Of a stretch of 64,000 nucleotides of DNA, positions 1 through 64,000 are shown piece after piece. Source of the DNA: Agathobacter sp. Its GTDB lineage: Bacteria; Bacillota; Clostridia; Lachnospirales; Lachnospiraceae. Made by a program: the position numbers and the translations under genes. Within the stretch, counting starts at the first letter, position 1, and every line of letters starts with the position of its first letter. Where the stretch lies: positions 248,001 through 312,000 of the forward strand of contig JAFQRZ010000024.1 in NCBI GenBank assembly GCA_017409825.1. Direction: 5' to 3'. The notes under the pieces were generated by a model. It was not told the origin of the DNA, did no database searches, and saw nothing but the letters and a program-made list of their open reading frames with translations.

Positions 1-245
1 TTTTGGAAACGCTTGTCCCGAATCAATGCTTGATTTAACCGGCATCGGTTTTCTAGCAGGTCTAAAAGATTATAATTAATTTGGTCTTCTAAACCCATAA
101 CAACATCTAAATTTCGAAGTCCCATGTCAGTATCTAACATAACGACTTTTTTATCTAACTGTGAAAGTCCTGCTCCAATATTGGCAATTGTTGTTGTCTT
201 GCCAACACCGCCTTTTCCTGAAGTGAAAACGATGGTTTCACCCAT
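1..245 (-). CDS. minD: Septum site-determining ATPase MinD (N-terminal part, runs off the window)
   Basis: The first 81 residues are visible. They contain the deviant Walker A motif GKGGVGKTT near residue 10 and the switch-type stretch MLDTDMGLRNLDVVMGL, both typical of MinD/ParA ATPases and specifically of MinD. MinD binds the membrane as an ATP dimer and positions division inhibition at the poles. The ATG at 245 follows an AGGAGGT ribosome site. The gene begins 16 bp after the PBP2 stop, so it belongs to the same operon. In many Clostridia minC sits between the PBP2 gene and minD; here there is no room for it. The C-terminal membrane helix lies outside the window. Confidence 0.95.
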   Translation of the reverse strand, partial: MGETIVFTSGKGGVGKTTTIANIGAGLSQLDKKVVMLDTDMGLRNLDVVMGLEDQINYNLLDLLENRCRLNQALIRDKRFQ

Positions 246-260
246 GAAAATAACCTCCTG

Positions 261-3068
261 TTAGTCTGCTACTATATTGCTAGAGGAGCTATTTGCCCCT
301 GCCGCTTTTAATGCTAAAATTTCATCCACTGTCTGCATTCCAAAATATACAGACAAAATGTTTTTGGATGCTGCAACCGCATTACTAGCTGCGTATCCAT
401 ACGCAATACGTGTTGCAATCGAAATCTCTGGCGTTTCGTATGGAGCATAAGCTACAAATAACGCGTGGTTTGGACGTGTGGATACCTGCTGTGCAGTTCC
501 TGTTTTCCCAGCAAAAACAAGTGGGAAATTATTTAAAACTTCATACGTTTTCGTCATCCAATTCATACCTGTTCGAATTGCATTCCATTCATTTGCAGAT
601 AATGTATTGCTAATATCTTCATATTTGGATTCATATTCTGCAACTACAGTTCCCTTCTTATCTACAATTTTATTCATCAACTGATATTCATAAAGTTTAC
701 CTGTTGATAATGCTGTCACATATCGGGAAAGTGCTGCTGTCGTAATATTATTATTACTCTGTCCGATTGCCGCCATTACAGGGTATTCATCTGCGACCTG
801 TGATTTAGATTCTGCAATTTCTAAACCAGTCTTTTCATTTAAGCCAAAAATCGATGCATATTTATTAATATATTCGACACCAGTATCTGCATTATATACA
901 TCGGAATTAATAAAACTTAAATTATATCCAACAGTATAATAAAACATATTACAAGAATCCCTTAAGGCTTCTGTAACATTATCATATCCATGTTTCCCAG
1001 GGAATATATGACATTTTGGTTTATTATCAACTTCTTCAAATACACCGGTACATTCAATCTCTGAGGTCGTCGATATTATATTTTCTGCTAATCCAGCAAT
1101 TGAAGAAATCATTTTAAACGTAGAACCTGGTGCAGTTCTTTCCTGTGTCGCATAATTCCACTGTGGATTTGATTTATCATCATTTAACTTTGCATAATAT
1201 TCGGCATCTACACCGTTTGCCAGTCGATTGTTATCGTAGCCTGGATAACTAACCAAGGCTTTGATTTCCCCAGTATTAACATCTGTTATTACACAAGAGC
1301 CGCTACAAGGATCCAATGCCAGCTGTGCTGGTGTGATTTCAATATTATTAATCTTTTCCAAAAGAAAATCGTATGGTGCTAAAGAACCATTTTGCAATTT
1401 TTGATATATGTTTTCATCATAATCTAAAACGCCTTGTTCTAAAAGTAATATACATAATTGCTTACCAGTTACTTCATTTTTAGGCACCATATAGGTATAT
1501 ACATATTCCGCAAATTCTTTATCTGTAGCCGCTTCTGTTAAAACAAAATTGATTAATGCATCATAAATCTCCGCAGTATCTGCATATTTTGAATCAACAT
1601 CTAATAAACTTATATCAATCCACTGCTTTGTAATACAATTTGATAAGTATTCCTTTGGACTAAGATTGCCGTCGCGCCATGTTTTATAAATGGAATCATT
1701 CGTATCAATCTTAGAGGTTACCAAGAGTCTTTCGCTCTTTAGTAAATCAATCACATAAGTTACATAATCTAATAATTCATCTGTCATTTGATTTAATGTC
1801 AATGGATTGGATGCATATAACTGATTTTTCAAATCGTTCATCGCCTGATCCAGCTGTATCACAAAACTTTGGTATACCTGTTGCTCGGTCTGCGTCGCAT
1901 CCTCATTATCAAATTGTGTAATATCAATAACATTATTATTTAACAACGCAACATATACATCGTCGATTGAGATACCGCCACTCGTCAAATTGGAATATAC
2001 AATACCTGCAATTTCCTGTTCCAAGAGCAAATACGTATTTTTTTGTAGCTCGGCATCAATGGATAAATATAAATCACAACCAGCAACAGGCTCTGAGCTA
2101 CTTGCAACCTCCTGAATACGTCCTACTGTATCAACATATACAATCTGCTCACCATTGTCGCCTCTTAAATAGGCTTCATAATATTGCTCTAAACCAGATT
2201 TTCCTACGGTATCATTCATCGTATAGCTTTTATCAATCGCCGATAATTCTGTATATTCAGAATCAGAAATTTTACCAGTATATCCAATCATAGAAGCAAA
2301 ATATTCGCTATCATTGTATTTTCGAATCATGTCTTCCTGGATATCAATCCCAACCAAACGATCCGAATGTTCATTTATATAGGCAAGACTTCGTTCTGAA
2401 ATATTTTGTGCAATTACAGTAGGCTGAAAACGGGTATAGGACGTCGATTTCATTGCAAAACGAATACATACAATCTTGTAAGCAGTATTTTCATCATACG
2501 TTTCATCAATATAAAACGCATCTTTTAAATACGTCATTACTTGTTCCGCCGTTGCCTCTGCTTCGTTAAAGTCATATTTTTTGTTATAGCTCAATTTTTC
2601 GTAGGAAGATTCTCCAAAAGCATCTGCTAAAAATCGTTTTAATTTGTTTCCAGTAACATTGAAACTATAGGTTCCATCTTCATTTAAATCAATTTTAAAT
2701 TCATTAATTAAAGTGTCTCCATTGCGTTCTAACATCTGCACAATTTCAGCCAGCTGTGGATTAATTGTTTCTGCCTTTACTCTATCATTTCGATAAGAAC
2801 CATTGTCTGTAAAAATAATAGAATACGCAAGTTCGTTGTAAGCTAATAACTTTCCATTACAATCATATATATTTCCACGAGGAGCTTCTTTTGAAAGAGT
2901 TCTTTCAATTTTCATTACAAAGTTTTCCTGATATTCTTTTCCACTTACAATTTGAAGCGAGAAAATACGCACAAGCATCAACGAAAACAGAAGAAGCATT
3001 ACCGTAGAAAGCACAAGCAATCTTGACTTAAATAATCGTTCTAAAAATTCTCTAACATCATAAATCAA
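261..3068 (-). CDS. mrdA: Penicillin-binding protein 2, elongasome transpeptidase, with a large insertion
   Basis: This 935-residue class B PBP cross-links peptidoglycan during cell elongation. One N-terminal membrane segment (about residues 15-35) precedes the PBP dimerisation domain. The transpeptidase motifs are present: SxxK as S-T-F-K near residue 650, SxN as S-C-N near 704 and KTG near 853. The protein is about 250 residues longer than common PBP2s; the surplus lies between the dimerisation region and the transpeptidase domain (about 345-600) and is rich in Asn, Asp and Tyr. The start is a TTG at 3068 preceded by GGAGA; it overlaps the mreD end by 11 bp, and the next in-frame ATG would remove the membrane anchor. 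Operon: radC-mreB-mreC-mreD-mrdA-minD. Confidence 0.93.
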   Translation of the reverse strand: MIYDVREFLERLFKSRLLVLSTVMLLLFSLMLVRIFSLQIVSGKEYQENFVMKIERTLSKEAPRGNIYDCNGKLLAYNELAYSIIFTDNGSYRNDRVKAETINPQLAEIVQMLERNGDTLINEFKIDLNEDGTYSFNVTGNKLKRFLADAFGESSYEKLSYNKKYDFNEAEATAEQVMTYLKDAFYIDETYDENTAYKIVCIRFAMKSTSYTRFQPTVIAQNISERSLAYINEHSDRLVGIDIQEDMIRKYNDSEYFASMIGYTGKISDSEYTELSAIDKSYTMNDTVGKSGLEQYYEAYLRGDNGEQIVYVDTVGRIQEVASSSEPVAGCDLYLSIDAELQKNTYLLLEQEIAGIVYSNLTSGGISIDDVYVALLNNNVIDITQFDNEDATQTEQQVYQSFVIQLDQAMNDLKNQLYASNPLTLNQMTDELLDYVTYVIDLLKSERLLVTSKIDTNDSIYKTWRDGNLSPKEYLSNCITKQWIDISLLDVDSKYADTAEIYDALINFVLTEAATDKEFAEYVYTYMVPKNEVTGKQLCILLLEQGVLDYDENIYQKLQNGSLAPYDFLLEKINNIEITPAQLALDPCSGSCVITDVNTGEIKALVSYPGYDNNRLANGVDAEYYAKLNDDKSNPQWNYATQERTAPGSTFKMISSIAGLAENIISTTSEIECTGVFEEVDNKPKCHIFPGKHGYDNVTEALRDSCNMFYYTVGYNLSFINSDVYNADTGVEYINKYASIFGLNEKTGLEIAESKSQVADEYPVMAAIGQSNNNITTAALSRYVTALSTGKLYEYQLMNKIVDKKGTVVAEYESKYEDISNTLSANEWNAIRTGMNWMTKTYEVLNNFPLVFAGKTGTAQQVSTRPNHALFVAYAPYETPEISIATRIAYGYAASNAVAASKNILSVYFGMQTVDEILALKAAGANSSSSNIVAD

Positions 3069-3579
3069 ATTTTATCGCTCTCCTTTTCTCGTATGCTTCT
3101 AGTTTCTGATTAATCTTAAGTAAAATTAAGTAAAAGAAAATCGTAACAATTGTTGTATACACCAGTTCTGGTAAAATAATGTTTGTAAAATAAAATCCAA
3201 AATCATATCTGCTTCTTGTCAAAAACATAACCAGATAGATAATCAGATTTAAATTCAAATCACTTGCTGCGATAATCAATAAAGGGAATTTAATGTCTTC
3301 TGGGTAAAAACGTTTTTGTAAAAAACCTGCCGAATATCCGACATACATATACAGTAAAGCATAAATTCCTAGATAAAAACCACAAAAAATGTCAATAATA
3401 AGTCCAGAAAAGAAACCAATGAACATTCCTTCCTTTTTACCACGCATCAAACCAAAGGAAGCCACCACAATAATCAATAAATTAGGGGTAATATTCGCGA
3501 ATGAAAGGCTCTGTAATGTAGTTGTCTGTAAAACAAAACATATAGAAATAATAAAAAACAAAACTATCTTTCTAAGCAT
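3058..3579 (-). CDS. mreD: Rod shape-determining membrane protein MreD
   Basis: A 173-residue integral membrane protein with about five hydrophobic segments, for example residues 3-22, 27-45, 70-90, 98-118 and 135-160. It has the usual MreD size and the early stretch NLLIIVVASFGLMRGKKEG. MreD is part of the MreBCD elongation complex that spatially directs lateral wall synthesis. It lies directly between mreC (19 bp gap) and the PBP2 gene (11 bp overlap), so translational coupling is likely. The ATG at 3579 has a GAGGAG ribosome site. Sequence conservation in this family is low; gene order and topology make the call firm. Confidence 0.9.
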   Translation of the reverse strand: MLRKIVLFFIISICFVLQTTTLQSLSFANITPNLLIIVVASFGLMRGKKEGMFIGFFSGLIIDIFCGFYLGIYALLYMYVGYSAGFLQKRFYPEDIKFPLLIIAASDLNLNLIIYLVMFLTRSRYDFGFYFTNIILPELVYTTIVTIFFYLILLKINQKLEAYEKRRAIKFDL

Positions 3580-3598
3580 TTGGTCTCCTCAGGCACCA

Positions 3599-4492
3599 CT
3601 ATTCCGTTGGTTCTGTATCAACTGTGTTACCTACATCTTTAATCTTCTTAATTACTAAAACATCTTCTAAATGCTCAAAATCCGCCACAGGCGTAATTGT
3701 TCCAATTTTAGTCAAATTATTTGGACCAAATTCTATACTTGATATATATCCGATTAAAATCCCCTGATGATATTGGTCAGATACATAAGAAGTAATCACC
3801 GGTTCTCCAATTTTTACTGAATTTTCAGCATCACGAAGTTCTGAAAATGTAATAACCATAGCTTCATTCATGGTTTTGAGATTTCCACTTACATTAAAGT
3901 TATCGCCTGTACTTGGAACCATGGCACTTACATTATTTGCGTCGTCAATAATACTTCGAACCTTTGAATAATTTGGTCCAACATCTGTAACAATGCCAAC
4001 TAGCCCTCCATCAGCCAGAACATTCATTCCAACCATAATACCATCTTTTTCTCCTCGATTAATGGTAAAGGATGAAAACCAGTTTCCACTATCCTTTGCA
4101 ATCACGTTTGCAGCCACTTTTTCGTAGGTTGGGTATTTTTCGGAAAGGTCAAACAATTCACGCAGGTTTTCCAATTCATATTGCTCAATTTTCGCAATAG
4201 TCAATTGGTTCGTCAATTCCGCATTTTGCTCCTTGAGCTTTTCATTTTCTTCTAAAACCTGTGATAAAGTTTTAAAATCATTTGCAGTATTAAAAATCCA
4301 AGAACCCGTTGCATTAATCCCTTGCTGCATTGGAACGAAAATGTATCCTGCAATTGCTTTTAATGGACCACCATTTATGTTATAGACCAATCCACCAAAA
4401 ATTCCTAAAACACATACAACGGTAAGTGCAATTAACATATATTTAGTTTCAATTTGTTTTTTCTTACTGTTGCGATTACGAATTTTTTTCAT
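3599..4492 (-). CDS. mreC: Rod shape-determining protein MreC
   Basis: A 297-residue protein with a basic cytoplasmic N-terminus, one membrane helix (about residues 18-38), a coiled coil (about 70-110) and the extracytoplasmic beta-rich MreC domain (about 115-285). The segment VIAKDSGNWFSSFTINRG followed by KDGI..GMNVLADGGLVG is the family signature. MreC bridges cytoplasmic MreB and periplasm-side PBP2. The start ATG follows AGAGG. It lies 9 bp downstream of mreB and 19 bp upstream of mreD in the elongasome operon. The acidic C-terminal tail (VDTEPTE) is short. Confidence 0.93.
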   Translation of the reverse strand: MKKIRNRNSKKKQIETKYMLIALTVVCVLGIFGGLVYNINGGPLKAIAGYIFVPMQQGINATGSWIFNTANDFKTLSQVLEENEKLKEQNAELTNQLTIAKIEQYELENLRELFDLSEKYPTYEKVAANVIAKDSGNWFSSFTINRGEKDGIMVGMNVLADGGLVGIVTDVGPNYSKVRSIIDDANNVSAMVPSTGDNFNVSGNLKTMNEAMVITFSELRDAENSVKIGEPVITSYVSDQYHQGILIGYISSIEFGPNNLTKIGTITPVADFEHLEDVLVIKKIKDVGNTVDTEPTE

Positions 4493-4501
4493 ATAACCTC
4501 T

Positions 4502-5506
4502 TTATTTTTTCATAGTAAATGGTAATTTCTTAAATTTTGAATCAGAAACAATCTTTACTAAGCCACGTACAGCACTTTCTTCTGGTGCTTCCGCGGTATT
4601 AATTTTGATATTTGTAATATTTTCAAATAATTTGTCTAAATTATGAATCTGAGAGCCACCACCTGTAATATAGATACCAGAATGAATGATATCTTTAGCA
4701 AGTTCTGGTGGAGTTCTCTCTAAAATTAATTTAATAGAAGTACAAATAGATTCTAAGGTTTTCTTCATTGCCTCATACGCATCCGCTGCACTTACTTCCA
4801 TTTCAATTGGAAGACCACTTACAAGGTCACGTCCGACAATATTCATCGTTTCGGTACGACCTGGCAAACCAGAACCAATATTCTCTTTGATGGATTTCGC
4901 AGTCTTCTGTCCAATAACTAAATTATATTCATTTCTCATATATGTGATGATATTTTCATCCAATCTGTTTCCACCAAAATGAAGCAGTTCGCTGAGCACT
5001 AAGCCACCTAAAGAGATAACCGAAATCTCAGTTGTATCAGCCCCCATATCAACAATCATAATACCGGTAGGCTGATTTACATCAAGCCCCAGACCTACTG
5101 CATCTGCAATCGGTTTTTCACACAAAAGAATGCTCTTTGGTCTGATTTTATTTTTAAAGAACATATCATAGAATGCTCTTTTTTCTACGTCTGTAATATC
5201 GGTTGGTACAGCAACAACAAATTCAGAACCACGCAGCTTACTCTTCATCTTTTCCTCAAGGAAAGTTATAATCATCGTCTGAAGGAAGTTATAATCTGCG
5301 ATTACACCACTCACAACTGGGAAAATTACCTGAATAGATTCTGGTGCTTTTTCGTACATTGCATAAGCATCATCGCCATACGCATAAATCTGATTTTTGT
5401 TAATGATGGCAACAGTGTTCTTTTCCTTCATGATTTTGCCAGTTGCCTTACAAAATACTTTGAAATTGCAGGTTCCAAGATCAATACCATAAATATTATC
5501 GTTCAT
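4502..5506 (-). CDS. mreB: MreB/Mbl-family bacterial actin
   Basis: A 334-residue actin-fold ATPase that organises the lateral wall synthesis machinery. Visible motifs are phosphate 1 (GIDLGTCNFKVF, near residue 7), phosphate 2 (MIVDMGADTTEISVISLGG, about 150-170) and the adenosine motif (ITGGGSQIHNLD, about 285). Length and order match MreB/Mbl. The phosphate-1 loop has Cys and Phe where many MreBs read G-T-A/S-N-T, so it is a somewhat divergent paralogue; another MreB may exist elsewhere. The ATG follows AAGGGGA. It sits 21 bp after radC and heads mreCD, the classical arrangement. Confidence 0.92.
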   Translation of the reverse strand: MNDNIYGIDLGTCNFKVFCKATGKIMKEKNTVAIINKNQIYAYGDDAYAMYEKAPESIQVIFPVVSGVIADYNFLQTMIITFLEEKMKSKLRGSEFVVAVPTDITDVEKRAFYDMFFKNKIRPKSILLCEKPIADAVGLGLDVNQPTGIMIVDMGADTTEISVISLGGLVLSELLHFGGNRLDENIITYMRNEYNLVIGQKTAKSIKENIGSGLPGRTETMNIVGRDLVSGLPIEMEVSAADAYEAMKKTLESICTSIKLILERTPPELAKDIIHSGIYITGGGSQIHNLDKLFENITNIKINTAEAPEESAVRGLVKIVSDSKFKKLPFTMKK

Positions 5507-5527
5507 TGTGTCTCCCCTTTTCTTACG

Positions 5528-6220
5528 TTATTTTAATAATTCATTTTCTTTGAAGCTAAAGTATTTATTATCGCCAATGATAATATGATCTACCAGTTCC
5601 AGTTGTAAAATCTGTGCACCTTTTTCAATTCGTTTGGTAATATGAATATCATCTTCACTTGGATTTGGATCTCCACTGGGATGATTATGAAGAAGTATCA
5701 GCATTACTGCTTCGTAATCAAACGCATATCGAAAAATCTCTCTTGGTGATACATAAGTGTAATTCACATTTCCTTTTGAAACAATTGCATCTCCTAAAAA
5801 ATTACATTTTGAATCGAAGAATGCACAGATAAGAAGCTCTTGTTTGGCATGTCGCAACTGCTCCATATAATAATCTGCAATCGAATGTGGTGTATCCATT
5901 TTTAAATGATATCCACGATTGGTCTTTGCAATCCTTCGCGATAACTCTGCAACTGCCTTCAACTGAATCGCTTTCACTTGTCCGATACCGGAAAACTGCA
6001 TCAAATCCCGATAAGATAAATCATACAAATTCAATAAATTATTATGACTTCCCTTCAAAATCTCACGTGCAATATCCAGTGAATTTGCATCCTTTGTTCC
6101 AGATTTTAAAATGATTGCCAAAAGCTCTGCATCCGATAAACTTTCTTCTCCATAAAGCAGATATTTCTCATACGGCCGTTCGGATTCTGGAAGATTTTTC
6201 ATTGTAAAATGTTCTGACAT
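5528..6220 (-). CDS. radC: RadC/JAB-domain (MPN) protein
   Basis: About 230 residues with an N-terminal helix-hairpin-helix region (FSGIGQVKAIQLKAVAELSRR) and a C-terminal JAB metalloprotease-like domain carrying the metal motif HNHPSGDPNPSEDD. The family is historically called RadC; its biochemical role is unsettled, so no DNA-repair role is asserted. The start at 6220 is preferred to the longer reading (6256) because AAAGGA lies 4 bp upstream. It is the first gene of the mre operon behind the promoter at 6278-6307, a neighbour relation common across Bacillota. Confidence 0.93.
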   Translation of the reverse strand: MSEHFTMKNLPESERPYEKYLLYGEESLSDAELLAIILKSGTKDANSLDIAREILKGSHNNLLNLYDLSYRDLMQFSGIGQVKAIQLKAVAELSRRIAKTNRGYHLKMDTPHSIADYYMEQLRHAKQELLICAFFDSKCNFLGDAIVSKGNVNYTYVSPREIFRYAFDYEAVMLILLHNHPSGDPNPSEDDIHITKRIEKGAQILQLELVDHIIIGDNKYFSFKENELLK

Positions 6221-6277
6221 AAGTTCCTTTCTGTTCTCCCCATAAACATACATCAAAACATATTTTTCAATCGTTTT

Positions 6278-6307
6278 ATTATACCATAAATTAGTCTAAC
6301 TCTACAA
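6278..6307 (-). promoter_or_regulatory. Sigma-A-type promoter for radC-mreBCD-mrdA-min operon
   Basis: On the minus strand TTGTAG (6302-6307) and TATAAT (6278-6283) are separated by 18 bp. The -35 lies inside the last codons of the upstream Met-gamma-lyase-family gene, whose stop is at 6291. No terminator separates the two genes, so some read-through is also possible. Confidence 0.6.
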
Positions 6308-7580
6308 GATTTCGCTCATAAAGTTTTTGTAAACTCATAAGAATTCCAACCTTTGCATGATACCAGGTAAGACCACCCTGGAAATATACTGCATAAGGCT
6401 CTTTTACTGGTCCATCTGCCGACAATTCAATAGAAGAACCCTGTACAAATGCACCTGCAGCCATAATAACATCACTATCATATCCTGGCATTGCCCATGG
6501 TTCTGGTGTTACATAGCTATCTACTGGTGCTGCAGCCTGAATTCCTTCACAGAAAGCAATCATGGCATCCTTATTTTCAAACTCAACTGCCTGAATAATA
6601 TCGTGACGGCTTTCTGTACTATTTGGAACAACCTTATATCCTAATTTTTCATAGATATTTGCTGCAAAAATAGCCCCCTTCAAAGCCCCCGCCGTAACAG
6701 TTGGTGCTAAGAAAAATCCCTGGTAAAAGCTTTGGATTACACCAAGTGATGCCCCAACCTCTTTTCCTAAGCCAGGAGAAGTAAGTCTATATGCAGCATT
6801 CTCAATGCATTCCTTTTTTCCACAAATATAGCCACCAATTGGCGCAAGTCCACCACCTGGATTCTTAATCAAAGAACCAACTATCATATCTGCCCCAACT
6901 TCCAATGGTTCCTTTTCTTCTGTAAATTCTCCATAACAGTTGTCTACCATACAGATAACATCTGGCTTGATATTCTTGATAAAGGAAACCAGTTCTCCAA
7001 TTCTATCTACCGAAAGTGTTGGTCTGGTCGCATATCCTTTTGAGCGCTGAATCGTTACCAGTTTTGTCTTTTCATTGATAACATTTCTTATTCCTTCCCA
7101 GTCAAATCCTCCATCTGGAAGCAAATCTACCTGTGCATAGGTGATGCCATATTCTGCCAGAGACCCCTTGGAAGGACGAATCCCAATCACTTCCTCTAAA
7201 GTATCATAAGGTTTTCCTACAGGTGATAATAGCTCATCTCCTGGTCTTAGGTTTGACATCAAAGCTAGTGCAAGTGCGTGTGTTCCACAGGTAATCTGCG
7301 GACGAACCAATGCATCTTCGCCTTTAAAGGTTTCTGCATATACGGCTTCTAAAGTATCGCGTCCCATATCATTATAACCATATCCAGAGGATTGATTAAA
7401 ACATTCTGCACTTACTCTGTTTTTCTGCAAAGCATTCAAAACCTTTAACTGATTTAACTCAGCAATAGCATCAATTTTTTCAAAACGAGGCTTTAAATCT
7501 GCTTCAATTTTTTCTCCGAATGCAATAACCTTCTCAGAAATCCCTAATTGTTTATACTGCTCTAATAAATACTGGTTCAT
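6291..7580 (-). CDS. Methionine gamma-lyase family protein (PLP enzyme, YnbB/'aluminium resistance' family)
   Basis: A 429-residue fold-type I PLP enzyme of the family often annotated as Met_gamma_lyase or aluminium resistance protein. Features are the N-terminal GYGYNDMGRDTLEAVYAE segment, a cofactor-binding region TCGTHALALALMS, the MVDNCYGEF stretch and the Schiff-base lysine in SLIKNPGGGLAPIGGYICG (about residue 238). The real substrate in this family is not established, so the methionine lyase name is provisional. The ATG lies 10 bp after the miaA stop, with GGAG contributed by the miaA end. In Bacillota this gene is commonly near miaA/hfq/glnR, which fits. Confidence 0.85.
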   Translation of the reverse strand: MNQYLLEQYKQLGISEKVIAFGEKIEADLKPRFEKIDAIAELNQLKVLNALQKNRVSAECFNQSSGYGYNDMGRDTLEAVYAETFKGEDALVRPQITCGTHALALALMSNLRPGDELLSPVGKPYDTLEEVIGIRPSKGSLAEYGITYAQVDLLPDGGFDWEGIRNVINEKTKLVTIQRSKGYATRPTLSVDRIGELVSFIKNIKPDVICMVDNCYGEFTEEKEPLEVGADMIVGSLIKNPGGGLAPIGGYICGKKECIENAAYRLTSPGLGKEVGASLGVIQSFYQGFFLAPTVTAGALKGAIFAANIYEKLGYKVVPNSTESRHDIIQAVEFENKDAMIAFCEGIQAAAPVDSYVTPEPWAMPGYDSDVIMAAGAFVQGSSIELSADGPVKEPYAVYFQGGLTWYHAKVGILMSLQKLYERNLVELD

Positions 7581-7590
7581 AATCGTTTCA

Positions 7591-8544
7591 TTACTCCTTT
7601 ATGATTCCTTTGGTATCTAAAATACGACACATTTCTTCTAATATCGCCGCTTCATCATAATTGTATTTTTCTTTGTCTATCCAAATAACCTCGCGTTCTC
7701 TGCGAAACCACGTCAATTGGCGTTTTGCAAAATGGCGTGTCTCTCTTTTTAAGATATAAACCGCCTCTTCTAAAGTGCATTTACCATCTAGATAATCTAA
7801 AATCTCTTTATACCCTAATCCTTGCATGGAAACCATGTCACGATGATAGCCCATCTCTTTTAGCTTCGTTACTTCCTTCACCAACCCTTGCTCTAACATG
7901 ATATCCACACGTTTATCAATTCGCTTGTAAAGATTCTCTCTATCATCCGTCAGCACGAAATATGCGAAATTATAAGGCGATTCTTTCTGTTGTTCTGCTT
8001 CATTGTGCTCTGAAATCGGCTTACCTGTCAAATGATAAAATTCTAAAGCACGAATCACACGTTTTACATTATTTGCATGTATTTTTTCCGCAGAAACAGG
8101 GTCAACTGCTTGAAGTCTCTCGTGAAGCACTTCATTTCCCTGTTCTTTTGCAATTTGTTCTAATTCTGCACGAAATGTTTCGTCACAATCCTGATTATCA
8201 AAATCAATATCATACAAAAGCGCCTGAATATAAAATCCAGTACCACCTGCTACAATTGGAATTTGTCCATTTGCATAAATCTCTTTCAATGCAGCTTTTG
8301 CTTTCTGCTGAAATACCACAATATTAAATTCATCTGATGGTTCTAACTCATCAATGAGGTAATGCTTTACCCCATCCATTTCTTCTGGCATAATCTTCGC
8401 TGAACCAATATCCATGTATTTATAGACCTGCATAGAATCTGCAGAAATTATGGCACCATTGACTCGCTTTGCCAATTCAATGGATAAAGCCGTTTTCCCA
8501 ACAGCGGTTGGTCCAGATAAAATAATGAGTGGCTGTTTGGTCAT
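7591..8544 (-). CDS. miaA: tRNA dimethylallyltransferase MiaA
   Basis: A 317-residue enzyme that transfers a dimethylallyl group to A37 of tRNAs reading UNN codons. The P-loop GPTAVGKT (about residue 11), the ISADSMQVYKYMDIGSAK stretch, AGGTGFY (about 100) and the C-terminal RHFAKRQLTWFRRE segment are diagnostic. The start ATG overlaps the mutL stop by one base (TAATG), implying translational coupling. mutS-mutL-miaA in this order is a widespread Clostridial operon. Confidence 0.97.
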   Translation of the reverse strand: MTKQPLIILSGPTAVGKTALSIELAKRVNGAIISADSMQVYKYMDIGSAKIMPEEMDGVKHYLIDELEPSDEFNIVVFQQKAKAALKEIYANGQIPIVAGGTGFYIQALLYDIDFDNQDCDETFRAELEQIAKEQGNEVLHERLQAVDPVSAEKIHANNVKRVIRALEFYHLTGKPISEHNEAEQQKESPYNFAYFVLTDDRENLYKRIDKRVDIMLEQGLVKEVTKLKEMGYHRDMVSMQGLGYKEILDYLDGKCTLEEAVYILKRETRHFAKRQLTWFRREREVIWIDKEKYNYDEAAILEEMCRILDTKGIIKE

Positions 8545-10436
8545 TAAATAATCCTCTTAAATTTCTTTTCAATTTCGTATTTTGTCATGGAAATAATCGT
8601 TGGTCTTCCATGCGGACAGTTATATGGGTTATCCAAGGTTAACAATTCTTCGATTAAGGCATCAAACTCACTGAAGCTCAGATTCTGATTTCCCTTTACA
8701 GCCGCTTTACATGACATAGAAGCAACCTTTTCCAAAATTAATTCTGGTGTTTCGCGGCCAGAAAGATTTGTAAAATCATCTAACATTTCAATAAACAAAT
8801 CCTTCATATCCACCTTAAACAAATTGGCTGGAATCGCACTTATCATGTACTCTTTTCCACCAAAGCTTTCAACTTCATATCCCATTTTTGCAATGGAATC
8901 CTTATATTTTTCTAACATCAGGATTTCATTTGCATCTAAACTTAAAATAATCGGTGGACTAATCGTTTGGGATGTATATTCTTTCTCTTTTAACGTAGCC
9001 ATTGTGCGCTCATAAAGCACTTTCTCATGTGCCGCATGCTGGTCAACAATAAAGAGTTTGTCTTCAAATTCCACAAGCCAGTATGTTTTAAACAACTGAC
9101 CGATAATACGATGTTTTTTCTTCGCATCCTTGGTTAAAAAGTCACTGCTAATGGATTCCAATGTAATATTTTCATATTTCACAGTATCCGAATCAACATG
9201 ATATTCTGACTTCTCCGCAACCTGCGTTTGTTTCATTTTTTCTTGTAAAGGATATTTTATCTCATAAGGACTATCCTTTTTTATACTTTCACGAACACGA
9301 TCCAGTTGACCTGCTGGGAAAATAGCTTCCTGTGAACGAATCTGATTCAGTCGCCTAGCCTCGAATGGTTCTGGTATCGACTCCTTATACTCTCGTACAA
9401 GCACTGGTGCTTTTTTCTCTTCTGCCACAGGAACCTCTGGAATCATTTCTTTGTGAGAAAGAACTTCATATAATCCATCACAAAGGTATTGATATACCTC
9501 CTGATTATTATCAAAGCGCAACTCCATTTTCGTTGGATGCACATTAACATCTAAGCTTTCACCCTGGAAAGTGAAATACAACACACAAAATGGATACTGG
9601 TGCTGCATCAAAAAGCTCTTATAGGCTTCTTCAATGGCCTTCGATAAAAGCTGACTTTTAACATATCTGCCATTGATAAAATAGATTTCAAAATTACGAT
9701 TTCCACGCGTAATCACTGGTTTTCCAATATATCCTGTTACCGAAAACAGTTCATTTTCAAGCACAACTGGCAATACCGAGTTAGAAATCTCTCTTCCAAA
9801 CACATGGTAAATCAAGTCCTTTATATTGCCATTTCCAGAAGTATGCAACTTGGTCTGGTTGTTCTGTATGAATTTAAAAGAAATATCCGGATGTGAAAGT
9901 GCAAGCTTTTCTACCATATCCGCAATATAAGAGCCTTCTGTCTGTGCTGATTTCAAAAATTTCTTTCTAGCTGGAGTATTATAAAACAAATCTTTTACCA
10001 AAAAGGTCGTTCCATCTGGTGCGCCAATTTCTTCAAACGCAACTTCTTTGGAACCTTCGATTTGATAACGTACACCTGTCAAAGAATCCGGTGTTTTCGT
10101 AATCAATTCTACTCTGGATACTGCCGCAATACTAGAAAGTGCTTCGCCACGAAAGCCCAAAGAAGAGACACTTAACAAATCTTCCACACTTCGTATTTTA
10201 CTTGTAGAATGACGTAAAAATGCCAATGGTACCTCTGACTTTTCGATACCACAGCCATTATCTGAAATACGAATAAAGCTGATACCACCCTCTTTAATTT
10301 CAATGGTAATGGCAGTTGCTTTGGCATCAATGGCATTCTCTACAAGCTCCTTTACAACAGAGCTTGGACGTTCTACCACTTCACCCGCAGCAATTTTATC
10401 TATTGTCTCTTGCGTCAGTAATGCTATCTTGGACAT
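8544..10436 (-). CDS. mutL: DNA mismatch repair protein MutL (endonuclease-type)
   Basis: A GHKL ATPase with the N-terminal motifs IAAGEVVERPSSVVKELVENAIDA, DNGCGI and FRGEALSSI, a variable linker (about 350-440) and a C-terminal dimerisation domain. The C-terminal motif DQHAAHEKVLYE matches DQHA(x)2E(x)4E, and CPHGRPT is also present, so this MutL should nick DNA itself, as expected for bacteria without MutH. The start at 10436 (AAAGGGG 5 bp upstream) is preferred to 10457. It lies 29 bp after mutS and is coupled to miaA. Confidence 0.96.
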   Translation of the reverse strand: MSKIALLTQETIDKIAAGEVVERPSSVVKELVENAIDAKATAITIEIKEGGISFIRISDNGCGIEKSEVPLAFLRHSTSKIRSVEDLLSVSSLGFRGEALSSIAAVSRVELITKTPDSLTGVRYQIEGSKEVAFEEIGAPDGTTFLVKDLFYNTPARKKFLKSAQTEGSYIADMVEKLALSHPDISFKFIQNNQTKLHTSGNGNIKDLIYHVFGREISNSVLPVVLENELFSVTGYIGKPVITRGNRNFEIYFINGRYVKSQLLSKAIEEAYKSFLMQHQYPFCVLYFTFQGESLDVNVHPTKMELRFDNNQEVYQYLCDGLYEVLSHKEMIPEVPVAEEKKAPVLVREYKESIPEPFEARRLNQIRSQEAIFPAGQLDRVRESIKKDSPYEIKYPLQEKMKQTQVAEKSEYHVDSDTVKYENITLESISSDFLTKDAKKKHRIIGQLFKTYWLVEFEDKLFIVDQHAAHEKVLYERTMATLKEKEYTSQTISPPIILSLDANEILMLEKYKDSIAKMGYEVESFGGKEYMISAIPANLFKVDMKDLFIEMLDDFTNLSGRETPELILEKVASMSCKAAVKGNQNLSFSEFDALIEELLTLDNPYNCPHGRPTIISMTKYEIEKKFKRII

Positions 10437-10465
10437 ACTGTCCCCTTTCTCTCGCAATCCCTGTG

Positions 10466-13132
10466 TTACCAGCGATTTTTTACTTTATTTTGAAGCTCGT
10501 ATAATTTATTCAACGCTTCTAATGGAGTTAAATTTCCAATATCGACATTTCGAAGTTCCTCAATAATATCTTCGTCGCTAATCGTGTCAAACAAGGACAT
10601 CTGGGTCAAATCCACTTCGTCCAAATGTACTTTCTTGTTGTTTTTCTTGGATGAATTATCAACCGAAATATTACGAACTACTTCTGTGATATCGTTATTA
10701 ATCAATTCATTTACAATTTCTTTCGCACGTTCAATTACCGTATCTGGTAGTCCCGCTAATTTGGCAACCTGAATACCATAGCTCTTGTCTGCTCCACCTT
10801 TGATAATCTTACGAAGGAAAACGATGTCATCACCTTTTTCTTTTACTGCAATACAGTAGTTGTTGACACCATTTAATTTGCCTTCTAATTCAGTCAATTC
10901 ATGGTAATGCGTCGCAAATAAAGTCTTTGCACCAATCAGTTTCGTATTACTGATATGTTCTACCACCGCCCAAGCAATACTAAGTCCATCAAAGGTACTT
11001 GTACCACGGCCGATTTCATCTAAAATAAGCAGCGAATTAGCAGTTGCATTACGTAAGATATTTGCCACTTCATTCATTTCTACCATGAAAGTACTCTGTC
11101 CTGAAGCAAGATCATCCGATGCCCCTACTCGAGTAAAAATACGGTCTACAATACCAATATTTGCAGAAGCTGCTGGTACAAAGCTACCAATCTGAGCCAT
11201 CAATACAATCAGTGCAGTCTGACGCATATAAGTAGACTTACCCGCCATATTTGGACCTGTAATAATTGCAATACGATTGCTTGCATTATTCAAATAAGTA
11301 TCGTTGTCAATAAACATATCATTGGTAATCATCTTTTCTACGACAGGATGTCTGCCATTTTTGATATCAATGATACCACTCTCATTTATCTTAGGTTTAC
11401 AATAGTTGTTTCTACTTGCAACCAATGCTAAAGAGGCAAATACGTCAATTTTTGCAATCGCTTTTGCAGTACGCTGAATACGTGCTACGTTTTCTGCCAA
11501 ATGATCACGAACCGCTTTAAAAAGCTCATATTCTAAAGATGTGAGTCTGTCTTCAGAACCTAAAATAGTATCCTCTAACTCTTTTAATTCTGGTGTGATA
11601 AAACGTTCTGCATTTGTCAAGGTCTGTTTACGGATGAAGTAGTCAGGAACCATATCCTTGAATGAATTGGTTACTTCCAAATAATATCCAAACACCTTGT
11701 TATATTTGATTCGAAGATTTTTAATACCTGTCTTCTCTTTTTCCTGTGCTTCTAATTCTGCTAACCACGTTTTCCCTTCGGTTTTAGCTGCACGAAGCTT
11801 GTCTACTTCCTCGTTAAAACCTTCTTTGATAATATCTCCATCGCGTGTTGAAATTGGTGGTTCTTCCTGAATGGATTCACACAACAATTCATACAAATCT
11901 CGTAAATCATCAAATTCATCACGAATTTCTGCAACCAAATCACATGGTAAATCTCCTAATAACATCGCAATCGCTGGAAGCATTTCCAAGGAATTTCGAA
12001 ATGCAATCAAATCTCTTGGATTCGCAGTCTGATATGTAATTCGCGTAATCAAACGTTCCAAGTCATAGATTGGATTTAAGTATTCTCTTAATTCTTCTCT
12101 TATAATTTCATGCTTATTTAAAACAGAGATAAACTCCTGTCGTTTCAAAATCTCTGCTTTTTCAATCAACGGCTGTTCAACATAAGAACGAAGCAGACGA
12201 GCTCCCATCGCAGTCTTAGTCTTATCCAAAACCCAAAGCAAGGAGCCACGTTTCTGTTTTTCACGTAAAGTCTCTACCAATTCCAGATTCCGACGGGAAG
12301 AACTATCAATAATCATGTATTTTCCAATCGAATATGGATGAATTGCTAAAATATTACTCAAACTGTTTTTCTGTGTTTCATACAGATACTTTAACAACGC
12401 TCCTGATGCAAGAACACCATTATCGTAATCCTGTAAGCCCAAACCTTCTAAGGTATGAATCTTGAAATGTGAAAGTAAAGTTTCCTTCGCTAAATCATCT
12501 CCAAAATACCAGGAATCCAACGACGTAACTGCAATGCGAAGTCTCTCCTTCATATCACTTACATCTACACCACTCATGTAAAAGGCTTCATTACAGATAA
12601 TTTCGGATGGAGAAAACTTATTGATTTCATCCATCAGCTTACGTTCGGAATCGACCTCTGTCACAAAGAAATCACCTGTTGTAACATCTGCAATTGAAAT
12701 CCCGTATTTTTCCACAGAATAAACAATACACATGATGTAATTATTTTTCGTTTCATCCAATGCTTGCATATCAATATTCGTACCAGGTGTGGCAATACGC
12801 ACTACCTCTCGCTTTACCATGCCCTTTGCAGTACTTGGATCTTCGACCTGTTCACAAATAGCTACTTTATAGCCTCTTTGTACCAAACGGTTCAAATAAG
12901 TATCTGCCGCATGAAAAGGCACTCCGCACATCGGTGCTCGTTCTTCCAAGCCACAGGCTCTACCTGTTAATGTTAGTTCTAATTCTTTGGAAACGACTTT
13001 TGCATCCTCAAAAAACATTTCATAAAAGTCACCCAAGCGGTAGAAAATAATACAATCTGGATATTCATTTTTTACCTGCAGATAATGCTGCATCATTGGT
13101 GATAAATCTGCTACGTTCACTTTAGTCCTCAT
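10466..13132 (-). CDS. mutS: DNA mismatch recognition ATPase MutS
   Basis: About 888 residues with the mismatch-binding N-terminus (YPDCIIFYRLGDFYEMFFEDA, containing the F-x-E wedge), connector, lever and clamp regions, Walker A GPNMAGKST, Walker B LILDEIGRGTSTFDG and a helix-turn-helix tail. It scans for base mismatches and recruits MutL. A longer reading to 13234 would run into the preceding FAD gene; the ATG at 13132, four bases after that gene's stop, gives the usual MutS N-terminus and is chosen. It forms an operon with mutL and miaA. Confidence 0.96.
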   Translation of the reverse strand: MRTKVNVADLSPMMQHYLQVKNEYPDCIIFYRLGDFYEMFFEDAKVVSKELELTLTGRACGLEERAPMCGVPFHAADTYLNRLVQRGYKVAICEQVEDPSTAKGMVKREVVRIATPGTNIDMQALDETKNNYIMCIVYSVEKYGISIADVTTGDFFVTEVDSERKLMDEINKFSPSEIICNEAFYMSGVDVSDMKERLRIAVTSLDSWYFGDDLAKETLLSHFKIHTLEGLGLQDYDNGVLASGALLKYLYETQKNSLSNILAIHPYSIGKYMIIDSSSRRNLELVETLREKQKRGSLLWVLDKTKTAMGARLLRSYVEQPLIEKAEILKRQEFISVLNKHEIIREELREYLNPIYDLERLITRITYQTANPRDLIAFRNSLEMLPAIAMLLGDLPCDLVAEIRDEFDDLRDLYELLCESIQEEPPISTRDGDIIKEGFNEEVDKLRAAKTEGKTWLAELEAQEKEKTGIKNLRIKYNKVFGYYLEVTNSFKDMVPDYFIRKQTLTNAERFITPELKELEDTILGSEDRLTSLEYELFKAVRDHLAENVARIQRTAKAIAKIDVFASLALVASRNNYCKPKINESGIIDIKNGRHPVVEKMITNDMFIDNDTYLNNASNRIAIITGPNMAGKSTYMRQTALIVLMAQIGSFVPAASANIGIVDRIFTRVGASDDLASGQSTFMVEMNEVANILRNATANSLLILDEIGRGTSTFDGLSIAWAVVEHISNTKLIGAKTLFATHYHELTELEGKLNGVNNYCIAVKEKGDDIVFLRKIIKGGADKSYGIQVAKLAGLPDTVIERAKEIVNELINNDITEVVRNISVDNSSKKNNKKVHLDEVDLTQMSLFDTISDEDIIEELRNVDIGNLTPLEALNKLYELQNKVKNRW

Positions 13133-13136
13133 CTTT

Positions 13137-14765
13137 CTAGTTCGGTTTGTATTTCTGAATAATGGCTTCTGCCACACGAATTCCATCCATGGCTGCTGAG
13201 GTAATTCCACCTGCGAATCCTGCACCTTCTCCACATGGATAAATTCCTTTTACTTCACTTTCATAGTTTTCATTTCTTAAAATTCGGATTGGTGAAGAAG
13301 TACGGCTTTCCACCCCCGAAAGAATCGCATCTTCTCGGTCAAATCCTGGAATAATATGCGCAAAATGCTCCATTCCACCCATAAAGCTTTCTTCCATCTC
13401 TTCACTAAATATTCCTCTTAAATTTACAAAGGCAGTATTTCCCTTTGTATTGGATTCAAATGCACCATACGAGGTGCTGCATTTATTTTCACAAAAATCA
13501 CCATACAACTGCTGTGGAATCTTTCCCAACGCAAGCTGATATGCTTTTTTCTCCAACGCCTGCTGAAAACGCATGCCAGATAATGCATCCTTTTTCTGCA
13601 AAAGATGCTCGCAGTCTCCTTGAAAGAAGAATGGATTTATAAAATCCGCTTCTCCTACCGAAATAATGATCGCACTATTCGCAGTCGAAGAATTTCTTCC
13701 TGAATAACTCATGCCATTGACCACTAGCATTTCTTCCTCGGAAGACGAATTCACGACATAGCCCCCCGGGCACATGCAAAACGAATATACACCTCTCCCA
13801 TTTGGAAAATTAGAAGTCACCTTGTATGGAGCTGCTGGCATATCTTGGTTCTGCTTTCCATATAAAGCTTCATTAATCATCTCCTGTGGATGTTCCACAC
13901 GAAAACCTACTGCAAAATTCTTCGCTTCCATCGGAATCTCTAAGTCATGCAATGTCTGGAAGGTATCTCTCGCACTATGCCCCACTGCTAGTATCACTGC
14001 AGAAGTTGAAAATGTTTTTCCATTTTCACAAACAACAGCTTTTATCTGTTGGTTTTCAATCACAAATTCCTTGACACAGGTTTCAAAATGAATTTCTACC
14101 CCTTTTTCTAAGAGATAATTTCTCACGTTTTTGATGACATCACATAAAATATCTGTACCAATATGAGGCTTGTTTTCATATAAAACTTGTTCTGGAGCCC
14201 CAAATCGTACAAAAGTTTCCAAAACAAACTGATTCCGATTCGCGGGATCTTTTACAACTGTATTTAACTTTCCATCAGAAAACGTTCCGGCTCCACCTTC
14301 TCCAAACTGCACATTGGAAGAAGTGTCTAAGATACCTGTTTCCCAAAAATTTTCAACATCCTTTTGGCGTTCTTCTACCGCTTTGCCACGTTCTATTAAA
14401 ATTGGATGAAAACCTGCTTCTGCTAAAACAAAAGCCGCAAATAATCCAGCTGGTCCTGCTCCAATAATCAATGGTGGTGCTGTTAATTCCTGCTCTCCAG
14501 TAGATGGAAGCTGATAATGCCTTGGTTTTACAATGCTAACCGATGCATTCTTGGCCTTTTTTACAATACCAGCCTCATTATCACATACCACATGTACGGA
14601 ATACACCAGAAAAAGCTCTGGTTTTTTACGTGCATCTAGGGATTTTTTCACAATTCGATATGTAAACTTCTGATTTCCAGAAAGCCTTAAACATTTTCTG
14701 ATTTTGTTTTCTAATTCCACTGCACTATGATGATATGGCAGCTTTAACTGTGTAATCTGAATCAT
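13137..14765 (-). CDS. FAD-dependent dehydrogenase-like protein (COG2509 type)
   Basis: About 542 residues. After an N-terminal alpha/beta region (1-90) comes the FAD dinucleotide-binding motif GAGPAGLFAAFVLAEAGFHPILIERG, then an NNVQFGEGGAGTFSDGKL segment typical of these uncharacterised FAD dehydrogenases, and a C-terminal GEGAGFAGGITSAAMDGIRVAEAI signature. No substrate is known for the family. The start at 14765 is fixed by the ATGA overlap with the upstream FAD gene; a longer reading to 14825 lies inside that gene. Two FAD oxidoreductases in tandem suggest one transcription unit. Confidence 0.85.
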   Translation of the reverse strand: MIQITQLKLPYHHSAVELENKIRKCLRLSGNQKFTYRIVKKSLDARKKPELFLVYSVHVVCDNEAGIVKKAKNASVSIVKPRHYQLPSTGEQELTAPPLIIGAGPAGLFAAFVLAEAGFHPILIERGKAVEERQKDVENFWETGILDTSSNVQFGEGGAGTFSDGKLNTVVKDPANRNQFVLETFVRFGAPEQVLYENKPHIGTDILCDVIKNVRNYLLEKGVEIHFETCVKEFVIENQQIKAVVCENGKTFSTSAVILAVGHSARDTFQTLHDLEIPMEAKNFAVGFRVEHPQEMINEALYGKQNQDMPAAPYKVTSNFPNGRGVYSFCMCPGGYVVNSSSEEEMLVVNGMSYSGRNSSTANSAIIISVGEADFINPFFFQGDCEHLLQKKDALSGMRFQQALEKKAYQLALGKIPQQLYGDFCENKCSTSYGAFESNTKGNTAFVNLRGIFSEEMEESFMGGMEHFAHIIPGFDREDAILSGVESRTSSPIRILRNENYESEVKGIYPCGEGAGFAGGITSAAMDGIRVAEAIIQKYKPN

Positions 14766-15991
14766 ATTGACCTTCCTGCAATATAGCCTGTTGCCCAGGC
14801 AAAATGTAGATTGTATCCACCACAAATTCCATCCACATCCAAAATCTCACCCGTAAACTGGATATTTGGAACCAGCTTGGATGCTAAGGTATGATAATCC
14901 ACATCCATAAGCGGTATTCCACCCGTACAAACCTGTGCAAATTCATAATCACGATAATTCGTAACTGTTACCGTAATATCCTGTAACAAGCCTGCAATCT
15001 TTAAAAGTTGACTCTCAGAAAGACAAGATTGATATAAATCTGTTTCTACCCCTGCCTTATCGAAAATCATATCTGCAAGCTTTTGATTCACCAGTCCATT
15101 CAACAATGTATTTACTGGCATAGAAGCTCCAATTCTACAACGATAGTCTAATTCTTCTACTAATTGCTTTTTGTCGAAATCCGGAAGTAGATTTACTTTT
15201 ATCTCTACTTTTCTTTTTTCATATAATCCTTTGGATAAGTAATGACTTATCTGAAACACTGGAATTCCAGATAATCCATAATCCGTAAACTGGATTTCTC
15301 CCGTATCTTCTGCATATTTTTCACCATCTATGTATGCGCCTACACTACCTTGCGCACGAACACCAGAAATCTGTTTAAACTTCATTCCTTTGCAGTAAAA
15401 ACCACATAACGCTGGTAAAATAGGCTTAAAGCGATGTCCTAGTGATTTTATTACATCAAATAAACTTCCATCACTTCCCAGTTTAGGTGCAGCTAAAAGA
15501 CCTGTCGCAATAATGACATGTTGGCCATAGATATTTCCTTTATTGGTTTCCATACAAACTTCATTCTCAAACGGCACAATATCTTTTATGACTGTTTCAT
15601 AACAAATTTTTACCTCTAGACGCTCCAACTCATAGAGCAAGGCATTTACAACAGAAGCCGCCTGTTCACTATTTGGATAATAATATCCATTCTTATTCTT
15701 TGGATATATGCCAATAGAATGAAAGAAATCCAAACAATCCTCTGTAGAAAACTGTTTTAACACGAAAGAAATGAAATCCTTTTCCCCGTGAAAACAATCC
15801 GTATGCATCACTGCATTTGTATAATTGCATTTCCCGTTTCCAGTAGCTAAAAGCTTTTTTCCTGCCTTATCTAGTTTTTCTATGATGCATACTTTTTTAT
15901 TTGCTCGAGCAGCGGTTATGGCAGCCATCATACCCGATGCACCTGCACCAATAACTACCAAGTCCCACTGTTTCTTTGTATTTTTGCCCAT
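14762..15991 (-). CDS. NAD(P)/FAD-dependent oxidoreductase, HI0933/BaiN-like family
   Basis: A 409-residue flavoprotein with FAD motif VIGAGASGMMAAITAARANKKVCIIEK at the N-terminus, the family stretch KKLLATGNGKCNYTNA, and C-terminal GEILDVDGICGGYNLHFAWATGYIAG. It belongs to the HI0933-like aminoacetone oxidase/BaiN family. One member was reported in bile acid transformation, but the family is broad and no such role is inferred here. It overlaps the next FAD gene by 4 bp (ATGA) and follows the BofC-like gene at a 72 bp gap. Confidence 0.85.
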   Translation of the reverse strand: MGKNTKKQWDLVVIGAGASGMMAAITAARANKKVCIIEKLDKAGKKLLATGNGKCNYTNAVMHTDCFHGEKDFISFVLKQFSTEDCLDFFHSIGIYPKNKNGYYYPNSEQAASVVNALLYELERLEVKICYETVIKDIVPFENEVCMETNKGNIYGQHVIIATGLLAAPKLGSDGSLFDVIKSLGHRFKPILPALCGFYCKGMKFKQISGVRAQGSVGAYIDGEKYAEDTGEIQFTDYGLSGIPVFQISHYLSKGLYEKRKVEIKVNLLPDFDKKQLVEELDYRCRIGASMPVNTLLNGLVNQKLADMIFDKAGVETDLYQSCLSESQLLKIAGLLQDITVTVTNYRDYEFAQVCTGGIPLMDVDYHTLASKLVPNIQFTGEILDVDGICGGYNLHFAWATGYIAGRSI

Positions 15992-16063
15992 AAATCACCA
16001 ACTTAAAATCAAAATTAAACCAGCTAATATTTTATCACAGGAATGTCAAACATTCAACCAATA

Positions 16064-16420
16064 TCAACTGGAATAACTCTCAAGAAAATCATATAATTCC
16101 CCTTCCGTTTGAAAGAAAATTCCTGTTTCTAATTTTTCTTGGATTTCCTCTGGCAAAGTCATGGTTTCAATACTCGTTTCCATGAAAATACTCTGATGTT
16201 TACTTTCATAAACGATAAGCCTACCATCCGCTTCTTTGATGTAATAAGGACATGTAATGTATTCTTGGCTTATGGTTACTGCTTCCTCTTTTGTTACATC
16301 GTTTTCTGTAGAAATGGTTGTTTCTTTTGGTCTTGTCTCATTGTTAAATTTAATGTAGAGCCATGCTAGTGCAATAACTAGAATCGCTAAAAAAATAGAG
16401 ACACTTACTTGACGTTTCAT
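16064..16420 (-). CDS. Single-pass membrane or secreted protein, possible BofC C-terminal-like domain
   Basis: A 118-residue protein with one N-terminal membrane segment (about residues 5-22) and an outside domain containing YIKEADGRLIVYESKHQSIFMETSIE, reminiscent of the BofC C-terminal fold found in sporulation proteins (YxxKxxxGxLxVY pattern). The similarity is weak and function is not asserted. The ATG at 16420 has GGGGTGAT 6 bp upstream, which rules out the longer reading from 16468. It lies 52 bp after the SpoVB/MurJ-type gene. Confidence 0.7.
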   Translation of the reverse strand: MKRQVSVSIFLAILVIALAWLYIKFNNETRPKETTISTENDVTKEEAVTISQEYITCPYYIKEADGRLIVYESKHQSIFMETSIETMTLPEEIQEKLETGIFFQTEGELYDFLESYSS

Positions 16421-16472
16421 ATTTATCACCCCAAATAAGTATCTCCATATCCTGTTTGGATTATTCAATTTA

Positions 16473-18134
16473 TTACTTTAAAAGATGCATTTTTTTCGCA
16501 AGCTGAACCAGCAAATATCCTTTTGGAAATTTACGAATCTCATCTTCCGACAATCCTTTTAACAAAAGAAGTGCAACTGCATATACAACTACTGCAAAAA
16601 TAATGGAAATCAAAATACTTACTAAATTATTCTTGCAAATCATAAAACATAATGCATAAACACCATAAGCAACTACGCCCATGATAGCTGCTGAAATTGC
16701 TGGAATCAAAAATGTCTTTTGAAACTCCTGCTGATATCCAGAATGTTTTTGTAATGCAAAAGCATTCAACACACATACTAAAAATGCAAAGAAAGCATTC
16801 GCAATGACCACCGCATAAATATTCAAACGGAAAAACAGCATCAATGCAACCAATAAAATCACATGTGCCACCAAAGCAATTGCAGCATTTTTTACCGGAA
16901 TCTTAAGTTGGTCAATTCCCTGTAATAATCCATTGGTTAAAGTTGAAAGCGAATAAAATACAACCGCAACTGCACCTACCCACATCATTGTAGTTGCCGT
17001 ATCCAAAGAACTGATTGTTCCTGGGAATAAAAGGGTAAAGATGGGTTTTGCCAATACCGCTAATCCAACACAACATGGCATTGCAATCACCATAATAAAA
17101 CGAATCGCAGCATTGATTTGATTGTTTACGGCATCTTTGTTGCCTGCCGCAAAGGAAGCAGATAAGGTTGGTACACTTGAGGCAGCCATTGCAGATGCAA
17201 TAGAAATCGGCACATTAATAAGCACCTTGTATTTTCCTGAAAAAACACCCCACCATACATCAATTTCATCAACAGTATATCCTTGTATTGTAGCAATATT
17301 TTTAAACAACCCCTGGTCTATAATACCACTAATATTATAAATGGTAGAACTGAGTAGGACTGGAATAATTGTAATCACAAGGATTTTCATGGTATATCCA
17401 AAAGAATCCACTTCCACGTTCTGCTCGCGCTTCATCTTTCTCTTAAATGTACGCATATACAGATAGAAAATCAAAAGCATGAACAATAATGCCGATACTG
17501 CACCAAGGTTCGTTCCTAATGTTCCACCCGCAGCTCCATAAGCAGCACCATACCGCTCTGGGTCTCCTAAAACCTGTCCAATTTTACTGCCATACTGGAA
17601 CAATACATACGCAGCCCAGATACTTACAATCGCATTTACAATCTGTTCAATAATCTGCGAAATTGCACTAGGCACCATATTTCCTAAGCCTTGGAAAAAG
17701 CCTCGAAGCACGCCTAAAAGTGCAACTACAATAAGCACAGGTGCCAAAATCTGTAACGCAAAGATACTAAGTGGTGTCTGAAGCATGGAAGTAAAAAACT
17801 CCGCACCAAAATAAACGATAACTGCTACTAACACACCTGCAATTGCCGCAAAAACCAATGCTCCTTTTAATATCTGATATGCTGCTGTCTTTTCTCCTTT
17901 TGCGATACGTGCAGATACGAGTTTCGATACCGCCAAAGGCAAGCTGTAAGAAGAAATAATCAACATAATATTATATATTTCAAAGGCACAACTATAGTAA
18001 TTATTTCCAGTATCTCCAATGATATCTGTCATTGGCAAACGATACAATAGTCCAATGATACGACTCACAATGGAGGCCGCAGCAAGAATGGAACCTTGTA
18101 CTAAAAAGTTTGAATCTTTTTTGGATGAGCCCAT
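16473..18134 (-). CDS. SpoVB/MurJ-type polysaccharide flippase (MOP superfamily)
   Basis: A 553-residue protein with about 14 hydrophobic helices and N-terminal motif GSILAAASIVSRIIGLLYRLPMTDIIGDTGNNYYS, typical of the SpoVB/YtgP/MurJ branch of MOP exporters, which flip lipid-linked cell wall or polysaccharide precursors. AAGGAA precedes the ATG. Which branch (vegetative YtgP/Amj partner or sporulation SpoVB) cannot be decided by eye. It lies 13 bp downstream of ybeY, so it may be co-transcribed with the yqfC-ybeY cluster. Confidence 0.88.
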   Translation of the reverse strand: MGSSKKDSNFLVQGSILAAASIVSRIIGLLYRLPMTDIIGDTGNNYYSCAFEIYNIMLIISSYSLPLAVSKLVSARIAKGEKTAAYQILKGALVFAAIAGVLVAVIVYFGAEFFTSMLQTPLSIFALQILAPVLIVVALLGVLRGFFQGLGNMVPSAISQIIEQIVNAIVSIWAAYVLFQYGSKIGQVLGDPERYGAAYGAAGGTLGTNLGAVSALLFMLLIFYLYMRTFKRKMKREQNVEVDSFGYTMKILVITIIPVLLSSTIYNISGIIDQGLFKNIATIQGYTVDEIDVWWGVFSGKYKVLINVPISIASAMAASSVPTLSASFAAGNKDAVNNQINAAIRFIMVIAMPCCVGLAVLAKPIFTLLFPGTISSLDTATTMMWVGAVAVVFYSLSTLTNGLLQGIDQLKIPVKNAAIALVAHVILLVALMLFFRLNIYAVVIANAFFAFLVCVLNAFALQKHSGYQQEFQKTFLIPAISAAIMGVVAYGVYALCFMICKNNLVSILISIIFAVVVYAVALLLLKGLSEDEIRKFPKGYLLVQLAKKMHLLK

Positions 18135-18147
18135 AATTTATTATTCC

Positions 18148-18645
18148 TTATCTTAAAATGTTCATCTTCTGTAATATATCTTTTTGCTTCTCTTCCATAA
18201 CCTTGGCTTCCTCTTCTTCCATATGGTCATAGCCAAATAAATGGAGCATGCTATGTGTGATTAAGAAAGCGTATTCTCTCTCTACACTATGTCCATAACT
18301 TTCTGCCTGCTCAATCACCTTGTCCACAGAAATTACAATATCTCCCAACATTGCTTCCCCTGTATCTGGATTAAAATCATCACTATTTTCATCCTCTAAA
18401 AAGGAGAAATCACCCGGTGTTTCGTATTGTAACATCGGAAAAGAAAGCACATCGGTCGGACGATCTATGTTACGAAATTCTTTGTTAATTTCATGAATTC
18501 CATTATTATCGGTAAGTGTAAGATTCACTTCTGCTTCATACGGAAAATTACTATAATCTAAACAAAAGTCAACTATTTTCTCAGCCAATTCAGAATAATT
18601 AAATCCAAACTTAACTTCCGCCTCTTCTTCTAAATAAAAACTCAT
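18148..18645 (-). CDS. ybeY: Endoribonuclease YbeY (rRNA maturation factor)
   Basis: About 165 residues ending in the metal motif HSMLHLFGYDHMEEEEA (H-x3-H-x5-H), plus RPTDVLSFP in the middle; both are diagnostic. YbeY is a zinc-dependent RNase acting in 16S rRNA 3' maturation and ribosome quality control. The start ATG at 18645 shares a base with the preceding stop (TAATG) and is preceded by GGAGG; the longer reading to 18672 is inside the upstream gene. phoH - PgpH-like - ybeY is the conserved order. Confidence 0.96.
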   Translation of the reverse strand: MSFYLEEEAEVKFGFNYSELAEKIVDFCLDYSNFPYEAEVNLTLTDNNGIHEINKEFRNIDRPTDVLSFPMLQYETPGDFSFLEDENSDDFNPDTGEAMLGDIVISVDKVIEQAESYGHSVEREYAFLITHSMLHLFGYDHMEEEEAKVMEEKQKDILQKMNILR

Positions 18646-19823
18646 TACAGTAATTCCTCCTTTACAAGCCAATCTCGAATCTTTATATAAGTATTAATAC
18701 TCAAACCTGATTTATCATATAAACCTGCACTTGAAAATTCATTCAAGGTCTGATGTATTAACAATTCACGATTCCATTTGCTTGTCCCAACTTCCTCATC
18801 ATGCATTTCTAGTTTACTCAAAACAGAGTCTATAATATGCACCAATGCCGATTCCTGTGAAGATGGTAAATCATCTGTTCCATTATATTCTCTTAAGATT
18901 TGAATTAATTCTTCTGGAAAACATAATTGATTTGCTTTTCGAACCCCTTTTTCTATCGGAGGTTTCCCCTCCCATTTACCGAGATTATAGTAAAATCCCG
19001 CCGCCGCTGCCAAATCTGCATCTAAATCTAGTTGTAGTGCATATTTATATGCAATTTCAGATACCTTTCGTGCATGATAATATTCTGTGGAAGATGCATT
19101 TCGTATTTCTCGCACCTGAACAAACTCATCTGCCAAAATATCACCATAATAATAATGCTTTTCACGAAATGTCTTTTCACGAATATTTGGATAAAATGCA
19201 ATTACATATACTGCGACACAAAAACCATTGATTAATCCTAAAATAAGATTATTGAAGCTAATGGATTCATTTGCAAAATAGTAAAATATGTTCGGAAATA
19301 GCACACTGCTAAACAAATATATAATTCCAATATAAAGGCGATACTCTACATGTTTCAGCATTTTCGATAACATACCACCTACTAAAACCAGCATTGTATA
19401 TGCAAGAAGCTCATTAAAGCTTCCTCCTGTCGTAAATGCCAATAATACGTTAAAAAACAACCCAGTAATTAAACCTAAGATATCATTACTAAATGCAGAC
19501 ATAATCACTGGTAAAATAATAACCGGTCTAAAATATTCTGGCAAGAATGAGATACCAAGTGTAAGTATACTACAGATAAAAAAACCATTCATTGCTCTAC
19601 GAAATGTAGTCTGATTATTATTTCCTAGTAGCTCTCTACGTCTTTCAAAAGTCAATTCAAAAATAATAATTGGCAAAAATGAGATTACCAAAAAAGAGAC
19701 ACAGATAATCTGATCCATTTCCAATTGATTTAAATAACAAAGCACACCAGCCGCAATCCCCGCTGAAACTACCATTCCCAAAATAGGCATCACACGGTGT
19801 ATACTTATTTTTTCTTCTTTCAT
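18645..19823 (-). CDS. PgpH-like membrane protein with degenerate HD domain
   Basis: A 392-residue protein sitting exactly where the c-di-AMP phosphodiesterase PgpH (7TM-HD) normally lies, between phoH and ybeY. It keeps a block of about seven membrane helices (residues 10-215) and a cytoplasmic HD-like region (about 235-385). It lacks the large extracytoplasmic 7TMR-HDED domain, so it is roughly 300 residues short. In the HD region the first His is present (EYYHARKV), but the HD dyad expected in Y-H-D-I-G-K reads Y-Y-N-L-G-K, and the later HH dyad reads Y-N (REYNG). Metal binding and hydrolysis are therefore unlikely. It overlaps phoH by 4 bp (ATGA). Confidence 0.82.
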   Translation of the reverse strand: MKEEKISIHRVMPILGMVVSAGIAAGVLCYLNQLEMDQIICVSFLVISFLPIIIFELTFERRRELLGNNNQTTFRRAMNGFFICSILTLGISFLPEYFRPVIILPVIMSAFSNDILGLITGLFFNVLLAFTTGGSFNELLAYTMLVLVGGMLSKMLKHVEYRLYIGIIYLFSSVLFPNIFYYFANESISFNNLILGLINGFCVAVYVIAFYPNIREKTFREKHYYYGDILADEFVQVREIRNASSTEYYHARKVSEIAYKYALQLDLDADLAAAAGFYYNLGKWEGKPPIEKGVRKANQLCFPEELIQILREYNGTDDLPSSQESALVHIIDSVLSKLEMHDEEVGTSKWNRELLIHQTLNEFSSAGLYDKSGLSINTYIKIRDWLVKEELL

Positions 19824-20812
19824 GCTTTCTCCTGTTTCCCTTTTGTACCTTTTACGTTCTTCTGCTCGTATTTATCATACGCCTGAACAATCTTTTGCAC
19901 TAATGGATGACGAACCACGTCATTGTTTGTAAGACGACATATTGCTATCTCATCGATATTCTTTAAAACTTTAAGTGCCACATCCAGACCAGACTTCGTT
20001 CCAGGTGCTAAATCCTTCTGTGTTGCATCACCTGTAACTACTACCTTTGATCCAAAACCAATACGCGTCAAAAACATCTTCATTTGGGCTGGAGTTGTAT
20101 TCTGTGCTTCATCTAAAATAATAAATGCATTATCCAAGGTTCTACCACGCATATATGCCAATGGTGCCACTTCAATCAAGCCCTTTTCCATGTTTTTCTG
20201 AAAACTTTCTGCTCCCATAATCTGATATAAGGCATCATATAAAGGTCTAAGATATGGATCTACTTTACTCTGTAAATCACCAGGTAAAAATCCTAATTTT
20301 TCGCCCGCTTCAATTGCTGGTCTTGTTAAAATAATACGTCCAACCTCTTCATTTTTGAATGCTGTAATTGCCATCGCCATCGCTAGATAGGTTTTACCTG
20401 TTCCGGCAGGTCCCATTCCGAAAACAATCATTTTCTTACGAATTGCATCTACATATTCTTTTTGCCCCATTGTTTTCGGTTTGATTGGTTTTCCATTTGT
20501 AGTATGGCAGATTAAATCACGATCTAATTCCACCATAGAGCTTCCCTTATGTTCCATAATTAGAGACAAACCATAGTTTACATTTTGAACTGTAATTGTA
20601 TTTCCACGTTCCGCCAAATCATTCAACTGAGAAAATAATTCCACTGCATCGGCTGTGCTCTGCTCCGTACCAATTATTTTCAAATGGTCATCTCTCGCGA
20701 TTACTGTAATGCCCAGAGTTCTTTCTATTTTCTTAATATGAACATCAAATTCTCCAAAAATATTAGTAATATTCTTTGCTGGTATTTGAATTATCTTTTC
20801 ATTCAAACTCAT
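19820..20812 (-). CDS. phoH: PhoH-family ATPase
   Basis: A 330-residue protein with an N-terminal KH-like/small domain (1-110), Walker A GPAGTGKTYLAMAMA (about 136) and Walker B IILDEAQNTTPAQMKMFLTRIG (about 232), the signature of PhoH (YbeZ) ATPases. PhoH is an RNA-linked ATPase/helicase-like protein that usually partners YbeY. It overlaps yqfD by 14 bp upstream and the PgpH-like gene by 4 bp downstream. Confidence 0.95.
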   Translation of the reverse strand: MSLNEKIIQIPAKNITNIFGEFDVHIKKIERTLGITVIARDDHLKIIGTEQSTADAVELFSQLNDLAERGNTITVQNVNYGLSLIMEHKGSSMVELDRDLICHTTNGKPIKPKTMGQKEYVDAIRKKMIVFGMGPAGTGKTYLAMAMAITAFKNEEVGRIILTRPAIEAGEKLGFLPGDLQSKVDPYLRPLYDALYQIMGAESFQKNMEKGLIEVAPLAYMRGRTLDNAFIILDEAQNTTPAQMKMFLTRIGFGSKVVVTGDATQKDLAPGTKSGLDVALKVLKNIDEIAICRLTNNDVVRHPLVQKIVQAYDKYEQKNVKGTKGKQEKA

Positions 20813-21842
20813 CTTCCCTAACTTCCTCCGCGGGTATATTTATTCCAATTTGTTCTCTTGCATATATTTTTGCCCGAAAACAGATATTTTTTTCCTCTTT
20901 ATGTATAGAAATATTTTTATCTAGGAGAATCACACCATGTTCTTCCATTTTTTCTAAATAGAAGGCTAACTTTTGACATCCTAAATTCAATAACATAGTA
21001 TCATTATATTGTCCAGCAATATGTAACGCTGCAATTTCCATTTCAGAAATCGGAATTTCTATTTCATAAACGACATCACCATAGATAAGCGCATCTGCTT
21101 TGAAATATAATGTCTCTTTCACTTCACCATTGTCATCATATATTTCATTTTCTCCAATAACTAGTACATCGCCTTTTTTAACGGAGTCTCCTTTTTTTAC
21201 TACCGCTTTCCCAGCTCTAGTTACAATAGATACAATTTCTGCATCTTTATTTGCAATAAAATTATACTTCCTACCTTCTTCTACCTGCGAATCATCCATT
21301 GTATCATATAGCGACTCTTTCACTTCAACACATAAATTGGTGCGGTTAAAATATACTGATACCCAACCGAACTGATGAAATTGTTCTCGTAGCAAAGTCT
21401 CTACGCCCGAACAATCGATTGACTCTTTTTCTAATCCAATATCAACCTGATTCGCCTGTAAACATTCCATGATTTCCTGTGTAGAAACCTTAGAATTTCC
21501 TACTATCTCAATATTCCATATAAAACGAAAACTATATCCGCCTATACATAATAAACATACACAGATTATAAAAAACCACTTTAATCTTGGATGCCTATGG
21601 CACCAAAATGGAAAGCCTTTTTTCGAAATAATATGCAGCTTTGTTTTCGTCTTACGCAAATAAGGCTTTAAATCATAAAAATCCCGCAGTCTAAGATTTG
21701 CTCTTAAACTTTGCTCTATATCATAAGTAATTCGCCATAGATGAATTCCATTTCGAGAGCACAAATTCAAAAAACGATTGACTTGACGTCCTCTCACACA
21801 AACGCAAACATAACCACAAAGCCATTGCCAAAAATGCCTCAC
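20799..21842 (-). CDS. yqfD: Sporulation protein YqfD
   Basis: A 347-residue protein matching YqfD/SpoIV-associated family features: basic N-terminal domain (RFLNLCSRNGIHLWRI, KKGFPFWCHRHPRLK), one membrane helix (about 90-110) and an outside domain with the NIEIVGNSKVSTQEIMECL stretch and CVEVKE. In B. subtilis yqfC-yqfD are mother-cell (SigE) genes. The start is GTG at 21842, right after the yqfC TAA, with GGAG 9 bp upstream; no internal ATG gives a full N-terminus. Its presence is evidence for a sporulating lineage. Confidence 0.9.
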   Translation of the reverse strand: MRHFWQWLCGYVCVCVRGRQVNRFLNLCSRNGIHLWRITYDIEQSLRANLRLRDFYDLKPYLRKTKTKLHIISKKGFPFWCHRHPRLKWFFIICVCLLCIGGYSFRFIWNIEIVGNSKVSTQEIMECLQANQVDIGLEKESIDCSGVETLLREQFHQFGWVSVYFNRTNLCVEVKESLYDTMDDSQVEEGRKYNFIANKDAEIVSIVTRAGKAVVKKGDSVKKGDVLVIGENEIYDDNGEVKETLYFKADALIYGDVVYEIEIPISEMEIAALHIAGQYNDTMLLNLGCQKLAFYLEKMEEHGVILLDKNISIHKEEKNICFRAKIYAREQIGINIPAEEVREDEFE

Positions 21843-22118
21843 TTAGAGGAACTCCAGAGAACGAATATATCCATGTATGGTAAGTTCTTCTTTACTATAA
21901 GAAACAATACATAGACTTTTTCCCTTTATTTGTATTTGATAATCCTTCACAAGAATTATCATTTCTTCTTGTCCATAGGACAATATCCCTCGATGATTTG
22001 AAATATAAAGTTCTCGATTTCCACATAAAGACAAATTTGCCAAGCCTAAAAACAAATCCTGCGGTAAATCCAATGCTTTAACTATTTTATTCGTGGTTTG
22101 CTTACTATGTTCACTCAT
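21843..22118 (-). CDS. yqfC: Sporulation protein YqfC
   Basis: A 91-residue YabP/YqfC-family protein: a short helical N-terminus, then a beta-rich core with RELYISNHRGILSYGQEEMIILVKDY and IVSYSKEELTIHGYI. These features and its position immediately upstream of yqfD identify it. The exact molecular role is unknown; the family is a sporulation marker. It lies 25 bp downstream of the rlmH stop. Confidence 0.9.
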   Translation of the reverse strand: MSEHSKQTTNKIVKALDLPQDLFLGLANLSLCGNRELYISNHRGILSYGQEEMIILVKDYQIQIKGKSLCIVSYSKEELTIHGYIRSLEFL

Positions 22119-22143
22119 ATAAATACTATATGAGTCTATCTAA

Positions 22144-22623
22144 CTATTTATGATAAGGTTCGTGATTCATGATGCGATAAGCTCGATAAATTTGTTCCAG
22201 CAATATCACACGCATAAGCTGATGAGGAAAAGTCATTTTCGAAAAACTCAGCTTATAATCTGCTCTTTTAATTACCGCATCTGATAAACCAAGAGAACCA
22301 CCAATCATAAAATAAATATGACTACTTCCAGAGATTCCTAATTTCTCTATTTTATCTGATAACTCTTCAGAATCAAGCTGCTTTCCATCAATACAAAGAG
22401 TAATTACATAAGCATCCTCTTTTATATTTTTCAAAAGACGGTCGCCTTCTTTTTCTTTCACCAAACGTATCTCATTTTCAGAAGCTTGTTCTTCTGTCTT
22501 TTCATCCGCAACCTCAACAATCTCCAATTTACAATATCGACTCAAGCGTTTGGAAAATTCATCAATTGCATCTCTGTAAAATTTCTCTTTAACTTTTCCA
22601 ACACATAAAATTGTAATTTTCAT
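22144..22623 (-). CDS. rlmH: 23S rRNA (pseudouridine1915-N3)-methyltransferase RlmH
   Basis: A 159-residue SPOUT methyltransferase with [26 protein letters not shown] at the start, the trefoil-knot segment [44 protein letters not shown] and the C-terminal YHK. It methylates helix 69 pseudouridine of 23S rRNA. The ATG at 22623 gives the canonical N-terminus; a 5-codon longer reading has no ribosome site. The terminator at 22645-22670 separates it from the zinc-ribbon gene upstream, so it probably has its own promoter or gets read-through. Confidence 0.96.
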
Positions 22624-22644
22624 ACAAAATCCATTCATCTAAGA

Positions 22645-22670
22645 AAAGCGGGTCTCTTTCAACCCGCTTT
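22645..22670 (-). terminator. Rho-independent terminator after the zinc-ribbon/TPR gene
   Basis: Inverted arms AAAGCGGGT and ACCCGCTTT with an 8-nt loop, followed on the minus strand by TTTTCTT. It lies 9 bp beyond the stop of the zinc-ribbon gene. Confidence 0.8.
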
Positions 22671-22678
22671 CTATTCTT

Positions 22679-23878
22679 TTACTCCTCATCTTCCGTATCT
22701 TGATTTCCATCAGACTGATATTCAAACATACCACGATAGATTCCACTCGTTAAACCAGTTTCTTCATCAATAATGATAACCGAAAGCATATTTCTTCCTT
22801 CAGGAATCAAAATTGGGCCAACATATTTTTCTGATTCTTCGGTTGGATCCGTTCTATCCCATGTATAATATGCACTACAGCCTGAAGGCACTTTAATCTC
22901 TACCGAAGTTTCTTCTGTAAAGGTTCCACCATTTGGAGTTACCTCTGGGTCTTCTGGTGCATCATATTCAATCAAATAGATTTCCGTCACAACCTCACTA
23001 TATACACCCAGCTCGTTTTTCGTAACAGCTTTTACTGTATGCATACCTGCCTCTTTAATTTCAATGGCAGACTTATACAGAGTACCATATTTGATTGGAT
23101 CTTTTCCTTCCAGATTGTAATAGATTTCTAAGCCTTTTTTGGCAGAAATGTATAATTTAATATCTTCATTATAAGTACCACTAGAAGCACTTAATACTGG
23201 CGTATCAACATTATAATCTGTAAAGATAGAGAGAATTTTATTACTTGTTACACCTTCTTTTAATTTTAAAATTGCATCTGTATCTTTTGCATCCGAATAG
23301 ATATCGTATAGCATACGATATGCATCGTAGTTTTCTTTATCTTTTGCAATTACTTCCTTTAAATATTTTTCCGCTTCAAATACATCTTTCTTATCCATGT
23401 ATAAATCAGCTAATTCCAGTCGAACATCAACATTTTCTGGTTCCAATGCAAGCGCTTTTAGATAGTATTTTTCAGCTTCTTTAATGTCCCCTTTAAACAT
23501 AGCACTATCTGCAAGTTTCATCTGATGCTCAAATGAATTGTTATTACTATTATCGATAAAAACCTTCGCTAAAACTCCAATCATAATCAATAACATACAT
23601 CCAATCGCAACAAAAGCAATTGTCAGTTTCATTTTTCTTTGTTTTGCAAGTTCTTCGGCTTTTTCACGTGCTCTAGCACGCTCTTCTCTCTGCTCTTTTG
23701 TTATTTCTGGTTTAGATGTTTCCGGTTTCTTTTCTACTGGTTTTGCATTTTCTAAAATAACATTAATATTATCCTCATCATAAACACTATAATCAGGCAC
23801 AATCTGAATCGTTGTTCCACAATAAGGACAAACCTTAAATTCCGGCTTAATTTCTGCACCACAGTTAATACATTTCAT
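22679..23878 (-). CDS. Zinc-ribbon, membrane, TPR and chitobiase-C-like repeat protein
   Basis: About 399 residues in four parts. Residues 1-25 form a zinc ribbon (C-I-N-C ... C-P-Y-C). Residues about 60-85 are charged and coiled. Residues about 84-107 are one membrane helix. Residues about 120-195 are TPR-like (KGDIKEAEKYYLKALALEPENVDVRLELADLY). The C-terminal 170 residues have two repeats with GTYNEDIKLYISAKKGLEIYYNLEGKDP and GTFTEETSVEIKVPSGCSAYYTWDRTDPT, resembling the CHB_HEX_C/FN3-like domain. The outer domain may contact wall polymers. The ATG at 23878 has GGTGAG upstream; a GTG at 23887 would fall in that site. No function is known. Confidence 0.8.
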   Translation of the reverse strand: MKCINCGAEIKPEFKVCPYCGTTIQIVPDYSVYDEDNINVILENAKPVEKKPETSKPEITKEQREERARAREKAEELAKQRKMKLTIAFVAIGCMLLIMIGVLAKVFIDNSNNNSFEHQMKLADSAMFKGDIKEAEKYYLKALALEPENVDVRLELADLYMDKKDVFEAEKYLKEVIAKDKENYDAYRMLYDIYSDAKDTDAILKLKEGVTSNKILSIFTDYNVDTPVLSASSGTYNEDIKLYISAKKGLEIYYNLEGKDPIKYGTLYKSAIEIKEAGMHTVKAVTKNELGVYSEVVTEIYLIEYDAPEDPEVTPNGGTFTEETSVEIKVPSGCSAYYTWDRTDPTEESEKYVGPILIPEGRNMLSVIIIDEETGLTSGIYRGMFEYQSDGNQDTEDEE

Positions 23879-23890
23879 AATACTCACCTT

Positions 23891-24736
23891 TTAAGAATAA
23901 TATTTCATCGCTTCTAAGCAATTTTTCATCAACATACAAATGGTCATAGGTCCTACACCACCTGGAACTGGTGTAATCGCAGAACATAATGGCTCAACAT
24001 CTGCATAGTCCACATCACCACATAATTTGTTATTTTCATCCCTATGGATACCCACATCAATGACTACCGCACCTTCTTTTACGTAGTCTTTATTAATAAA
24101 TTTAGGTTTTCCTATTGCTACAATCAGGATATCCGCTTCTTTACAAATCTCTTTTAAATTCTTTGTCTTTGAATGACAAATTGTAACCGTTGCATTCTCA
24201 CGAAGCATAAGCAATGCCATAGGCTTACCAACGATATTGCTTCTACCGATTACCACACAATTCTTTCCTTCCATTTCCACATTAGAGCGCTTAAGCAACT
24301 GAATAACACCCGCAGGTGTACAGGAAACAAATCCAAAATCTCCAACCACCAATGCTCCAACATTCTGTGGATGGAATCCATCTACATCTTTCTTTGGGGA
24401 AATACGATTTAAAATCGTTTTCTCATTGATATGGCGAGGCAGTGGCAGCTGACATAAAATACCATGCACTGCCTCGTCCAAATTAAGTTTATCTATTAAC
24501 GCAAGAAGTTCTTCTTCTGTCGTTTCTTCTGGCAATTCATAGGACAATGAATCAATCCCTATGTATGCACATGCCTTCTTTTTGTTCGACACATATACGG
24601 AAGAAGCAGGATCATCTCCAACCTGAATTACTGCCAAACAACAGGACTTCCCTGCTTTTTTTAGTTCTTCAACTTCAATTCTCATTTCATCTTTTATAGT
24701 TTGAGCGATTTCTTTTCCGTTTATAATCTGTGCCAT
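23891..24736 (-). CDS. folD: Methylene-THF dehydrogenase/cyclohydrolase FolD
   Basis: A 281-residue bifunctional enzyme interconverting 5,10-methylene-, 5,10-methenyl- and 10-formyl-tetrahydrofolate. Seen are the active-site region SSVYVSNKKKACAYIGI (Y-x3-K), CQLPLPRHI, PKKDVDGFHPQNVG, the Rossmann stretch VVIGRSNIVGKPMALLML and TPVPGGVGPMT. It directly follows fhs (16 bp), giving the paired folate C1 branch from formate. Confidence 0.97.
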   Translation of the reverse strand: MAQIINGKEIAQTIKDEMRIEVEELKKAGKSCCLAVIQVGDDPASSVYVSNKKKACAYIGIDSLSYELPEETTEEELLALIDKLNLDEAVHGILCQLPLPRHINEKTILNRISPKKDVDGFHPQNVGALVVGDFGFVSCTPAGVIQLLKRSNVEMEGKNCVVIGRSNIVGKPMALLMLRENATVTICHSKTKNLKEICKEADILIVAIGKPKFINKDYVKEGAVVIDVGIHRDENNKLCGDVDYADVEPLCSAITPVPGGVGPMTICMLMKNCLEAMKYYS

Positions 24737-24752
24737 AACAAAAATCCTTTCT

Positions 24753-26423
24753 TTAGAATAATCCTGTGATTACTCCTTCTTCATTTACATCAATTTCAAA
24801 TGCTGCTGGTTTCTTTGGAAGACCTGGCATTGTCATAATTGAGCCATTGATTGCTACAACAAAGCCTGCACCAGCAGAAACATATACTTCACGAACATTG
24901 ATTGTGAAACCACTTGGACGACCAAGTTTTGTCGCATCATCGGATAATGAATACTGTGTCTTAGCCATACATACAGGAAGGTCTCCCATGCCAAGGTCTG
25001 TGATACGTTTTAATTCTTTTTCAGCCGCTGCTGTATATGTAACACCGTCTGCACCATAGATTTCTCTCGCAACAGTTTCGATTTTTTCTTTCAATGATAA
25101 TGCATCATCATATAATACTTTGAAGTTGCTTGTCTTTGTTTCTAATGTTTCAAGAACCTTTTCAGCTAAAGCTACACCGCCTTCGCCACCTTTTTCCCAT
25201 ACTTCAGATAAAGCGAATTCACAACCTCTTTCACGACAGAAGTTTTCTACAAAATCAGTTTCTGCCTTTGTATCACTTACAAATGAGTTTAATGTAACAA
25301 CTACTGGTACACCATATTTCTGCAAGTTTTCAATATGTTTTTCAAGGTTTACGATACCTTTTGCAAGTGCATCAAGGTTTTCTGCATTTAAATCTGCTTT
25401 TGCAACGCCACCATTGTATTTGAGAGCTCTGATTGTAGCTACAAGTACAACTGCATCTGGAGCAAGACCTGCTTTACGACATTTAATATCAAAGAATTTT
25501 TCTGCACCAAGGTCTGCACCGAAGCCAGCCTCTGTGATTACATAATCAGCTAATTTCAACGCTGTCTTAGTTGCTCTTACAGAGTTACATCCATGTGCAA
25601 TATTTGCAAATGGTCCACCATGAACGATTGCTGGTGTATGTTCTAATGTCTGGATTAAGTTTGGTTTTAAAGCATCCTTAAGGAGTGCTGCCATAGAACC
25701 AACTGCATTTAAATCAGCAGCAGTCACTGGTCTACCATCAAATGTATAAGCAACGATGATTTTTCCAAGGCGAACTTTAAGGTCTGCCATGTCATCTGCC
25801 AAACAAAGGATAGCCATGATTTCAGATGCTACTGTAATAACGAAATGGTCTTCACGCACCATTCCATCCATCTTGTTTCCAAGACCAACCACTACATTAC
25901 GAAGCACACGGTCATTCATATCTAAACATCTTTTCCAAACAATCTGTCTTGGATCAATACCAAGTTCATTGCCCTGCTGAATATGGTTATCCAAAAGAGC
26001 TGCAAGCAAGTTGTTTGCAGAAGTAATTGCATGAAAATCACCTGTAAAATGAAGATTTAAATCTTCCATAGGAACAACCTGTGCATATCCACCACCAGCA
26101 GCTCCACCTTTTACACCGAAACATGGTCCCAAAGATGGTTCACGAAGAGCAATAAGTGCTTTTTTACCTAATTTACCAAACGCCTGTCCAAGACCAACGC
26201 TAGTAGTAGTTTTTCCTTCTCCTGCTGGAGTTGGATTAATTGCTGTTACAAGAATTAATTTACCATTTGGATTGTTTTTGGTACGTTCCATTAACTCATC
26301 CGATAATTTCGCTTTATATTTTCCATATAATTCTAAATCATCTTCCATAATTCCAATGGATGCTGCAACATCTTTAATTGGCTGTAATTTTGCTTCCTGT
26401 GCAATCTGAATATCTGTTTTCAT
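24753..26423 (-). CDS. fhs: Formate-tetrahydrofolate ligase
   Basis: A 556-residue ATP-dependent ligase making 10-formyl-THF. The P-loop [58 protein letters not shown] and the C-terminal [14 protein letters not shown] are hallmark segments. The start at 26423 is supported by GGAGG 4 bp upstream; the reading from 26435 is rejected for lack of a site. It is probably transcribed with folD. It could serve acetogenic or purine C1 flow; the window cannot decide. Confidence 0.97.
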
Positions 26424-26470
26424 GGTTTCCTCCATTATGTATTGTTTATTATAAAATTAATTGTACACGT

Positions 26471-28963
26471 TTAATAGCTTTCGTCAATAAAAGCTTCAAA
26501 TTCTTCTGGACTCATCAAAACCTTTCTAGGTTTTGTACCTTCTTCCGGTCCAACAATACCAGCTTCTTCTAACTGATCCATAATACGAGCAGCTCGGTTA
26601 AAGCCTACCTTCAAGTAACGCTGTAACATACCGATGGATGCTTTTTCTTTATCAATAATGATTTTCGCCGCTTCCATAAAGTAGGAATCTCTTCCATCTC
26701 CGCCGCCATCCATATCGGAAATAGAAACCGAATTACCATTTGAACTTTCCATCGTCTCTAATTTCTGCTGGACATCTGTACTATAGCTTGCTGCGCCATT
26801 CTTTTCGGTAATGAATTTTACTACCTCTGCAACCTCTTTGTCTGAAACAAATGCACCCTGTACACGAATTGGTTTCGGAACTCCCTGTGGATTAAAGAGC
26901 ATATCCCCTTTTCCTAACAGTTTCTCTGCTCCATTCATATCCAAAATGGTACGTGAATCTACACCAGATGTTACCGCAAAAGCAATACGGCTAGGCATAT
27001 TTGCTTTGATAAGACCGGTAATAACATTTACCGAAGGTCTTTGTGTCGCAATAATCAAATGAATACCACACGCACGCGCCAACTGTGCCAAACGACAAAT
27101 TGCTTCTTCTACATCGCTGGACGCAACCATCATAAGGTCAGCCAACTCATCTACAATAATAACAATCTGTGGCATCTTCTTCGGTTTTTCCTGACCTTCT
27201 GGTGGAGTAACCGAATCTACTCTCGCATTGTATCCATGAATATCTCTTACACCGATTTCTGCGAATTTATTATATCGTTCGGTCATTTCTGCTACTGCCC
27301 AATGAAGAGCACCAGCCGCTTTCTTCGGATCGGTAACAACCGGAATCATAAGATGTGGAATGCCATTGTATACACTAAGTTCTACTACCTTAGGGTCAAT
27401 CATAATCAGCTTAACATCCTTCGGATCCGCCTTATATAAAATACTCATAATAATCGTATTAATACAAACCGATTTACCCGAACCAGTCGCACCCGCAATC
27501 AGCATATGTGGCATCTTCGCAATATCCGCCACCTTTGTCTGTCCTGCAATATCCTTACCAACAGCAAACGTAATCTTCGACTGCGAATTTTTAAACTCTG
27601 CAGATTCTAACAAATCACGGAAGGATACGGTTACATTTTCTGCATTTGGTACTTCGATACCTACTGCAGCTTTTCCAGGAATTGGTGCCTCGATACGAAT
27701 ATCTGCCGCAGCCAGATTTAATTTAATATCATCTGCAAGATTTACAATCTTACTAACCTTTACACCCATTTCTGGCTGAATTTCATATCTGGTAACCGAT
27801 GGTCCACAACTAATATCTGTAACTGTTACATTTACGCCAAATGTTTTTAATGTCTGCTCCAATTTTTGGGCAGTTTCCTTCAACTGTGCCTGTGTGTTAC
27901 CTGATTTTCTGTTATCACCAGGTTTTAAAAGTGACAATGGTGGGAATACATAAGGTTTGGTTTGTGTCGTCTCTTCTTCCACAATTTCATTTGCCACATG
28001 GTCTACAGCCTGCTCAATTTCTTCAAAGCTAGCTCTTGGCTTACGCGTATGTCGTTCCGTGACCACTGGTTCTGGAATTGGTTCTTCCTCATCCATAAAG
28101 TCTCCCACAATATTCGGTTCCGGTTTAAGCTCTGTCTTAAGTGGAGCATAACTGCTGACTTCATAATCTCCATTGGAAGAAAGTTTCGTTTTCTTCTCAG
28201 CTCTGATATTTGGAAGTTCCATCTGTTCTGCTTGAACTTCTCCCATCTCATCTGAATAACCCATATCATTTTGACTAGAAATCTTTGTATCTGTAGATAC
28301 ACCAGATACTTTATTGTCAATTCTACGACTTCGTTCCTCATCACGAATCCGTTTGTACTCCTGATAACGCTCATTGCTTTCTTTTGCAGAAGCATAAACC
28401 TTCTGTCCACCGTCTTTAAATCCCTGAATCGCTGACTTCTCCGTGATAAGCACTAAGCACACAATTAAAGCAATAATATCGATAATATATGTACCAGCCA
28501 CGCCAAATGCCTGACTGATATAATATGCTAAAAAGCCACCGATAATTCCACCACCAAATTTATGCTCAGCACTATATGCATACGATTCCATCGGTGTCAT
28601 AATCGCTTTCCCTGATGTAATCAATGCGACAAACATACAAAGGAATACTGCAAATAATACACCTGCGACCAACTTCAAAATTGCAAACATATTTCCTTTA
28701 TTGGAAACAGCAAAAAAGCTGCCAACAATCAGAATAACAGGGAAAATATATGCTACAACTCCAAATACACCGAACAAGAAAGAACTTACCGCATTTCCAA
28801 CTACACCGCCAATTCCAAAATTGCTAATAAATAACAGTGCAGATACTGCAATAATACCCCAGAGGATAATCTCTACACGAAACTCCTCTGCTTTTCTTAT
28901 ATCTTCAGCCTTTGGCTTATTTGATTTTCTTTTTGAAGAAGATGTTCTTCTTTTTGTTGCCAT
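26471..28963 (-). CDS. ftsK: DNA translocase FtsK/SpoIIIE
   Basis: About 830 residues: a basic N-terminus, four to five membrane helices (about 25-185), an acidic/charged linker (about 195-350), then the motor with Walker A GATGSGKSVCINTIIMSILYKA and Walker B QIVIIVDELADLMM. The C-terminal gamma winged helix reads VGFNRAARIMDQLEEAGIVGPEEGTKPRKVL. It pumps chromosome DNA through the division or sporulation septum. The ATG at 28963 follows GGAGG; the 25-codon extension to 29038 lacks support. tepA lies upstream, as in B. subtilis. Confidence 0.95.
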   Translation of the reverse strand: MATKRRTSSSKRKSNKPKAEDIRKAEEFRVEIILWGIIAVSALLFISNFGIGGVVGNAVSSFLFGVFGVVAYIFPVILIVGSFFAVSNKGNMFAILKLVAGVLFAVFLCMFVALITSGKAIMTPMESYAYSAEHKFGGGIIGGFLAYYISQAFGVAGTYIIDIIALIVCLVLITEKSAIQGFKDGGQKVYASAKESNERYQEYKRIRDEERSRRIDNKVSGVSTDTKISSQNDMGYSDEMGEVQAEQMELPNIRAEKKTKLSSNGDYEVSSYAPLKTELKPEPNIVGDFMDEEEPIPEPVVTERHTRKPRASFEEIEQAVDHVANEIVEEETTQTKPYVFPPLSLLKPGDNRKSGNTQAQLKETAQKLEQTLKTFGVNVTVTDISCGPSVTRYEIQPEMGVKVSKIVNLADDIKLNLAAADIRIEAPIPGKAAVGIEVPNAENVTVSFRDLLESAEFKNSQSKITFAVGKDIAGQTKVADIAKMPHMLIAGATGSGKSVCINTIIMSILYKADPKDVKLIMIDPKVVELSVYNGIPHLMIPVVTDPKKAAGALHWAVAEMTERYNKFAEIGVRDIHGYNARVDSVTPPEGQEKPKKMPQIVIIVDELADLMMVASSDVEEAICRLAQLARACGIHLIIATQRPSVNVITGLIKANMPSRIAFAVTSGVDSRTILDMNGAEKLLGKGDMLFNPQGVPKPIRVQGAFVSDKEVAEVVKFITEKNGAASYSTDVQQKLETMESSNGNSVSISDMDGGGDGRDSYFMEAAKIIIDKEKASIGMLQRYLKVGFNRAARIMDQLEEAGIVGPEEGTKPRKVLMSPEEFEAFIDESY

Positions 28964-29063
28964 GAAACAACCTCCATATTTTCTAAGGCATAGTATGCCA
29001 AGTATTATTATGTTACCACATTTTGATTCACTTGTCATTAAAAAGCAACAAAAAATACAAGAT

Positions 29064-29717
29064 TTAGTTTCGAATCATCTCTTTCAACTTACGAAAAGCT
29101 TCCGCAATGCCGCCGATTTCATTGATTAAACCTACTTCCACTGCTTCTTTTCCTACCAAAATCGTTCCAACATCTTTGGTAAGCATCTGTGTATTCATCA
29201 TAAGTTCTTCAATTTTTTCATACGTTGCATCACAATGTGTCGTAATAAAATGAATGATACGGTCCTGCATTCGTTTGAAATAGTCATACGTAGCAGGGGC
29301 ACCGATTACAGTTCCACTCATTCGAACCGGATGAATTACCATCGTTCCGCTTGGAACAATCATAGAATAATCCGTCGAAACAGCAAGTGGTACACCAATG
29401 GAATGACTCCCCCCCAAAACCAAAGAAACCGTCGGTTTACTAAGAGATGCCACCATTTCTGCAATCGCAAGCCCACTTTCCACATCACCTCCGACCGTAT
29501 TAATGAGAAGCAAAACCCCATCAATATTTTTGTCATCCTCGATTTCTGCAAGCTTTGGAAGCACATGCTCATATTTCGTGGTTTTCGAATTGGAAGGAAG
29601 ACATTCATGCCCTTCTATCTCACCAATAATCGAAATTAAATATATCGTTACTTCATCATCCTTTATAATGCTTTGTCCATATTCCTCAATACCATCGTTT
29701 GTTTTTTCTTCACTCAT
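29064..29717 (-). CDS. tepA: ClpP-fold serine protease, TepA/YmfB type
   Basis: A 217-residue protein of the ClpP/crotonase superfamily. The segment IDGVLLLINTVGGDVESGLAIAEMVASLSKPTVSLVLGGSHSIGVPLAVSTDYSMIVPSGTMVIHPVRM contains the catalytic Ser in GGSHSIG and matches TepA, the cytosolic translocation-enhancing protease. It lacks a signal peptide. It is followed by ftsK/spoIIIE with a 100 bp gap, a conserved pairing in Bacillota. AGGAGG precedes the ATG. Confidence 0.85.
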   Translation of the reverse strand: MSEEKTNDGIEEYGQSIIKDDEVTIYLISIIGEIEGHECLPSNSKTTKYEHVLPKLAEIEDDKNIDGVLLLINTVGGDVESGLAIAEMVASLSKPTVSLVLGGSHSIGVPLAVSTDYSMIVPSGTMVIHPVRMSGTVIGAPATYDYFKRMQDRIIHFITTHCDATYEKIEELMMNTQMLTKDVGTILVGKEAVEVGLINEIGGIAEAFRKLKEMIRN

Positions 29718-29756
29718 GCATATACCTCCTCCAGTTATATTTCACAACAATTTTCA

Positions 29757-29788
29757 ATAAAATAAGGGCATCCATTTCGGATACCCTT
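29757..29788 (-). terminator. Terminator after glgA
   Basis: Arms AAGGGNATCC and GGATNCCCTT with a 5-nt loop; on the minus strand the hairpin is followed by a run ending TTATTTTATT. It lies about 25 bp downstream of the glgA stop. Confidence 0.75.
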
Positions 29789-29813
29789 ACTATTATTTAC
29801 TACTATTTTGTTT

Positions 29814-31265
29814 TTATTCACCAAGAAGATATCTGTATAATCCTTCATAACGGAATTTAGAAGCATTCCATGAGAAGTCTTTTGTGATACCTCTGTCAAC
29901 CATCTGATTCCACTGACGTTTGCAATCATAGTAAACATGTTTTGCATAGTTAATTACATAAAGCATATCATCTGCATTGTAATCACGGAATGAGAAGCCA
30001 TCACCAGTGTTTTCAAATTCATTGTATGGAATAACAGTATCTTTTAAACCGCCTGTTTCACGTACAATTGGAACTGTACCATGACGGAAGGAAATAAGCT
30101 GTGTAAGTCCACATGGCTCAAATCTTGATGGCATCAAGAATGCATCTGCAGCAGCATAAAGCTTACGAGCCAAATCATCGTTATAGCAGATATTTGCTGA
30201 TACACGATCTGGATATTTCCATGCATAGTGACGGAACATGTTTTCATACTGTGGTTCACCTGTACCGATAATAACGAACTGTGTATGTTCATCAACGATA
30301 CCTTCCATTACATGATTGATAAGGTCAAGACCTTTCTGGTCTGTTAAACGAGAAACAAGACCAATCATGAATTTCTTCTTATCCACTGCAAGACCTAAAT
30401 CCTGCTGTAATCTTTCTTTGTTTAATGCTTTTTTCTTACGCCATGTTTCTGCATCGTAATTTACATAAAGTTTTTCATCGATTGCTGGATTGTAATTCAT
30501 GTAATCGATACCATTTACGATACCCTGCATATCAAAATGACGTGCAGATAAAAGGCCATCTAAACCTTCGCCATATTCTGGAGTCTGAATTTCATAAGCA
30601 TAAGTATCACTAACTGTTGTAATGTAGTCTGCATAAACAAGACCACCTTTTAACATATTAGCATCCTTCTTAAATTCTAATTTGTCTGGAGTGAATAATT
30701 CTTTAGGGAAACCTGTAAGCCCCTGCATTGTTTTCACATCCCAAACACCCTGGAATTTTAAGTTATGGATTGTCATAATTGTTTTAATTCCCCAGAAGAA
30801 CATATCTCCCTGGAATTCATTCTTTAAGTATACTGGAATAAGACCTGTCTGCCAGTCATGACAGTGAATAAGATCTGGTCTAAATCCAATAAGTGGAAGC
30901 ATTGACAATACTGCTTTATCAAAGAATGTAAATTTCTCGATATCTGTACGGAAATCACCATAAGGCTTATCGCCACTAAAGTATTCCTGATTGTCAATAA
31001 AGTAATATGTAACACCTTCAAACTGATACTGAAGTACACCTACATATTTGTTCTGGATGTAAGGACCAGTACTCATATAGAAATGAGTTACATACTGCAT
31101 TTGATTACGGAACCATTCTGGAATACAGCTATAGTTTGGAATAACTACACGTACATCCCAATTTTCCTTATCAAATTCTTTTGGTAAAGCACCACATACG
31201 TCTGCAAGACCACCTGTTTTAATAAAAGGTACACATTCAGATGCTGCAAAAAGGATTCGTTTCAT
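29814..31265 (-). CDS. glgA: Glycogen synthase (ADP-glucose type)
   Basis: A 483-residue GT5 enzyme with the N-terminal KTGGLADVCGALPKE ADP-glucose site, HCHDWQTGLIPVYLK, and C-terminal E-x7-E region SRFEPCGLTQLISFRHGTVPIVRETGGLKDTV. It extends alpha-1,4-glucan for storage. Other glg genes are not adjacent, so it appears monocistronic between yebC (30 bp upstream) and its own terminator. GAGGGGG precedes the ATG. Confidence 0.96.
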   Translation of the reverse strand: MKRILFAASECVPFIKTGGLADVCGALPKEFDKENWDVRVVIPNYSCIPEWFRNQMQYVTHFYMSTGPYIQNKYVGVLQYQFEGVTYYFIDNQEYFSGDKPYGDFRTDIEKFTFFDKAVLSMLPLIGFRPDLIHCHDWQTGLIPVYLKNEFQGDMFFWGIKTIMTIHNLKFQGVWDVKTMQGLTGFPKELFTPDKLEFKKDANMLKGGLVYADYITTVSDTYAYEIQTPEYGEGLDGLLSARHFDMQGIVNGIDYMNYNPAIDEKLYVNYDAETWRKKKALNKERLQQDLGLAVDKKKFMIGLVSRLTDQKGLDLINHVMEGIVDEHTQFVIIGTGEPQYENMFRHYAWKYPDRVSANICYNDDLARKLYAAADAFLMPSRFEPCGLTQLISFRHGTVPIVRETGGLKDTVIPYNEFENTGDGFSFRDYNADDMLYVINYAKHVYYDCKRQWNQMVDRGITKDFSWNASKFRYEGLYRYLLGE

Positions 31266-31295
31266 ATTTACCCCCTCATAAAATAAATTTTATTT

Positions 31296-32024
31296 TTATT
31301 CTTCCCAGTTATGATATACTTCCTGAACGTCGTCATCATCATCAAGAAGATCTAAAATCTTGTTAATATTTTTCAAATCGGTTTCGTCTGTTAATGTAAC
31401 ATAAGTCTGTGGAATCATGCTAACTTCTGCAGAAGCCATCTTGATACCAGCATCCTCTAATGCTTTACGAACTGCTTCAAAATCATCTGGAGCTGTCGTT
31501 ACTTCAAAGCTGTCTTCTTCTTCTACGAAGTCATCTGCACCTGCATCCAAAGCAATCATCATAAGCTCGTCTGCATCCATATCACATTCTTCTCTATCAA
31601 TAAGAATCTGTCCCTTTTCATCGAACATATATGATACACAGCCCTGTGTACCAATACTTCCATTCCCTTTTGTAAAAGCATTACGTACATTTGATGCAGT
31701 ACGATTCTTATTATCTGTTAAACATTTTACAATAATAGCTGTACCACTTGGGCCATAACCTTCGTATGTACAATATTCATAGTTTACATTGCTGCCTTCA
31801 CCAGAAGCCTTTTTGATACCTCTTTCAATGGTGTCGTTTGGCATGTTGTTTGATTTTGCTTTTGCAATAATCTGTGCTAACTTATAGTTGTTCGCTGGAT
31901 CTGGTCCACCTTCTTTTACAGCAACAGCGATTTCACGACCAATGATGGTGAAAATCTTACCTTTTGCTGCATCGTTCTTTTCCTTTTTATGTTTGATATT
32001 CGCAAACTTGGAATGTCCTGACAT
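31296..32024 (-). CDS. yebC: YebC/PmpR-family protein (TACO1-like)
   Basis: A 242-residue protein starting [32 protein letters not shown], with [21 protein letters not shown] in the middle, both family signatures. Members are called transcriptional regulators; recent work on relatives links YebC-type proteins to translation of proline-rich stretches. The role here is not decided. It has 62 bp of upstream spacing from the CorC-like gene. Confidence 0.95.
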
Positions 32025-32086
32025 AATAAATAATCCTCTTTTCTAGTTACTTTCTTAATATTACTATTATACAACTTATTTTTCAA

Positions 32087-33022
32087 TCACGCAAGTTTTG
32101 TAATACGAACCTCGCGAATAATTCTATTTTCAACCTTCAAGATCTCGAATTGATACCCATGCTTTTCGATAATTTCATACTCATCATCATTTGGCACCTT
32201 CTCTAAAAGAGAAATCACATATCCATTTAGGGTTTCAAACGCATCTTCTTCAATCGGCAGTTCAATTACATCCAAAACATCTGGAAGCTCTGTCAAACCA
32301 TCAAAGGTATAACTTCCATCCGCTTCCATCTGGAAGGTCTGCTCTTCTTCATCATGCTCATCTTCAATTTCGCCAACGATTTCTTCCAAAATATCTTCCA
32401 TAGCTACCAAACCAGAGGTTTGTCCATACTCATCAATTACAATGCAAATCTGGCTCTTGTCTGCCTGCATTTTCTGAAACAAGTTATTAATTTTAATCGT
32501 TTCTGTAATAAAATCAACCTCACGTACCAGGCCTGGAATATCTTTTACAGAAGTTCTAAAAATCTCGTTTTTCTGACAGAACAAGAATGCATCCTTAATC
32601 AAAAGCACACCGATAATATTGTCAATGTCACCATCATATACTGGGAAACGAGATTTCCCTGTATCATCCACATACGCAACCATATCGTAAAAGCTCATAT
32701 CTCCATCGATTGCAACGATATTCTTCCGATGTGTCATGATATCCTTTGCTTCTTTGTCCGCATATTCAAAAATATTATGTATCATTTCCGCTTCCGATTC
32801 CATAAGCACACCCTGCTCATGGCCTTCCTTCACCATGGAAATGATTTCCTCTTCAATAACCCCATCCTCTGATACGTTATTTAATTTAATATTCTTTTTC
32901 TTTCTAAAATCTTTCAGCAGGCTATCGCGGCAAATAAATAAAACTACTGCCAATGCTACTGTCAATACAATAATAATTCCAATTAATATAGGAATCAAAT
33001 ACGGATTACCACCGTCGTCCAT
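32087..33022 (-). CDS. CorC/HlyC-type CBS-domain membrane protein
   Basis: A 311-residue protein with one N-terminal membrane helix (about 9-30) in place of the usual DUF21 four-helix domain, a CBS pair (about 90-215: DIMTHRKNIVAIDGD and DKSQICIVIDEYGQTSGLVAMEDILEEIVGEIEDEHDEEE), and the C-terminal CorC_HlyC domain (about 225-310). The family is linked to Mg/Co export; with DUF21 absent, transport activity is doubtful and a regulatory role is possible. GGAG lies 7 bp upstream of the ATG. Confidence 0.88.
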   Translation of the reverse strand: MDDGGNPYLIPILIGIIIVLTVALAVVLFICRDSLLKDFRKKKNIKLNNVSEDGVIEEEIISMVKEGHEQGVLMESEAEMIHNIFEYADKEAKDIMTHRKNIVAIDGDMSFYDMVAYVDDTGKSRFPVYDGDIDNIIGVLLIKDAFLFCQKNEIFRTSVKDIPGLVREVDFITETIKINNLFQKMQADKSQICIVIDEYGQTSGLVAMEDILEEIVGEIEDEHDEEEQTFQMEADGSYTFDGLTELPDVLDVIELPIEEDAFETLNGYVISLLEKVPNDDEYEIIEKHGYQFEILKVENRIIREVRITKLA

Positions 33023-33095
33023 TTCATTTCTCCTTTATTTTTTCATAAGTGTCATACATCTTAAAATCATATCATGAAGCTGTATTATCGTCAAG

Positions 33096-33443
33096 TTATG
33101 TATACAACTCCAAACTGATTCCAAGTGCTTTATCTACTTCTTTTAACATCTGGTTATCTAAGTGACAAACCTTGTCCTTAAGACGTTTTTTATCAATCGT
33201 TCTCAGTTGCTCTAAAAGAACTACAGAATCCTTCGCCAAATCGTATTTTTCACTATCCAACGCCACATGGGTCGGCAGTTTCGCTTTATGCATCTGAGAA
33301 GTAATCGCTGCACAAATCACGGTTGGACTATGACGGTTCCCCACATCATTCTGAACAATCAACACAGGGCGAATCCCACCCTGTTCGGAACCTACCACCG
33401 GTCTTAAATCTGCATAATAGATATCGCCTCTTAAAATCATCAT
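33096..33443 (-). CDS. ndoA: MazF/EndoA-type mRNA interferase without a visible antitoxin
   Basis: About 115 residues: [31 protein letters not shown], then the ICAAITSQ strand and [14 protein letters not shown], matching B. subtilis EndoA (YdcE), which cleaves mRNA at UACAU-type sites. The Arg in GGIRPV and the Thr in AITSQ correspond to catalytic residues. The start at 33443 has GGAG 6 bp upstream. It lies 59 bp after alr, the usual neighbour, but the gap is too short for an antitoxin gene like EndoAI. Product specificity cannot be read from sequence. Confidence 0.92.
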
Positions 33444-33502
33444 GTCACACTCCATTTACTTGGTATAGGAGTAGTATTTCCAATTCTAAGAACTATATTC
33501 TC

Positions 33503-34633
33503 TTATTTTTCATAATACACTCTAGGTACTCTAGGTGTAATCAGACAAGCAAATTCATAATTAAAACGCTCAGACAAATCACCTAATTCTTCCATGGTAA
33601 TCTGCTCTGTTCCATCCTGTCCTAACAAAGTAACTGCATCCCCTACGCGCACCCCTTCAATGTGCGACACATCAATCATGAATTGATCCATACAAATTCT
33701 GCCACAAATCGGAGCTTTCTGCCCACGCACCAACACATAACCTTTGTCCGATAAGCTTCTTGCATATCCATCACCATATCCAACAGGAACCGTAGCAATT
33801 CTTTGCGCTTCTGGGGTAATATAGATTCCGCCATAGCTTACTCTTCGTCCTGCTTCCAAATCTTTGATATAGGAAATATGACTCTTCAAAGACATCACCG
33901 GCTGCAAATCCATATTTCTTTTATTCACCTCGTCCGAAGGCCATAATCCATATAAAATGATACCTGCACGCACCATATTCATATTCGCTTCCGGGATATC
34001 AACGATACCCGCACTATTCGAACAATGCTTAATCGGAATTTTTACCCCCTTTTCTGCAAGCATCTGACACATCTGCTGAAACAAATCCATCTGACCTTTG
34101 GTAAGTGTTTTATCTGCTTCATCTGCATTTGCAAAATGTGTAAAAAGCCCTTCTATTTCTACATTCGGAAGTTTCGAAATATCGGCAATGATATTTGCTG
34201 TCTCCTGATTTACTTGGAAACCAATTCTACTCATACCCGTATCAATTTTTATATGGATATGACAAATTTTATTTTTTGCTACTGCAATTTCTGATAATTT
34301 TTTTGCTGTATCAAAATCACAAACACAAGGACGAATATCATTGCGAATAATCGCATCAAACTGCTCAGCAAAACTAATTCCCAAAATCAGGATTGGTTTC
34401 TTTCTACCATCATCTATAAGTGCCATTGCCTCATCAACCGTAGCCACCGCATATCCCCATAAATATGGAACATGCTCAATTGCCTTCGCAATAGGCAAAG
34501 CCCCATGACCGTAGCCGTCGGTTTTTATTACAGCTACAATCTTGGTATTCTTATCTATATTCTTATGCATTTCTTCTAAGTTGTGTAAAACTGCAGATAA
34601 ATTGATACCTGCATATACTCTACTATTCTGCAT
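33503..34633 (-). CDS. alr: Alanine racemase
   Basis: A 376-residue PLP enzyme making D-alanine for peptidoglycan. The cofactor lysine lies in VAVIKTDGYGHG (about residue 33), and the opposite-face Tyr in RRVSYGGIY; GRICMDQFMIDV is also typical. The start at 34633 follows AAAGGA and overlaps the end of the nnr gene by 11 bp, so it is translationally coupled. It is probably co-transcribed with mazF downstream. Confidence 0.97.
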   Translation of the reverse strand: MQNSRVYAGINLSAVLHNLEEMHKNIDKNTKIVAVIKTDGYGHGALPIAKAIEHVPYLWGYAVATVDEAMALIDDGRKKPILILGISFAEQFDAIIRNDIRPCVCDFDTAKKLSEIAVAKNKICHIHIKIDTGMSRIGFQVNQETANIIADISKLPNVEIEGLFTHFANADEADKTLTKGQMDLFQQMCQMLAEKGVKIPIKHCSNSAGIVDIPEANMNMVRAGIILYGLWPSDEVNKRNMDLQPVMSLKSHISYIKDLEAGRRVSYGGIYITPEAQRIATVPVGYGDGYARSLSDKGYVLVRGQKAPICGRICMDQFMIDVSHIEGVRVGDAVTLLGQDGTEQITMEELGDLSERFNYEFACLITPRVPRVYYEK

Positions 34634-36161
34634 AGTCAATTCCTTTCCAAACATCTTTTAATGACTCTATTATATCACTCGCCATCATAGAATGGGTACC
34701 CATTTTTTCTCGGGCATAATCGCCTGCTAATCCATGGATAAATGTACCAAATGCTGCAGCATCAATTCCTTTTTGTCCCTGTGCTAACAAGGCACCTATG
34801 ATACCAGCCAATACATCACCACTACCACCTGTTGCCATTCCATTATTTCCAGCTAGGTTTAAATAACTTAGCCCGTATGGATTTGCAACTACGGTACGAA
34901 AATCCTTTAACACGCAAAGAACATCATAGGTTCTAGCAAAATCAATTGCCGAATCCACCAAATGGTTTTGAATCCAAGCAACCGAATTATTCGTCAAACG
35001 AGAAAATTCACCCAGATGAGGCGTCATAATATATTCTGTATGTGGAAGCAGTAAACTTTCCGGTTTTTCTGCCAAAATATTCAGTGCATCTGCATCCCAA
35101 ACAACTGGAACACTTGCTGCCATTTGAACAATTCGAACCAGTTCCTTTGCATTTTTGGACATTCCAATCCCTGGTCCAACCACGACTGCATCTGCCCAGT
35201 TTATCTCTGCTATCAACTGTTCCTCTTTCAAAGCTTCTGTATACGTAGAAACCAACGCCTCTGGAAGTGTTTCTTGGATGATGCCTCGATTTTCTTCCCT
35301 TGTAAATACCTTTACCAGACCAACACCACAACGATACGCCGCTTTGGCCACAAAGATAGCCGCACCTGCCATATTTACACTTCCGGCAATTACCAAAAGC
35401 TTTCCAAACGTACCTTTATTGGAATGTGCAGGACGTTTTGGCAGAAAAGATAAATCTGCTTTTTCCAAGGAAGCCATCGAAGGTTTCCTTTCAAGCCAGC
35501 TTGCTTCTGTAATACCCATATCAACCACATGTACTGTTCCAGCATATTCACAGCCAGGCCACAAATACTGCCCTAGCTTTCCAAACGAAAACGTAATGGT
35601 ATGGTCACATTTTAACACAGCACCCATTATCTGCCCATCATCTGCATTAATTCCAGAAGGAATATCCACTGCAATTTTCATACCTTTGATATGATTTATC
35701 ATTTCAATCAGCCCCATATATGCCTGATTCAGTGGTCTAGACAATCCTATCCCAAATATTGCGTCAATAATAAAATCATACTCTTCATCAAAGCCTTCTG
35801 GTTTAAACCCTTCTATAATAGGATAACGATGTGCTTGATAAATCTCTTTTTGCATTTGATTGGAAACGGATGTATCTGACTTCTCTTTTAATAACACATT
35901 TACTTCACATGCTTCTGTATAAATGCCTTTTTGATTCAGCAAACGAGCAATTGCAAACCCATCTGCCCCATTATTCCCCGTTCCACAGAATACAATCCCC
36001 TTTGGATTTTCCTTTTTAATTGTCTCTTTAAAAACGTCACAAAGCCTCCAGACAAAGTGCATCGCTGCCTGTTCCATCAGTACCAATTCTGGCACCTTGA
36101 AATAGTTTGATGTATTCTGATCTAGAAGCTTCATTTCTTTTCCTGTTACAAGATACTTCAA
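34623..36161 (-). CDS. nnr: Bifunctional NAD(P)H-hydrate epimerase / ADP-dependent dehydratase
   Basis: A 512-residue fusion. The N-terminal YjeF_N epimerase (1-215) has FCGTGNNGADGFAIARLL and DAIFGIGLSRPL; the C-terminal ribokinase-like dehydratase (about 235-505) has GKLLVIAGSVNMAGAAIFVAKAAYRCGVGLV and NNGMATGGSGDVLAGIIGALLAQG. Together they repair hydrated NADH/NADPH. The start is TTG at 36161 with GGAG 5 bp upstream, overlapping the coiled-coil gene stop (TTGA). It forms an operon with alr. Confidence 0.95.
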   Translation of the reverse strand: MKYLVTGKEMKLLDQNTSNYFKVPELVLMEQAAMHFVWRLCDVFKETIKKENPKGIVFCGTGNNGADGFAIARLLNQKGIYTEACEVNVLLKEKSDTSVSNQMQKEIYQAHRYPIIEGFKPEGFDEEYDFIIDAIFGIGLSRPLNQAYMGLIEMINHIKGMKIAVDIPSGINADDGQIMGAVLKCDHTITFSFGKLGQYLWPGCEYAGTVHVVDMGITEASWLERKPSMASLEKADLSFLPKRPAHSNKGTFGKLLVIAGSVNMAGAAIFVAKAAYRCGVGLVKVFTREENRGIIQETLPEALVSTYTEALKEEQLIAEINWADAVVVGPGIGMSKNAKELVRIVQMAASVPVVWDADALNILAEKPESLLLPHTEYIMTPHLGEFSRLTNNSVAWIQNHLVDSAIDFARTYDVLCVLKDFRTVVANPYGLSYLNLAGNNGMATGGSGDVLAGIIGALLAQGQKGIDAAAFGTFIHGLAGDYAREKMGTHSMMASDIIESLKDVWKGIDYAE

Positions 36162-36751
36162 GTTGTCTCCTTTTTATCTTCATCATATTTGATATCAAAG
36201 ATGTTTATGACTTCCGCACCAAAAATATCATGAAGATATGCATAAATCTCACGATTATTGATATCACGATTCTGCTTACGAATAATATTTTTCTTTAAAT
36301 CAATACGAACCTGATTAATCCATTCCTCTATTTCTGCCGACTCTGTCTGATTCAGACGCAACTTTTCATAAAAATAATCCATTGATAACAACATCAACTC
36401 ATCATTGTTTTCACGAATCTGATGCGGAATATCCATAAGCTCATCTTCGCATTCATCCAACTTCTCATTAATCTCATCAATCAGACGTTTATTCTCTTCA
36501 AGTTTCTTGTCCTTATCGTCCATCCCCTGAACAATCTCATCCAACAGTCTGCCTTTAAGCTTTTTCAGTTCTTTCAGACGGTTATTCAGCCTACCCTGTT
36601 CTGCTAAAAGAGTATTCAGTTTTGATTCTAATTCTTTAATTTCTTCTGTCTTGCCATGAACCGCAAACAAACGATGCCACTTTTGGTCTAATACCAAAAG
36701 TGGAACCGTTTTACCAATTAAAGCAGACTTAAAATCCTGTCTTTCCTTCAT
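36158..36751 (-). CDS. Conserved coiled-coil protein of unknown function
   Basis: About 197 residues, mostly alpha-helical. Residues about 30-125 form a long heptad-rich coiled coil with many Glu, Lys and Leu, and the tail YLHDIFGAEVINIFDIKYDEDKKE is compact and acidic. There is no signal peptide or membrane segment. I do not recognise a named domain. The ATG at 36751 follows GGAT at 7 bp. It overlaps the next gene (nnr) by 4 bp and follows rex by 18 bp, so it belongs to the rex-nnr-alr stretch and could be a cytoskeletal or scaffold-like helper; this is only inference. Confidence 0.75.
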   Translation of the reverse strand: MKERQDFKSALIGKTVPLLVLDQKWHRLFAVHGKTEEIKELESKLNTLLAEQGRLNNRLKELKKLKGRLLDEIVQGMDDKDKKLEENKRLIDEINEKLDECEDELMDIPHQIRENNDELMLLSMDYFYEKLRLNQTESAEIEEWINQVRIDLKKNIIRKQNRDINNREIYAYLHDIFGAEVINIFDIKYDEDKKETT

Positions 36752-36769
36752 AAAAAGCATCCTTAAATA

Positions 36770-37402
36770 CTATTGTTTATTCTTTACAATATTATAAGAT
36801 AATTGCATTAAGCTATCTGACAAATGAACATTTTCGACTACAACGCTTTCATCATCTACATCCAAATCCACATGCGCAAAATTCCAAATCGCACGAATTC
36901 CTAATTCGACCAAGCGCTGTGCTGTATTATCTGCACTTTGTTTCGGCATAGTAAGCGCTGCAATATCAACCTTATGATTCTGACAAAACACCTCTAGCTC
37001 ATCCAATGCATGGATTTTAATCCCACGCACTTCTTTACCGATGATTTCCGGATTTACATCAAACAAAGCAACTGTAACAAATCCCAAGCTGTCAAATCTA
37101 CCATAATTTGCAATTGCCTGCCCCAGATTACCAGCACCGATAATAATAAGATTGTGGGTCTGGTCTAATCCTAAAATTTTGCCGATTTCTTCATACAAAA
37201 AGCGAACATTATATCCATAGCCCTGCTGTCCAAATCCGCCAAAATTATTCAAATCCTGGCGAATCTGCGAAGCCGTTACTTTCATTAACTTGCTCAATTC
37301 ATTTGAAGATACTCGTTCAACCCCTTGTTCTAAAAGATCTCTTAAATAACGATAGTATCTTGGCATACGTCTTACAACTGCCTGTGAGATTCCTTTTTCC
37401 AC
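36770..37402 (-). CDS. rex: Redox-sensing transcriptional repressor Rex
   Basis: A 210-residue repressor with an N-terminal winged helix (LSKLMKVTASQIRQDLNNFGGFGQQGYGYNV) and a Rossmann NAD(H)-binding domain (IIIGAGNLGQAIANYGRF). Rex binds TTGTTAA-N4-TTAACAA-like sites when NADH is low and releases DNA when NADH rises, controlling fermentation genes. The start is GTG at 37402 behind GGGGGAAGAG. It follows icd by 21 bp, and a Rex-box-like sequence lies upstream of icd, which suggests feedback control of the icd-rex unit. Confidence 0.96.
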   Translation of the reverse strand: MEKGISQAVVRRMPRYYRYLRDLLEQGVERVSSNELSKLMKVTASQIRQDLNNFGGFGQQGYGYNVRFLYEEIGKILGLDQTHNLIIIGAGNLGQAIANYGRFDSLGFVTVALFDVNPEIIGKEVRGIKIHALDELEVFCQNHKVDIAALTMPKQSADNTAQRLVELGIRAIWNFAHVDLDVDDESVVVENVHLSDSLMQLSYNIVKNKQ

Positions 37403-37423
37403 AATCTCTTCCCCCGTTTCTGA

Positions 37424-38632
37424 TTATAACATCACTTCTAATTCTTCGCGAATTGCTTTGATGAAGCCCTCACTGTTCAATACAGTAACATTTTCTAACG
37501 ACGTAATAAGCGCAAGGTCCTTAGTCATCTTTCCGGACTCAATTGTTTTTACACATGCAGCTTCTAACTTATCTGCAAAAGCACTCAATTCAGGAATATT
37601 ATCTAATTCCCCACGTTTTCTCAGCGCACCAGTCCAAGCAAAGATGGTTGCAACAGAGTTCGTAGAGGTCTCTTCACCCTTCAAATGTTTGTAATAATGT
37701 CTCTGTACAGTACCATGTGCAGCTTCATATTCGAAATAGCCTTCTGGCGAAACTAATACAGAAGTCATCATTGCAAGCGAACCAAAAGCAGATGAAATCA
37801 TATCACTCATAACATCACCATCATAGTTCTTACAAGCCCAAATATAGCCGCCTTCTGATTTTACAACACGTGCAACCGCATCATCAATCAAAGTATAGAA
37901 ATATTCAATACCTGCCGCTTCAAATGCTTCTTTATACTGTGCTTCATAAATATCTGCAAAGATATCTTTAAACGTATGATCGTATTTCTTAGAAATCGTA
38001 TCTTTTGTTGCAAACCAAAGATCCTGTTTGGTATCTAAAGCATATTTAAAACAGCTATGTGCAAAGCTCTCAATTGATGCTTCAATATTGTGCTGTCCCT
38101 GAACAATACCCGCACCTGTAAAATTATGGATGAGCTCTCTTGTTTCTGTTCCATCTTCTGCTGTATATACAAGTTCTACTTTACCAGCAGCTGGAATCTT
38201 CATTTCAGAAGCCTTATAAACGTCACCATAAGCATGACGCGCAATCGTAATTGGTTTCTTCCATGATTTTACATTTGGTTCAATTCCTTTTACTAAAATA
38301 GGAGCACGGAACACTGTACCATCTAAAATTGCACGAATTGTTCCATTTGGACTCTTCCACATTTCTTTTAAATTATATTCTGTCATACGTGCTGCATTAG
38401 GAGTAATCGTTGCACATTTCACAGCTACACCATATTTCTTTGTCGCATAAGCTGAATCGAATGTAACCTGGTCATTGGTACGATTTCTTTCTTCCAACCC
38501 TAAATCATAATATTCGGATTTTAAATCAATAAAAGGATAAATCAGTTCATCCTTAATCATTTTCCAAAGAATTCTTGTCATTTCATCCCCATCCATTTCA
38601 ACCAATGGGATAATCATTTTAATTTTTTCCAT
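37424..38632 (-). CDS. icd: Isocitrate dehydrogenase, NADP-dependent (dimeric eukaryote-like type)
   Basis: A 402-residue enzyme: [74 protein letters not shown] and [26 protein letters not shown] are typical of the type II (homodimeric, NADP) isocitrate dehydrogenases found in many gut Clostridia. It decarboxylates isocitrate to 2-oxoglutarate, giving glutamate precursors and NADPH in an incomplete TCA route. It is the first gene before rex. Confidence 0.96.
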
Positions 38633-38659
38633 ATCTAGTACCTCGAAGTTATAATATTA

Positions 38660-38677
38660 CAGTTAAAAGTTTAACGA
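38660..38677 (-). promoter_or_regulatory. Rex-box-like operator upstream of icd-rex
   Basis: The minus strand reads TCGTTAA, ACTT, TTAACTG, against the Rex consensus TTGTTAA-N4-TTAACAA (11 of 14 consensus positions match). Its core GTTAAA-CT-TTTAAC is a perfect inverted repeat. It lies 28-45 bp upstream of the icd ATG, within the promoter area, and the operon encodes Rex itself. Confidence 0.55.
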
Positions 38678-38724
38678 TTTCCTCCAATAAAGTCAATATT
38701 TTTGTAACCATTATTTGTCTTTCA

Positions 38725-38737
38725 CATACCATATACT
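38725..38737 (+). promoter_or_regulatory. Possible mother-cell (SigE/SigK-like) -10 for the Cys-rich gene
   Basis: CATACCAT (38725-38732) and the overlapping CATATACT (38730-38737) resemble the CATANNNT -10 of SigE/SigK promoters. They lie 29-41 bp upstream of the ATG; no good SigA -35/-10 pair with normal spacing is visible. Resemblance only. Confidence 0.3.
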
Positions 38738-38765
38738 GTAAACATAAATTTTTAGGAGGTCACTT

Positions 38766-38990
38766 ATGAGTGATTTAAGTGCAACAAACTGTGGATGTAA
38801 TGATGGATGTGGATGTGGATTCAGTAATGGTAATTCTATTATTTGGATTATCATCCTTTTATGCTGCTGTGGCAACGGCAATTCTGGCTTTGGCAACAAT
38901 GGCTGTGGTGGCGACAATAGCTGTCTATGGATCATCCTTCTTCTCCTCTTCTGTGGCGGTGGATGCGGAAACAATAACGGCTGTTTCTAA
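38766..38990 (+). CDS. Small Cys/Gly-rich hydrophobic protein (high-cysteine 'HCB'-like)
   Basis: A 74-residue peptide with two hydrophobic stretches (SIIWIIILLCCCG at about 24-36 and CLWIILLLLFCGGG at about 53-66) alternating with C-G-N-rich low-complexity segments such as CGCNDGCGCGF and CGNGNSGFGNNGCGG. It contains 12 cysteines. Clostridia carry similar proteins named chorion-class high-cysteine protein; a spore-coat or surface role is plausible but unproven. AGGAGG lies 6 bp upstream of the ATG and a strong terminator follows. The Pro-rich reverse-strand reading over the same bases is an artefact. Confidence 0.8.
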   Translation: MSDLSATNCGCNDGCGCGFSNGNSIIWIIILLCCCGNGNSGFGNNGCGGDNSCLWIILLLLFCGGGCGNNNGCF

Positions 38991-39016
38991 TTTTTCATGA
39001 AATATCATCCCAAAAG

Positions 39017-39045
39017 GGCGACGGATTACCCGTCGCCTCTTTTTT
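39017..39045. terminator. Bidirectional terminator between the Cys-rich gene and the 52-aa gene
   Basis: Perfect arms GGCGACGG (39017-39024) and CCGTCGCC (39030-39037) with a 5-nt loop, followed by TCTTTTTTTCTT on the plus strand and by CTTTT on the minus strand. The stop codon of the minus-strand 52-aa gene (39026-39028) is inside the loop. Confidence 0.85.
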
Positions 39046-39184
39046 TCTTATTTTCTTGTGGTTTCTGTTCATACGAATCTTTTAAATATTTATCCAATCC
39101 ACAATTTTTCGATATTTTTTTCTTTTTAATACATTCTTCATCTATTTCAAAAAAACTATTCCCATCAATAACTAATTTTCCCAT
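39026..39184 (-). CDS. 52-residue conserved small protein
   Basis: The reading frame runs MGKLVIDGNSFFEIDEEC, then a basic stretch I-K-K-K-K, then ISKNCGLDKYLKDSY and a Lys-rich tail ending R-G-D-G. Similar MGKL-I-DGN...E-IDE-C peptides occur in Lachnospiraceae by my recollection. Two cysteines (residues 18 and 27) may matter. GGAGA lies 8 bp upstream of the ATG. The stop is inside the terminator hairpin. There is no membrane segment and no known function. It is convergent with the Cys-rich gene. Confidence 0.7.
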   Translation of the reverse strand: MGKLVIDGNSFFEIDEECIKKKKISKNCGLDKYLKDSYEQKPQENKKKRGDG

Positions 39185-39277
39185 TGTATGCTCTCCATTT
39201 ACTCTTTTTATATCTTATGAAATTTTGAGCATAACTGTGCCACTTCACACATAAACTGAAAACAAAAAAGAGTTTTT

Positions 39278-39607
39278 ATGGAACATGAACAATATGTAAC
39301 CGAATACGATGGACTTGTGCAAACAAGAGAATTACAAATGTTAAAATCCCTTCTTCCATTTGCAAATGTTAGAAGTCAAATGCCACTTGCGATTTTGATT
39401 CAATCTATGGAATTTCGTAATACTATTCAAATGTTTCAAAACAATGCAAATGTACTCTCCGCCTGCTCTGTACATAACGAGCCCGACAAACGAAGTGCCA
39501 TGATACAAACCCTTCGCAAATTTTGTACGCCTAAAGAAAAGGAAACCATTGATACCTTGCTGAATATTATGTGTGTGATGGAAAACTATGATACCTTTTC
39601 ATCCTAA
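39278..39607 (+). CDS. Conserved small helical protein A
   Basis: A 109-residue soluble, predicted alpha-helical protein (MEHEQYVTEYDGLVQTRELQMLKSL at the start written as motif: acidic N-terminus, then Leu-rich helices). The second half, with two Cys residues and FCTPKEKETIDTLLNIMC, looks amphipathic. I recognise no domain. It precedes another small helical protein by 14 bp, so the two are one transcription unit ending in the terminator at 39894-39941. GAG-rich sequence before the ATG is a weak ribosome site. Confidence 0.7.
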   Translation: MEHEQYVTEYDGLVQTRELQMLKSLLPFANVRSQMPLAILIQSMEFRNTIQMFQNNANVLSACSVHNEPDKRSAMIQTLRKFCTPKEKETIDTLLNIMCVMENYDTFSS

Positions 39608-39621
39608 AGGAGGACGAAGCA

Positions 39622-39888
39622 TTGGATGACTTTTTATTAAACAATCCCTTATTAAAGGGAATGGACCAGGAAAAATTACAGTTTATTATGAATTTTGCTG
39701 CGAAAGATAAACCAACCAACATGCGTGATGCTATGCCTTTTCTATTAGCCAATATGAATCAGGCAAAGAAGCAAAACATCCGCTTTTCCAATCCGGAAAT
39801 TCAATTAATCGCAGAGATTCTTTCTAAAGATTTACCACCTGCCGAAAAAACAAAAATAAACAAAATTATGTCTATGATGTTAAAGTAA
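39622..39888 (+). CDS. Conserved small helical protein B (TTG start)
   Basis: An 88-residue protein: DDFLLNNPLLKGMDQEKL, FAAKDKPTNMRDAMPFLLA, then FSNPEIQLIAEILSKDLPPAEK and a Met-rich C-terminal helix. The compact multi-helix pattern resembles small proteins recurrent in Lachnospiraceae; no function is known. The start codon is TTG at 39622 with a perfect AAAGGAGG 8 bp upstream. It is coupled to protein A and ends just before a terminator. Confidence 0.72.
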   Translation: MDDFLLNNPLLKGMDQEKLQFIMNFAAKDKPTNMRDAMPFLLANMNQAKKQNIRFSNPEIQLIAEILSKDLPPAEKTKINKIMSMMLK

Positions 39889-39893
39889 AGAAA

Positions 39894-39941
39894 AAAGCTA
39901 TCGCATGAACGCCTCAAATTGTGCGATAGCTTTCTTTATTT
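39894..39941. terminator. Bidirectional terminator between protein B and the propeller-like gene
   Basis: Perfect 12-bp arms AAAGCTATCGCA (39894-39905) and TGCGATAGCTTT (39922-39933) around a 16-nt loop, with CTTTATTTTT on the plus side and TTTTTTCTTT on the minus side. Confidence 0.85.
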
Positions 39942-40964
39942 TTGAATCACTAAAATTTTATCCAATGGCATGGAACTCTTCCCTTTTCCATCCATACCTT
40001 CCATATATTTTCTTCCTGCAGATTCAAATAGCACATAAAGTTTATCCTCTTCCCATACAATCTCCTCCGAACAAGGAGGCAATTCGATTTGTTTCGTATA
40101 GTCACCCAAATCATTTATCATGGAATAAACGGAATGATATTTTTTGATATAGGAAGATTTCTTACGTCCATAGGAAGTGCTCATATACACTTCTCCATCC
40201 TCTGCAAACGCCACCCCCTGTACCTTTGGTGGTATTCGCATGGTATCCTCCGCCATTAATACATCGTCCTTTTCTCTAAATGTATAATTTATCATAATCG
40301 AATTTGTCCAAATTGAATGCGTCGCCACCCAAAGCTTTCCATCATAAAAAGTGACACAGGATGGAATATTATTCACTCGATATCCATCCATCAAATTTCG
40401 AACATCTATCATCTGCCCTTTGTTTTCTGCTATCATTTGCTTTACAAATGTATAGGAGATTTTTTCTAGCATCATCTTTGAGGAATTACATACCCATAAA
40501 TGCTTTCCATCATAAGTCAAACCACCCAAATGGCTATTCTCATCCATCCCAAGCGAAAGCAAATGTTCTCCGCTTGTTTTATCATATACCTTGACCTTGC
40601 CAAGACCTCCATACTCACCTGAATAAGAGCTGATAAAGACATACTCATCCGTCATACATAACCCTTGTGGGTATTCGTCATACTCATATACATTTTCTTC
40701 GGAATCTTCAAACGAATGAAAGATATCTATTTCATCTACAAAGCGATAGTTTAACTCAACCAATCTCTTCTCACGAGAATCTGTCTTTTTTTGATTTTCC
40801 AGCTTGTATGCATAATTCTTTACATTTGCATAATTGTCAATTTTAACCATATTCCCCCGAATAACAGAATAGCCTGAGGACAATTTCTTATCCTCAGGCA
40901 TATCATTATCTTGTTTTGATACTGTTGTCAGTCCCAAGAATAGGACCAGACTAAAAACACACAA
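39936..40964 (-). CDS. Secreted beta-propeller-like protein of unknown function
   Basis: About 342 residues with a short hydrophobic N-terminus (residues 2-14) then an outside domain with repeated strand motifs: YPQGLCMTDEYVFISSYS, LGGLTYDGKHLWVCNSS, SCVTFYDGKLWVATHS, VQGVAFAEDGEVYMSTSYG and EIVWEEDKLYVLFES. These look like blades of a six-bladed propeller. The start is uncertain: TTG at 40964 lies right after the EF-G stop and yields a signal peptide-like start; an upstream in-frame ATG at 41042 would overlap EF-G by 77 bp and add a basic N-terminus. It may depend on EF-G translation. Confidence 0.65.
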   Translation of the reverse strand: MCVFSLVLFLGLTTVSKQDNDMPEDKKLSSGYSVIRGNMVKIDNYANVKNYAYKLENQKKTDSREKRLVELNYRFVDEIDIFHSFEDSEENVYEYDEYPQGLCMTDEYVFISSYSGEYGGLGKVKVYDKTSGEHLLSLGMDENSHLGGLTYDGKHLWVCNSSKMMLEKISYTFVKQMIAENKGQMIDVRNLMDGYRVNNIPSCVTFYDGKLWVATHSIWTNSIMINYTFREKDDVLMAEDTMRIPPKVQGVAFAEDGEVYMSTSYGRKKSSYIKKYHSVYSMINDLGDYTKQIELPPCSEEIVWEEDKLYVLFESAGRKYMEGMDGKGKSSMPLDKILVIQK

Positions 40965-40965
40965 T

Positions 40966-43053
40966 TTATTCTTCGATATTAACAAGTTCACTCGCTCTTT
41001 CTTCAATCTGCTTCTTAGCAACTTCTTCTGGAGCCTGTTCATATCTTGCGAATTCATAAGAGAATGTACCACTACCACTTGTCATAGAACGAAGCTGAGT
41101 GTTGTATCCGTATAATTCAAGGTTTGGAATATCAGCAACGACTTCTGTATTGCCATTTCCAACTGGGTTCATACCCATTACACGACCACGTCTCTTATTT
41201 AAATCACCCATGATGTCACCAGTATATTCATCTGGAACAACAACTTTAAGAGTAGAAATAGGCTCTAATAATACAGGTGAAGCTTCCATGAAGCCTTTCT
41301 TGAACGCCTGAGCAGCTGCAACCTTGAATGCCATTTCTGAAGAGTCTACTGGATGGTAAGAACCATCGTATAATACAGCTTTTACGCCGATAACTGGATA
41401 AGCTGCCAAAGGACCACTCTTAACAGATTCTGCAATACCTTTTTCTACTGCTGGGAAGTAGTTCTTTGGAACCGCTCCACCAACTACACACTGTTCAAAT
41501 ACATAAGCTTCATCTTCGCCAGATGGTTCAAATGTCATCTTAACGTGTCCATACTGTCCATGTCCACCAGACTGTTTTTTGTACTTGTATTCTACATCTG
41601 ATTTCTTACGTAAGGTTTCACGGAATGCAACCTTTGGTTTCGAAAGTTCGATTTCTACTTTGTATTTTTCTGCTAATGTGTTTACAACAACTTCAAGATG
41701 CTGATCACCCATACCATATAATAAAGTCTGTCCATTTTCTGCATCATTTACATTCAAAAGTGTCAAATCTTCCATTAACACTTTCTGTAAAGCCTGGGAA
41801 ATCTTGTCTTCATCTCCTTTATTCTTTGCTTTGTATCTCATAGACACATAAGGCTTTGGCATCTGAGTACGGATGTAAGCGATAGGGTTATTCTTAGCAG
41901 ATAAAGTATCTGTTGTAAGTGTTTTCTGTAATTTCGCTAATGCTCCGATATCACCAGCATGTAATTCGGTTACTTCTTCTGTCTTATTTCCACGAAGAAC
42001 ATATAAGTGACCTGTCTTTTCTTCGCATTCTCTATGATAGTTGTATAAAACATCGTCTGCTTTTAATACACCAGAGTTTACTTTAATTAAAGAGTATTTT
42101 CCGATATATGGGTCAACGATAGTCTTGAATACATAAGCAGATTTTGCTTTTGCAAAGTCATAGTCTGCATTGAATACTTCGTTATTTACGGTATTGATAC
42201 CAGCTACTTTTCTCTTGTCTGGGCTTGGTAAATATTTTACGATATCAGCCATCAGTGTATACATACCACGAGCCAATGTATTAGAACCCATAAGTACTGG
42301 AACGATAGAGCCATCACCTACATTTACACGAAGTGCCTGACGAATTTCATCTTCTGAGAATTCATCACCTTCAAAATAACGTTCCATAAATTCTTCTGAA
42401 GTTTCAGCAACTGATTCTAATAATGCTTCTCTACAAAGCTCAAGATTATCTTTTGAATAATCTGGAACATCAAATTTATCTACTGTTCCCTTGTCATTCC
42501 AACGTTTTGCAGTCTGCTGAACTACGTTTACATAGCCTACAAACTGTTCATTTTCACGAATTGGTAAATGGAATGGAGCAATTTTCTTTCCATATAATTC
42601 TTGTAAATCAGCTACTACCTGTCTGTAGCTTGCATTATCGATGTCCATTTCTGTTACAAAGAAGATACGTGGTAATTTGTATTTTTCGCAAATTTCCCAA
42701 GCACGTTTTGTGCCAGTCTGAACACCAGCTTTACCAGATACTACGATAATTGCTGCATCAGCAACAGATGCTGCCTCTTCTACTTCTCCGACAAAATCAA
42801 AAGAACCTGGTGTATCTAAGATATTAACTTTTACGTCACCCCAAGGAATTGGAACTAATGAAGTATGGATAGAAATGTTACGTTTGATCTCCTCTTTATC
42901 ATAATCGCTGATAGTATTTCCGTCTGCAACAGTTCCCATTCTGCCCGTCATACCAGCAAGATAAGCCATAGCTTCTACTAATGAAGTTTTACCACTTCCT
43001 GCGTGTCCTAAAAGAACCACGTTTCTAATTTTGTCTGTTGTGTAAACATTCAT
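40966..43053 (-). CDS. EF-G-like translational GTPase, divergent paralogue (EF-G2 type)
   Basis: A 695-residue five-domain EF-G: P-loop GHAGSGKTSL (about residue 16), G3 ILDTPG, domain II, and domains III-V including GGHGQYGHVKMTFEPSG and RGRVMGMNPVGNGNTEVVADIPNLELYGY. The canonical str-operon EF-G begins AHIDAGKTT; here the P-loop is variant and the G4 motif NKMD reads VTEMD, so guanine recognition is atypical. Such EF-G2 paralogues are common in Clostridia; translocation or stress roles are unproven. A SigA-type promoter with an adjacent 23-bp palindrome lies upstream. Confidence 0.88.
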   Translation of the reverse strand: MNVYTTDKIRNVVLLGHAGSGKTSLVEAMAYLAGMTGRMGTVADGNTISDYDKEEIKRNISIHTSLVPIPWGDVKVNILDTPGSFDFVGEVEEAASVADAAIIVVSGKAGVQTGTKRAWEICEKYKLPRIFFVTEMDIDNASYRQVVADLQELYGKKIAPFHLPIRENEQFVGYVNVVQQTAKRWNDKGTVDKFDVPDYSKDNLELCREALLESVAETSEEFMERYFEGDEFSEDEIRQALRVNVGDGSIVPVLMGSNTLARGMYTLMADIVKYLPSPDKRKVAGINTVNNEVFNADYDFAKAKSAYVFKTIVDPYIGKYSLIKVNSGVLKADDVLYNYHRECEEKTGHLYVLRGNKTEEVTELHAGDIGALAKLQKTLTTDTLSAKNNPIAYIRTQMPKPYVSMRYKAKNKGDEDKISQALQKVLMEDLTLLNVNDAENGQTLLYGMGDQHLEVVVNTLAEKYKVEIELSKPKVAFRETLRKKSDVEYKYKKQSGGHGQYGHVKMTFEPSGEDEAYVFEQCVVGGAVPKNYFPAVEKGIAESVKSGPLAAYPVIGVKAVLYDGSYHPVDSSEMAFKVAAAQAFKKGFMEASPVLLEPISTLKVVVPDEYTGDIMGDLNKRRGRVMGMNPVGNGNTEVVADIPNLELYGYNTQLRSMTSGSGTFSYEFARYEQAPEEVAKKQIEERASELVNIEE

Positions 43054-43086
43054 TTTAAAAACCCTCCCAAAAATAAGTATGGATTT

Positions 43087-43115
43087 ATTGTACTATTTTT
43101 TTTAGGATTTCACAA
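43087..43115 (-). promoter_or_regulatory. SigA-type promoter for the EF-G-like gene
   Basis: Minus strand TTGTGA (43110-43115) and TACAAT (43087-43092) are spaced by 17 bp, 34 bp upstream of the EF-G-like ATG. Confidence 0.65.
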
Positions 43116-43118
43116 CTG

Positions 43119-43141
43119 TTTTATGTAATTTTTACATAAAA
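43119..43141. promoter_or_regulatory. 23-bp palindrome adjacent to the EF-G-like promoter
   Basis: TTTTATGTAA, 3 T, TTACATAAAA: two perfect 10-bp arms. It ends 4 bp upstream of the -35 box, where an activator or repressor dimer could bind. There is no T-run or GC pairing, so it is not a terminator. The cognate regulator is unknown. Confidence 0.55.
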
Positions 43142-43291
43142 ATTTAAGAATTTCTAACATTAATATACAATTCAAACAATTTCCAAACGTTCTTTAGGGA
43201 TTTTTATAGAAATACCTTTCGATAATCAAGAAAATAAGGTACAATATTCAATATATTATCTTTTAAATCATATTCCGCGGAGGATTAAAAT

Positions 43292-44389
43292 ATGAAGTTA
43301 GAAAAAATCGGTTTTATCGGTCTCGGGCTTATCGGAGGCTCGATTGCCAAGAAAATAAAATCAAACCATCCGGATTGTGATATCATCGCAACTGCACGTC
43401 GCCAAGAAACGATTACAGAAGCATTTGAAATGGGGTTAATCTCAAATAGCGAATTACTTTCGCTTAACACATTTGCAGATTGTGACTTAATCTTCCTTTG
43501 TGCACCAGTCGAAAAGAATTTGGATTACTTACGTGAATTAAAAAATATCATTTCAAACTACACCATCATCACGGATGTAGGCAGCACAAAGACACAGATA
43601 CATAAAGAAGTAATCAAACTTGGACTTGAAAAACAGTTTATCGGCGGACATCCTATGACCGGCTCTGAGAAAACTGGAATTTCTAATGCAAACGAATATT
43701 TACTTGAAAATGCATACTATATCATCACTCCTACTTCTCAGAATACACAGAATCAGATTGATGATTTCCATGCACTGGTAAAGGAACTGGGTTCTATCCC
43801 AATGATATTGGATTATGAGGCACACGACTATGCAACTGCTTCTATCAGCCATTTACCACACATGATTGCCTATACCTTAGTAAATCTGGTAAAAGATATC
43901 GATGACGAAAATGAAACCATGAAAACAATCGCAGCAGGCGGATTCAAAGATATCACACGAATTGCATCCTCTTCTCCTGTGATGTGGGAAAGCATTTGTA
44001 TGACAAATCAAGAGCAATTACTCAGACTCATGGATAAATACATCGCTTCCCTTAGCGAACTGCGCAACGATATCCAAGGTTCTGCTTCACAGACCTTGTT
44101 AGATAAATTCCAAAGTGCGAAGGATTACCGCGACTCCATCACTGTTCGCAATGTCAAATCCTACAACAAAGTACACGAGCTCTTCCTCGACCTTGCAGAC
44201 GAAGCAGGTGGAATTGCTATTATCGCAAGTATTCTTGCATTTAAGGGTATTTCTATCAAGAATATTGGCATTGTTCATAACCGTGAATTTGAAGAAGGTG
44301 TATTGCACATCGAATTTTATGATGCGGAATCGGTGGAATTGGCAGCCGAATTGCTGATTGAGAAAAACTATATCGTACATAGACGCTAA
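43292..44389 (+). CDS. tyrA: Prephenate dehydrogenase with ACT domain
   Basis: A 365-residue enzyme of tyrosine synthesis. N-terminal Rossmann motif GFIGLGLIGGSIAKKIK, DVGSTKTQI, GGHPMTGSEKTGI and SHLPHMIAYTLVN are diagnostic; the last 75 residues (DEAGGIAIIASILAFKGISIKNIGIVHNREF) form an ACT domain, suggesting feedback by aromatic amino acid. The ATG has GGAGG 8 bp upstream. Convergent with aroA, sharing a terminator. Confidence 0.94.
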   Translation: MKLEKIGFIGLGLIGGSIAKKIKSNHPDCDIIATARRQETITEAFEMGLISNSELLSLNTFADCDLIFLCAPVEKNLDYLRELKNIISNYTIITDVGSTKTQIHKEVIKLGLEKQFIGGHPMTGSEKTGISNANEYLLENAYYIITPTSQNTQNQIDDFHALVKELGSIPMILDYEAHDYATASISHLPHMIAYTLVNLVKDIDDENETMKTIAAGGFKDITRIASSSPVMWESICMTNQEQLLRLMDKYIASLSELRNDIQGSASQTLLDKFQSAKDYRDSITVRNVKSYNKVHELFLDLADEAGGIAIIASILAFKGISIKNIGIVHNREFEEGVLHIEFYDAESVELAAELLIEKNYIVHRR

Positions 44390-44394
44390 AAGAA

Positions 44395-44428
44395 AACTCT
44401 CCTGAAGATTCAGGAGAGTTTCATTTTT
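44395..44428. terminator. Terminator between tyrA and aroA
   Basis: Arms AACTCTCCTG (44395-44404) and CAGGAGAGTT (44411-44420), 6-nt loop, followed by TCATTTTT on the plus strand; the minus side reads TTTTCTTTTAG, so it likely serves both convergent genes. Confidence 0.85.
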
Positions 44429-45713
44429 AATAGATAGTTTTTTCTAAGACTTCAAAATAATTCTCAAACGTCTTTCTCGTACACTCTGGATTTTGAATCA
44501 CAATACCATCCACCAATGTACCTACGAGAGAGAATGCCATCGCTACACGATGATCCTCAAAGGTCTCTACTTCACAGGCAGTCGGTGTGCCTGGCAGGAT
44601 AAACACATTGTCCTTCTGTTCAATCGCTGCAATTCCCATTTTCGCCAAATTCTTCACAATTGCATCAATGCGGTCACATTCCTGGTAACGGATATGCCCG
44701 ATATTCATCATACAAACCTTTGAATTCGCAAATGGTGCGATAGCTGCAAGCGTAAGTGCCTGATCTGAAAAGCTGGATAAATCAAAGGAACCTCCTAAGA
44801 ATTTATCCTTTGGAGGAAGCATAAGTACACCATCCTCTTCCTCTTCTATCTTACATCCCATACGAATCAACACCTTCAGGAACTTGATATCTCCCTGTAA
44901 ACAATCCATATGTACATTCTTTACTTTTACTTTTACACGAAGTAATGGACTAAGTGCATAGAAATAACAAGCTGCGGATACATCTGGCTCAATGACATAT
45001 TCACGTGCCTCATATCCACTCTCATTTTTTCTACGATATGCACCAGTAATGGTACGTTCAACACCAACGCCAAATTGCTGCATCATACGCATCGTCATGC
45101 TGACATACGCCATTCCATGATTACCACTCATTTTAATCATAAAATTCTGTGGTAAGAGAACGGAACTAATCAAAAGCGCACTAAGGAATTGGCTGCTTTT
45201 CTCTACGTCAATCGTAACCTTGCTCTTTTTGCATTCAAAATTACCAATGGTAAATGGGAAACAATATTCCTCTTCTTCATAAGAAATCTCAGCACCCATC
45301 TCCTCCAAAGCAACCAAAAGCTCTTTCATCGGACGTTTTTTCATCTGTTCCGAACAAGTCATGCGATATCTACCCTTAGACAAGCCTAAAAAGGCCGTCA
45401 AAAAACGAGCCGCTGTCCCAGCACTTCCTACATAAACTTCCGCTTCTTCATTTGGAATTTCACCACCAAAGCCTTCAATGGTAACGGTTGCCTCATCTTC
45501 ATCGATATGAATTGGGAATCCCAAGTCATATAACGCCTGCATAAAGTGACGAGAATCATCACTAAAAAGAACACCATGAAGTACACTCGTACCTTCTGAC
45601 AAAGCCGCAATTAACAAAGCTCTGTTTGTAATACTCTTGGAACCCGGAACAAAGGTTTCGATATCATGTGGTTGTTCAACTTTTTTTACTTGATATATGT
45701 CGTTACTACTCAT
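44427..45713 (-). CDS. aroA: 3-phosphoshikimate 1-carboxyvinyltransferase (EPSP synthase)
   Basis: A 428-residue enzyme making EPSP in the shikimate pathway. PGSKSITNRALLIAALSEGTS, VGSAGTAARFLTAFL and SDQALTLAAIAPFA are its signatures, with QECDRIDAIVKNLAKMG near the C-terminus. The ATG at 45713 (GGTGG just upstream) is preferred; a GTG at 45719 also gives a close variant. It lies 12 bp after the PilZ gene in the pheS-pheT-queA-PilZ-aroA run. Confidence 0.94.
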   Translation of the reverse strand: MSSNDIYQVKKVEQPHDIETFVPGSKSITNRALLIAALSEGTSVLHGVLFSDDSRHFMQALYDLGFPIHIDEDEATVTIEGFGGEIPNEEAEVYVGSAGTAARFLTAFLGLSKGRYRMTCSEQMKKRPMKELLVALEEMGAEISYEEEEYCFPFTIGNFECKKSKVTIDVEKSSQFLSALLISSVLLPQNFMIKMSGNHGMAYVSMTMRMMQQFGVGVERTITGAYRRKNESGYEAREYVIEPDVSAACYFYALSPLLRVKVKVKNVHMDCLQGDIKFLKVLIRMGCKIEEEEDGVLMLPPKDKFLGGSFDLSSFSDQALTLAAIAPFANSKVCMMNIGHIRYQECDRIDAIVKNLAKMGIAAIEQKDNVFILPGTPTACEVETFEDHRVAMAFSLVGTLVDGIVIQNPECTRKTFENYFEVLEKTIY

Positions 45714-45725
45714 TTCCACCTAACA

Positions 45726-46085
45726 CTATCTACTCATATTTTCGTTATATTCATAAAAGATTTGATAAATATCAATCTTAAGTGCATCTGATTCAATCAT
45801 TCCGATAAATTTTGCACCATAATGATAGCCTTCTTCTGTTTCTTCACGACGAACAATTTCAATAACTGCTTCAATCGTTTCTTTTGTCCAAATTTGAAGC
45901 TTCGTATTGTAATAGCTTCCTAAATCCAATGGTGCCTTTGCTACAAAACCAATACCACTCTTTGACAAATCGGTAATGTCTACATGAACCAATTTCAATG
46001 TAGTAACGCCTTGATGATCATCAATACGTTCTAATTCAACGGTTACGTCTAAATCCAAACGTCTACTATTTCTTTTCTCATCCAT
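45726..46085 (-). CDS. PilZ-domain c-di-GMP receptor-like protein
   Basis: A 119-residue single-domain protein with the PilZ motifs R-x3-R (residues 5-9, in KRNSRR) and D-L-S-K-S-G-I-G near residue 39, the D/N-x-S-x2-G signature. These residues bind cyclic di-GMP in known PilZ proteins, so this is a probable small c-di-GMP effector. It lies 3 bp after queA and before aroA, unrelated functionally. The output partner is not visible. Confidence 0.85.
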   Translation of the reverse strand: MDEKRNSRRLDLDVTVELERIDDHQGVTTLKLVHVDITDLSKSGIGFVAKAPLDLGSYYNTKLQIWTKETIEAVIEIVRREETEEGYHYGAKFIGMIESDALKIDIYQIFYEYNENMSR

Positions 46086-46088
46086 AGC

Positions 46089-47138
46089 TTATTCTCCTTT
46101 TATGTCTGCTATAAACATAGCATCCCCAAAACTAAAGAATCGATATCGTTCCTCTACCGCCTTTGCATAAGCTGCTAATACATGTTCTCTTCCAGCCAAC
46201 GCAGAAACTAACATCACAAGTGTAGATTCTGGCAAATGGAAATTTGTAATCAAGGCATCAATCACCTTGAATTGATATCCCGGATAGATAAATATCTCTG
46301 TCCACCCACTACAAGCCTTTAACATTCCATTTTCATCCGCAGCGGATTCTAAGGTTCGAGTACTTGTCGTACCAACTGAGATAACACGTTTTCCTTCTGC
46401 TTTTGCTTTATTAATCTTATCTGCTTCCGATTGTTCAATATTGTAAAACTCGGAATGCATATGGTGATTCAGCAGATTATCCTCTTTTACAGGACGGAAG
46501 GTACCTAGACCCACATGAAGAGTTACTTCTGCAATTTCAACACCTTTTGCTTTCACCTTTTCCAAAAGTTCTGGAGTAAAATGAAGACCTGCTGTAGGAG
46601 CTGCCGCTGAACCATCATGCTTTGCATAAACAGTCTGATAACGATTCTTATCCTGCAACTGGTGTGTAATATAAGGTGGAAGAGGCATTTGTCCCAACTG
46701 GTCCAAAATCTCTTCAAAAATGCCATCGTAATGGAATTGGATCAATCGATTCCCTTCTTCTACTATATCAATAACTTCACCAACTAGCAAGCCATTTCCA
46801 AAACTAATCTTCGTTCCAGGCCTAGCTTTTTTTCCCGGTTTTACCAAAGTTTCCCATACATCATTTTCCTTACGTTTGAGAAGAAGCACCTCAATGGATG
46901 CTCCTGTCCCCTCACGTTCTCCCATCAAACGAGCAGGAATTACCTTGGTATTATTAATAACAAGACAATCCCCCTCTTGAAGATAATCTAAGATATCACA
47001 AAATGTATGGTGTTCCACGTCGCCTGTGTTTTTATCCAACACAAGCAGACGCGAACTGGAACGATCCTCTAACGGATCCTGTGCAATTAATTCTTCTGGC
47101 AAATCAAAATAAAAATCAGATTTTAATAATTGTTCCAT
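46089..47138 (-). CDS. queA: S-adenosylmethionine:tRNA ribosyltransferase-isomerase QueA
   Basis: A 349-residue enzyme making epoxyqueuosine in t[30 protein letters not shown] at the N-terminus, [12 protein letters not shown] and [36 protein letters not shown] are diagnostic. Two bases separate it from pheT, so it is co-transcribed. Confidence 0.97.
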
Positions 47139-47140
47139 AA

Positions 47141-49561
47141 TTAACTTCTTAATTCTGCTCCTAAATTCTTACCAAGCTGTTTCAAAATCTTCTTTACAAA
47201 TCCATCTACAGATTCTGGTCCGAATGCTTCATCCTTAGGAGTGAACAGAACTGTAAATGCCATACTCTTCTTATCTTCTCCAATCTGAGCACCTTCGTAA
47301 ATATCGAATAATTTGATGCTTGTAATATATTTGCAAGCTTCCTTCATTGTTTTTTCAATTTCACCACAAGAAACGTTCTTATCTACTACAATAGCAAGGT
47401 CACGCTGTTCTTCTGGGAATTTTGGCAATGGAGTAAACATTGCTTTTTTACCATAATACTTCGTTAATGCTTCTAAATCGATTTCCATCAAGTACATTGG
47501 TACACGCATATCACATTCATCCATGATTTCATAGCTGAGTGTTCCAAGATAACCGATTTCTTCACCATTACAACTAATACTTGCAGTCTGGAATGGATGC
47601 AAGAATGTTTTAGTCGCTGGCGCATATTCAAACTCTACATGTAAAGTCTTTGCTACTGTTTCTGCAATTCCCTTTAATGTAAAGAAGCTTTCTTTTTCGC
47701 CAAATACAGATACACAAAGTGTCTGGCGTTCTTCTGGATATTCCACAAGTGGAAGCTCTTTTGCAATAAATTTCTTAGCAACCTCGTAAAGTCTTCCTTC
47801 TAAGTTTGCCTTCTTCTGGTTACGTTCTACTGCATGAATCATAGAAGCCGCAAGTGTAGTTCTCATAATAGAGATTTCTTCGCTCAGCGGATTCATGATA
47901 CGAATTGCATGACGTTCTGGGGCATCTTCTGGCAAACGTAACAAATCAAGGTCTGAAGGTGAGAAGAATGAATAATGAATACATTCATGTGCACCTGTCG
48001 CACAAAGTGCTTTTTTCAATCTCATCTCGGTCTTCTGTTCTACTGTTTCTCCACCAGATGTAACAGTTGCAGAAGCTAAGAAGGTTGGTGTGATATGTTC
48101 GTATCCATACATACGGATGACTTCTTCTGCCACATCCTGATAGCCTTCCATATCTTCACGATATGCAGGAACCTGAATCGTTAATGTATCTCCATCCACC
48201 TTTGGTTCAAAACAAAGGTTTGTCATAATACGAATGATATCTTCGGTTGGAACAGTGATACCAAGTACTGCATTTACTTTCTGAATGCTTACAGACATTT
48301 CACGTGGTTCTACACTATTTCCTGTGTTTACATCTACATGTAATTTACCTACTTTACCGCAACCTAATTCTTCGATTAAGTGGCAGGCACGTTTTAAAGC
48401 CATAACAGTTGCATATTCATCAACACCCTTCGCATAACGAGCACTTGAGTCAGAGGATTTACCTACAGCTCTTGAAGTACGACGAATGTTGTCACGAGCA
48501 AATTTAGCAGATTCAAATAATACTGTTGTTGTACTATCTTTGATTTCTGAGTTTAAACCACCCATAACACCTGCTAAAGCAACTGGTTTTACACCATCAC
48601 AAATCAGCATATTTTCTGTTGTAAGTGTAAGTTCATCTTCATCTAATGTAATGATTTTTTCGCCTTCTGCTGCACGACGAACATTGATTGCATCACCTTC
48701 TAATGTGGTGTAATCAAATGCGTGCATTGGCTGTCCAAGTTCTTTTAAGATATAGTTTGTAATATCTACTACGTTAGAAATTGCACCGATACCTACAAGG
48801 TTTAATCTACGTTTCATCCAAAGTGGAGATTCTTCGATTTTTACATCATGAATATAGTGTGCGCTATATCTGTGGCAAAGTTCTGGACAATCTACCGTTA
48901 CTTTAAAATTGTCGATAGTTACATCATCTTCTGTATAGTCCAAAGCTGGCGCTTTAAATGGTTTCTCAAGAACTGCAGCGATTTCTCTAGCGATACCTAC
49001 AATACTCTGGCAATCTGGACGGTTTGCAGTAATACCGATGTCAAAAATCCAGTCATCCAAACCAAGAATTGGTTTTACATCTGCACCTACTGGTGTATCT
49101 TCTGGGAATACCAAAAGTCCATTGTATTCTGCACCTGGATACATATTTTCATTTACACCAAGTTCTACACCGGAACAAAGCATACCATGTGATTCTACGC
49201 CACGAAGTTTGCCCTTACCAATTGTCATAACGCCTTCTACTGTCTTATGGTCTTTTGCTGTCGCATAAACTGTTGCGCCAACCAAAGCTGCTGGGTATTT
49301 TCCACCTGCCTTTACATTGTCCGCACCACAGCAAATCTGGAAGGTGCCGTGTTCGCCACAATCTACCTGACATACGTGAAGATGTGTATCTGGAATAGGT
49401 TCACATTCTAATACGTGACCTACTACTACCTTACTAATATCTTTTCCTACTTCATATAATTCTTCCACCTCAAAACCACAAGAAAATAATTTTTCTTCCA
49501 ATTCCTGTGGAGTGATGTCGATATCTACATAATCTTTTAACCAACTTAATGGTGCTATCAT
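47141..49561 (-). CDS. pheT: Phenylalanyl-tRNA synthetase beta subunit
   Basis: An 806-residue subunit with the N-terminal tRNA-binding (EMAP) domain ([25 protein letters not shown]), B3/B4 editing region, B5 and the catalytic-like core, and C-terminal anticodon-binding FDX domain ([27 protein letters not shown]). It pairs with PheS as an alpha2beta2 enzyme. It follows pheS by 16 bp. Confidence 0.97.
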
Positions 49562-49577
49562 ATCTATTTACCTCCGA

Positions 49578-50606
49578 TTATTTGTCATTTAACTGTCCTA
49601 ATACTTTTACGTCTGATTCAAATAACATCTTGATATTGTTGATACCATATTTGAGCATAGCTGTACGTTCAATACCGATACCAAATGCAAGACCGCTGTA
49701 TTCGTTCGGATCAACACCACAGTTTTCTAATACGTGATTGTTTACGATACCAGCACCAAGGATTTCTATCCAGCCTGTACCTTTACAAAGCTTACAGCCT
49801 TTACCACCACATTCGAAACAGCTACAGTCTACTTCTACAGATGGTTCTGTAAATGGGAAGTAAGAAGGACGAAGACGTGTCTTAGTACCTTCTCCGTAAA
49901 TCTTTTCTACGAATTTATCTAACATACCCTGCAAGTCACAAAGGGTAATGCCTTTGTCAACTACAAGACCTTCCATCTGTGAGAACATTGGTGAATGTGT
50001 CGCATCATCATCGGAACGGAATACCTTACCTGGAGATAAAATCTTGATAGGTGGCTGTTTCTTTTCCATTACGTGAATCTGTCCAGCAGATGTCTGTGTT
50101 CTAAGCAAGAACTCTGGAGATAAATAGAATGTATCCTGCATATCTCTCGCTGGATGATCCTGTGGAGTATTTAATGCTGTAAAGTTGTAATAGTCTGTTT
50201 CGATTTCTGGGCCTTCGAAAATTTCGAATCCCATACCTGCGAAAATGTCGATAATTTCATTACGAACCAATGTGATTGGATGCAAATTACCTTCTGTTGT
50301 TTCAACCGCAGGTAATGTAATATCGATTTTCTCAGCTTCATAACGAGCCTGTAATTCTTTGGCTTTCATCTTTTCATCAAGACCGCCTAAGAATTCCAAT
50401 GCCCAAGCCTTCAGTTCGTTTACGCCTTTACCATAAGCTGCTTTTTCTTCGTTAGGGATGTTTTTCATCTCTTTCATCAAAAGACCGATTTTACCAGTCT
50501 TTCCATCCAAGAATAATTTCTTGAATTCATACACTTCTTTGGAAGAACTAAGTCCTTCTGCTCCTGCAATAATTTCCTGCTTAATTGCTTCTAAATTTGC
50601 GTTCAT
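49578..50606 (-). CDS. pheS: Phenylalanyl-tRNA synthetase alpha subunit
   Basis: A 342-residue catalytic subunit with coiled-coil N-terminus, motif 2 region and [42 protein letters not shown] and the motif 3 stretch [18 protein letters not shown]. The ATG at 50606 follows AAAGGAGC; the open frame to 50756 is the T-box leader and not coding. The operon is controlled by the T-box. Confidence 0.97.
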
Positions 50607-50671
50607 TGCATGTGCTCCTTTTCTATAAATATTTTCGTTTGGTTTTTGTTTGGCATAAGAATTTTCGCAAT

Positions 50672-50968
50672 AAAAAAAGTCCTTATATGCACAAACATAT
50701 AGGGACGAATATAATCCGCGATACCACCCTGATTCCCGCCTTCTGTATTCTGCCAAAATAACATCCTACAAAACACGAACTCTCATTGACTGCGTAACGT
50801 GCAGTGACTCGTCTTGAACTACCGTCATAACGACTTCATCCAAGCAGCTCCTGTGGGAAATTCGAATCATAATTAGTGCTTAAAGGAACTTTCAGCCGGT
50901 GATTCCTTCTCTCTGAAAGATAATTACAATCTACTGGACACATTCATAGCCTTTGTCTTTTCAAAATC
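50672..50968 (-). ncRNA. T-box riboswitch (phenylalanine tRNA-responsive)
   Basis: The minus strand has the T-box consensus AGGGTGGTATCGCGG (50715-50729), AGAGAG in stem I (near 50909-50914) and a terminator GTCC..TATATG/CATATA..GGAC with a T-run at 50672-50679. A TTC phenylalanine codon in GAATTTCCC (50857-50859) is the likely specifier. Uncharged tRNA-Phe would stabilise the antiterminator and turn on pheST. Confidence 0.93.
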
Positions 50969-50975
50969 TTTTTCC

Positions 50976-51004
50976 ATTCTAACATTGAACATTAGTTATG
51001 TCAA
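50976..51004 (-). promoter_or_regulatory. SigA promoter of the pheS T-box leader
   Basis: TTGACA (50999-51004), 17 bp, TAGAAT (50976-50981) on the minus strand, placing the start near 50968, just before the T-box. Confidence 0.75.
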
Positions 51005-51028
51005 ATTAAATATTATTCTTTTATGTTC

Positions 51029-51424
51029 TTAATTATCTAAAAGCCATTCTCCTAATTTAAATTTCGCACCGTCATAGACCTTAAATGCATTTTCTTCATC
51101 TACATACTTTAATTCAGAAGATTTTCTCGCTTGAAATACCAAAGTATCCCCTTTCACCTTAAATACATATATTTCCTTACCGTCATCTGTAGTCATGGTT
51201 AAAATATCGCCTTCTACAACATATGTTCCAAGTGTTAGGTTACTGCTCATATAATCATACAAAAACCAAATTTGTTCATCCGTAATCGAGACACATGGTG
51301 GTGGTATTGTTGGGTCTATTTCCATATAGTAATCACCAAGCTCTACTTCCGCATCTTTTTGTATCATACCACTAAATAAGATTATAACACATAAAATACA
51401 TGCAAAACCAATTATTCTTTTCAA
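51029..51424 (-). CDS. Small secreted protein with N-terminal signal
   Basis: A 131-residue protein with a signal peptide-like hydrophobic start (residues 4-20; no lipobox Cys at the right place, though a Cys is at 9 and 12) and an outside beta-rich domain with DGKEIYVFKVKGDTLVFQ and a short acidic linker. It resembles small beta-barrel extracellular proteins seen next to regulators. No named domain is recognised. It sits next to the XRE gene divergently. Confidence 0.65.
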   Translation of the reverse strand: MKRIIGFACILCVIILFSGMIQKDAEVELGDYYMEIDPTIPPPCVSITDEQIWFLYDYMSSNLTLGTYVVEGDILTMTTDDGKEIYVFKVKGDTLVFQARKSSELKYVDEENAFKVYDGAKFKLGEWLLDN

Positions 51425-51614
51425 TTTTTCACCTCTGTGTCAATCGCATCATAAATTTCCTACATAAATATTTCCTATAATAATTTTATAGAATACAAAC
51501 TTGACTAATTAATCTATCTATTTTGAAACATACCAATTAAATAGGTTATTGTCAACAAAAAATCTATAATTTCTTCACCATCTAGTTTTTGTCATAAGAC
51601 CTCAAAGTATTCCA

Positions 51615-51631
51615 CGCAACAAATTGTTGCG
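51615..51631. promoter_or_regulatory. Upstream palindrome of the XRE gene
   Basis: CGCAACAA, A, TTGTTGCG: perfect 8-bp arms. It lies 21 bp upstream of the -35 of the XRE promoter, suggesting a regulator site. Confidence 0.45.
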
Positions 51632-51651
51632 GCAATGCAATGCATTTTTAT

Positions 51652-51680
51652 TTGTGTAAACTTACACTCTTTGCTATGCT
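51652..51680 (+). promoter_or_regulatory. XRE promoter overlapped by an inverted-repeat operator
   Basis: TTGTGT (51652-51657), 17 bp, TATGCT (51675-51680). GTGTAA-AC-TTACAC (51654-51667) overlaps the -35 and spacer, and a third GTGTAA follows at 51685-51690. Binding by the encoded XRE protein would block RNA polymerase, a classic autorepression arrangement. Confidence 0.5.
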
Positions 51681-51715
51681 TTATGTGTAAAGCAAATAGG
51701 AAAGGAAAAGTCTTT

Positions 51716-52693
51716 ATGAAACATAATTTAGGAAAAACTCTCGCACAATTAAGAAATCAAAACAATATGTCGCAAGAAGAATTAGCTCAAAAATTAAATA
51801 TTTCAAGACAAGCTATCTCTAACTGGGAACGAAACATAACACAACCCGATATATATACATTACAAAACATCTCTACTATCTTTAATGTAGAAATAAATGA
51901 TATCCTTAATGCAAAATCTTTATCACTAGAATCCAATCATGCGAAACAGAGACAAAATTTATCTGCATTTTTATATTTAATAAATGCAATCCTATCTATC
52001 GCTATATTAATATATATTTTAACAATTCATAAGACAGAAAATAGTCTCATTGGATTATGTTTTTTAATAATGATTTTTGTTATGTCGACAATTATATTTA
52101 TTACATTTGAAAGCTTATTATCCAAAAACAATTTATCTCTAATCGATTCATTTACTCGAGGAATGAGTCTAAATAAACATGCTCTTAAAAAGCTGTTACA
52201 CAATATTGAACTATTTTATTTGGCTTCATCTTTAGCACTATCCTTACTCGTATTCATGGGCATTATCTTTCATCTAGCGATACAATACCATGTTTTTTTA
52301 TTATTTATTCATATTATAAATTTTATAATCTATGTTCTTTTTATTAATTTAAAACTTAAAGAAGAAATCCAACTTAAATTTGATACCATTGAAGTCAAAA
52401 ACCAATACAAGAACCTATTCATAACCCTTATATATGCAGTAGTAATCATTACAACACCATTTGTCTTTTTCTTATGCATATCGCTTTTTGATATAAAGAA
52501 TAAAACATTTATTATACTTTTATTGATTACAACTATTATCCTAAATCTAATAGGGCTTTTCTATGAATCGTATATATGCACGAAGCATATTAAAGCCAAT
52601 CAAAAATATATATACACAAAATATACTATTATTTCGATTATAATTAGTCTTTTAAATTTGGCAGGAATGATTATAATAAGCTACCTTAGATAA
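51716..52693 (+). CDS. XRE-family regulator with integral membrane C-terminal region
   Basis: A 325-residue protein. Residues 1-65 form a Cro/C1 helix-turn-helix (GKTLAQLRNQNNMSQEELAQKLNISRQAISNWERN). The rest has about seven or eight hydrophobic helices. This HTH-plus-membrane layout is a known class of membrane-tethered XRE regulators. The ATG at 51716 follows GGAAAAG; the open frame to 51635 is the promoter. Codon use is markedly more AT- and Ile/Leu-rich than neighbours, suggesting recent transfer. Confidence 0.82.
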   Translation: MKHNLGKTLAQLRNQNNMSQEELAQKLNISRQAISNWERNITQPDIYTLQNISTIFNVEINDILNAKSLSLESNHAKQRQNLSAFLYLINAILSIAILIYILTIHKTENSLIGLCFLIMIFVMSTIIFITFESLLSKNNLSLIDSFTRGMSLNKHALKKLLHNIELFYLASSLALSLLVFMGIIFHLAIQYHVFLLFIHIINFIIYVLFINLKLKEEIQLKFDTIEVKNQYKNLFITLIYAVVIITTPFVFFLCISLFDIKNKTFIILLLITTIILNLIGLFYESYICTKHIKANQKYIYTKYTIISIIISLLNLAGMIIISYLR

Positions 52694-52703
52694 CCTTATC
52701 GCA

Positions 52704-52778
52704 GTGCTTGCACTGTGTGCGACTTTTTATGGTCTTGGTTATGTGCATGGGCAACATGATTCCAAGACGCAAAAATAA
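52704..52778 (+). pseudogene. Remnant of a small hydrophobic toxin-like peptide gene
   Basis: The frame reads VLALCATFYGLGYVHG then QHDSKTQK and a stop at 52776. It is a hydrophobic helix with a polar tail, like small type I toxins. There is no ATG: upstream it runs straight into the end of the XRE gene (stop 52691-52693), with no ribosome site before the GTG. The 5' end seems lost at the XRE junction. The downstream antisense promoter and terminators look intact. Function as a toxin is inference. Confidence 0.5.
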
Positions 52779-52817
52779 CCGCCCATCTTCCTGACAAAAC
52801 ATGAGCGGTTATTTCAA
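52773..52817 (-). ncRNA. Candidate antisense RNA (type I antitoxin-like)
   Basis: On the minus strand an extended -10 TGATATAAT (-10 at 52824-52829) would start a short RNA near 52817. The RNA forms AAATAACCGC / GCGGTTATTT (arms 52805-52814 and 52773-52782) and ends in TTTTT. It is complementary to the 3' end of the toxin-like message. No good -35 is visible. Confidence 0.45.
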
Positions 52818-52831
52818 CTAATCATTATATC

Positions 52832-52859
52832 AGGTGAACCGTCATCGGTAGCACCTTTT
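52832..52859 (+). terminator. Terminator of the toxin-like message
   Basis: AGGTG (52832-52836) pairs with CACCT (52852-52856), inner CCG with CGG, loop TCAT, followed by TTT. It ends the plus-strand XRE/toxin-like transcript. Confidence 0.6.
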
Positions 52860-52903
52860 CATATATTATAATACCATCGAATATAATTTGTGTCAATGAA
52901 TCT

Positions 52904-54568
52904 CTAGATTTTCTTCACCACCACATTCTCAAAATAATAGTCGATAATCTCCTTATATGTATACCCTTTTTCTGCCATTCCTCTGGCACCATACTGACTC
53001 ATACCAATACCGTGTCCATTTCCACCACCGCGAAGCACAATCTGTCCATCCGCATTCACAAGCACTTCAAAGCATGCACTTGGAATTCTCGTTATGTCTG
53101 TTCTTACCTGTTCATTTTGCAGAATTACTTCCTGCAAATATTTCCCAAGTGTACTTCGTATTTCTGTTTCTTTTTGTAAAACTTCAGTGGAATTTTCATA
53201 AGAGAGTTCTAGCTCTGTCACATAGCCCCCTGCATTTCGTTTCTTTACTGTAACAGCTTTCAATGCACCCTTTTCATTCTCTCGAATCGTAGAAATGTCC
53301 AACACAGCTTTCCAACGATAATAATTCGATACCGCATCATAGGAAACCTCCTGTTGCGTCATAAATCTGGAAAAATCATCGGCTTTTGTTAAATCTAATC
53401 CTTCCGAAAACTCAAAACCGGCACACGCAATATAATCCGATTCTCCATTCCCCCAAGAAGATAAATCATTAGTCACTCCTGGACTCGTGGAAAAATAATA
53501 ACAAGATATTAATTCCCCATTACAAGTAGCAACCTCTCCTAATGTCGCATCTACTGCCGCATCTGTCTCTTCCGTTCGATTTGTATTATGGTATGCCTGA
53601 AAACTGGTGGTATTATCCATATTAGCTCCATATTTTGCATAAGACTGATTATTCATATGTGCATACGCATAGGTACGTGCACAAACAGCCTGTGCCTTTA
53701 ACGCCTCTGTTCCAAAATTTTTCGGCATTTCAGAAGGAACTACATATTTTAAGTAAAGCTCCATTGGCAGCTCATTCACCAAAACGATTCCCTCTGGCTC
53801 CAAATGAAAATGCAGCTTTCCCTCAAACAAGACGCCCGCCTCATTTTCTTCTGCATCACATAGCATCATTCCGTTCGCATCTTCTAACGTATACGAAGTA
53901 ATTCCTGCATCACTCATATATTGATTTACATGGACAACCGAACCATCTGACTGCTTTTTGACATAAATCTGTGGATGAAAAATATCACTCCCATTTTTCA
54001 TCACCACTCGTATATCTGTCGGAACCACATCTTCCTGCAAAACAATGCCACATACGATTCCTTTTTCCATCACGCATTGGATACTCGAAACTCCAAGAAT
54101 CATCTGTGTCCATTCTCTTTGTTTTACTTGTCCATCCACAACCTGATAAATAGGCAAAGAAGTATTCTTTCGCTCTACACCATGTTCCTTTAATACAATC
54201 TCACCTTCTGTATAAGACTGTAACACTCCTTTTATGCTATCTGGTTTTATGGATATTTTAGAAACATGTTCTCCATCAATATGTATATCTGCAATCCCAT
54301 CATACTCCTGTGACATTTGCCCCTCTACCTCGTAGGTTTTATAATCATACAAAAATGTCAGCTTTTCTCCTTCGTTTGATATTATGTAAGCATTTTCCAA
54401 CACAATGGGTTGTCCGGTTTTTATCGATTCCTCAAAAAACCATAATCTTTGCTCTTCTCCGCTCGTATCTTTCACCATCTTCGTCAAAATTATCCCTGTA
54501 AAAATAAGACTAATTACTGTTAACAACAGGATAACCAATGTAATTTTCTTCTTAAAAATCCCTTTCAT
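52904..54568 (-). CDS. SpoIID/LytB-domain protein with long N-terminal extension
   Basis: About 554 residues with one N-terminal membrane anchor (about 6-28), a roughly 230-residue beta-rich extracytoplasmic region, then the SpoIID domain: LVNELPMELYLKYVVPSEMPKNFGTEALKAQAVCARTYAYAH with the catalytic Glu in PSEMP, and the C-terminal GHGIGMSQYGARGMAEKGYTYKEIIDYYF. SpoIID is a lytic transglycosylase that trims septal wall. B. subtilis SpoIID is about 340 residues, so this is longer and may not be the engulfment enzyme. The start at 54568 gives the anchor. Confidence 0.88.
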   Translation of the reverse strand: MKGIFKKKITLVILLLTVISLIFTGIILTKMVKDTSGEEQRLWFFEESIKTGQPIVLENAYIISNEGEKLTFLYDYKTYEVEGQMSQEYDGIADIHIDGEHVSKISIKPDSIKGVLQSYTEGEIVLKEHGVERKNTSLPIYQVVDGQVKQREWTQMILGVSSIQCVMEKGIVCGIVLQEDVVPTDIRVVMKNGSDIFHPQIYVKKQSDGSVVHVNQYMSDAGITSYTLEDANGMMLCDAEENEAGVLFEGKLHFHLEPEGIVLVNELPMELYLKYVVPSEMPKNFGTEALKAQAVCARTYAYAHMNNQSYAKYGANMDNTTSFQAYHNTNRTEETDAAVDATLGEVATCNGELISCYYFSTSPGVTNDLSSWGNGESDYIACAGFEFSEGLDLTKADDFSRFMTQQEVSYDAVSNYYRWKAVLDISTIRENEKGALKAVTVKKRNAGGYVTELELSYENSTEVLQKETEIRSTLGKYLQEVILQNEQVRTDITRIPSACFEVLVNADGQIVLRGGGNGHGIGMSQYGARGMAEKGYTYKEIIDYYFENVVVKKI

Positions 54569-54598
54569 ATCATATCTTGTTCCTTTACTTGAAATCAT

Positions 54599-54629
54599 AA
54601 AAGGAGTTGCTTATTAAGCAACTCCTTTT
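54599..54629 (-). terminator. Terminator downstream of the 6S RNA
   Basis: Arms AAAAGGAGTTGCTT (54599-54612) and AAGCAACTCCTTTT (54616-54629), minus-strand tail TTTTATG. It closes the RNA at 54660-54850. Confidence 0.8.
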
Positions 54630-54659
54630 CTTAAGTAAATATGTAATTTATCTTTTGTC

Positions 54660-54850
54660 TTTTATAATTACCCGAAATGCCGGTTCCTACAATTTAGACG
54701 CCTAGCAAATGCTAGGTGGGTAACCGCAGTCTGCTTTCTGCCTTCCACTGATACTAGGAGGCCTGACATCCGGCAGCTCATATAGGAATCCCGTTCAAAG
54801 TGATGTAGGTTCTAAATATATAGGATTGTCGAACATCCCAGGCAATTATC
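54660..54850 (-). ncRNA. ssrS: Probable 6S RNA (SsrS)
   Basis: About 190 nt with no open frame, set between a promoter and a terminator. The ends AATTGCCTGGGATG and CATTTCGGGTAATT can pair at all 14 positions (with G-U), and internally CCTACA pairs with TGTAGG, giving the long rod with bulges of 6S RNA, which inhibits sigma-70-type RNA polymerase. The GGGATGTTCG start also resembles the E. coli 6S 5' region. A covariance model was not run. Confidence 0.65.
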
Positions 54851-54905
54851 TTTTGTATTTTATCTTTTGTATACTGTAAAAACCCGTTTCTCTTTTGTTA
54901 ATTTG

Positions 54906-54934
54906 ATTATACTTGATAACACATAAAAATTCAA
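54906..54934 (-). promoter_or_regulatory. Promoter of the 6S-like RNA
   Basis: TTGAAT (54929-54934), 17 bp, TATAAT (54906-54911) on the minus strand. Transcription would start near 54899, so the mature end near 54850 implies a trimmed leader. Confidence 0.6.
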
Positions 54935-54982
54935 TTGGTAAATCTATACATAAAATCGAAAAATTCTCGCCAAAAAGATTTT

Positions 54983-55019
54983 AAAAAGCGAGACCTATGT
55001 AAACATAGTTCTCGCTTTT
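54983..55019. terminator. Terminator after pckA
   Basis: AAAAAGCGAGA..TATGT with ACATA..TCTCGCTTTT, flanked by T-runs both ways; 36 bp past the pckA stop. Confidence 0.8.
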
Positions 55020-55054
55020 GTAAAAATCATCTTGATTTAAATTTTTCGACCTAA

Positions 55055-56659
55055 TTAGATCTGTGGACCTGCAACAACAAGTGCTTTACCAGCTTCATTT
55101 CCTTCGTATTTAGCAAAGTTCTTTACGAAACGTCCAGCAAGGTCTTTTGCTTTTTCTTCCCACTGAGCAGCATCTGCGTATGTATCACGAGGATCAAGGA
55201 TGCCTGTATCAACACCTGTAAGTTCTGTTGGAACTTCGAAGTTGAAGTATGGGATTGTCTTTGTGTTAGCTTTTTCGATATCTCCATTAAGGATAGCATC
55301 GATAATACCACGAGTATCTTTGATAGAGATACGTTTTCCAGTACCATTCCATCCTGTATTTACTAAGTATGCTTTAGAACCGTTTTCTTCCATTTTCTTA
55401 ACGAGTTCTTCTGCATATTTTGTAGGATGTAATTCTAAGAATGCCTGACCGAAGCATGCTGAGAATGTAGGTGTTGGTTCTGTAATACCACGTTCTGTAC
55501 CAGCAAGTTTTGCTGTGAAACCAGAAAGGAAGTAGTATTTTGTCTGTTCTGGTGTAAGAACAGATACTGGAGGAAGTACGCCGAAAGCATCTGCTGATAA
55601 GAAGATAACGTTCTTAGCTGCTGGAGCTGCAGAAACTGGACGTACGATATTTTCGATATGGTCGATTGGGTAAGATACACGTGTGTTTTCTGTTACACTA
55701 GCATCTTTGAAATCGATTTTGCCTTCAGCATCAACTGTAACGTTTTCAAGAAGAGCATTTCTCTTGATTGCGTTGTAGATGTCTGGTTCAGATTCTTTAT
55801 CAAGGTTGATAACTTTAGCGTAGCATCCACCTTCGAAGTTGAATACGCCATTGTCATCCCAACCATGTTCGTCATCACCGATAAGAAGTCTCTTTGGATC
55901 TGTAGAAAGAGTTGTCTTACCTGTACCAGAAAGACCGAAGAAAATAGCTGTATTTTCGCCGTTCATATCTGTGTTTGCTGAACAGTGCATTGAAGCAATA
56001 CCTTTTAATGGAAGGAAGTAGTTCATCATTGAGAATAAACCTTTCTTCATTTCTCCACCATACCAAGTATTTAAGATAACCTGTTCTTTGCTTGTGATAT
56101 TGAAAGCTGCAACTGTTTCAGAGTTAAGTCCTAATTCTTTGTAGTTTTCAGCTTTTGCTTTTGAAGCGTTATATACAACGAAATCTGGTTCGAAGTTTTC
56201 AAGTTCTTCTGCTGTTGGCTGGATGAACATATTCTTAACGAAATGTGCCTGCCAAGCTACTTCCATGATGAAACGAACTGCCATTCTTGTGTCAACGTTT
56301 GCACCACAGAATGCATCTACTACGAATAATCTCTTGTTTGAGAGTTCTTTCATAGCGATATCTTTTACAGTTGCCCATACTTCTTCTGACATTGGGTGGT
56401 TGTCGTTTTTGTATTCGTCTGTTGTCCACCATACTGTGTCTTTAGAGTTTTCGTCCATAACGATGTATTTATCTTTAGGAGAACGTCCTGTATAAATACC
56501 TGTCATAACGTTAACTGCACCAAGTTCTGTTTCCTGACCAACTTCATAGCCTGTTAATTCTGGCTTAGTTTCTTCTTCGAAAAGAACTTCGTAAGATGGG
56601 TTGTACACGATTTCAGTTACATCTGAAATACCATACTTAGATAAATCGATTTTTGCCAT
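55055..56659 (-). CDS. pckA: Phosphoenolpyruvate carboxykinase (ATP)
   Basis: A 534-residue enzyme: [44 protein letters not shown], the P-loop [11 protein letters not shown] and [11 protein letters not shown] are diagnostic. In gut anaerobes it fixes CO2 onto PEP or runs in reverse, making oxaloacetate and ATP. A strong promoter and an intervening leader with a small hairpin (arms ACTCTC/GAGAGT, near 56711-56736) precede it; no riboswitch is recognised. Confidence 0.97.
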
Positions 56660-56757
56660 AATCTTTACCTCTTTCTTTATGTATTATTTTTCATTGCTAA
56701 CTATTTGAAAACTCTCTCAAATAACAATCGAGAGTCATCCATGTTAATACAATCCAT

Positions 56758-56786
56758 ATTATATCCATAGTGATGATTTTCGTCAA
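56758..56786 (-). promoter_or_regulatory. SigA promoter for pckA
   Basis: TTGACG (56781-56786), 17 bp, TATAAT (56758-56763) on the minus strand, about 100 bp upstream of the pckA ATG. Confidence 0.75.
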
Positions 56787-56815
56787 TACCCTCTTCCATT
56801 TTTCACCATAAAAAC

Positions 56816-56844
56816 TTGCGTTTCCCTTTTTAAAGGTGTAATAT
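56816..56844 (+). promoter_or_regulatory. SigA promoter for the receiver-CheX pair
   Basis: TTGCGT (56816-56821), 17 bp, TAATAT (56839-56844) upstream of the receiver gene. Divergent from the pckA promoter. Confidence 0.65.
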
Positions 56845-56882
56845 AAACATATATTTATTTTTAGGGAAAAGGGGTTTTAAAA

Positions 56883-57257
56883 ATGAGTATTGATGAAGGC
56901 AAAGTTTTAATTTGTGATGATTCTATTTTAGCACGTAAACAGATTAAGGATATTATTTCTATCGTAGGTAACCCTACCATTTTAGAAGCATCCGATGGCG
57001 AAGGTGCAATTGAAATGTACAAAGCACACAAGCCTAACTTAGTATTCTTAGATATCGTTATGCCAAAGAAAGATGGAAATATCGCAATTGAAGAAATTAT
57101 GGATTACGATAAGGATGCTGTTATTATTATCGTATCCTCTGTTGGTACACATTCTCAGTTAAAATGTGCATTGGAAGCTGGTGCCACTGATTTCATCCAA
57201 AAACCAATCAATAAAATTCAAATTATTGATGCACTTAATAAATATCTCGGAAGGTAA
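56883..57257 (+). CDS. Stand-alone CheY-like receiver
   Basis: A 124-residue receiver domain: acidic pair D12-D13, phosphoacceptor D57 (FLDIVMPKKDG), switch Ser/Thr in VSSVGT (85-89) and K107 (IQKP). There is no output domain. AAAAGGGG precedes the ATG. It lies 5 bp before the CheX-like gene, so both are one operon. No histidine kinase or flagellar genes are nearby; the kinase is unknown. Confidence 0.9.
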   Translation: MSIDEGKVLICDDSILARKQIKDIISIVGNPTILEASDGEGAIEMYKAHKPNLVFLDIVMPKKDGNIAIEEIMDYDKDAVIIIVSSVGTHSQLKCALEAGATDFIQKPINKIQIIDALNKYLGR

Positions 57258-57262
57258 AAACT

Positions 57263-58153
57263 ATGTTTAGTCAGTTTTTTGGAAATTATTTATTTTCTAA
57301 TGGTCATGTAACCAAGGAACAGCTTTTACCTGCTCTCGCTCGCCAATCCAAAGCGATGATGCATGTAAGTACATTAGCTTTATATTCTGGGTATATGTCT
57401 GCACAGGAAATCCAGCATGTTATCGACTTACAGGAAGAAGAAGGCAAAAAATTCAGCGAAATCGCTATTAAATATGGATATTTGACTCAGCATCAGGTCA
57501 TGGATCTACTGAATATGAAAGCACCTGATTTCTTAATCCTTGGTCAAATTCTTATTAATGATGGTGTATTTTCTTATGAAGAATTTGAGAACATTTTAAC
57601 AGACTACCGTTCTCAGACAGAATTTTTAGATTTTGAGTTAAATGAGGAAAATAGAAATGACTTCCATCGTTTAGTTGAAGACTTTTCTATTATTTCCGAA
57701 GCAGCCATTCCTGAATTCGGTAAATCTTATCTGGAATTATTATTTAATAACTTTGTACGCTACATTGGGGATGATTTCTCAACACTTCCACCAAGTCTTT
57801 GTACCGAATTTGCGACAGAATGTTGCGTTTCGCAAACGATTGAAGGACGTTACGTAGTAAATACCTATTTCAACATGGATGAAGCTACTGCCATTGCTTT
57901 TGCAGAACGTTATTCTGGTGAACCATACCACGAGGTGGATGAATATGTCATGGCTTCTATTGAAGATTTACTGAACCTTCATAATGGTTTGTTTATAGTA
58001 AATGCTTCCAATGATAGTTTGAACGAACTCAGCATTGGAGTACTTGGACATCATCCAAACACCATTATTAATTTTGAAAATGCAACATATCTTTTCCCAA
58101 TCTGCTATCCATTTGGCATTATTTATTTCATAATGGAAATTGTCAGTATATAA
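57263..58153 (+). CDS. MshEN-like repeats fused to a CheX/CheC-like domain
   Basis: A 296-residue protein in two parts. Residues 5-115 contain four about 23-residue repeats (5-28, 34-57, 63-86, 92-115) with the pattern L-x2-x-G-x-x(T/S)-x-x-(Q/E)-L..LxxQ, as in the MshEN domain that binds c-di-GMP in some type II/IV secretion ATPases. Residues 140-296 resemble CheX/CheC/FliY phosphatases, with SIEDLLN giving D-x2-N (E-x2-N in the usual motif). Paired with the receiver, it may dephosphorylate it under nucleotide control. All assignments are by eye. Confidence 0.65.
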   Translation: MFSQFFGNYLFSNGHVTKEQLLPALARQSKAMMHVSTLALYSGYMSAQEIQHVIDLQEEEGKKFSEIAIKYGYLTQHQVMDLLNMKAPDFLILGQILINDGVFSYEEFENILTDYRSQTEFLDFELNEENRNDFHRLVEDFSIISEAAIPEFGKSYLELLFNNFVRYIGDDFSTLPPSLCTEFATECCVSQTIEGRYVVNTYFNMDEATAIAFAERYSGEPYHEVDEYVMASIEDLLNLHNGLFIVNASNDSLNELSIGVLGHHPNTIINFENATYLFPICYPFGIIYFIMEIVSI

Positions 58154-58168
58154 TTTAAAGCCATAAAA

Positions 58169-58212
58169 AGAAACCGCCGTTCTATCTTTCTCATAATAGA
58201 ATGGCGGTTTCT
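58169..58212. terminator. Terminator between the CheX-like gene and the phosphomutase gene
   Basis: Arms AGAAACCGCC..TTCTAT and ATAGAA..GGCGGTTTCT (58169-58178, 58203-58212) with AATTTTAA after it; serves both convergent genes. Confidence 0.8.
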
Positions 58213-58216
58213 AATT

Positions 58217-59944
58217 TTAAGCAAACATTTGAAGTAATGAAACCTTAAGATTTTCTAATTTCTCTTCACTGTCTTCTAAACTACTTCCTTTTACTCCGAA
58301 ATAAAACTTAATCTTTGGTTCTGTTCCAGAAGGTCTAACACAACACCAGCTGTTATCTTCTAACTCATAATAAAGTACATTCGACATCGGTAATCCAGTA
58401 GAAACAACATCTCCAGTAATCATATCCGTTCTCGTGTCAGCCTTATAATCTCTTACAGCAAGTACTTTATAATCTCCAAGTTGAACAGGAGGATGATTAC
58501 GAGCATGTTCCATCATCTGCTTAATTTGAGTCGCGCCATCCATCCCTTTTAGTGTAATGGTCTCTAAACCTTCCTTGAAATATCCATACTCCTCATACAT
58601 GGCGAGCATCGCATCCCAAAGCGTCATATTCTTACTCTTATACCAGGAAGCAACTTCACAAAGCATCATGACCGCAACACAAGCATCCTTATCTCTCGCA
58701 TAAGTTCCCGCAAGACATCCATAGCTTTCTTCCAAGCCAAATACATAATTATATGTATGATTTTCTTCAAACAATCGAATTTGTTCCCCAATATATTTAA
58801 ATCCAGTTAATACTTCAATTAATTTCACATCGTATGCTTCTGCAATTACCTTTGCCATATCTGTGGTGACGATGGTTTCTACCAATGCTGGATTAGCTGG
58901 CATCGTTCCAGTAGCTTTACGTTCTTTTAAAATATATTCTGCAATCAGCATTCCAGACATATTTCCTGTAAAGGAAACATATTCTCCTGTCTTTGTATCC
59001 TTACAATAAACGCCCAAACGATCCGCATCCGGGTCTGTTGCAAGTACAATATCTGCATCTACTTCCTTTGCAAGAGCAAGTGCCATTTCGAATGCTTTTG
59101 GCGATTCTGGATTAGGATATGCTACTGTCGGGAAGTTTCCATCTGGAAGCTCCTGCTCTTTTACCACATATACCTTTTCAAATCCCAGTTCCTTTAAGAC
59201 ACGACGCACCGGAAGATTTCCTGTTCCATGCAATGGCGTATAAACAATCGTAAAATCCTTCGCCATTTTCTGGATAATCTCAGGATGAATCGACTGTTTC
59301 TTCAATTCTTCCATATATTTATCATCGATTTCTTCGCCGATTTCAAAGAAAAGTCCAGCTTCTTTTGCAGCATCTAATGACATCGTCTGTACCTGGTCAA
59401 AAGAAGTAACCTTTGCAACTTCCGCTAATATATTTTTGTCGTGAGGTGGCGTAATCTGTCCACCATCCTCCCAATATACCTTGTATCCATTGTATTCTCT
59501 CGGATTATGGCTCGCTGTCAACACAATCCCTGCAATACATCCCAGCTCTCGAACCGCATACGAAAGCTCTGGCGTAGGTCTAAGACTTGTAAAACGATAG
59601 GTCTTTATTCCATTTGCATTCAGGCAAAGCGCTGCTTCCATTGCAAATTCTGGCGACATAATTCTGGAATCGTATGCAATCGCAACCCCTTTCTCCTGTC
59701 CATTCTGAGAAAGAATATAATTTGCAAGGCCCTGTGTTGCCTGACGCACCGTATAAATATTCATACGATTCGTACCAGCTCCGATGACACCTCGAAGTCC
59801 ACCGGTTCCAAATTCTAGCTGACGATAAAAACGATCTTCGATTTCTTTTTCATCGCCCTCTAATGCCTTTAATTCTGCCTGCGTCTGTTCATCAAAATAA
59901 GAATCGGTACACCATTGTGTATATACGTCTCTATAATTCATCAC
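58217..59944 (-). CDS. Phosphoglucomutase/phosphomannomutase
   Basis: A 575-residue alpha-D-phosphohexomutase: active Ser in VLTASHNPREYNGYKVYW, Mg-binding ATDPDADRLGVY, sugar-binding GLEESYGC and C-terminal RPSGTEPKIKFYF. Length and N-terminal YRDVYTQWCTD match the PgcA/phosphoglucomutase-type in Bacillota, which can also use mannose-phosphate. In this operon with two GDP-mannose enzymes, mannose-6-P to mannose-1-P conversion is the likely duty. AGGAG precedes the ATG. Confidence 0.9.
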   Translation of the reverse strand: MMNYRDVYTQWCTDSYFDEQTQAELKALEGDEKEIEDRFYRQLEFGTGGLRGVIGAGTNRMNIYTVRQATQGLANYILSQNGQEKGVAIAYDSRIMSPEFAMEAALCLNANGIKTYRFTSLRPTPELSYAVRELGCIAGIVLTASHNPREYNGYKVYWEDGGQITPPHDKNILAEVAKVTSFDQVQTMSLDAAKEAGLFFEIGEEIDDKYMEELKKQSIHPEIIQKMAKDFTIVYTPLHGTGNLPVRRVLKELGFEKVYVVKEQELPDGNFPTVAYPNPESPKAFEMALALAKEVDADIVLATDPDADRLGVYCKDTKTGEYVSFTGNMSGMLIAEYILKERKATGTMPANPALVETIVTTDMAKVIAEAYDVKLIEVLTGFKYIGEQIRLFEENHTYNYVFGLEESYGCLAGTYARDKDACVAVMMLCEVASWYKSKNMTLWDAMLAMYEEYGYFKEGLETITLKGMDGATQIKQMMEHARNHPPVQLGDYKVLAVRDYKADTRTDMITGDVVSTGLPMSNVLYYELEDNSWCCVRPSGTEPKIKFYFGVKGSSLEDSEEKLENLKVSLLQMFA

Positions 59945-59955
59945 TATTCTCCTGA

Positions 59956-61023
59956 TTACAAGTATTCATTTCTTCCATCGGCTTTTAACTGATCTACAAT
60001 AAGCTTCACATCCTGAGCTCTTGACTTGTCACAAACCATAATCGCATCCTCTGTTTCCACGATGATTAGATTTTCCACACCTACCGTAGTAATCAAGCGT
60101 TTCTTAGAATATGATATTGTATTCTTGGTATCAATATTCATCTGATTTCCTACCAGAATATTACCATTTTCATCTTCATCATAGATAACATCCATGTTTT
60201 CCCAGCTTCCTACGTCATTCCAGCCGAAATCACCTGAGATAACAAGTACGTCACTGCTTTTTTCCATAATACCATAGTCTACAGAACTACTCGGAATCGT
60301 CGGATAAATCTCCTGAATCACTTCTTCTTCTACAGGTGTACTCATAGCCTCTCCAATTTTCTCAATACAAGCATATACATCTGGAAGTAATTCTTCAAAT
60401 TTCTTTAAAATGGTAGATGCTTTCCAGATAAACATTCCACTGTTCCAAGCATACGCACCGCTTGCAAGATATTCCTTAGCAGTTTCTAAATCTGGTTTTT
60501 CTTTAAATTCAATTACCGTTTTCGCAATCGTCTCTTCTGCTTTATCAAACTTAATATAACCATAACCTGTCGCTGGATAGGTTGGTTGAATACCAATCGT
60601 AATCAGCTTATCTTCTCTCTCTGCTACAACTACCGCTTCTTTCAATACACGTGTAAATTCAGCCTGATTCTTAATAAAATGATCCGCTGGAGAAATACAC
60701 ATGATACCATCTCCATATTTCTTTACAATTTCCATCGCAGCATACCCAATACAAGCCGATGTATTGCGTGCAGATGGTTCTGCTAATATGTGGTTTTCCT
60801 GCAATCTACCTGCCGTTGCTGCCTTCATCTTAGGCACCTGTGTTACATTGGTAACCACAAAAATATCTTCTTTATCTGCTATCGTGGCAATGCGATCAAT
60901 GGTCTCATTAATCATCAAATCTTTCCCACTTAGATTCAAAAGCTGTTTCGGTTCTTCCTGACGGGAAAGTGGCCAGAATCTGGTTCCGCCACCACCAGCC
61001 ATTATTACACCATAAATATTCAT
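59956..61023 (-). CDS. manC: Mannose-1-phosphate guanylyltransferase
   Basis: A 355-residue nucleotidyltransferase: pyrophosphorylase motif GGGGTRFWPLSRQEEPKQLLNL, ISPADHFI, FKEKPDLETAKEYL, and NSGMFIWKAS. It makes GDP-mannose from GTP and mannose-1-P. It is a single-domain enzyme lacking the C-terminal isomerase domain. It lies 11 bp upstream of the mutase gene and 16 bp after the fusion gene. Confidence 0.95.
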   Translation of the reverse strand: MNIYGVIMAGGGGTRFWPLSRQEEPKQLLNLSGKDLMINETIDRIATIADKEDIFVVTNVTQVPKMKAATAGRLQENHILAEPSARNTSACIGYAAMEIVKKYGDGIMCISPADHFIKNQAEFTRVLKEAVVVAEREDKLITIGIQPTYPATGYGYIKFDKAEETIAKTVIEFKEKPDLETAKEYLASGAYAWNSGMFIWKASTILKKFEELLPDVYACIEKIGEAMSTPVEEEVIQEIYPTIPSSSVDYGIMEKSSDVLVISGDFGWNDVGSWENMDVIYDEDENGNILVGNQMNIDTKNTISYSKKRLITTVGVENLIIVETEDAIMVCDKSRAQDVKLIVDQLKADGRNEYL

Positions 61024-61039
61024 TGTATCTCTCCTTGTT

Positions 61040-63298
61040 TTAGATATTCGTTAAAATAAATTCGCATACCCCTTGAATTGTAAGCACCTTACGCCCAGCA
61101 GAGATGAAAAAACTATCCCCAGCCTTGGCTTCTACATTTTCTTCCTGGCAAATAATATTCGCCTCTCCTGATAAGAAAACGATAGACCCAAATGATGCAT
61201 CATCCATATAAATCATAATTTCTTCTTCTACATCATATTTGGTACATTCAAAATACTTACATAAGCAAAGCTTCTGTATTGTTGTACTGCCTTCCTTTAC
61301 AGGTTCTTCCAGACCATAAGCATCTAGCTGATATTTTTCCAAGGATAAAACATCCAACGCCTTTTCGATATGCAATGGACGGCATTTTCCTTCTGTATCC
61401 ATTCTTTCGTAATCATACACACGATACGTACTATTCGAATTCTGCTGAATTTCGCAGATAAGCAAGCCTTTTCCAATCGCATGAATGGTTCCCGCAGGAA
61501 TAAAGATTACATCTCCTTTTTGAACCTCTACACGATTTAGCACCTCTGTAATTGTATGGTTTTCAATATGCTTCTGAATTTCTTCTTTTGAAACATCTCT
61601 AGAAAAACCACAATACAAATATGCGCCTGGCTCTGCATCCATGATATACCACATTTCATTTTTCCCGAATTCGTTTTCATTCACAAATGCATAATCATCG
61701 AATGGATGCACCTGTACCGAGAGTGGATTGGTTGCATCAATAAATTTAATCAAAATAGGGAATCTCTCCTCCGATTGGTTTTTCCAGCCACAAACCTTAC
61801 TACCATATTCCCTAAGAAAATCACCAAAATATGTATGGTCGAATTCGCCGCCAACAATACGGCTCTGTCCATCCTTATGCGCAGACAATTTCCATGATTC
61901 TGCAGTTACATCATACGGACTATTTTCATGGAACACATCGACCAAACGATTTCCGCCCCACAAATAATCCTTGTACGCAGGCTCCAGACGGTAAATATTT
62001 GGAAGTTCCGTCTTTTCTATATCCTCATCCAAATGTATCATATCCTGCTCATCAATTTCTGCACCTGTATCTACTTCAATCGCCACTACATCTTCTGATG
62101 TCTCATTATAAATACGATGCAGTGTCTTTGGAAGAATATTGATACTCTCTCCTGCATGGATTTCATGAATACCATCTTCCAGTTCTACCGAAAGAATACC
62201 TTTTACCACGGAATAGTTCTCATTTCGTTTGCTATGACTATGCTTTGACAAAGATTTTCCTGCATAAACATGTAATTTTCTTACACGATAGCCATGCTCC
62301 TGCGAAATCACTTCTCTCGTTCCCCATGGACGATAAACCATTGGCGTTACATCAAAATAATCATTGTATTTATCTGTTGATTCAAGTGCCATAATGCCTT
62401 TGATATCCTGTTCACACGACTTATCTGTAATATAAATTGCATCATTAGTATTAATAACATATACATTTTTCAAATGATTCGTTACAACAAGCTGATGCGA
62501 CGTCGTATTTATAACCGATGTATTTTCGCAGGCATAAGAAATTACATTTTGATCCTGCTTTTCCTGTGCTAGACTCTCATAAGTATCAAAATTACTAATA
62601 TCACACCATTTACAACGAAGCGGTACGACTGCTAAATTCTTTGAATGCTCTAAAATTGCCTTTTCAACATGAATTCGTTCTATCGTTTTACGCAAATGTG
62701 GTGTATGTTCTTTGAACTCTTTTCTTAAAAACTCGTTACTACACAAAAGCATTCCACTATTCCAATAAATGTCATCATCAGAAAAAATACGCTCCGCTAA
62801 TGACAAAGATGGTTTCTCAATAAAACGAATGACCTCGTTTCCCTTATAGCGGATATATCCATAAATCGTACTAGGTTCTTCTGCTCTGGTTCCAAACAAA
62901 ACACCTTTCCCCTTTGCACTAAGCTCCTTTGCTTTATAAATGGCATACATATATCCGTCTCCATGCACAAACAAATCTGCTGGACTAATCAAAAGTTCCT
63001 CTTCTTTTGGCAGCATTCGTGATACAGCATATAATGCAGGGGCAGTTCCCATTGCCTCCTGCTCAAGCAGAACCTCATATTTGATGCCCTGAAACTGTTT
63101 CATTTGTCCTTCCACAATTTCTTGATATGCCGTATTTGTTACAATATAAAACCCATCACAATATGGCATATTTCGAGTAATTGTATCTTGAAACAAAGAA
63201 TTACCACTATCCATGGTCAAAAACTGTTTCGGAAATTTTTTTCTTGATAAAGGCCATAGACGGTCCCCAAAACCGCCTGCCAAAATAACACATTTCAT
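61040..63298 (-). CDS. Fused mannose-1-P guanylyltransferase, cupin, and class I mannose-6-P isomerase
   Basis: A 752-residue three-module protein. Residues 1-315: nucleotidyltransferase (LAGGFGDRLWPLSRKKFPKQF; SPADLF where SPADH is usual). Residues 323-412: cupin with H353 and H355 and PWGTREV, as in type II PMI domains. Residues about 438-752: ManA-like phosphomannose isomerase (PAYKDYLWGGNRL, SVQVHPFDDYA, HAIGKGLLICEIQQNSNSTYRVYDY). It could thus convert F6P to M6P and M1P to GDP-mannose. The fusion is unusual; no frameshift is seen. It starts at an ATG at 63298. Confidence 0.9.
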   Translation of the reverse strand: MKCVILAGGFGDRLWPLSRKKFPKQFLTMDSGNSLFQDTITRNMPYCDGFYIVTNTAYQEIVEGQMKQFQGIKYEVLLEQEAMGTAPALYAVSRMLPKEEELLISPADLFVHGDGYMYAIYKAKELSAKGKGVLFGTRAEEPSTIYGYIRYKGNEVIRFIEKPSLSLAERIFSDDDIYWNSGMLLCSNEFLRKEFKEHTPHLRKTIERIHVEKAILEHSKNLAVVPLRCKWCDISNFDTYESLAQEKQDQNVISYACENTSVINTTSHQLVVTNHLKNVYVINTNDAIYITDKSCEQDIKGIMALESTDKYNDYFDVTPMVYRPWGTREVISQEHGYRVRKLHVYAGKSLSKHSHSKRNENYSVVKGILSVELEDGIHEIHAGESINILPKTLHRIYNETSEDVVAIEVDTGAEIDEQDMIHLDEDIEKTELPNIYRLEPAYKDYLWGGNRLVDVFHENSPYDVTAESWKLSAHKDGQSRIVGGEFDHTYFGDFLREYGSKVCGWKNQSEERFPILIKFIDATNPLSVQVHPFDDYAFVNENEFGKNEMWYIMDAEPGAYLYCGFSRDVSKEEIQKHIENHTITEVLNRVEVQKGDVIFIPAGTIHAIGKGLLICEIQQNSNSTYRVYDYERMDTEGKCRPLHIEKALDVLSLEKYQLDAYGLEEPVKEGSTTIQKLCLCKYFECTKYDVEEEIMIYMDDASFGSIVFLSGEANIICQEENVEAKAGDSFFISAGRKVLTIQGVCEFILTNI

Positions 63299-63359
63299 AA
63301 CGTAGGTTATCCTTTTCTCTTTTTACATTGAAAATCGATACAGAATCATTTTAGCACAG

Positions 63360-63388
63360 TTTACTTTTTCTGGCTATTGCTTTATAAT
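63360..63388 (+). promoter_or_regulatory. SigA promoter for the acyltransferase gene
   Basis: TTTACT (63360-63365), 17 bp, TATAAT (63383-63388), 36 bp upstream of the ATG. On the opposite strand TGCTAAAAT nearby may serve the mannose operon as an extended -10. Confidence 0.6.
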
Positions 63389-63424
63389 GATTCATAGTTT
63401 TTGTTAGGAAAGGATTTTGAACAA

Positions 63425-64000
63425 ATGAGTAAAAAATCGACCAATTATGAATTACTTCGAATTTTATTAACGATATTTATTCCTACTTATCATTGGCTTT
63501 TATATAATGGTATTTTTTACGCAGATAATTCTATCAATAATCTCATATCCATTATTCCATTTACTGGAATATCCTTCTCCTGCCTCTACGCATTTATTAC
63601 AATGAGTAGCTTCTTTTTGCTAAAAAAGAAATCAAATTGGAGCATGAAAAAGGTATTGGATTTTGTAGCACTACTTCTTACTCTGCTTCTATTTAAAAAT
63701 ATAGTAATTAATGGCTTATACCCTGGAAAAATGATGAATTATTATGTTGATACCTTTTTCTTAAAAGGTGCCTGGTGGTATGTATATCCCTATGTATTAT
63801 TGATGATTTTTTATCCACTACTCAATCATTTTATCTATCATTGCAAAAAAACGACCTTATATATTTGTACCGCCTTGTTGGGACTTTGGTTTTTGATTAA
63901 TGAATACATGAACCTAACTATTATGCTTAATGACTGCGTCATGTTCCTTTTCTTATATTTTCTCATGGCCTGTCTGATGCAGCATGAACCAAGTTCTTTT
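63425..64000 (+). CDS. Acyltransferase-3-like membrane protein (N-terminal part, runs off the window)
   Basis: The first 192 residues: a polar start then NYELLRILLTIFIPTYHWLLYNG, with the early LLRI..H signature of acyltransferase family 3 membrane enzymes, which O-acetylate surface sugars. Several hydrophobic helices follow (about 40-62, 75-95, 115-135, 145-162). AAGGA lies 9 bp upstream of the ATG. Beside a GDP-mannose operon it may act on a polysaccharide, but only the start is seen, so the exact type cannot be fixed. Confidence 0.75.
   Translation, partial: MSKKSTNYELLRILLTIFIPTYHWLLYNGIFYADNSINNLISIIPFTGISFSCLYAFITMSSFFLLKKKSNWSMKKVLDFVALLLTLLLFKNIVINGLYPGKMMNYYVDTFFLKGAWWYVYPYVLLMIFYPLLNHFIYHCKKTTLYICTALLGLWFLINEYMNLTIMLNDCVMFLFLYFLMACLMQHEPSSF

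Follow-up and report, generated by a model that had tools for sequence, protein, structure and literature searches.

The choice between sessile and motile life is set by c-di-GMP. In Vibrio MshE (PDB 5htl) the MshEN domain is built of two 24-residue motifs separated by a 5-residue spacer; the glycine of its RLG element and the residue that follows form backbone hydrogen bonds with guanine, and each glutamine binds ribose and phosphate (Wang et al., 2016, PMC5013675). The receiver phosphatases CheX and CheZ act through two inserted residues, one an amide and the other acidic, of which the acidic one forms a salt bridge with the receiver lysine (PMC3035606). The phosphatase CheX is listed with further domains that associate with MshEN, in one phrase that refers to a supplementary table and mentions neither a partner receiver nor an operon nor a function (Wang et al., 2016, PMC5013675); this was the only paper to mention both MshEN and CheX in the open-access collection searched. 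The original prediction, that no system with this layout had been described, is therefore wrong in part. Descriptions of the receiver pair and the kinase operon reported below were not found in the open-access literature searched, as judged by titles and the starts of abstracts.

Here we compare with these systems two adjacent genes from the genome of a gut bacterium (Agathobacter sp., contig JAFQRZ010000024.1), analyzed as part of a window, that is, the whole stretch of DNA considered, of 64,000 nucleotides. The first gene encodes a stand-alone CheY-type receiver and the second a protein of MshEN-like repeats joined to a CheX-like domain. Our preferred reading, to which we assign a probability of roughly 0.55 on the basis of sequence comparison, is that the two genes represent a dedicated module of receiver and receiver phosphatase that was ancestrally gated by c-di-GMP and whose sensor has been altered in this lineage.

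Layout and conservation of the gene pair

The two reading frames lie 5 bp apart on the + strand, and the genes that flank them are both on the opposite strand (Table 1). The hairpin that follows the second gene is absent from the list produced by a consensus terminator scan, which has a loop limit of 8, compared with a loop of 10 in the hairpin. Given this strong 3' hairpin and the opposite orientation of the outer neighbors, the pair seems to form a single short transcription unit. Elsewhere in the window, a 752-aa ORF (61040-63298, - strand) appears by eye to be a mannose-1-phosphate guanylyltransferase joined with a mannose-6-phosphate isomerase, and a second guanylyltransferase-like gene adjoins it.

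Table 1. Features of the receiver and MshEN-CheX gene pair, with positions in the window.
Feature	Position	Strand	Evidence
Stand-alone CheY-type receiver, 124 aa	56883..57257	+	Response_reg 2e-23; D12 D13 D57 S85 K107
MshEN-like repeat plus CheX-like protein, 296 aa	57263..58153	+	Profile matches
MshEN-like repeat 1, residues 5-28, FFG start, without basic residue	57275..57346	+	Motif scoring
Repeat 2, residues 34-57; HVS instead of [KR]LG, Gln57 kept	57362..57433	+	Motif scoring
Repeat 3, residues 63-86; KFS instead of [KR]FG, Lys86 instead of Gln	57449..57520	+	Motif scoring
Repeat 4, residues 92-115, ILG start, without basic residue	57536..57607	+	Motif scoring
CheX-like domain, about residues 191-287	57833..58123	+	Pfam and family profile
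D235-L-L-N238, aligned with CheX E-x2-N phosphatase motif	57965..57976	+	Alignment
Strong hairpin, possible terminator of the two-gene unit, between convergent genes	58164..58219	+	-27.5 kcal/mol, z -7.98

The acid pair, the phospho-accepting aspartate, the Ser/Thr and the lysine of a CheY-type receiver are all present in the upstream protein, as had been predicted, and the protein has no output domain. These residues are conserved among the partner receivers, with D12 and D13 found in 73/73 rows with letters at these positions and D57, S/T85 and K107 in 74/74. Judged by its residues, the receiver is competent for phosphorylation.

A survey of gene-pair conservation upheld the proposed pairing. 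At 93 loci, some of them near-identical to one another, the receiver lies upstream of the MshEN-CheX gene in 51 and downstream in 37, is naturally fused to it in three and is absent from two, giving 91/93 that are paired or fused. One of the receiver-less loci (L033) is on a contig that ends only about 320 bases downstream, and the other (L088) comes from a genome with two copies, of which the remaining one (L105) has its receiver beside it. The 93 rows leave out L035 and L097-L103, in which the match falls in the repeats and no CheX part was counted, as well as L037, L078 and L104, which are second copies of L002, L001 and L031, respectively; L036 gave no match. Among the proteins left out, those of L035 and L097-L102 are 560-572 aa long, and that of L103 (641 aa) is classed by Pfam as a glycosyltransferase and matches MshEN and DUF4388 at its N-terminus. 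Within the genus, 34 genomes (own included) had a match, 30 of which were read as loci, with G003, G014, G021 and G023 standing outside the receiver count. In a sample of 398 genomes from the phylum, searched with the phosphatase profile alone, 26 matched, 19 with the CheX part, and a receiver accompanied 18/19 of the CheX-bearing loci outside the own genome.

In our phylogenetic analysis, the tree was built from 75 of the 93 rows, after removal of three truncated rows and of 15 close relatives that were picked by eye. Alignment A1 contained 66 rows of an earlier set of 75 (three fused rows, one duplicate and five close relatives were left out). The arrangement of the genes needs at least two changes of state on the tree, one from upstream to downstream and one fusion, indicating that adjacency outlived a change of gene order; at the level of sequence, then, the pair has been conserved through both reordering and fusion. 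Receiver and phosphatase distances were strongly correlated (r 0.94 for 58 pairs; 0.84 for 35 of the window clade, Mantel p 0.001), a result that shared ancestry alone could also give.

MshEN repeats and the altered c-di-GMP motif

Four N-terminal repeats were recovered as predicted. Their predicted length of about 23 residues was not, as the motifs are 24 residues long, begin at residues 5, 34, 63 and 92 and recur with a period of exactly 29, the sum of a motif and a 5-residue spacer as in MshE. Scored against the relaxed 11-position motif given for MshEN (Wang et al., 2016, PMC5013675), the four repeats together reached 38/44, whereas the best score among 5000 shuffled versions of residues 1-130 was 29. 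The NCBIfam model NF053729 for an MshE-related c-di-GMP motif matched the 296-aa protein above its cut-off of 38 bits (47.6 bits, E 1.1e-12) and matched 66/66 aligned family members at E 0.01, and the family profile matched the solved MshE structure (5htl) at 1.1e-6. The Pfam MshEN model PF05157 was not reported for the 296-aa protein in a Pfam scan and was not among the first 25 of 38 Pfam families listed for family members. The MshEN-like assignment was nevertheless supported by the NCBIfam match and the profile match to solved MshE. Sub-threshold Pfam matches to a fumarase C-terminus, Myb and EF-hand fall on the helical repeats and were set aside; the fumarase model matches 53/66 and DUF4388 40/66 family members at E 0.1, and we read both as probably the same helical repeats.

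Repeats 2 and 3 correspond to the canonical c-di-GMP unit of MshE, 53 residues long in most relatives examined, which read [KR]-h-G...Q followed by [KR]-F-G...Q. The family differs from MshE in having four motifs rather than two, and repeats 1 and 4 have no basic residue in the window protein and seven relatives compared. Taking a basic residue or Asn at position 34, Gly at 36 and 65 and Gln at 57 and 86 as the motif, 81/93 rows keep it; the exceptions are the window subclade L001-L004, L061, L067, L091, L092-L093 and L094-L096. L094, L095 and L096, from three genomes that belong to one genus, have lost repeats 1-3 wholly or for the most part, and the CheX part and the adjoining receiver remain.

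In contrast to MshE, the window protein and its three nearest relatives (L001-L004) have lost both motif glycines and one glutamine. The window protein reads HVS...Q / KFS...K, with G36 and G65 changed to Ser, Q86 to Lys and His at basic position 34, and thus does not show the [RK]-h-G and Gln expected in both motifs for contact with c-di-GMP. With both RLG glycines, one glutamine and the basic residue replaced, c-di-GMP as the ligand of this protein, as originally proposed, is unsupported. The fuller form of that proposal, in which c-di-GMP would bind the window protein itself and tune dephosphorylation of the receiver, could draw on the NF053729 match above cut-off, the intact motif of most relatives, the c-di-GMP enzymes encoded in the genome and the view that perfect motif conservation may not be required for MshEN (Wang et al., 2016, PMC5013675). 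We consider it quite unlikely, as all four replacements fall at contacts described for MshE, and XpsE, with changes including both glycines and the second glutamine, has lost binding (PMC5013675).

Among positions with a conservation of 90% or more in 34 clade relatives, the window protein has lost 8/18 in repeats 2-3 vs. 7/51 elsewhere (Fisher p 0.011). When only the five key contacts within this set were set against the rest, the difference was not significant (3/5 vs. 12/64, p 0.065), so the excess of losses in repeats 2-3 is moderate. Against the 94%-identical relative L002, dN/dS was 0.035 across the full gene and 0.042 for repeats 2-3, leading us to reject decay of the gene; against the more distant L003 it was 0.125, with dS saturated. 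Loss of c-di-GMP metabolism was also rejected as the origin of the change, with GGDEF matches in 40/40 genus genomes. Because 16 of these matches are in the own genome, c-di-GMP is probably made there. The loss of pocket glycines and one glutamine despite purifying selection suggests that the sensor half is probably independent of c-di-GMP here or tuned to something else, while for the family as a whole c-di-GMP gating is plausible since most relatives keep the motif.

The own genome also contains a paralog of 435 aa (L031 1710-3017, contig C6 of G000), in which MshEN repeats with an intact c-di-GMP motif, a CheX part with E-x2-N and a receiver form one chain. Its gene is flanked by those for an M18 aminopeptidase and a Mur-ligase-type protein.

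The CheX-like domain and its putative catalytic residues

On the 296-aa protein alone, the Pfam CheX match was sub-threshold (14.6 bits against a cut-off of 27, E 0.035). At the level of the family, the same model (PF13690) matched 61/66 members with E values of up to 0.1, the lowest being 4.2e-12, and the family profile matched the solved CheX of Borrelia (3hzh, 2e-4) as well as 1squ and 1xko (range 2e-4 to 2e-3). These matches bear out the predicted CheX homology and the predicted placement of D-x2-N at the phosphatase motif: in the alignment with Borrelia CheX, position 235 (Asp here) stands opposite Glu and N238 opposite Asn of E-x2-N. The domain thus shares with CheX of Borrelia and of the Thermotoga type (1squ, 1xko) the acid-x2-Asn of the catalytic helix and a CheY-type receiver as partner, and the window protein differs from them in its four N-terminal MshEN repeats, in Asp for Glu and in a gene that lies beside its own receiver.

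Across the 93 rows, positions 235 and 238 are occupied by E-N in 54, D-N in 38 (window protein included) and E-S in one, giving an acidic residue at 235 in 93/93 and N238 in 92/93. The difference between Glu and Asp requires one change on the tree; L041 and L081, on the same branch as the Asp rows of the window genus and near relatives, keep Glu. The window protein also departs from the family at position 261, where 77/93 rows have Pro and the four-member subclade of the window has Leu or Ile (Leu in the window protein). A Pro 23 residues after the catalytic Asn belongs to the CheX consensus, and this residue is missing from the window protein.

Asp in place of Glu together with Leu at 261 could mean weak or no catalysis. 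Accordingly, the CheX-like domain might be a non-catalytic output partner, bound by the phosphorylated receiver, which would in this way control the MshEN-repeat protein, itself acting on another target. The residues at 235 and 261 would fit such a role, as would the lack of an operon-type kinase in 40 genus genomes (see below). We regard it as rather unlikely, given that the acidic residue and N238 are kept almost throughout and that E-x2-N persists in more than half of the rows. In CheZ, moreover, Asp serves as the acidic residue. The CheX/CheZ mechanism needs an acid and an amide (PMC3035606), by which the change from Glu to Asp appears conservative, though it is no proof of activity.

Proposed mechanism and candidate kinases

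From these comparisons we infer how catalysis, ligand and kinase may be assigned in the module. In the preferred reading of a receiver with its dedicated phosphatase, a CheA-type kinase would phosphorylate the receiver and the CheX-like domain would dock on it, after which N238 would orient the attacking water and D235 would pair with K107, leading to removal of the phosphate. Binding of c-di-GMP at repeats 2-3 would switch the phosphatase activity in most relatives; in the window lineage this gating would have been lost or changed. The simplest guess for the output of the receiver, in a genome with flagellar and chemotaxis genes, is a motor or chemosensory target. Counted against this reading are the sub-threshold CheX match, Asp235, Leu261, the lack of an operon kinase in the genus, FliY- and CheC-type matches in the own genome, the p-value for key contacts and the dN/dS against L003.

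A candidate kinase is encoded with the pair in some relatives. The order MshEN-CheX, receiver, kinase was found on one strand in six loci from two phyla, three in Solidesulfovibrio and Desulfovibrio (L046, L047, L048) and three in the window's own phylum (L113, L116, L120). HATPase_c was over cut-off in 5/5 kinases scanned. For Hpt, the match was over cut-off in L047 and L048 and below it (E 1e-4) in L113 and L116, with none reported in the fifth, and a His-x2-Lys-Gly-Asp segment is common to all five in the alignment. In the four kinases scanned against NCBIfam, the CheA match was restricted to the catalytic part and fell far short of the cut-off for the whole protein, and no CheW match was reported in the five operon kinases scanned. 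By tblastn, the L046 kinase is 70% identical to that of L048. The CheA-like operon kinase may be independent of chemoreceptor arrays. The gene at L048 6324-8342 is a member of this family, in which Hpt-like and HATPase parts are combined and to which the kinases of L113, L116 and L120 also belong; a sub-cut-off CBS match was seen in the kinase of L116 only.

PilZ proteins and HD proteins of the HD-GYP type are parts of c-di-GMP systems. L047, L048 and L113 each have a PilZ gene directly upstream, and HD_5 genes lie near L113 and L118.

A wider reading, which we offer as speculation, is that CheA-like kinase, lone receiver and MshEN-CheX phosphatase constitute an undescribed module of two phyla, in which the c-di-GMP level would directly set the lifetime of receiver phosphorylation. 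Some lineages would be without the operon kinase and others would have the nucleotide site altered or the repeat domain deleted, with the receiver-phosphatase pair persisting throughout and the pocket of the window protein reshaped for another ligand. If true, this would be a direct molecular junction between c-di-GMP and two-component phosphorylation. It would also offer an evolutionary series (sensor intact, altered or deleted; genes separate or fused; with or without operon kinase) for the gain and loss of second-messenger control.

A full-length match to the operon kinase was found in 4/25 module-bearing genomes searched. None was found in 40 genus genomes including the window's, in which G062 matched in the N-terminal part only; in the window genome, matches were confined to the catalytic part and fell at CheA-like genes. 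In the absence of a full-length operon kinase from these 40 genomes, a flagellar-type CheA is the simplest candidate for the receiver kinase in the window genus. The window genome matches FliM and CheW, as do 38/40 and 39/40 genus genomes, respectively. In the phylum sample, CheW was present in 19/19 module-bearing genomes vs. 315/379 others (p 0.033), and FliM in 18/19 vs. 309/379, which was not significant (p 0.12); one genome (G370) has the module and no FliM match. Chemosensory parts therefore accompany the module, but a link to flagella was not supported.

These distributions bear on a further explanation, that the genes are accessory chemotaxis components of the ordinary kind, without input from a second messenger: an additional CheX, and an additional CheY that would draw phosphate from the flagellar CheA as a sink. 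The frequency of FliM and CheW in the genus and the CheW association across the phylum would agree with this, as would the genes near the pair in some relatives, which are CheW in L066 and L076 (at a distance of up to about 4 kb) and a chemoreceptor in L112. We consider it very unlikely, since in the window genome the pair is about 255 kb from CheA on the same contig, the FliM association was not significant and FliM is unmatched in G370 despite the presence of the module, and the MshEN motif is kept in most rows. Contigs C31 and C34 of the own genome (G000) carry a second set of CheA and CheW whose scores are identical on the two contigs, which reflects either true duplication or redundancy in the assembly.
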